Virus record (IMG/VR): IMGVR_UViG_3300021182_000070
Location: 1-20,970 of that record
Origin: a virus
Reading direction: 5' to 3' (one strand)
Length of the DNA: 20,970 nt
In this document: positions 1-20,970 of the stretch, one piece after another
How the letters are laid out: each line of letters begins with the position of its first letter
Numbering within the stretch: the first letter of the stretch is position 1
The notes under the pieces: generated by a model
What the model saw: the letters and a program-made list of their open reading frames with translations, nothing else
Told to the model about the DNA's origin: nothing
Database searches by the model: none
Position numbers and translations under genes: made by a program

Positions 1-469
1 CAGGACCAGTAGGTCCACCAGCTCCAGCAGGACCAGTAGGTCCGTTGCTTCCAGCAGCTCCAGTACTTCCTGCAGGTCCAGTAGGTCCACCAGCTCCAGT
101 ACTTCCTGCAGGTCCAGTAGGTCCACCAGCTCCAGCAGGTCCAGTAGGACCGTCAATTCCAGCAGTTCCGGTTGGGCCTTCAGGACCAGTTGGTCCCTCA
201 AGCGTGCTAGTAATGTTCCAAGTCCCGAGGTTCTTTACCCAAACGATAGTGGTAGTTTCATCATAGTAGAAGTCACCGTCAACACCGATGCTGCCGATAG
301 GTGGAACTCCTCCGCTGTACCAGGTATTGCCGTCTGTACCAGGCAAACCAGTTGGGCCAAGAGGACCTAAGCCACCGATAGCACCTGTTGGCCCAAGAGG
401 ACCAGTAGGTCCTACTGGTCCAGTAGGTCCGGTAGGACCTGGGATGTAGACGTCTGGAATGAATGCCAT
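1..469 (-). CDS. Collagen-like fibre protein (partial, 3' end off window)
   Basis: The first 156 codons of an open frame run off the left edge. It starts at ATG 469-467 with AAGGA overlapping the stop codon of the upstream gene. After [11 protein letters not shown] come Gly-X-Y triplets ([14 protein letters not shown]), then a non-collagen island of about 45 residues beginning TWYSGG and containing [10 protein letters not shown] and a V-W-V-K...G-T-W pattern, then more [14 protein letters not shown] triplets to the edge. This triplet-island-triplet plan is known from phage tail-fibre and bacterial exosporium collagen-like proteins, where triplets form a trimeric stalk. By position, last in the structural series after the tail fibre, a fibre or fibre-extension role is inferred. 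The C-terminal tip, which would identify a receptor-binding or chaperone domain, is not in the window. Confidence 0.85.
56..127. repeat. Two perfect tandem 36-bp units in the collagen-like gene
   Basis: Bases 56-91 and 92-127 are the same 36-base unit, encoding 12 residues (four Gly-X-Y triplets). The surrounding sequence 1-55 and 128-160 carries shorter, imperfect versions. Unit length is a multiple of nine, so gain or loss of a unit keeps both the reading frame and the collagen register. Confidence 0.85.
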
Positions 470-478
470 ATTGCTTCC

Positions 479-877
479 TTAGATGATAATCCACTTCCCA
501 ACAGCGGTACAGAGCAATGTTATTGAAGAGCCTTGTACTGAGAGAAGAATTGTTGTTTCTGTAGTGCTCGTAGGTGCCATGATTGTATCGGTACCAGATG
601 TCTTGACTGTAACATCGCCATAACAGCTTAAGTTCACTGTCCAGCTCTTACCAATTCTATTTATGACGGCATCAGGTAGAGTTACGGTAAATCCAGAAGA
701 AGTAGCATACACGACGTCATAGTGTTCATCAAGAGATAGGTCGGTCGTCATCTCAAAGACGTTACGCTGTAGGAGCGAGTTAAACCACATGTTCCAAGCC
801 TGAGAGCACAGACCCCCGCTGTCCAATACGGACGTCTTCAGTGGAAGCATCGGCTTAGTCGACGGGGTGAACTTCAC
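479..877 (-). CDS. Small beta-rich phage structural protein, unknown function
   Basis: 132 residues, starting at GTG 877-875, which overlaps the TGA of the upstream gene (GTGA, four bases), so translation is probably coupled. I do not recognise a named family. The middle (about residues 57-105) reads like a compact beta domain: GFTVTLPDAVINRIGKSWTV, then alternating V-T-V-K-T-S-G-T-D-T-I, and the protein ends in a short strand, GKWIII. Similar T-L-P-D-A...G-K...I and terminal G-W-X-X patterns occur in phage fibre and baseplate-associated proteins. Its place between the tail fibre and the collagen-like fibre suggests a fibre connector or fibre-tip component, but that is inference. The stop codon TAA contains the ribosome binding site of the next gene. 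Confidence 0.75.
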   Translation of the reverse strand: MKFTPSTKPMLPLKTSVLDSGGLCSQAWNMWFNSLLQRNVFEMTTDLSLDEHYDVVYATSSGFTVTLPDAVINRIGKSWTVNLSCYGDVTVKTSGTDTIMAPTSTTETTILLSVQGSSITLLCTAVGKWIII

Positions 878-1077
878 TTTTTCTTCTTTTCTGTCTTAGC
901 CTCTGGTTTTACCTCTGGCTCTTTCTCAATGAACTTGTCCATCTCGCAATAAGCGATAACTACACCTGGCAAAGCTACAATCTGAATGACCTTGAATTCA
1001 AAGGCCAGCTTGTTCAGTTTCTCCGATAAAGTTGTGACTTCAGTGGGAGAAACCTTCATTTCAAAGTAGTGTGGCAT
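874..1077 (-). CDS. Hypothetical 67-residue protein with lysine-rich tail
   Basis: Starts at ATG 1077-1075 with AGGACC about 10 bases upstream. About residues 5-50 could form a small alpha/beta fold (PTEVTTLSEKLNKLAFEFKV followed by a hydrophobic strand IQIVALPGVVIAYC), and residues 52-67 are a charged tail rich in Glu, Pro and Lys, ending KKKK. There is no signal peptide or membrane segment. The gene lies 36 bases after the tail-fibre stop codon and overlaps the next start by four bases, so it is part of the same operon. Function unknown. The basic tail could contact nucleic acid or an acidic partner, but nothing in the sequence decides this. Confidence 0.7.
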   Translation of the reverse strand: MPHYFEMKVSPTEVTTLSEKLNKLAFEFKVIQIVALPGVVIAYCEMDKFIEKEPEVKPEAKTEKKKK

Positions 1078-1113
1078 GGATTCTGGTCCTAGTTTTGTTG
1101 TATAAGGTAGTCA

Positions 1114-2655
1114 TCAGCTGAGCTCAGCCCAGAACCTAATCTGGAAGTTGCTGGTAGTGAGACAGCGGTAGGTTGACCCAGCGGGGACAATTACCGTGTC
1201 AGTTCTGCTCGACGTCATGTAGTGGTCAGAGTAATAAAATGCAGAGTAAGTTACAGCAACTCCGTCAACGAAGATAGTTACATCTCCAGATGTACCTGCA
1301 CCAGAATTCATGTCAACCGCGATTGAAACTTGAATCGGCTTACCGGTACTGTTCGTGTACGTGCTACCGTTCTGGCGCTGAGTTGTAGGATTTGCTCCGA
1401 GAGGAACTTGCTTCCAAGTTTGACCAGTGCTACCCACTCCAGTAGCAGCTGCACCTGACGAAGTAACGTACTGTGCTGCACCTACTTGATAGAACAGCAG
1501 TTCCCAGTGTCCAGAACCACCAGATACAAAGAGAGCTTTGTCACCAGCTGCTGTAGTAATGTTGTTTCCACCGAAGAGCGCAAGCCCTGGTGAACTATGT
1601 ACCAAAGTGCAGATGCCGTCAAATTGCACGATGCGAATAGCTGACAGCGGAGCTGCATCGAACGCGGTGATGGTAGCAGCTCCTGATACATCTACTTCAC
1701 CCATGAGGAAGCTAGCAGCCGAGCCAACGAGCGTAGTAGTTGCAGCTGGAGTAGCTGCTAGACCTATACGGAACGGAGCAAAGATAACTTGCCAGTTTGA
1801 GCTCCCGAGGCTCTTGAGCCCAATGGTATCACCTGCGCCCACGATGAGGTCAACAGCATTTGGAGTAACCATTGACGTTGCATTGTACGTCAGCGTTGAG
1901 AGAGTGTCAAACGTAACGAATCGAATGATTCCCTCAGCTGCATTGCCGAATGAAGTGATTGTTCCTCCGCCAGTGATGTCAATGTTCTGTGACGGGGAAG
2001 TTCCTATGGTAATTGTACCAGCACTTGCAAGTGAGATTGAGGTGTTTCCAAAGCCAGCAGGAACTGAAGTATTTGTTCCTGAATTGATGCCGTAGAATAC
2101 AGAAGCAAGACCAGAGTCAAGCAGTGTGCCTGCATCCATGCTGAGAGCAACCGTAGTTACCCCACCTGAGAACGTAGCACTCAATACTGTACCAAACGTT
2201 GTAGCTGATGATGATACTGCTTTTACGCGTCTACCAGCATTGTATGTTGACGTGCTGTTTCCGGTCACGAAAAACGAGTTTACAGATACGAATGTAGGAG
2301 CTGCACCAGCTACCCACTGTAGGTCAGCTACAGTTGAACCGCCTGAGCTTGAGGCTGAAGAGCCTGTAATGTTGTCCCACGACTGAATCACCGTGCCAAG
2401 CGAGTTCTTCAATACTAGGTTGTAAGCCTTTCCGAACTGAAGCCAGATTGACGTGGTGATGCGGCCAGAGCTGTCAAGCACGATAGGATTGCTGTTGAGC
2501 ACCGTACCAGCACTTGACGTGTAGGTGTCTTGGGTGACAGATGAGGACCCAGCAATGTAAGCTCCGATGAGTCCACCTGCGAGAGGAAGACCTGAATTGT
2601 CGAAGAACTGTTGTCCGTTCAGGATTGGGCAGAGAACTACTGAGACAGCTGTCAT
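1114..2655 (-). CDS. Tail fibre protein
   Basis: 513 residues, with AAAGGA just upstream of ATG 2655-2653. Residues 1-100 resemble the virion-attachment domain found in many podovirus tail fibres and spikes: NPIVLDSSGRI, then IWL and YNLVLKNSLG, then WDNITG. Residues 101-216 are a Ser/Thr/Gly-rich region with beta character. Residues about 217-293 and 315-389 are two copies of one beta module (TITSFGNAAEGIIRFV...W-Q-V-I-F against TITAFDAAPLSAIRIV...W-E-L-L-F). Residues about 413-513 are a C-terminal beta domain with YTNSTGKPIQVSI, VFVDG-like FVDGVAV and a VPAGSTYR stretch, typical of fibre tips that bind host glycans. There is no visible catalytic site, so adhesion rather than depolymerase activity is more likely. 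A T4-late-like ATAAATA element lies in the 38-base gap upstream. Confidence 0.88.
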   Translation of the reverse strand: MTAVSVVLCPILNGQQFFDNSGLPLAGGLIGAYIAGSSSVTQDTYTSSAGTVLNSNPIVLDSSGRITTSIWLQFGKAYNLVLKNSLGTVIQSWDNITGSSASSSGGSTVADLQWVAGAAPTFVSVNSFFVTGNSTSTYNAGRRVKAVSSSATTFGTVLSATFSGGVTTVALSMDAGTLLDSGLASVFYGINSGTNTSVPAGFGNTSISLASAGTITIGTSPSQNIDITGGGTITSFGNAAEGIIRFVTFDTLSTLTYNATSMVTPNAVDLIVGAGDTIGLKSLGSSNWQVIFAPFRIGLAATPAATTTLVGSAASFLMGEVDVSGAATITAFDAAPLSAIRIVQFDGICTLVHSSPGLALFGGNNITTAAGDKALFVSGGSGHWELLFYQVGAAQYVTSSGAAATGVGSTGQTWKQVPLGANPTTQRQNGSTYTNSTGKPIQVSIAVDMNSGAGTSGDVTIFVDGVAVTYSAFYYSDHYMTSSRTDTVIVPAGSTYRCLTTSNFQIRFWAELS

Positions 2656-2679
2656 GGTGAATTCCTTTGTTAACTGAGC

Positions 2680-2687
2680 TATTTATG
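2680..2687 (-). promoter_or_regulatory. Putative T4-late-like promoter (CATAAATA) before the tail fibre
   Basis: Minus-strand CATAAATA lies in the short gap between the TAA of the upstream ejection gene and the tail-fibre start. No TTGACA-like -35 box is visible. A start about six bases downstream would leave a leader of roughly 20-25 bases holding AAAGGA. It is one of six intergenic ATAAATA sites in the window. Confidence 0.45.
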
Positions 2688-2693
2688 TAAAGC

Positions 2694-4286
2694 TTAACCG
2701 CGTTGGCCGATGTGACCAGGTAAGTACTTGCGGGTGTCTAGCGTGTCGATTGGTTTTGTCATGGGGATTCCGTCCGGCGTAAATCCGGTAATCTCATGTA
2801 TCATACCAGACGATGAGTCAAGAATTCTAGTTCCGACGGTTAGACCTTGTTTATTTTGACTGACTGGAGCAGGCATCGCAGCTGGGTCATACTGCGGTAC
2901 AAGGTTCTGTTCAGCTTTGTTCCTGAAGCGAGCAATCAAGCTGTCAAGACCCATCTGAGGTTTCCCTTCCATGATTCCCTGTGGCAGATTGAGCGCGTTC
3001 TGATTGATGTTCCTTGCAACAGGAGCTGCCATTGTCGTTGCATCAACAGGTTGATGATTTCCAAACTTGAATGCTTGCTGTAGCCAGTCAGGCAAATCTG
3101 TGGGCGTCATTGACAAAGCACTCGGTTCATCGTGATTGAACGTTGCATCTCGTCCACGTCCGTAGGCAGAACTTGAACCAGACAACATCTGTAGCGCAGC
3201 TTCTGGCGTGCCAGTTGGGCTTGCAGCTTCAGAACCCATTCCTCTCGCAGTAGCTGCAACTCCCTGGTTCTGTAGTGAACGAAGCAGAGGTGCTGTAGCT
3301 GGATTTGCTTGATATTGAGATAACGTGCTTGGAGCTCGATAACCAAGCGCCGGCAGAATTGCATGTGCTCCTGGAATGACAGCGTCAAAGCTTGGGTTCA
3401 CGTTCGTGTTCATGGGTACAGCACGTACGTCAGCCGACGCGTTATGATAGACTGATGAGCCTGAAGCTTGTCCAAGCGTCTGTACTGGTTGCTGAGCAGT
3501 CTGTTGAAGACGCTGAATGTTTGCATCAAGGAAGTCATGAGCACGCTCAATAGTTGAACGACTATCTTGAACACCTGGCGTTCTACTGTCAAGGTTAGCT
3601 ATCATCTTCTGCATCTCGTAAGCTTTTTGTGCCAACTGGTCTTGATTAAGACCCTTGAACGTAGGCGAAGCTGCAAGATATTCTGGAGTAATCATGTCAA
3701 TCACAGGATTAACATCACCCGTGTCTGAGATGTACTTCTTGAGGTGCTGGAGGTCTGATACACCAGCTGCGATGTAGTTATTTCTACCTATTGTCTGTGC
3801 GACAGCTCCAGCACCTCCTAATCCAGCACCGACAGCTCCTCCAACAGCAGCTCCACGTAGCCTGTCAGCTGTAGAGAGCGGGTTACCTTGAGCATCATAT
3901 GCTGTAGAACCACCTTGAAGTGCTCCGAGAGCACTTAGAGTTCCAACTTGACCAAGAGTTGAGCCGCCCTCTGTTGCAAGAGCTGGAACAATTCCACCTA
4001 CCAAATTACCAGCAAGAGCTAGCCCTGGGTGAGGAGCTTGTTGTCTGTTGACGTCAGCTGTGTTCAATCTGACTAAGTCATCATAGCTCAAGCCTGGGTC
4101 AGCTTGATAGCCGTTTCCAGAAGCCAGGTTGCCGAGTGAGTTCAGCGATGAGACAGCACCCGCCTTCAGCTGTGGATACCAACCAGCAGTTAGACCTTGA
4201 AGAGCTCCACTGGAGTAAGCATTGGTATATGGAGATGCTTGCTGTGCAAGATAATCTGCCATTCCATTTTGGTCAAAGAAGCCCAT
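2694..4286 (-). CDS. Ejection-type internal virion protein (paralogue B)
   Basis: 530 residues, low-complexity, rich in Ala, Gly and Gln. Residues 28-160 align with residues 61-195 of the next protein upstream (gene at 4556-5965): both carry a GL...P-Q-L-(K/G)-A segment, a Y-(D/N)-(D/S)-L-V motif, HP...G-N-(L/I)-V-G, a TL(S)-A-L-G-A-(L/I)-Q-G stretch, AYD-(A/E)-QGNP, and a glycine-rich amphipathic helix. Such GLT(A/F)G...YD...HP..GN..G segments are common in phage DNA-transfer proteins, which are packaged in the head and ejected to form a trans-envelope conduit; the P22 counterparts are gp7, gp16 and gp20. The C-terminal half is Ala/Gln/Pro-rich, and its end (LTVGTRILDSSSGMIHEITG) is more ordered. 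The Shine-Dalgarno sequence is weak, and the gene is cut off from its upstream neighbour by a plus-strand gene. Confidence 0.75.
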   Translation of the reverse strand: MGFFDQNGMADYLAQQASPYTNAYSSGALQGLTAGWYPQLKAGAVSSLNSLGNLASGNGYQADPGLSYDDLVRLNTADVNRQQAPHPGLALAGNLVGGIVPALATEGGSTLGQVGTLSALGALQGGSTAYDAQGNPLSTADRLRGAAVGGAVGAGLGGAGAVAQTIGRNNYIAAGVSDLQHLKKYISDTGDVNPVIDMITPEYLAASPTFKGLNQDQLAQKAYEMQKMIANLDSRTPGVQDSRSTIERAHDFLDANIQRLQQTAQQPVQTLGQASGSSVYHNASADVRAVPMNTNVNPSFDAVIPGAHAILPALGYRAPSTLSQYQANPATAPLLRSLQNQGVAATARGMGSEAASPTGTPEAALQMLSGSSSAYGRGRDATFNHDEPSALSMTPTDLPDWLQQAFKFGNHQPVDATTMAAPVARNINQNALNLPQGIMEGKPQMGLDSLIARFRNKAEQNLVPQYDPAAMPAPVSQNKQGLTVGTRILDSSSGMIHEITGFTPDGIPMTKPIDTLDTRKYLPGHIGQRG

Positions 4287-4312
4287 TATTTTTCACTTTC
4301 TAGTGTACATCC

Positions 4313-4320
4313 AATAAATA
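4313..4320 (+). promoter_or_regulatory. ATAAATA element upstream of the plus-strand gene
   Basis: Plus-strand AATAAATA, with the same core as the minus-strand elements but pointing toward the plus-strand gene at 4362. It sits 5 bases before a separate extended -10 sequence, so either element, or both, could drive that gene. Confidence 0.35.
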
Positions 4321-4324
4321 ATTG

Positions 4325-4333
4325 TGTTATAAT
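4325..4333 (+). promoter_or_regulatory. Extended -10 sigma70-type promoter for the plus-strand gene
   Basis: TGTTATAAT fits the extended -10 consensus TGnTATAAT exactly. A weak -35 candidate, TGTACA, lies 18 bases upstream (4304-4309), which is acceptable because extended -10 promoters tolerate poor -35 boxes. Transcription would begin near 4340, giving a leader of about 22 bases with AAGGAG before ATG 4362. Confidence 0.65.
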
Positions 4334-4361
4334 AACTTTGAGATTAACCAAGGAGAACATC

Positions 4362-4559
4362 ATGCACATACTTATCGGCTTAGCAATCTTAATACTACTG
4401 CTTCTAGTTTGCATCGACAAGAATTTTGTTTGTATATTCTGTTGGATATTTTACTACTTTGTGGGACCTATCTTACTAATCGTCAACCCGATTCTTGCTG
4501 GGATATTATCAATCATTTCGATTGTAATTGCAATCGTTTATTTTAATCGCCATCCCTAA
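4362..4559 (+). CDS. Small hydrophobic membrane protein, plus-strand moron
   Basis: 65 residues, the only convincing plus-strand gene. ATG 4362 is chosen over an in-frame upstream ATG because AAGGAG lies six bases before it and a TGnTATAAT promoter just upstream of that. Residues 2-18 are one membrane helix (ILIGLAILILLLLVC), a short D-K-N turn follows at 19-21, and residues 22-61 form one or two more helices (WIFYYFVGPILLIV and ILAGILSIISIVIAIVY), ending NRHP. There is no cleavable signal peptide. The base composition is clearly AT-richer than the neighbours, consistent with recent acquisition. Its last four bases overlap the end of the convergent ejection gene, so it fills the gap exactly. 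Candidate roles are superinfection exclusion at the inner membrane, a holin-like or antiholin-like protein, or a lysogeny-expressed moron; the sequence does not choose. Confidence 0.8.
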   Translation: MHILIGLAILILLLLVCIDKNFVCIFCWIFYYFVGPILLIVNPILAGILSIISIVIAIVYFNRHP

Positions 4560-5965
4560 CGATTTCCCGTCAAAGCACCCAACGTATCGTAAGCTGGTTG
4601 CATTTTCTCTTGAGCCATCTCATTGATGGCCTTAGCAACCGGTTGACCGTATGCATTCGTAGTCCAACGAACAGCGTTACCACCAACTTGAGCAGCTATC
4701 TGGTTGACGTATGGGTTTGCGATTGCATTTAATCCACCTACACTAGCTCCCTTGACAGCATTGAAAGCGCTCTTAAGTGCTCCTGTCTTGTTTCCAGAAG
4801 CATACTGTGCGATACCATTGATGACACCGTGTACGTCAATGGGAGCACCAGACCTAGCACCGAGAGCGTTCGCTATCTGGGGCACTTGGTCAGGAACTGA
4901 ACCTGTATAGCCAGGAGCGATTGAACCATAAATAGGATAATCACGAGCAGCTTTCAACGTGTCAATCATGTCAAATGCAAGTTCACGCGTGCTTGCATCA
5001 GCAGCTGCTGGAACATTGATGGGAATCTTACCACCCGTAGCTGCATAGGGATTGTAGCTCTTCGTGAAGGTTGAATATGAAAGGTCACTTGCACGTTCAC
5101 CAGCTGGCAGAATCATCTGTTTCTGTAGAAAATTCTTGTAAGCTATCTCATCAGGTAAGATACCACCGTTGAGCTTTGTCTGTACATCAGCATGCACCTG
5201 ATGTGCTAGCACATCAGGCATCTTCATTCCGTTGCCAGCATTTGCATCTTGAATGAACTTTGGAGTGATGATGTTCCTGATAGCTTGAAGGTCAGCCGGG
5301 TCTGTGCTAGTAGCAAGCTTTGACAGCTGAGAGATTGTATTGTCGATAGTAGCTTTCTTAGCCATAGCTGGGATAAAACCTAATCCACCTTCAACACCAC
5401 CTAGAACACCCCCTACTCCAGCACTTGACATGCGCTGTTGCCATGGAATCGGATTTCCCTGTTCATCATATGCTTGTGAAGCACCTTGAATAGCTCCAAG
5501 AGTTGACATCTTACCAATCTGTGCAAGAGCGCCTCCCCCAGCAGTAGTCGACGTTAGCGGTCCTGCTCCCACGATGTTGCCACCGAAGAACTCAAGTGGG
5601 TGAGCTTGCATACTCGCTCTTGCTTGCTCTTCTTGAGCTTTAACGAGCGAATTGTAGTCCATTCCAGGGATGGGCTTAAACCCTTCACCAGAAAAACCCT
5701 GAGCTAGAGCATTCTGTGCGCTCATTCTTGCTGCACCGAGCTGAGGTAGGAAACCAAGCGTAGCTCCCATACCAAGACCCTGTAGAACAGCTTGAGTCTT
5801 GCTCTCATCTTCGCTTGGTGGAGGAGCTGGAAACGCACTACCACCCGTCCTGTTAGTAGACAGCATCGCTGGAGTGAGCTGTGTACCCCCTACATCGCTG
5901 TAGTCACTTCCTTGAGCAGTAGGAGCGCTTATTTGAGTACCACCTACATCAGAATAGTCAGCCAT
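4556..5965 (-). CDS. Ejection-type internal virion protein (paralogue A)
   Basis: 469 residues. The start ATG shares one base with the preceding stop (TAATG), and GGGAG lies upstream, so it is translationally coupled to the gene at 5965-7533. The N-terminus holds a short tandem repeat: DYSDVGGTQ at residues 3-11 and again at 21-29. Residues 61-236 are homologous to residues 28-205 of the downstream protein, including HP...GN(I)VG at about 122-133, the TLGAIQGASQAYDEQGNP stretch at 155-172, a Gly/Val-rich helix at 181-196 and an (I)ITP(K/E) site near 233. The rest is Ala/Gly/Gln-rich with no visible enzyme motif. By composition, operon position and homology it is inferred to be a packaged protein ejected ahead of the DNA. 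No lytic transglycosylase motif was seen in any of the four ejection-type proteins. Confidence 0.77.
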   Translation of the reverse strand: MADYSDVGGTQISAPTAQGSDYSDVGGTQLTPAMLSTNRTGGSAFPAPPPSEDESKTQAVLQGLGMGATLGFLPQLGAARMSAQNALAQGFSGEGFKPIPGMDYNSLVKAQEEQARASMQAHPLEFFGGNIVGAGPLTSTTAGGGALAQIGKMSTLGAIQGASQAYDEQGNPIPWQQRMSSAGVGGVLGGVEGGLGFIPAMAKKATIDNTISQLSKLATSTDPADLQAIRNIITPKFIQDANAGNGMKMPDVLAHQVHADVQTKLNGGILPDEIAYKNFLQKQMILPAGERASDLSYSTFTKSYNPYAATGGKIPINVPAAADASTRELAFDMIDTLKAARDYPIYGSIAPGYTGSVPDQVPQIANALGARSGAPIDVHGVINGIAQYASGNKTGALKSAFNAVKGASVGGLNAIANPYVNQIAAQVGGNAVRWTTNAYGQPVAKAINEMAQEKMQPAYDTLGALTGNR

Positions 5966-7533
5966 TATTGACTCCCGATAACCTTAGAACCTGGATGAGC
6001 AGCCAGAGCTCGCTGTGCATTTTCAACAGGTACTTGGTGAGTAGAACCGTCTCGGTCAAGGATGATAACTGAGGTCTTGTTCTGTACAGGTGCTTGTTGA
6101 GCTGGTTGCTGTGCTTGTTGAGTTGGTTGCTGTGCTTGTTGAGCTGGTTGCTGTACTTGTCCAGCTTGCGCAGGAGCTTGTTCCTTAGGTTGTATCAGAG
6201 CACCGAGCGCATTTATCTTGTTTTGAATCATTGTCTGTTCAATTGGGTCTCTTGACTTAGCCTTTAGAACAAGCAAGTCAGAAATGTTTGACAGCACTCC
6301 CTTTGAAGTAGCAGGAACAGTTCCACCTGGTACAAGAACACCAGTAGTAGAAATGTTCGTATTTGACTTCAAAGCTTCATCATTTCTTTGCTTAGCTTGA
6401 GCAAGTTGAGCCCTGAACGTGTCTACATTACCACCCTTTGACAGGTCAACACCATATTGTGCAAGCTGAGGGCGAATCGCATCAAGTTGTTGATACGCAT
6501 CATTACCGATAAGCGAGCGCAACTTGTTGTCCATTTCACCTGCTGGCTTGAGCTGATAACCAGTTGGAAGACTGTTGACAATTTGAGTACCTTGATTGAA
6601 CAGCGTATCAGCAACCTTATTTGCAATAAGATTTTGACGAGAATGGTCAACGATTTCAGGGTCAGCAATGCGCAACATGTTCTTACGCTTGATTTCATCA
6701 CCATATGGGCCGTTCAAGATGTTTGCCCCCGTCATTGCACGAATCTGTCCTGAAGCTTCCGGATGGTCAGTAATTGCTTGTTCTTGAATTGCTTTTGTCT
6801 GAGTGCTATTGAGGTCAGAAAGCTGTGGTGAAGAGTTACCAGTGATACCTGCTTGACGAATCGTCTCAGAATTATTGTTAATCTGCTGTTGAGCTTGATT
6901 GAGCTCTGTCCACTTAGGTTGAGTAATCTCACCTTGAACCGCAGCATCAAGTCCCTTCCCACCTGCATACGGGAGCTGTGGAATTGGCATCTGTGGGTAA
7001 GCTTGCTTGAGCTTAGCTTGAGTTGAGTTCCAAGCAGCTTCCTCTTGTTCGGGTGGAAGGCTCTGAGCTTTCACTACCTGTGCAGCTAGACCTAGAGCTG
7101 TCTGTCCAAACCCATAAGCCTCAGTTGCGTTCTTTACCTGAGTCACTTGATTGTCAAGATGGCTTTTCCCGATAGCAAGAGCTGCATACGGTGAAGTTTG
7201 AGCTACCTTCGTGATGAGTCCAGGCATGTCATACTGCGGATTTCCAGCAGCATCAAGAGCAGGAGTTCCGTCAGCATTCTTCTTCAAGTAATCAGGAGCA
7301 GCATCCATTGCTGCTTGTTGGCCAAGAGCTTGATTTTGCTTCATCTGTGATTCTGCTACATAGCCGGGATTCTGGGCACGTAGATTTGCAGTAGTAGCAG
7401 ATGTCTGCTCAGTCTGTGGTCCAGCAATGTAGGCAGCATTTGCAGCTGCTACGTTTGCTTGTTGCGCTGTCAATCTTCCCTGGAGTATGTTATTACCCAG
7501 GGACATGAACATTTCGTCACCGGCATCAGCCAT
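5965..7533 (-). CDS. Ejection-type internal virion protein with Gln/Pro/Ala repeat
   Basis: 522 residues, starting at ATG 7533-7531 with AAGGAA overlapping the previous stop. The first two thirds are predicted mostly helical, with many Gln and Ala (LTAQQANVAAANAAYIAG at about 21-38). About residues 460-480 consist of a QQPAQQA heptad repeated three times, encoded by three 21-base DNA units, and form a flexible linker. The last 35 residues (VIILDRDGSTHQVPVENAQR to the end) are a small ordered domain of the V-I-L-X-D-X-(D/N)-G...H-X-V-P type that recurs at the C-termini of phage DNA-transfer proteins. No enzymatic motif is seen. By position between the gp7-type protein and two further ejection proteins it is inferred to be the gp20-type or gp16-type component of the conduit. 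Confidence 0.75.
   Translation of the reverse strand: MADAGDEMFMSLGNNILQGRLTAQQANVAAANAAYIAGPQTEQTSATTANLRAQNPGYVAESQMKQNQALGQQAAMDAAPDYLKKNADGTPALDAAGNPQYDMPGLITKVAQTSPYAALAIGKSHLDNQVTQVKNATEAYGFGQTALGLAAQVVKAQSLPPEQEEAAWNSTQAKLKQAYPQMPIPQLPYAGGKGLDAAVQGEITQPKWTELNQAQQQINNNSETIRQAGITGNSSPQLSDLNSTQTKAIQEQAITDHPEASGQIRAMTGANILNGPYGDEIKRKNMLRIADPEIVDHSRQNLIANKVADTLFNQGTQIVNSLPTGYQLKPAGEMDNKLRSLIGNDAYQQLDAIRPQLAQYGVDLSKGGNVDTFRAQLAQAKQRNDEALKSNTNISTTGVLVPGGTVPATSKGVLSNISDLLVLKAKSRDPIEQTMIQNKINALGALIQPKEQAPAQAGQVQQPAQQAQQPTQQAQQPAQQAPVQNKTSVIILDRDGSTHQVPVENAQRALAAHPGSKVIGSQ
6091..6153. repeat. Three tandem 21-bp units encoding QQPAQQA
   Basis: Units 6091-6111, 6112-6132 and 6133-6153 differ at only one base (the middle unit gives Thr for Ala). 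The frame is preserved at any copy number, so the linker length of this virion protein could vary between relatives. Confidence 0.85.
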
Positions 7534-7542
7534 GATTATTCC

Positions 7543-8397
7543 TTAGAAAGACATTAGAGTTGAGAGAATACCAGCATCTGCACCACCTGCTGAAGTACCA
7601 GGAGCTTGCATCGTACCGCCGAGACCTCCCAAAGTTCCGGTAGAACCAGAACCCCCAAATTGATTACCTACCCAGTTCGCGGCTGTATTAATGTTCTGTG
7701 GCGTTAGAGAGTTCATACTACCGGTCAAGCCAGAGTTCATCGCGTTCGTTGAACCAATCATTCCCTGTGCTTGTGCTGCACCCATACCCAACATGTAGTT
7801 ACCAGCAGACTGTGCTCCTGTCATGCCAAGATTTGCTACATTACTAGCAGCATTCAAACCTGTTGTACCTAGCTGGCCAGCAGTTTGTTGTCCCATACCA
7901 GCAAGATTTCCGAGACGTGAATAAGCAGTGTTCTGGTTATTCATGAAGCGGTTGTACGCAGCTTGATACTCTTGAGATGCAGCATCTTGCCCGTAGTTTG
8001 TGATATCCTTAGCACCTTGACCAGTTAAAAGTCCTCCACGAGCGGCCGCGCTTGCTTGTAGTGATTGTTGTCCCTGTTGAAGTCTCCACTGATAGCTTGG
8101 GTCTGTATAGAGCGAGCTTGGTGTAAATGTTTGAGTGAACTGTCCACCTGGTTGCATTCCAGCGGACATCTGTCCAACAGCACCCTGCCCAGCAGTCAAC
8201 CAGGGTTGATTGTAGCCGATGTTTGCTTGCTGTGCTGCATTGATAGCAGCAGTTCCGGAAGTAGTTGCTGCATTTACACCAGCAGCTGCATTACGTGCAG
8301 CTGTAGCTTTAGCATCAGCTGCATCTTGTGCAGCATTTGATGATTGACTACCCTCATATAGGCTCATTCCAATGTTTGCTGCTGCTGACCATCCCAT
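7543..8397 (-). CDS. DNA transfer / injection protein (P22 gp7-like role)
   Basis: 284 residues, ATG 8397-8395, with AGGAG overlapping the GNAT stop codon. The N-terminus (MGWSAAANIGMSLYEGSQSS) may form an amphipathic or membrane-inserting helix, followed by an Ala/Gln coil (about 20-60). The core is the signature of a widespread phage ejection-protein family: YTDPSYQWRLQQGQQSL (about 96-112), SAAARGGLLTGQGAKDI (about 116-132), NYGQDAASQEYQAAYNRF (about 134-151) and a SRLGNLAGMGQQTAG stretch. The remainder is Gly/Asn/Ala-rich. Proteins of this family are carried in the head and enter the envelope during infection. It heads a run of four ejection-type genes. The family assignment is strong; the match to P22 gp7 specifically is by size and gene order only. 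Confidence 0.85.
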   Translation of the reverse strand: MGWSAAANIGMSLYEGSQSSNAAQDAADAKATAARNAAAGVNAATTSGTAAINAAQQANIGYNQPWLTAGQGAVGQMSAGMQPGGQFTQTFTPSSLYTDPSYQWRLQQGQQSLQASAAARGGLLTGQGAKDITNYGQDAASQEYQAAYNRFMNNQNTAYSRLGNLAGMGQQTAGQLGTTGLNAASNVANLGMTGAQSAGNYMLGMGAAQAQGMIGSTNAMNSGLTGSMNSLTPQNINTAANWVGNQFGGSGSTGTLGGLGGTMQAPGTSAGGADAGILSTLMSF

Positions 8398-8408
8398 GTT
8401 CTTTACTC

Positions 8409-8864
8409 CTAGATAAGCTTCGTGTAAACTTTTTCAGTACACTTATAGTCAAAGTGTTCAAGCAACTTACTATTGTCGCTATAAACTTTTGTCCCCATGA
8501 TAATCTTCTTGACGCCCTTTTCCTTCAAGTGTCTCTCAAGTTCTGAGAACAACTTGATACCGATGCGTCCCTTGCGGTGTTCTTTCTTCACAAAGTAGAG
8601 GTCCTCAAATGCATGGAGGGTGCTCTTGTAGTGAAGGTGACCCTGTACTATCATTACTGCATAACCGATAAGTTCACCGTCCAACCGAACTGTCGTTACG
8701 TGCAAGATACCCATCGCGTCAAGTTGCTTGTACTTTTCCCAGTCAAGGTCAAGAGGAATCTCCTGGTAATTTCTACCTAGCTCCCTCCAGTGAACCTCAG
8801 CAAACGGCTTCAGCTCTTCCTCAATATCCGCCCAGTGTTCAACTTGATATGTGATAGTACTCAT
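8409..8864 (-). CDS. GNAT-family N-acetyltransferase (cargo gene)
   Basis: 151 residues beginning MSTITYQVEHW. A longer in-frame start at 8972 would lie inside the gp10-like gene, so ATG 8864-8862 is chosen: it follows the upstream stop by 19 bases. The fold order is visible: an N-terminal helix (ELKPFAEVHWREL), strands TTVRLDGELIGYAVMIVQGH and FEDLYFVKKEHRKG, the acetyl-CoA loop HRKGRIG (about residues 96-102) leading into a helix (IKLFSELERHLKEKGVKKI), then a strand and a C-terminal EHFDYKCTEKVYTKLI segment with the usual Tyr. Phage genes of this type sit among virion genes in several podoviruses, but their substrate is unknown. There is no good Shine-Dalgarno sequence; a promoter-like element touches the ATG, so a leaderless message is possible. 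Confidence 0.88.
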   Translation of the reverse strand: MSTITYQVEHWADIEEELKPFAEVHWRELGRNYQEIPLDLDWEKYKQLDAMGILHVTTVRLDGELIGYAVMIVQGHLHYKSTLHAFEDLYFVKKEHRKGRIGIKLFSELERHLKEKGVKKIIMGTKVYSDNSKLLEHFDYKCTEKVYTKLI

Positions 8865-8869
8865 ACTTC

Positions 8870-8877
8870 TATTTATG
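8870..8877 (-). promoter_or_regulatory. Putative T4-late-like promoter (CATAAATA) touching the GNAT start
   Basis: Minus-strand CATAAATA is centred in a 19-base gap (8865-8883) that is itself an inverted repeat, ACTTC-N9-GAAGT, between the gp10-like stop codon and the GNAT ATG. The ATG begins five bases after the core, so a start at the usual distance would give an almost leaderless message. Confidence 0.5.
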
Positions 8878-8883
8878 TGAAGT

Positions 8884-10680
8884 TTACTGATAACCAACCT
8901 CAATACACAGCACACTTGACAAGATACCAACCTTGACCGGGTCACTAGTTGAAACACGGAACACTCTGTCACGAGAAGTTCCTAGACGCTGCCAGCGAGC
9001 TCTCGTGAAGTACTCTCCAACCTTGCCCATGCGAGCTTCAATCGGGGGTCCCCAGGTCTTGCCGCCGTCGTTACTTATCTCAAGAAAGACCTTCGGGTTA
9101 ATCTGATTGTCAGGGAGAGACGTTGGTGAACTAGTTGACATCGTCAATTCTGTCTCGATGCCTATATACGGTGCTTGTGGGTCACCTGCACCCCACGTCA
9201 CATTGACGAAGGGAGGTGAAGTATAACCAGAGCCACCTGTATCAACGACAATACCTGCTAGATTATACGGTGCTGAGGCTCCGGTCAACAGAGCATGTCC
9301 TGTAGCTCCAGAACCACCTCCGCCCGTGAACGTTACTACAGGTGGAGTATTACAGATAAGACCAAGCGGAGCAAGTGAGTGACCCGGGTCTCCATAGATG
9401 GTAACGCTCTGAACTGAACCAGAAGTAGTTGTACCAGAACCAACAGAGTCAAGTCCCACACCGAACTCCATGTCTAGCTCGAGCATCTCGTAGAACACTC
9501 TGTTCAATGATGACGTGACGTGCGGTGTCTGTCTGATGCGAATGATGGGTTCACCGTTGTCAGTATAGTAGTTCATGTCCATCGAGTAGATGTTACCGCT
9601 TATATAGTCACCTACAAGGTGCTGGTTGTTCATGAACGTATGGCACTCAGCAAGGTTCCTGTCGGTAATACCGTTGATAGTTGACTGACGTTCATGCCAC
9701 ATCTGTGAAGACATGTCAAATACCCACGTGGTTTGACTGCCGGGACAGTTCAGCACATAGAAGTAGTGACCCTCATCTTGATAAGCATATGCTGTTGCTG
9801 CAGTCAGGTTAGTAATCTGCTGTAGCGCGAACTCAATAGCGTGATTTGACACCCGCACCGGTTGCTCGTTCTGAAGCATGAACACGACAGCGCCGCCGTC
9901 AGCGTTCGTACCCAACCAGAACACGGTGTTGTTCACCTTGTGCAGCGTGTGGGGTGCAAGACAACCGAACTGATTGAACTTACCGTCCTGACGTACGAAC
10001 GGAGTTGAACCTGACTGCCCTAAGTTGTACCAGACCTCAGTCGTCTTTGTACCGAATAGGTAGAGCTCTCTATTGTTGCTGATGAGCGAGACGATGTTGT
10101 CTGGATTACCTGCTTTTGCTGCAAGGTTCAACGGCAAGAAGTCATGTGAGTAAAGGTCACTGATGAAGTAGTACTGCGTACCCTTCTGGTTCAAGATGAA
10201 GTACCCATCTTGAAACGTGATGACATCAGCCGGATAGAAGTTCGGGTCAATGATATTATTGATTACTGGTACGCCGGCCAACGGGATATAATAGCCGTTC
10301 TGCCCATCAACAAGCATGACGTCAATTCCATTGTCAGTTATCGATACTGGACCAGTTGAAGTTGACAAGTTACCGGTGCACGTGATGGGGGTAAACAGAG
10401 GGCCAGATAAACGATAGACCTCATTGCCTGACACGACGAAGCACAAGTTGCTGTCATTCGAGGGAGTCCACATTGCTCTGACTGGGCCAAGCCCAATAGA
10501 CTGCACTAGACGCAAGCCAGGTGTTCCCATGAGAACAGCAGCTTCCTTTTCCTTGCCAGTTGCAAGCGGGTCAAGCTCTGGAAACAGATTAACCGTGCGC
10601 TGGCAATCAAACCTTCCGACACGAAGCGTATTGCTCGGGCCGATGAAATTCTGAAACTTTACCTTGTTTGTCTCAGCCAT
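8884..10680 (-). CDS. P22 gp10-like tail hub / packaged-DNA stabilisation protein
   Basis: 598 residues. The N-terminus has the family signature: FIGPSNTLRVGRFDCQRTVN, then LFPELD, a GK(E) run and GTPGLRLV (residues about 12-58), followed by GPVRAMW and FVVSGNEVYRL. Repeated Trp/Gly blades (EVWYNLGQSG, NTVFWLGTNADGGAVV, TTWVFDMSSQMWHERQS) suggest a propeller-like fold. The C-terminus (ISNDGGKTWGPPIEARMG ... WQRLGTSRDRVFRVSTSDP) is also typical. In P22, gp10 closes the portal channel below gp4. Compared with P22 gp10 (472 residues) this protein is long; the excess maps to residues about 412-505, an inserted Gly-rich beta segment with GGGGSGATGHA and GGSGYTSPP. The ribosome binding site is weak, and the start lies five bases after the previous stop, so coupling is likely. 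Confidence 0.9.
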   Translation of the reverse strand: MAETNKVKFQNFIGPSNTLRVGRFDCQRTVNLFPELDPLATGKEKEAAVLMGTPGLRLVQSIGLGPVRAMWTPSNDSNLCFVVSGNEVYRLSGPLFTPITCTGNLSTSTGPVSITDNGIDVMLVDGQNGYYIPLAGVPVINNIIDPNFYPADVITFQDGYFILNQKGTQYYFISDLYSHDFLPLNLAAKAGNPDNIVSLISNNRELYLFGTKTTEVWYNLGQSGSTPFVRQDGKFNQFGCLAPHTLHKVNNTVFWLGTNADGGAVVFMLQNEQPVRVSNHAIEFALQQITNLTAATAYAYQDEGHYFYVLNCPGSQTTWVFDMSSQMWHERQSTINGITDRNLAECHTFMNNQHLVGDYISGNIYSMDMNYYTDNGEPIIRIRQTPHVTSSLNRVFYEMLELDMEFGVGLDSVGSGTTTSGSVQSVTIYGDPGHSLAPLGLICNTPPVVTFTGGGGSGATGHALLTGASAPYNLAGIVVDTGGSGYTSPPFVNVTWGAGDPQAPYIGIETELTMSTSSPTSLPDNQINPKVFLEISNDGGKTWGPPIEARMGKVGEYFTRARWQRLGTSRDRVFRVSTSDPVKVGILSSVLCIEVGYQ

Positions 10681-10685
10681 GTCAA

Positions 10686-11411
10686 TTAACCGTTGTAGTT
10701 GTCAGTCAGCCAGTTATAAATTGACTTTTTACTCCGAATTCCCGCAGGCGACATCATCACTTGAACTGGATTGTTGCGGTTCTTAATCTCACGCAGTGAC
10801 TCAATCGCGACCTGTGCAATCTCAGGTGGAATCTGCTTGCCAAACTCAGGTGCACACTCAACAGCAAGGTTGTACTTGAATGCACGTTCATAACCTGGTG
10901 GGAATGAGCACGGGTCATCAAGGCTTGCAAAGTCAATGAGAGGCTGCCAGAGCCACAGCGTTACCTGTTGCACTTGATTTGGAACAGGCCAAAAGCTGAT
11001 GGTTCTAAGCGGGTAGTTACCGTTGTCGTAGAAGCGCATCGGGAACGTAGAGGTGGTTGACTTGACCGCGATGTTAGCCCACTGTGCGTCATTGAGCTCC
11101 ATCATTGGAAGGTCAATGATTTGAGCTCCCACGTTGGTAGCATAGTGCACGTAGGCCTGCTCAATGTTCATCGGACGCGTGATGTTCCAGTCACCTCCAG
11201 GTCCGAGCGTGTAGTTCTGTTGCCCAGCAATGAGTGAGAAGTTGTACGGGTTCACCGAGAAGATGGCAAGCCTGTCATTGGACCAGCTGTCAGTCATGAT
11301 GTTGAGAGCTTGTTCAACGACAGCCATGTCATCGGCGGTAGGGTTCTCACCCTGCTGCACTACTCCGATGAGCCGGAGTGCAGCAGTTATAAGTTGACGT
11401 GCTGTGAGCAT
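10686..11411 (-). CDS. P22 gp4-like head-tail adaptor (head completion protein)
   Basis: 241 residues with GAGGAG before ATG 11411-11409. The pattern is that of the gp4-like adaptor family: TARQLITAALRLIGVVQQGE at residues 3-22, then A(L)NIMTDSWSNDRLAIFSV, a YNFSLIAGQQNYTLGPGGDW strand pair at about 56-75, RPMNIEQAYVHY, and the later SFWPVPN and PPGYERAFKYNLAVECAPEF helices. In P22, twelve gp4 copies bind under the portal after packaging and prepare the site for gp10. The gene order here (gp4-like then gp10-like) is the same. P22 gp4 is 166 residues; longer forms of about 200-240 residues are common in related phages. No catalytic residues were identified. Confidence 0.88.
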   Translation of the reverse strand: MLTARQLITAALRLIGVVQQGENPTADDMAVVEQALNIMTDSWSNDRLAIFSVNPYNFSLIAGQQNYTLGPGGDWNITRPMNIEQAYVHYATNVGAQIIDLPMMELNDAQWANIAVKSTTSTFPMRFYDNGNYPLRTISFWPVPNQVQQVTLWLWQPLIDFASLDDPCSFPPGYERAFKYNLAVECAPEFGKQIPPEIAQVAIESLREIKNRNNPVQVMMSPAGIRSKKSIYNWLTDNYNG

Positions 11412-11424
11412 GCTAGCTCCTCAA

Positions 11425-12852
11425 TTAAGCCGCGGTTACAACGTTCGTCCAGGTGGTACCACCGTCCGTGTTGATGTACATCCTATCAGTAACTCCAGAG
11501 CCGGCTGTGTTCATGTAGAGCGAGCCTTGAGCAGCTGTTAGCGTAGGTGCTCCTGAGCCGAAGAATACACCAAGATTTGCAACTGACGAGAACATCAACC
11601 CTGCACCAGTTGTGCCTCCTGCAGGAACAGCAGTACTAGACAATAATGTAGCTGTTGAGCTCAGATCAAGTGCACCGTTCGTGTCAATGTACATGTCATA
11701 AACCCAGCTGATGACCGCGTCTGCTACACCTATGGGTGCATTCACCCAGATTTGTGCGCCACCTAGTTGAGAGTAACCAACTGCATAGCCGTTTCCTGAG
11801 TAGCGCCAGTCGCTGCCGTCCCAGTAAGCATTGGAACCGTAAGTTACACCCATTCCACCACCAGAGGTGATGAAGCCTTGTTCATCACCTGCATGATTGA
11901 ACTCAAGAATGTCAAGTCCAGACCACTTCGTAGAAACTGCGTTCGGGATACCCATGTTCCCAGACGTGAAGGTCTTGACATTGAAGATACCAGTCGGGTT
12001 AATTGAGGCATCGGTAGTGAAAGTAATGTCAGCATCAGCTACTCCGATGGGAGCAGACACAAAGGTATGACCGTCAGTGCTGTCTTGGTAGTATGCAAAT
12101 GAAGGTCCAGCTGCCTTGTACTTCCACGTGGTAGTAACTGCGTCAAAGTACGCATTCGAACCGAAGCAGAGCCCGGTATAAGCATTGCTTCCCACGAATC
12201 CCTGCGCTGAATCAGAGAACTCCAAGAACCCGATATCTGCTGGCCAGTTGCTCTTTGTACCAACTCCAATGGTAATCATGTCCTTGACCCAGAGGTCATT
12301 GTTAATCTGTGCATCACCTCCGGTGATTGTACCACCGGATGCAAAGTCACCGTTGTTGTACATCACACAGGATGCTGTTGGAGTCAGCGCAGCTCCAGCT
12401 ACACCAGCTGTTGCAAACAAGAATTGAATTGCATTGCCACCAATTTGTGCGATAGCTGATGCAGGTCCATTGAACTTATAGTGCATTCCGTCTGCAGCTG
12501 CGTAGACGTTAGCAGCTTGCATCATGTTCACACCGATGGCTGAGCCGACAAATCCTTGAGCAGCACCGTTACTAGCATACGTCTCCATGACGTTAGCAAT
12601 AGTACCACCAGCGAACGGGCTAAGAGCTCCACCCATGGCAAAGCTACCCGTGGGAGCTCCGCCTCCGATAGCGTGACCGTTCAGCGTGAAGGCTGAGTCA
12701 GGGAGCAAGCCGGTGTCAACATTGACACCGGTCTCATTGACCGTTACATTGACCTTATTGACTGGGCCGCCGTTGGCCTTGAAGCCGAACTCGCCGCCTG
12801 TTGCAACGTCTACGTTGTTTGAAGTTTCTACATTGGGAGCTGTGAGTGCCAT
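11425..12852 (-). CDS. Long head-fibre / decoration protein with three beta modules
   Basis: 475 residues with AGAGGGA before ATG 12852-12850. Residues 4-50 (TAPNVETSNNV, GGEFG, GGPVNKVNV, DTG) match the N-terminus of the next protein upstream and, over about 20 residues, the small 77-residue protein. Three related modules follow at about 87-170, 208-290 and 314-397; modules 2 and 3 share FGSNAYFD or YGSNAYWD, W-(K/R)-Y, and APIGVADA. Residues about 413-475 form a closing module (FFGSGAPTLTAAQGSLYMNT ... TDRMYINTDGGTTWT) also present in the 421-residue paralogue. These modules resemble those in phage fibre shafts. A shared N-terminus next to the coat gene suggests a common capsid-binding anchor, so a head fibre is favoured; a tail-fibre role remains possible. 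Confidence 0.75.
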   Translation of the reverse strand: MALTAPNVETSNNVDVATGGEFGFKANGGPVNKVNVTVNETGVNVDTGLLPDSAFTLNGHAIGGGAPTGSFAMGGALSPFAGGTIANVMETYASNGAAQGFVGSAIGVNMMQAANVYAAADGMHYKFNGPASAIAQIGGNAIQFLFATAGVAGAALTPTASCVMYNNGDFASGGTITGGDAQINNDLWVKDMITIGVGTKSNWPADIGFLEFSDSAQGFVGSNAYTGLCFGSNAYFDAVTTTWKYKAAGPSFAYYQDSTDGHTFVSAPIGVADADITFTTDASINPTGIFNVKTFTSGNMGIPNAVSTKWSGLDILEFNHAGDEQGFITSGGGMGVTYGSNAYWDGSDWRYSGNGYAVGYSQLGGAQIWVNAPIGVADAVISWVYDMYIDTNGALDLSSTATLLSSTAVPAGGTTGAGLMFSSVANLGVFFGSGAPTLTAAQGSLYMNTAGSGVTDRMYINTDGGTTWTNVVTAA

Positions 12853-12870
12853 GTTAAATTCCCTCTTAAT

Positions 12871-14136
12871 TTATGCTGCGTAATACGTGCCATTGATTGT
12901 AAGCAAGCCTTGAACTGAAGCTGCATCAGGAATATTTATTGATGCGTAGGTAGTTGTTGAGCCATCTGGTGTAAGTGAACCACACTTTGAAACTCCAAAG
13001 GCGTCAACAGCGACAGTAGAACCGCTCAGGAGCACGTCGAGTGAACCAGCAGCACCAGCTCTTGGAAGAGGTAGGTTCATCTTGACGCCTGGTAACGGGA
13101 AGATTGTCGTGATGGCAACCATCACAGTAAAGTACGTCAGCTTACCAACGCAAGTGTACTGTGCTTGAAGCGTTGTCCAGTCATAAGTACCCGCGAACGG
13201 TGCTCCACCCAACGTATAAAATGCTGGAGAAAAGCTAGTAGGAGGAACAATTGTCGGGTCACCAGATGAGAGAGGGTCCCAAGTAGTAGCTCCATCTGAG
13301 TTTACGTACAGACGGTCACTTGAAGTACCGTCTGACCTGAGATAGATTGAACCTTGAGCTGCTGCTACCGTAGGTGCACCTGAACCAGCAAAGATTCCGA
13401 TGCCAGCTACAGAGATGTATTGACTTACATCACCCCCTGCTGGAAGTGAACCACGAGCTGCTTGAAGATATCCGTCACAGTTGATAAAGTCACCGACGTG
13501 CAGAGGACCAGCATTGTACGAGTACGTAGGATAGAATATACACTGTGGGGCGAGAGTTGCAACAGCATCCTTTACACCGACAGGTGCAGTTTCAATCATT
13601 GTTTCACCACCGAACATGATGATGATTGAACCAGGACCGTCATTCTTGTAGCGAATGAACGTGCCGTCACTGTACAAGTTGTTTGCTAGAATTGAATAGT
13701 GTCCAGCTCCCGTTCCTGCTGTGCCAAAGACCGTCTGAACGCCCCCAGCGATGGTTTCCATCACCTCAGAGTTATAATTCCAACCTACGATGGGACCTGG
13801 AATCGAGAAGCTAGCAGTGGGAATTCCACCACCTCCACCTCCAACAGGTTGACCGTTCAATCTGAAACCCTCATCAGTAGGTGAGGAATATTGAAGGTCA
13901 CCGGTATAGAAGTCAATACCGTCCTTGCTCATCACCATCTTGCAGCGAGTGCCGTCAAGTCCTGGTGTAACGCTTGGGTTGGGTGCAACTAGAGTACCGG
14001 TGTCAAGGACGATGCCGTCCTCATTGCACTGAACGTTCACTCCGTTCAGGGGTCCGCCAATGAGCCCGGAACCAAATTCACCCCCGGTCATCGCTCCGAC
14101 GTTCTTTGAGGTTTCAATGTTGGGAGCTGTGTTCAT
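12871..14136 (-). CDS. Medium head-fibre / decoration protein with C-terminal beta domain
   Basis: 421 residues with AAGGA before ATG 14136-14134. Residues 3-46 are the shared anchor (TAPNIETSKNV, GGEFG, GGPLNGVNV, DTG). One copy of the repeated module lies at about 122-207 (VMETIAGG ... NNLYSDGTFIRYKNDGPGS ... APVGVKDA). Residues about 240-287 are the closing module (GIFAGSGAPTVAAAQGSIYL ... SDRLYVNSDGATTW). Unlike its long paralogue it then has about 120 more residues (299-421): a beta-rich domain with FAGTYDWTTLQAQYTCVGKL and a later INIPDAASVQG, of the kind that ends many phage fibres and may bind surface glycans. I infer a capsid-anchored fibre with an adhesive tip. Function is not proven by sequence. 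Confidence 0.75.
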   Translation of the reverse strand: MNTAPNIETSKNVGAMTGGEFGSGLIGGPLNGVNVQCNEDGIVLDTGTLVAPNPSVTPGLDGTRCKMVMSKDGIDFYTGDLQYSSPTDEGFRLNGQPVGGGGGGIPTASFSIPGPIVGWNYNSEVMETIAGGVQTVFGTAGTGAGHYSILANNLYSDGTFIRYKNDGPGSIIIMFGGETMIETAPVGVKDAVATLAPQCIFYPTYSYNAGPLHVGDFINCDGYLQAARGSLPAGGDVSQYISVAGIGIFAGSGAPTVAAAQGSIYLRSDGTSSDRLYVNSDGATTWDPLSSGDPTIVPPTSFSPAFYTLGGAPFAGTYDWTTLQAQYTCVGKLTYFTVMVAITTIFPLPGVKMNLPLPRAGAAGSLDVLLSGSTVAVDAFGVSKCGSLTPDGSTTTYASINIPDAASVQGLLTINGTYYAA

Positions 14137-14160
14137 CTTAAGTCCTTGCTATGTGAATGT

Positions 14161-14189
14161 GGTCAGTCAATCACAAAGACTGACTGACC
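14161..14189 (-). terminator. 9-bp hairpin between the first two head-fibre genes
   Basis: GGTCAGTCA and TGACTGACC form a perfect 9-bp stem around an 11-base loop, in the 84-base gap after the 77-residue gene. No U-run follows on the minus strand, so it is not a canonical intrinsic terminator. A partial terminator, an mRNA-stabilising 3' end or a protein-binding site are all possible. Confidence 0.4.
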
Positions 14190-14220
14190 AGAAGTATTCA
14201 TCACAACGCTAAGCTATTGC

Positions 14221-14454
14221 TTAGGAAGCTGCGATGATGCCCTTGGCGATGAGAGCTGCGAGAATTCCATTGACTGCTGTAGCAATCTCCGTTCCAGTAG
14301 CTGAGTCGCCGATGTTGGCGATGAGAGCTGCTTGCACGACTGAAGTGCCGTGGAATCCAGCTGGTTCCGAAGCCGAAGCTCCGACGGTTGCTCCGAAGAC
14401 TCCGCCAGTGACGGTGTCGACGTTCTTGCTGCCTTCTACATTGGGTGCTGACAT
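14221..14454 (-). CDS. Short head-fibre / decoration-type protein
   Basis: 77 residues with AAAGGA before ATG 14454-14452. Residues 2-22 (SAPNVEGSKNVDTVTGGVFG) are the shared anchor of the two larger downstream proteins. The remainder is small-residue-rich and ends in a predicted helix, ATAVNGILAALIAKGIIAAS; a similar V-N-X-(I/L)-L-A-A-L...G-I-I ending is common in short head-fibre-like proteins of podoviruses. It lies directly after the coat gene, the usual place for a decoration protein. I infer that it binds the coat lattice, possibly in many copies, competing with or complementing the longer forms. Hairpins flank it on both sides and may set its expression relative to the coat protein and the long fibres. 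Confidence 0.75.
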   Translation of the reverse strand: MSAPNVEGSKNVDTVTGGVFGATVGASASEPAGFHGTSVVQAALIANIGDSATGTEIATAVNGILAALIAKGIIAAS

Positions 14455-14489
14455 GATGTGTCCTTTCGAGTTGGGTAGGTGAAGTGAAG

Positions 14490-14518
14490 AGAGCGCTCAG
14501 AACAACTCCGAGCGCCCT
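14490..14518 (-). terminator. Hairpin directly after the coat gene
   Basis: Minus-strand AGGGCGCTC pairs with GAGCGCTCT (one G-T pair) around an 11-base loop, starting 8 bases after the coat stop codon. Outer bases GAAGT and ACTTC could extend the stem past a small internal loop. The following bases are C/T-rich but not a true U-run, so partial termination or 3'-end protection of the coat message is more likely than full termination. Confidence 0.45.
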
Positions 14519-14525
14519 ACTTCAA

Positions 14526-15743
14526 TTAGCTTGTTGCGATACGGCAAGCGAGTTGCTCGTACAGCGTTGCCCAGCCGTAGAGAACGTCAAAGCGGCTAAT
14601 CCACTGGTCGGTGCGGACATCGAACGCGCGGATGAAGCGGATTGACAGACCAGTTTCCGGGTCAGATGCGATTGAGGCCATGTCGACGCCACCAGGCAAT
14701 TGCAGCTCAGCAGTACCGAGCACGAACGCGTCGCGGTGGAAGGCAACCGACAGCTGAGTCGTAACACCCGTAGCTCCGGACATCGTAACCGTCACGCCTG
14801 CACCCATCTTCTTGTCAACGTTCTGGAGCGAGCCGGTCAACACGACAGCTGGGCTGAAGGTGATGACTTGGTCAGCACCTGTACCTGACACGACCGAGCT
14901 AACGACAAACTGTTGCAGGTCTTGAGTCAGTGCCTTGGTTTGAGCGTTCACGGTGTAGACACCGGTAGCTCCCGTTCCGACGGTGAACACGTCACCGACG
15001 TTCAGCGCCAGGCCTGTACCAGCGTCATTGATCTGCATCGTGTTACCTGCAGTGACGTCAGCGTTAACGGTAAGAGCACCAGCCCAAGTTCCGTTGGTGT
15101 GGACCGGAGCGTTCTGGTCCATGTTCCAGCCGAAGCCAAGAGCTTCACGCAGTTCACCGCGCTTGTACTGCTCGGAGATTTCCGAGGTCGGGTTGAACAG
15201 GGTCAGGCCAAGCGACGTTGCCGTTGCTTCGGTCGACGGGTCAGCCACGAGCTTGCGGAGGCCGTCACGCGGTGCCAGGTTGCGGTCAAGCTTCACGCCA
15301 GCTGCCAGGTAAGTAGACAGAGCGGTAACTGCCGAGCCAGGAGCGCCGACTTGGTTGTAAACTTGACTGAGCAGAGCCATACCGTCGAAGTCGATCTGGT
15401 TGGCGATGCGGGTCATTGCAGGCTTGATGACGCGGTCAGAGAAGTCATCCATCGACAGAGCGAGCTCAGTCGAGGTGAAGTCAACGTCAACACCAAACTG
15501 CTTGTTGAGCGTCAGCGGGACGTAGGTTTCGTTTTGAGCTTCGATGCTCACGACCGGACCAGTACGACCAACGTAGCGAGCAGGCTTGCGGATGTTGATG
15601 GTAGCACCGATTTTCGCGCCCTTGCGCTCAAACTGGTCATCATATTGACGATTGACGTGACGAGTGAACGTCAGGGAGTTGCTGAGTACACGCAGTGATT
15701 CGCGTGTAATCATGCTGATGGTAAGAATGTTATTAGTAGCCAT
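14526..15743 (-). CDS. Major capsid (coat) protein, P22 gp5 family
   Basis: 405 residues with AGAGGA before ATG 15743-15741. The N-terminal half carries the P22-type coat signature: MITRESLRVLSNSLTFTRHV (11-30), NRQYDDQFERKGAKIGATIN (31-50), IRKPARYVGRTG, then Q-F-G-V-D-V-D-F-T-S-T-E-L-A-L-S-M-D-D-F-S (82-102) and PAMTRIANQID. These form the HK97-like core with its long helix. Residues about 220-325 are Thr/Gly/Val-rich beta strands and fit the inserted I-domain that stabilises P22 coat. The C-terminus resumes the core (FHRDAFVLGTAELQLPGG, TGLSIRFIRAFDVRTD, VLYGWATLYEQLACRI). P22 gp5 is 430 residues, so this is full length. Base composition is more GC-rich than in most neighbours, as expected of the most highly expressed gene or of separate ancestry. 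Confidence 0.93.
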   Translation of the reverse strand: MATNNILTISMITRESLRVLSNSLTFTRHVNRQYDDQFERKGAKIGATINIRKPARYVGRTGPVVSIEAQNETYVPLTLNKQFGVDVDFTSTELALSMDDFSDRVIKPAMTRIANQIDFDGMALLSQVYNQVGAPGSAVTALSTYLAAGVKLDRNLAPRDGLRKLVADPSTEATATSLGLTLFNPTSEISEQYKRGELREALGFGWNMDQNAPVHTNGTWAGALTVNADVTAGNTMQINDAGTGLALNVGDVFTVGTGATGVYTVNAQTKALTQDLQQFVVSSVVSGTGADQVITFSPAVVLTGSLQNVDKKMGAGVTVTMSGATGVTTQLSVAFHRDAFVLGTAELQLPGGVDMASIASDPETGLSIRFIRAFDVRTDQWISRFDVLYGWATLYEQLACRIATS

Positions 15744-15775
15744 GATGGTCCTCTAAAAAGTGTTTGTTACTAGAG

Positions 15776-16612
15776 CTATTTCTTAGCTCTTGCTCTTAAC
15801 TGGGCTTCGCGAAGTCGGTTGTATTCCTTCTGCGAGATGTTCGGGTCATTCATCTTACTGAAGTCATCGACCACCGCGTGGGAACCCTTGACCGTCGTGG
15901 GAGGAGTGGGTGCTTTCGACACCGGCTTGCTCTTTTCAACGGGTTCAGCTCCAAACTTTGCTTCCAGCTTTCCCAATGCAATCAATCTCTTGTACGGTGG
16001 GAGCGCATTAATTCTCTCCACCTCAGCAACGTTGTTCGCCAAGAAGTACGCCATCTCAGGGCCGACGTCTGACTCTAAAATTACCTGAGTTATCTCAGGT
16101 GCGGTCTGTACGTCATTCGCCTCTGCCAGAACCTCCCTGAAGTCCGGGTGCTTTTCAAGCACCTTTTCTACTCGAGAGTTGTACTGTTGGATGACTGACT
16201 GTCCGTGACTTTGTTGTTCACGTACAGCAAGCTTTTGATCCAACTTCCAATCTGTCAGCGCTTCAGTGTAAGCTTCAACGTCATTGTACTGGCTGAACGT
16301 TGGTTTACCGACTGGAGCTTGAGCTTGAACATTGACCGGAGCGGCTGTTCCCTGCTTGAGGGCTTCACGTTTCCAGTATTCAATCTCTTGTTCGCGGTCA
16401 GACACACGCTTGTTCAACTTCTCAATGCGCTTGTCAAAGCCACTCTTCTTCTCAGCTTTGACCTCGGGAGTTTCCTCACCTTGGGTCTCAGCGTTTGCTG
16501 CGTCATCAGTTGCCGAATCCGACGTTACGTTTGTTTCGGTATCCGCTTGAGTAGACTCATCACTCGGTACCACGGCCTCTAGTTCTACTACCACACTTTC
16601 TTCGGTTGCCAT
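15776..16612 (-). CDS. Scaffolding (head assembly) protein
   Basis: 278 residues lying between portal and coat, the standard scaffold position. The composition is typical: a very acidic N-terminus (residues 1-53, rich in Glu, Asp, Thr), a basic coiled coil (FDKRIEKLNKRVSDREQEIE, about 59-78, then YWKREAL), a helical middle (DWKLDQKLAVREQQSHGQSV; EKHPDFREV) and a basic end, KEYNRLREAQLRARAKK. In P22 the C-terminal basic helix-turn-helix binds coat protein; the basic tail here could do the same, which is inference. The protein would be an internal template that leaves the procapsid on maturation. Its leader contains an ATAAATA element and a hairpin element shared with the small-terminase gene. 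Confidence 0.85.
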   Translation of the reverse strand: MATEESVVVELEAVVPSDESTQADTETNVTSDSATDDAANAETQGEETPEVKAEKKSGFDKRIEKLNKRVSDREQEIEYWKREALKQGTAAPVNVQAQAPVGKPTFSQYNDVEAYTEALTDWKLDQKLAVREQQSHGQSVIQQYNSRVEKVLEKHPDFREVLAEANDVQTAPEITQVILESDVGPEMAYFLANNVAEVERINALPPYKRLIALGKLEAKFGAEPVEKSKPVSKAPTPPTTVKGSHAVVDDFSKMNDPNISQKEYNRLREAQLRARAKK

Positions 16613-16620
16613 TACTGCTC

Positions 16621-16646
16621 CTAATCGAAATTAGCACTTTGCTCGG
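16621..16646 (-). promoter_or_regulatory. Leader hairpin element before the scaffold gene (copy 1)
   Basis: On the minus strand CCGAGCAAAGTG is followed by stem CTAAT, loop TTCG and stem ATTAG, then GGAG and the scaffold ATG. Seventeen bases (16630-16646) are identical to the element before the small terminase. The hairpin ends where the ribosome binding site begins, so control of translation is the simplest idea. Confidence 0.6.
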
Positions 16647-16683
16647 GTTTAACGTAAGATACCCGATGAACGTCTTGTACTTC

Positions 16684-16691
16684 TATTTATA
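16684..16691 (-). promoter_or_regulatory. Putative T4-late-like promoter (TATAAATA) before the scaffold gene
   Basis: An exact TATAAATA on the minus strand lies in the 114-base gap between portal and scaffold. It is bracketed by a CTTC...GAAG inverted repeat (16680-16697). The hexamer 17 bases upstream is not a -35 box. It would make a leader of about 65 bases containing the hairpin element. Confidence 0.55.
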
Positions 16692-16726
16692 GTGAAGCGT
16701 AGTTTACATTAGCTCTAGCTTTATGT

Positions 16727-18910
16727 TCACTCTAATTCAGTTGAGTTCAAGTCATCACCCATTCCAGAATTGATATTTGGTTTCATGATTTCAATGTGAG
16801 CTGTAGCTCTATCAAGTATACCATGTTCAATTTCTGAAGCAGCTTTTACTCCAGTAATTGCCATTTTTGCTTCCTCAACCTTCATCTGACGTTCAGCCAG
16901 TTCAAGTTCTTTTTCCTTAATGAGGTACTCGAGTTCAATCTTTTGTTCCTCAAGTCTCATCTGGCGGTCCTTGACATCTTTGTCATTTTTCGCTTTTTCA
17001 AGGTCTACAGAGTTCTTTTGCTTGAGAATATTATTCTGTTCTTGTTCTAGACGTAGCTCTTTCTCAATGTTCTCGGCATGAGCATTAAGCGCTTGTAAAT
17101 GCTGATTATCCATTTGAATTTGTTGTTGCATCTGTTGAACTTGTTGTTCTAACATAGGCAAACGTTGTGCAGCATCCTTATCATCAAGTTCTCCTGAAGC
17201 TTGAAGTACTTGAAGCGGAACTTGAGTGCGCAGACGCTTTGCAATCAGCTGAGCTCCCGGCCAATCCATTTCAGCAGTAAGTAGGTCAGCAAACAGTGGG
17301 AGCGCATCAGGCTTCATCGCGCCGAGCTCCATCATCGACACGACAGCTTCCTGTCTACGTGAGCTGTATGATGGGCCGGTCTTGATGATGACGTCATACT
17401 TACCCGTTGTCAGGTCATGCTTCTTGCCCTTTTCGTCATACTGGTTGATGGCAACAATCTCTTGGTCATTGTTCGGCTTGACGATGCGAATCATGCGCGG
17501 GGTATCGTAGTACGACGGAATGACGTCAACTAAAATTCTACCGAGGTGCTTCAAGCTGCGCTTCAAGTTGTCAAAGTAGTGGAAGTTACTGGTACTCGTC
17601 TGAGCTTGTCTTGCTAGGATAGCTTTGCCAGATACTTCATTGCCCTGAGCACCTAGAGCTGGGTCATAGATACCCGTGATTGCCTTCATGTGGTCTGAAG
17701 CTTGAGCGAGAGTAGCACTGATAGCTTGAATCGGAGCTTCGAACGAGTTGCGCTGAGGAGGTCCAGCTGGTTGTCCATTGCTGTCCTTGCTGTTGTATGT
17801 TAAGAAGCCGTACGGAACGATGTTAGCATCACGCCACTCGTGCTCATGTCCAGCGAACTGACCCTCAGCTCCAATCCAGGGAGCTAGCGCTGACAAGCTC
17901 ACAACCTGCATCTGCTGGTTGCTGAAGAAGTTCAGTGACTTCTGAGCTCCCTTAGCACCGCGAATCAGGCCAGACTTAAACTTCTTGCCCTCAACCCAGA
18001 ACTCATCTCCCTTGACTGGGATGATGGGGATGTGCTGTCCTGGCCACTCGGTTTCTTCTAGAATCTCGATGCCGTTGATGAGCAGGTGCTTGACGTACGG
18101 AACCCAAACGTCACGTTCGCGCATGACATCAAACGTGTCTTCGTCATCTGGTTTAATCTTACTGATGAAGACCGTCTCAGTCAACTTGTTCTTGACCTGG
18201 TAGAGAACTTCCTTCTTCCAGTCCTTGTAGTAGTACTCAGCAATGCGTACCGTCGAGTCAGTCAACCAGCCGTCAATCGATGAGCTAGTTAGCTCCCAAC
18301 CTGTCGTGACGTACTCACTGTCTGGGTACTTGCGCTCGAACTCATCCTTCGACAGAGCATCTACGATGAACGCGAAGTCAGCGTCTGACCCGTCAGGTTC
18401 TGAGCTGTTGGGGTCAATGAAGACTGAAGCTGGGTTCGGGATGGTCTTGATGATGAGCTTCTGGTCAAAGCTGTCATCAGCTTCATACTCAGATGTAACT
18501 CGAATGAAGCCTTCACCGATGGCAGCCGCGTACCAAGCAGCATTGTCATAGGCGGTATCTGCGTTGCTGTCATATTCGATGTGACGAATCAAGCCACCGA
18601 TGACCTGTGCGGTGTCTATGTCAGCACCGTCACCTACTGGGTTAACCTCGATTGACGGGCGATTTTGACGTCCCTCATTTGTGATTTGACGTAGGAACGA
18701 GGGTAGACGATTGAACGTTTCACAGGGTTGACCTGAGTTCTCACGTTCTACCTTAGCTTGATTGTCCCACTGGTCACCGGAGATGAAGCGTAGGTCATCC
18801 TGTGCATCGATGCGAAACTGCTTCTCAGCACCGTTACAGAGCTCGAAGCGCTTGAGAGCTTCATCAATGCGGGTGTCCTTGACGGGTGCTGCGGGTGTCT
18901 TCTTAGCCAT
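16727..18910 (-). CDS. Portal protein, P22 gp1 family
   Basis: 727 residues, close to the 725 of P22 gp1, with AGAGGAA before ATG 18910-18908. The start of the core is typical: FELCNGAEKQFRIDAQDDLR, then FISGDQWD, ERENSGQPCETFNRLPSFLR and a conserved (I)TNEGRQNRPSIEVNPVGDGA stretch (about residues 22-115). Further matches include IEYDSNADTAYDNAAWYAAA and GEGFIRVTSEYE. Near residues 430-475 lies a helical segment with ITGIYDPALGAQGNEVSGKA, the usual portal wing/stem region. Residues about 580-705 form a long Gln/Glu/Lys coiled coil (EQQVQQMQQQIQMDNQHLQA; LEEQKIELEYLIKEKELELA), matching the internal barrel of P22-type portals. Twelve subunits would form the DNA channel. It is separated from the terminase by a 35-base gap with its own promoter-like element. 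Confidence 0.93.
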   Translation of the reverse strand: MAKKTPAAPVKDTRIDEALKRFELCNGAEKQFRIDAQDDLRFISGDQWDNQAKVERENSGQPCETFNRLPSFLRQITNEGRQNRPSIEVNPVGDGADIDTAQVIGGLIRHIEYDSNADTAYDNAAWYAAAIGEGFIRVTSEYEADDSFDQKLIIKTIPNPASVFIDPNSSEPDGSDADFAFIVDALSKDEFERKYPDSEYVTTGWELTSSSIDGWLTDSTVRIAEYYYKDWKKEVLYQVKNKLTETVFISKIKPDDEDTFDVMRERDVWVPYVKHLLINGIEILEETEWPGQHIPIIPVKGDEFWVEGKKFKSGLIRGAKGAQKSLNFFSNQQMQVVSLSALAPWIGAEGQFAGHEHEWRDANIVPYGFLTYNSKDSNGQPAGPPQRNSFEAPIQAISATLAQASDHMKAITGIYDPALGAQGNEVSGKAILARQAQTSTSNFHYFDNLKRSLKHLGRILVDVIPSYYDTPRMIRIVKPNNDQEIVAINQYDEKGKKHDLTTGKYDVIIKTGPSYSSRRQEAVVSMMELGAMKPDALPLFADLLTAEMDWPGAQLIAKRLRTQVPLQVLQASGELDDKDAAQRLPMLEQQVQQMQQQIQMDNQHLQALNAHAENIEKELRLEQEQNNILKQKNSVDLEKAKNDKDVKDRQMRLEEQKIELEYLIKEKELELAERQMKVEEAKMAITGVKAASEIEHGILDRATAHIEIMKPNINSGMGDDLNSTELE

Positions 18911-18931
18911 GTAGAGTTCCTCTAGAGTACT

Positions 18932-18939
18932 TATTTATA
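18932..18939 (-). promoter_or_regulatory. Putative T4-late-like promoter (TATAAATA) before the portal gene
   Basis: An exact TATAAATA on the minus strand, seven bases after the terminase stop codon and preceded by CCCAC. No -35 box is found 17 bases upstream. A start six to seven bases later leaves a short leader with AGAGGAA. Confidence 0.55.
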
Positions 18940-18945
18940 GTGGGC

Positions 18946-20436
18946 TCAGCGCCACCTAGCTTGTGGAACATTTCCACCCTCGACCTTACCTGAATAAACT
19001 GGCTTGCACATCGCGACGTCATAGCCCGAATTTGACAGATATCTGAGACAATCGAGGAGATGGTCGTCCTTCTTGATGATGTGTCCCTTCTCATCACGAC
19101 GATAGAGCCTGAACTCATGCATCAGCATCGGTAGATTATCAAAGAACTTGAGCTTACCTGTAGAGAGCTGTTCCCAGACAGAGTAGATACCTGATTCAAC
19201 AGCGTTCTTGGCTGGTTCAAGGTGTAGACCTCGCTCAACATACTGGTCAAACAGACGCTTACCGTCATCCTGTCCACGACCTCTTGATGCTGGGTCGATG
19301 ACGCCGGGAATCCAGTCTCCTCTCGCCTTGATAGCATCAGCATGAATGATGGGTAGCTCTCCGCCCATCTTGTGCTCTGAGTGAATGTACTTGACGCCTG
19401 ACTCTGGGTCAATTGCTACCCACAGAGCGGCTGTCGCATTCCAACCCACGTCGAGCGCATATGCACGCTTCCAGTGCTGGGGTATCGGGAAAGCTGGTAC
19501 GATTAGACTCGTCTCTGGTACAGGGTAGACCGCTCCTGAACCCAGCTGTGGAATACCTCTTGAACGAGCATCACGCTGGTGAGGAGGAAGCGACGCGAAC
19601 ATCGTCTTCTTCTGGTCCTCAGACAAGTGAGGTGCATCATCCCACGTAGCTGACACGATGCACTTGCTTGGGTCCTTGCCCTCCTTGAAGCTTTGAATCA
19701 GGTTAGTCATGCCCATGAGGGGAGTGAACGTCATCATGACCTGACCGTTCGTCGTCATGGTACGCAGCAAGCACTCCTCATAGATGTCATCTGGGCACTC
19801 TTCGTCAAGCCAGATGAAGTGTCGGGCAGTACCCTGGAAGGTTTCACGTCCCTGGCTGTATGACTTCATCTGGATAGTAGAAGTTCCACCTGAAATGTGC
19901 TTCACGAACACGTTGTCCATGTAGCTCAGACCAGCGCCCTTCTTCGTTGACAGGATGGTCTCACCTGGAAGCATTCCAGTACCGAACTCGCTTGGCTTAC
20001 CGAGTAACTCCATCTGGAGAATGTCAAATACAGTCTTTGAGTTCTCACCTGCAATCCAGATGTCAACCGGGTTGTCAAACTTGATACCAGGCCACCAATC
20101 TGGATAGATGCCTGTAGCGTGACATGTTACTTCAAAAGCCCCTGCTTGAGTCTTTCCGACACGGTTAGCAGCGATAAAAGCTCTCTGGTTGTGAGTAAGT
20201 CCAGTAGCAAAGAAATCGAGGTGCTTTGCATATCCAGAACGTGGATTATCACCGTAGGTTGGAAAGTAGCTGTAGAACTTGCGCAGCTTGTTGCGACGTA
20301 GGAGCTCTTCTACTAGCTCTAGCAAGTCTTGCTTATCCTCAATGGATACGTTCGTGAGATTGGGGACGACCGAGACAGCTCGACTGACCTCTTGAGCTCT
20401 AAGAGTTAACTCTAATTGAATTGACTCATAGCTCAT
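18946..20436 (-). CDS. terL: Terminase large subunit (packaging ATPase and nuclease)
   Basis: 496 residues (P22 gp2 has 499). The start ATG overlaps the small-subunit stop by four bases (ATGA). Walker A is ANRVGKTQA at residues 90-98, Walker B is FIWLDEE at 207-213 with the catalytic Glu following Asp211, and the coupling motif is TFTPL at 236-240. The RNase H-like nuclease has its acidic residues in YALDVGW (Asp329), VIDPASRGRGQDDG (Asp381) and DDHLLDCLRY (Asp457, Asp458, Asp462). All active-site groups are therefore present. The protein docks on the portal, pumps DNA into the procapsid and cuts it. The P22-type sequence suggests headful packaging, but the cutting mode depends on the small subunit and is not certain. 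Confidence 0.95.
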   Translation of the reverse strand: MSYESIQLELTLRAQEVSRAVSVVPNLTNVSIEDKQDLLELVEELLRRNKLRKFYSYFPTYGDNPRSGYAKHLDFFATGLTHNQRAFIAANRVGKTQAGAFEVTCHATGIYPDWWPGIKFDNPVDIWIAGENSKTVFDILQMELLGKPSEFGTGMLPGETILSTKKGAGLSYMDNVFVKHISGGTSTIQMKSYSQGRETFQGTARHFIWLDEECPDDIYEECLLRTMTTNGQVMMTFTPLMGMTNLIQSFKEGKDPSKCIVSATWDDAPHLSEDQKKTMFASLPPHQRDARSRGIPQLGSGAVYPVPETSLIVPAFPIPQHWKRAYALDVGWNATAALWVAIDPESGVKYIHSEHKMGGELPIIHADAIKARGDWIPGVIDPASRGRGQDDGKRLFDQYVERGLHLEPAKNAVESGIYSVWEQLSTGKLKFFDNLPMLMHEFRLYRRDEKGHIIKKDDHLLDCLRYLSNSGYDVAMCKPVYSGKVEGGNVPQARWR

Positions 20437-20696
20437 TTCTTGTCCTGACCTAGAAGTTTTTTAACTTGCATGAACTTTTCGTTTAGCTCAGCGTCAGTCA
20501 ACGTGGAGATGGAGGTCGTTTCGACAACTTCCTTAACCTTCCCGGAATCCCGGTCAAGTATCTCTTTCATGAACTTGAAGTCACCGTCGAGAGCTTTGTC
20601 AAGAGCTACCTTGACCAGCTTCTTGACCAGCTTGGGGTCAGCGGTGAGGGCGCGCTGTATTTCAGCGGCTAATAGACCTGTTTTTTGCGTTGCCAT
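20433..20696 (-). CDS. terS: Probable terminase small subunit
   Basis: 87 residues, starting at ATG 20696-20694 with GGGAAG upstream. It is placed directly before the large subunit with a four-base overlap. The protein is helical and basic, with VKKLVKVALDKALDGDFKFM and KEILDRDSGKVKEVVET (about 23-60); the D-G-D-F...(I)L-D-R-X-X-G-K segment is frequent in short phage small-terminase proteins. It is much shorter than P22 gp3 (162 residues) and lacks a clear N-terminal helix-turn-helix, so it may be a minimal oligomerising subunit. Assignment rests on position plus this motif. A leader hairpin shared with the scaffold gene lies immediately upstream. Confidence 0.72.
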   Translation of the reverse strand: MATQKTGLLAAEIQRALTADPKLVKKLVKVALDKALDGDFKFMKEILDRDSGKVKEVVETTSISTLTDAELNEKFMQVKKLLGQDKK

Positions 20697-20704
20697 TTAC
20701 TTCC

Positions 20705-20732
20705 CTAATCTTGTGATTAGCACTTTGCTCGG
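20705..20732 (-). promoter_or_regulatory. Leader hairpin element before the small terminase (copy 2)
   Basis: Minus-strand CCGAGCAAAGTG is followed by stem CTAATC, loop ACAA and stem GATTAG, then GGGAAG and the ATG. The stem differs from copy 1 by one added base pair and a different tetraloop, which keeps the structure while the sequence changes. Confidence 0.6.
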
Positions 20733-20752
20733 CTTACGTGGCCGATTCACGT

Positions 20753-20826
20753 TGGAGCGTGTATGGGGAATCGGACCCCAGTAATAGGTTTGGAAGACCT
20801 CTGCTTTACCATTAAGCTATACCCGC
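20753..20826 (-). tRNA. tRNA-Gly (anticodon TCC)
   Basis: The minus strand folds as a cloverleaf: acceptor GCGGGTA with TACACGC (one G-A mismatch at 4-69), D arm GCTT-AATGGTA-AAGC, anticodon loop CTTCCAA giving TCC, and T arm TGGGG-TCCGATT-CCCCA. The discriminator is T and a CCA end is encoded (20755-20753). The 5' end resembles bacterial glycine tRNAs. The T loop has C where T is usual at position 55, and the anticodon stem has a mismatched outer pair. It is probably functional, supplying GGA/GGG decoding for the glycine-rich virion proteins. Confidence 0.88.
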
Positions 20827-20899
20827 GGCAGCCCTGCTTGGAATCGAACCAAGGACAAGAGATTCAAAATCTCTTGTGATACCATTTCACTACAGAGCA
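20827..20899 (-). tRNA. tRNA-Gln (anticodon TTG)
   Basis: The minus strand folds as acceptor TGCTCTG with CAGGGCT (pair 1-72 open, which is also weak in bacterial glutamine tRNAs), D arm GTGA-AATGGTA-TCAC, anticodon arm AGAGA-TTTTGAA-TCTCT giving TTG, and T arm CTTGG-TTCGATT-CCAAG. The discriminator is G73, an identity base for glutaminyl-tRNA synthetase. Only CC of the 3' end is encoded; the next base is the first base of tRNA-Gly, so cutting between the two must be followed by addition of A. Glutamine is abundant in the ejection proteins. Confidence 0.9.
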
Positions 20900-20908
20900 A
20901 TCTACTTC

Positions 20909-20916
20909 TATTTATC
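20909..20916 (-). promoter_or_regulatory. Putative T4-late-like promoter (GATAAATA) before the tRNA pair
   Basis: Minus-strand GATAAATA, followed by GAAGTAG exactly as the scaffold and GNAT copies are followed by GAAGTA. The tRNA-Gln 5' end is about ten bases downstream, so a transcript from here would carry both tRNAs and then the terminase genes. Confidence 0.45.
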
Positions 20917-20970
20917 TAGCTGCTGCCCAAGTCTTGGCGCTGTCTAGACTTACTCTGCACTCGTCGCCTT
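20912..20970 (-). CDS. Possible C-terminal end of an upstream gene (partial)
   Basis: A minus-strand frame open to the right edge ends at TAA 20914-20912 and reads GDECRVSLDSAKTWAAAR. Its use of GAC for Asp matches the phage genes. A second open frame in the same stretch ends at a nearby TAG, so the choice of frame is uncertain. Only about 19 codons are visible and no function can be given. Confidence 0.3.
   Translation of the reverse strand, partial: GDECRVSLDSAKTWAAAR

Follow-up and report, generated by a model that had tools for sequence, protein, structure and literature searches.

We detected a small gene on the plus strand of a viral record of 20.97 kb (IMG/VR record IMGVR_UViG_3300021182_000070), the whole of which is referred to here as the window and in which all other credible genes lie on the minus strand. 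Its product, MHILIGLAILILLLLVCIDKNFVCIFCWIFYYFVGPILLIVNPILAGILSIISIVIAIVYFNRHP, is a protein of 65 aa that is nearly all hydrophobic. That this ORF is a real gene is well supported, and its sequence features likewise give good support to its reading as an independently expressed membrane moron. Judged by its sequence, the window belongs to a P22-like podovirus distantly related to Salmonella phage P22 and is probably a fragment of the late operon. By analogy with P22, we give close to even chances to the suggestion that the gene is a minimal exclusion moron of the SieA type, which would block the DNA entry of related phages through their gp16/gp20-type conduit.

Coordinates of the 65-aa gene, its putative expression signals and the neighbouring ejection genes in the window
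Feature	Position	Strand	Basis
65-aa membrane-protein ORF, candidate exclusion moron	4362-4559	+	ATG 4362, TAA 4559
Ribosome-binding site AAGGAG	4350-4355	+	6 nt 5' of ATG 4362
Promoter-like site	4304-4333	+	TGTACA 4304-4309, 18-nt spacer, extended -10 TGTTATAAT 4325-4333; consensus match
Paralogue of gp16-type gene, divergent from the 65-aa ORF	2694-4286	-	35% identity over 184 aa to 4556-5965
gp16-type ejection (DNA-transfer) protein gene	4556-5965	-	phrog_5880; position after gp7-type and gp20-position genes
gp20-position ejection gene	5965-7533	-	Order compared with P22 and relatives only
gp7-type DNA ejection protein gene	7543-8397	-	phrog_598, common to P22 gp7

The initial annotation had placed a plus-strand ORF at 4287-4559; the ORF is present, and those coordinates proved to be the whole intergenic gap, of which the ORF itself takes up 4362-4559. 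The other structural claims of that annotation were borne out. The ORF fits the gap between two minus-strand genes, the left one beginning at 4286 and the right one terminating at 4556, and its stop codon overlaps that of the convergent gene by 4 bases (4556-4559). It is the only credible gene opposed to all the others, and none of the other plus-strand ORFs of at least 50 aa in the window has a ribosome site at its first start codon. AAGGAG stands at the ideal spacing described, and the perfect extended -10, TGTTATAAT, is the sole TGnTATAAT on both strands of the window, where 0.25 would be expected; the accompanying -35 matches at 4/6 positions.

Shuffling of the gap and of its 75-nt leader indicated how often such features arise by chance. 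An ORF of at least 65 aa appeared in 3.8% of 20,000 dinucleotide shuffles of the gap, and one accompanied by a ribosome site and coding for at least two membrane segments in 0.01% of them (1/10,000, or 1e-4). In leader shuffles the promoter alone arose at a frequency of 0.005, the ribosome site alone at 0.002 and the two jointly in 0/50,000, and T at codon position 2 (39/65 codons) had P = 5e-5 in mononucleotide shuffles. The synonymous codon choice of the ORF is unlike phage usage and would not be unusual in a random sequence of like composition (P = 0.30); the case for coding is accordingly carried by the other tests. The mismatch with phage usage fits a foreign gene and gives no independent proof of coding. 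An AT-rich spacer with an accidental open frame would share that random-like codon choice, and the ORF is without a homologue on which conservation could be tested, but the rarity of the combined features, the position-2 bias and the correct placement of promoter and ribosome site make such an accident very improbable.

The composition of the gene sets it apart from its surroundings. Its GC content is 0.34, outside that of the resident genes, in line with the AT-richness first noted, with a window mean of 0.49; the lowest-GC 198-bp stretch of the window begins at 4261 (GC 0.31), and the synonymous codon score of the ORF is lower than that of all 1,054 resident 65-codon windows. This foreign GC and codon use would fit a newly acquired gene. 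As for flanking repeats that might be insertion scars, we found one 12-bp pair only, outside the gap.

The portal, gp10-type and terminase proteins led us to relatives of the window; searches with the two ejection-gene paralogues returned none in viral contigs, genomes, phages or plasmids. The slot is empty in the closest relatives found (L085, L276, L277 and L279): in L085, with a gp10-type protein 53% identical to that of the window, 19 bp separate the gp16-position gene from the next gene, in L276 and L277 the next gene is directly adjacent or shares one base, and L279 has 124 bp. The initial annotation had called for this comparison and held that a degraded reading frame in the same gap would count against the gene; the close relatives lack the gene and have too little DNA there for a decayed frame. 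A scan of 56 partly redundant loci, among them the window and P22, each with 3.5 kb or more of sequence downstream of a gp7-type gene, yielded no further opposite-strand ORF that combined a ribosome site with two membrane segments; P22 sieA was counted there among large ORFs. One locus, L133, carries a 290-aa opposite-strand ORF of no clear family after its gp16-position gene (18241-19113, minus strand), possibly different cargo in the same slot. Together with the opposite strand, the gene's own promoter and ribosome site (as sequence signals only), a composition unlike that of its neighbours and its absence from the four relatives support the independent membrane moron originally proposed.

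Two membrane segments were predicted in the 65-aa protein by hydropathy and three helices (2-18, 20-41 and 43-63) in a single-sequence AlphaFold2 model (pLDDT 81, pTM 0.56), in agreement with the two to three helices first suggested. If the protein has a three-helix, N-out, C-in topology, the positive-inside rule would place both K20 and R63 in the cytoplasm. Foldseek gave no significant structural match to the model, no family match was found in PHROGs (E 0.1), Pfam, PADLOC or NCBIfam, and no homologue of the ORF was detected in viral contigs, phages or all small ORFs of the fetched loci.

The neighbouring genes place the ORF within an ejection-protein cluster. The portal, coat, gp10-type and gp7-type ejection proteins match the PHROG families of those parts, and the operon runs from the gp7-type through the gp20-position to the gp16-type gene and then to the convergent ORF. 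The gene in the gp20 position had no PHROG family match above noise; phrog_5880 is common to the gp16-type gene and the gp16-position genes of L085 and L276, of which that of L085 also has a transglycosylase domain. Because the gene at 4556-5965 is of the gp16 type and that at 2694-4286 is its paralogue, the ORF lies between two gp16 paralogues and is convergent with one of them; the close relatives examined have a single gene where these two flank the moron. A GNAT acetyltransferase gene (8409-8972, minus strand) stands between the gp10-type and gp7-type genes, and a similar gene occurs in the same region of L133, L137, L169 and L185; since the listed GTG start lies within the preceding gene, translation more probably begins at an internal ATG.

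This arrangement resembles that of sieA. The sieA gene of P22 runs against the late genes, converges with gene 16 and has its own annotated promoter; the type-B sieA of E. coli HS (HS1) is placed likewise, with 21 bp between it and gene 16, and each of the two genes is richer in AT than its phage. All sieA genes studied in detail occur between genes 16 and 9, P22 SieA resides in the inner membrane and its block of DNA injection is overcome by gp16/gp20 mutations, and SieA exclusion has been reported solely from enterobacterial P22-like phages and prophages (PMC10883804). Our ORF occupies the same interval, which separates gene 16 from the tail genes; it immediately follows the gene-16-type gene and converges with it from the opposite strand. 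This assignment rests on 4556-5965 being gp16-type via the family common to relatives. It also shares with SieA an apparent promoter of its own, AT-richness relative to its phage, the character of a membrane protein and a last helix followed by F-x-R-(Y/H)-P. The two differ in length (65 aa versus 163-212 aa), and our protein has no large charged loop separating helices 1 and 2, ends its motif after FNRHP and has neither a PHROG match nor a significant alignment to SieA; there is no mnt/arc/ant region beside the ORF, and a gp16 paralogue comes next instead of the tailspike.

On present evidence we would not count the 65-aa protein as a member of SieA. The SieA profile phrog_7745 did not match it at E 0.1, while P22 SieA matches at 2e-108; for a family of 162-212 aa with three or four helices, its number of helices is possible and its length is not. 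The SieA motif FxRYPxEAxxFNK is lacking, since the terminal FNRHP of the protein agrees with only the F, R and P among its first five positions. BLASTP against P22 SieA gave E 0.10 in a two-sequence comparison, with the match falling on SieA 114-148, that is, the last helix and the start of the conserved C-terminal motif, and MAFFT with types A and B laid the ORF along TM2-TM3, with FNRHP against FGRYP and FNRYP. In local alignments with layout-keeping shuffles, P was ~0.04 for type A and 0.145 for type B; an HMM of four SieA proteins placed the ORF no higher than ordinary hydrophobic ORFs, and hhalign against SieA gave 4% probability. On these values homology to SieA is not claimed. F.R.P occurs in 9/1,575 ordinary hydrophobic ORFs and the likeness of FNRHP was noticed after the fact, so we treat the resemblance to FxRYP as a lead without statistical support and not as homology. 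It is quite unlikely that the ORF is a reduced SieA, made up of its TM2-TM3 hairpin and FxR(H)P tail and reached by divergence or by convergence; if it were, ~65 residues would be enough to jam a P22-type ejection conduit, in a phage remote from the enterobacterial ones known to carry SieA.

The superinfection exclusion suggested in the initial annotation becomes more specific with the sieA slot beside a gp16-type ejection gene, and we still infer the function from position, architecture and analogy. The accompanying description of an undescribed function was not quite right, because the slot already has a described one in SieA. In the mechanism we propose, host polymerase would transcribe the moron from its own host-type promoter while the minus-strand late operon is silent, in a prophage or early in infection. 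The protein, with its two to three helices, would insert in the inner membrane and hinder the assembly or function of the gp16/gp20-type conduit that a related phage builds on entry, in the manner of P22 SieA. The moron would later be silenced by antisense transcription of the late operon, and self-exclusion would be avoided if the protein acts on incoming virions and not on the phage's own late assembly. Expression, membrane insertion, exclusion and target are all putative. In favour of exclusion are the gp7 and gp16 families identified on the same side of the ORF, the slot and orientation of the sieA genes of P22 and HS1 and the weak alignment to the last SieA helix; against it are the lack of a homologue, of a SieA profile match and of significant HMM or hhalign kinship, and the finding of no lysogeny evidence within the window and no integrase in the contig of L085. 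A tyrosine integrase is present in the genome of L277.

Other functions would also suit a small hydrophobic protein. Many small phage membrane proteins act in exclusion or lysogenic conversion on a host receptor, a host inner-membrane entry protein or other phage types (PMC11436027; PMC10883804), and our protein could do the same, its sequence fixing no target and its kinship with SieA not being established; we consider this somewhat unlikely, as the slot beside the ejection genes, common to sieA, favours the ejection conduit. Its two to three helices in 65 aa are also of small-holin size, and no lysis genes were seen in the window fragment, where a holin or antiholin might have come to lie on the other strand by happenstance. 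Small holins usually have a charged C-terminal tail. The protein ends instead in NRHP without one, has no holin family match and, being antisense to the late operon with an apparent host-type promoter, would be made when lysis is harmful, whereas the annotated holin in relatives is co-directional with the late genes and downstream of the tail genes, so this role is very unlikely. The same low probability applies to a membrane-active toxin or other host-takeover peptide, which would agree with a short, very hydrophobic protein with its own promoter but finds neither a toxin family match nor an adjoining antitoxin gene; a weak minus-strand promoter-like site within the ORF is at chance level.

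Beyond SieA, the closest parallels to the proposed exclusion are HK97 gp15 and T4 Imm, whose presumed site of action on incoming phage DNA is the inner membrane (PMC10883804, PMC11436027). By description they are small membrane exclusion proteins that block DNA entry, as proposed for the 65-aa protein; they belong to long-tailed phages and lie at other genome positions. EBPR podovirus 1 gp24 (JF412294; L069:24363-24527, minus strand) is an opposite-strand ORF of 54 aa that likewise has a 4-base overlap with the end of a long gene downstream of a gp7-type gene; it differs in its single predicted helix, hydrophilic C-terminus, GC-rich DNA and lack of a detectable ribosome site, and may not be a gene. 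Membrane exclusion morons are already known, and what is new here is probably a much smaller, unrecorded occupant of the sieA slot. Finding it in a remote P22-like phage from the environment suggests that the position following gene 16 may be a general home for injection-blocking morons. How SieA exclusion tolerates great variation in SieA and its targets is an open question (PMC10883804), and the 65-aa protein offers a minimal protein for testing the exclusion mechanism.

Several other features of the window, all on the minus strand, were observed. Approximately residues 413-527 of the gp10-type protein (8884-10680) form an additional segment missing in relatives, which match residues 1-412 and 528-596; this segment is similar to portions of baseplate and virion proteins in PHROGs. 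At 11425-14454 are three tandem genes with a similar N-terminus (APNVE.SKNV), two of them paralogous over longer stretches (34-36% identity). The start of a protein with collagen-like GPTGP repeats, a probable tail fibre, runs off the window end at 2-469, and two tRNA genes, Gly-TCC and Gln-TTG, lie upstream of the terminase region at 20753-20899.
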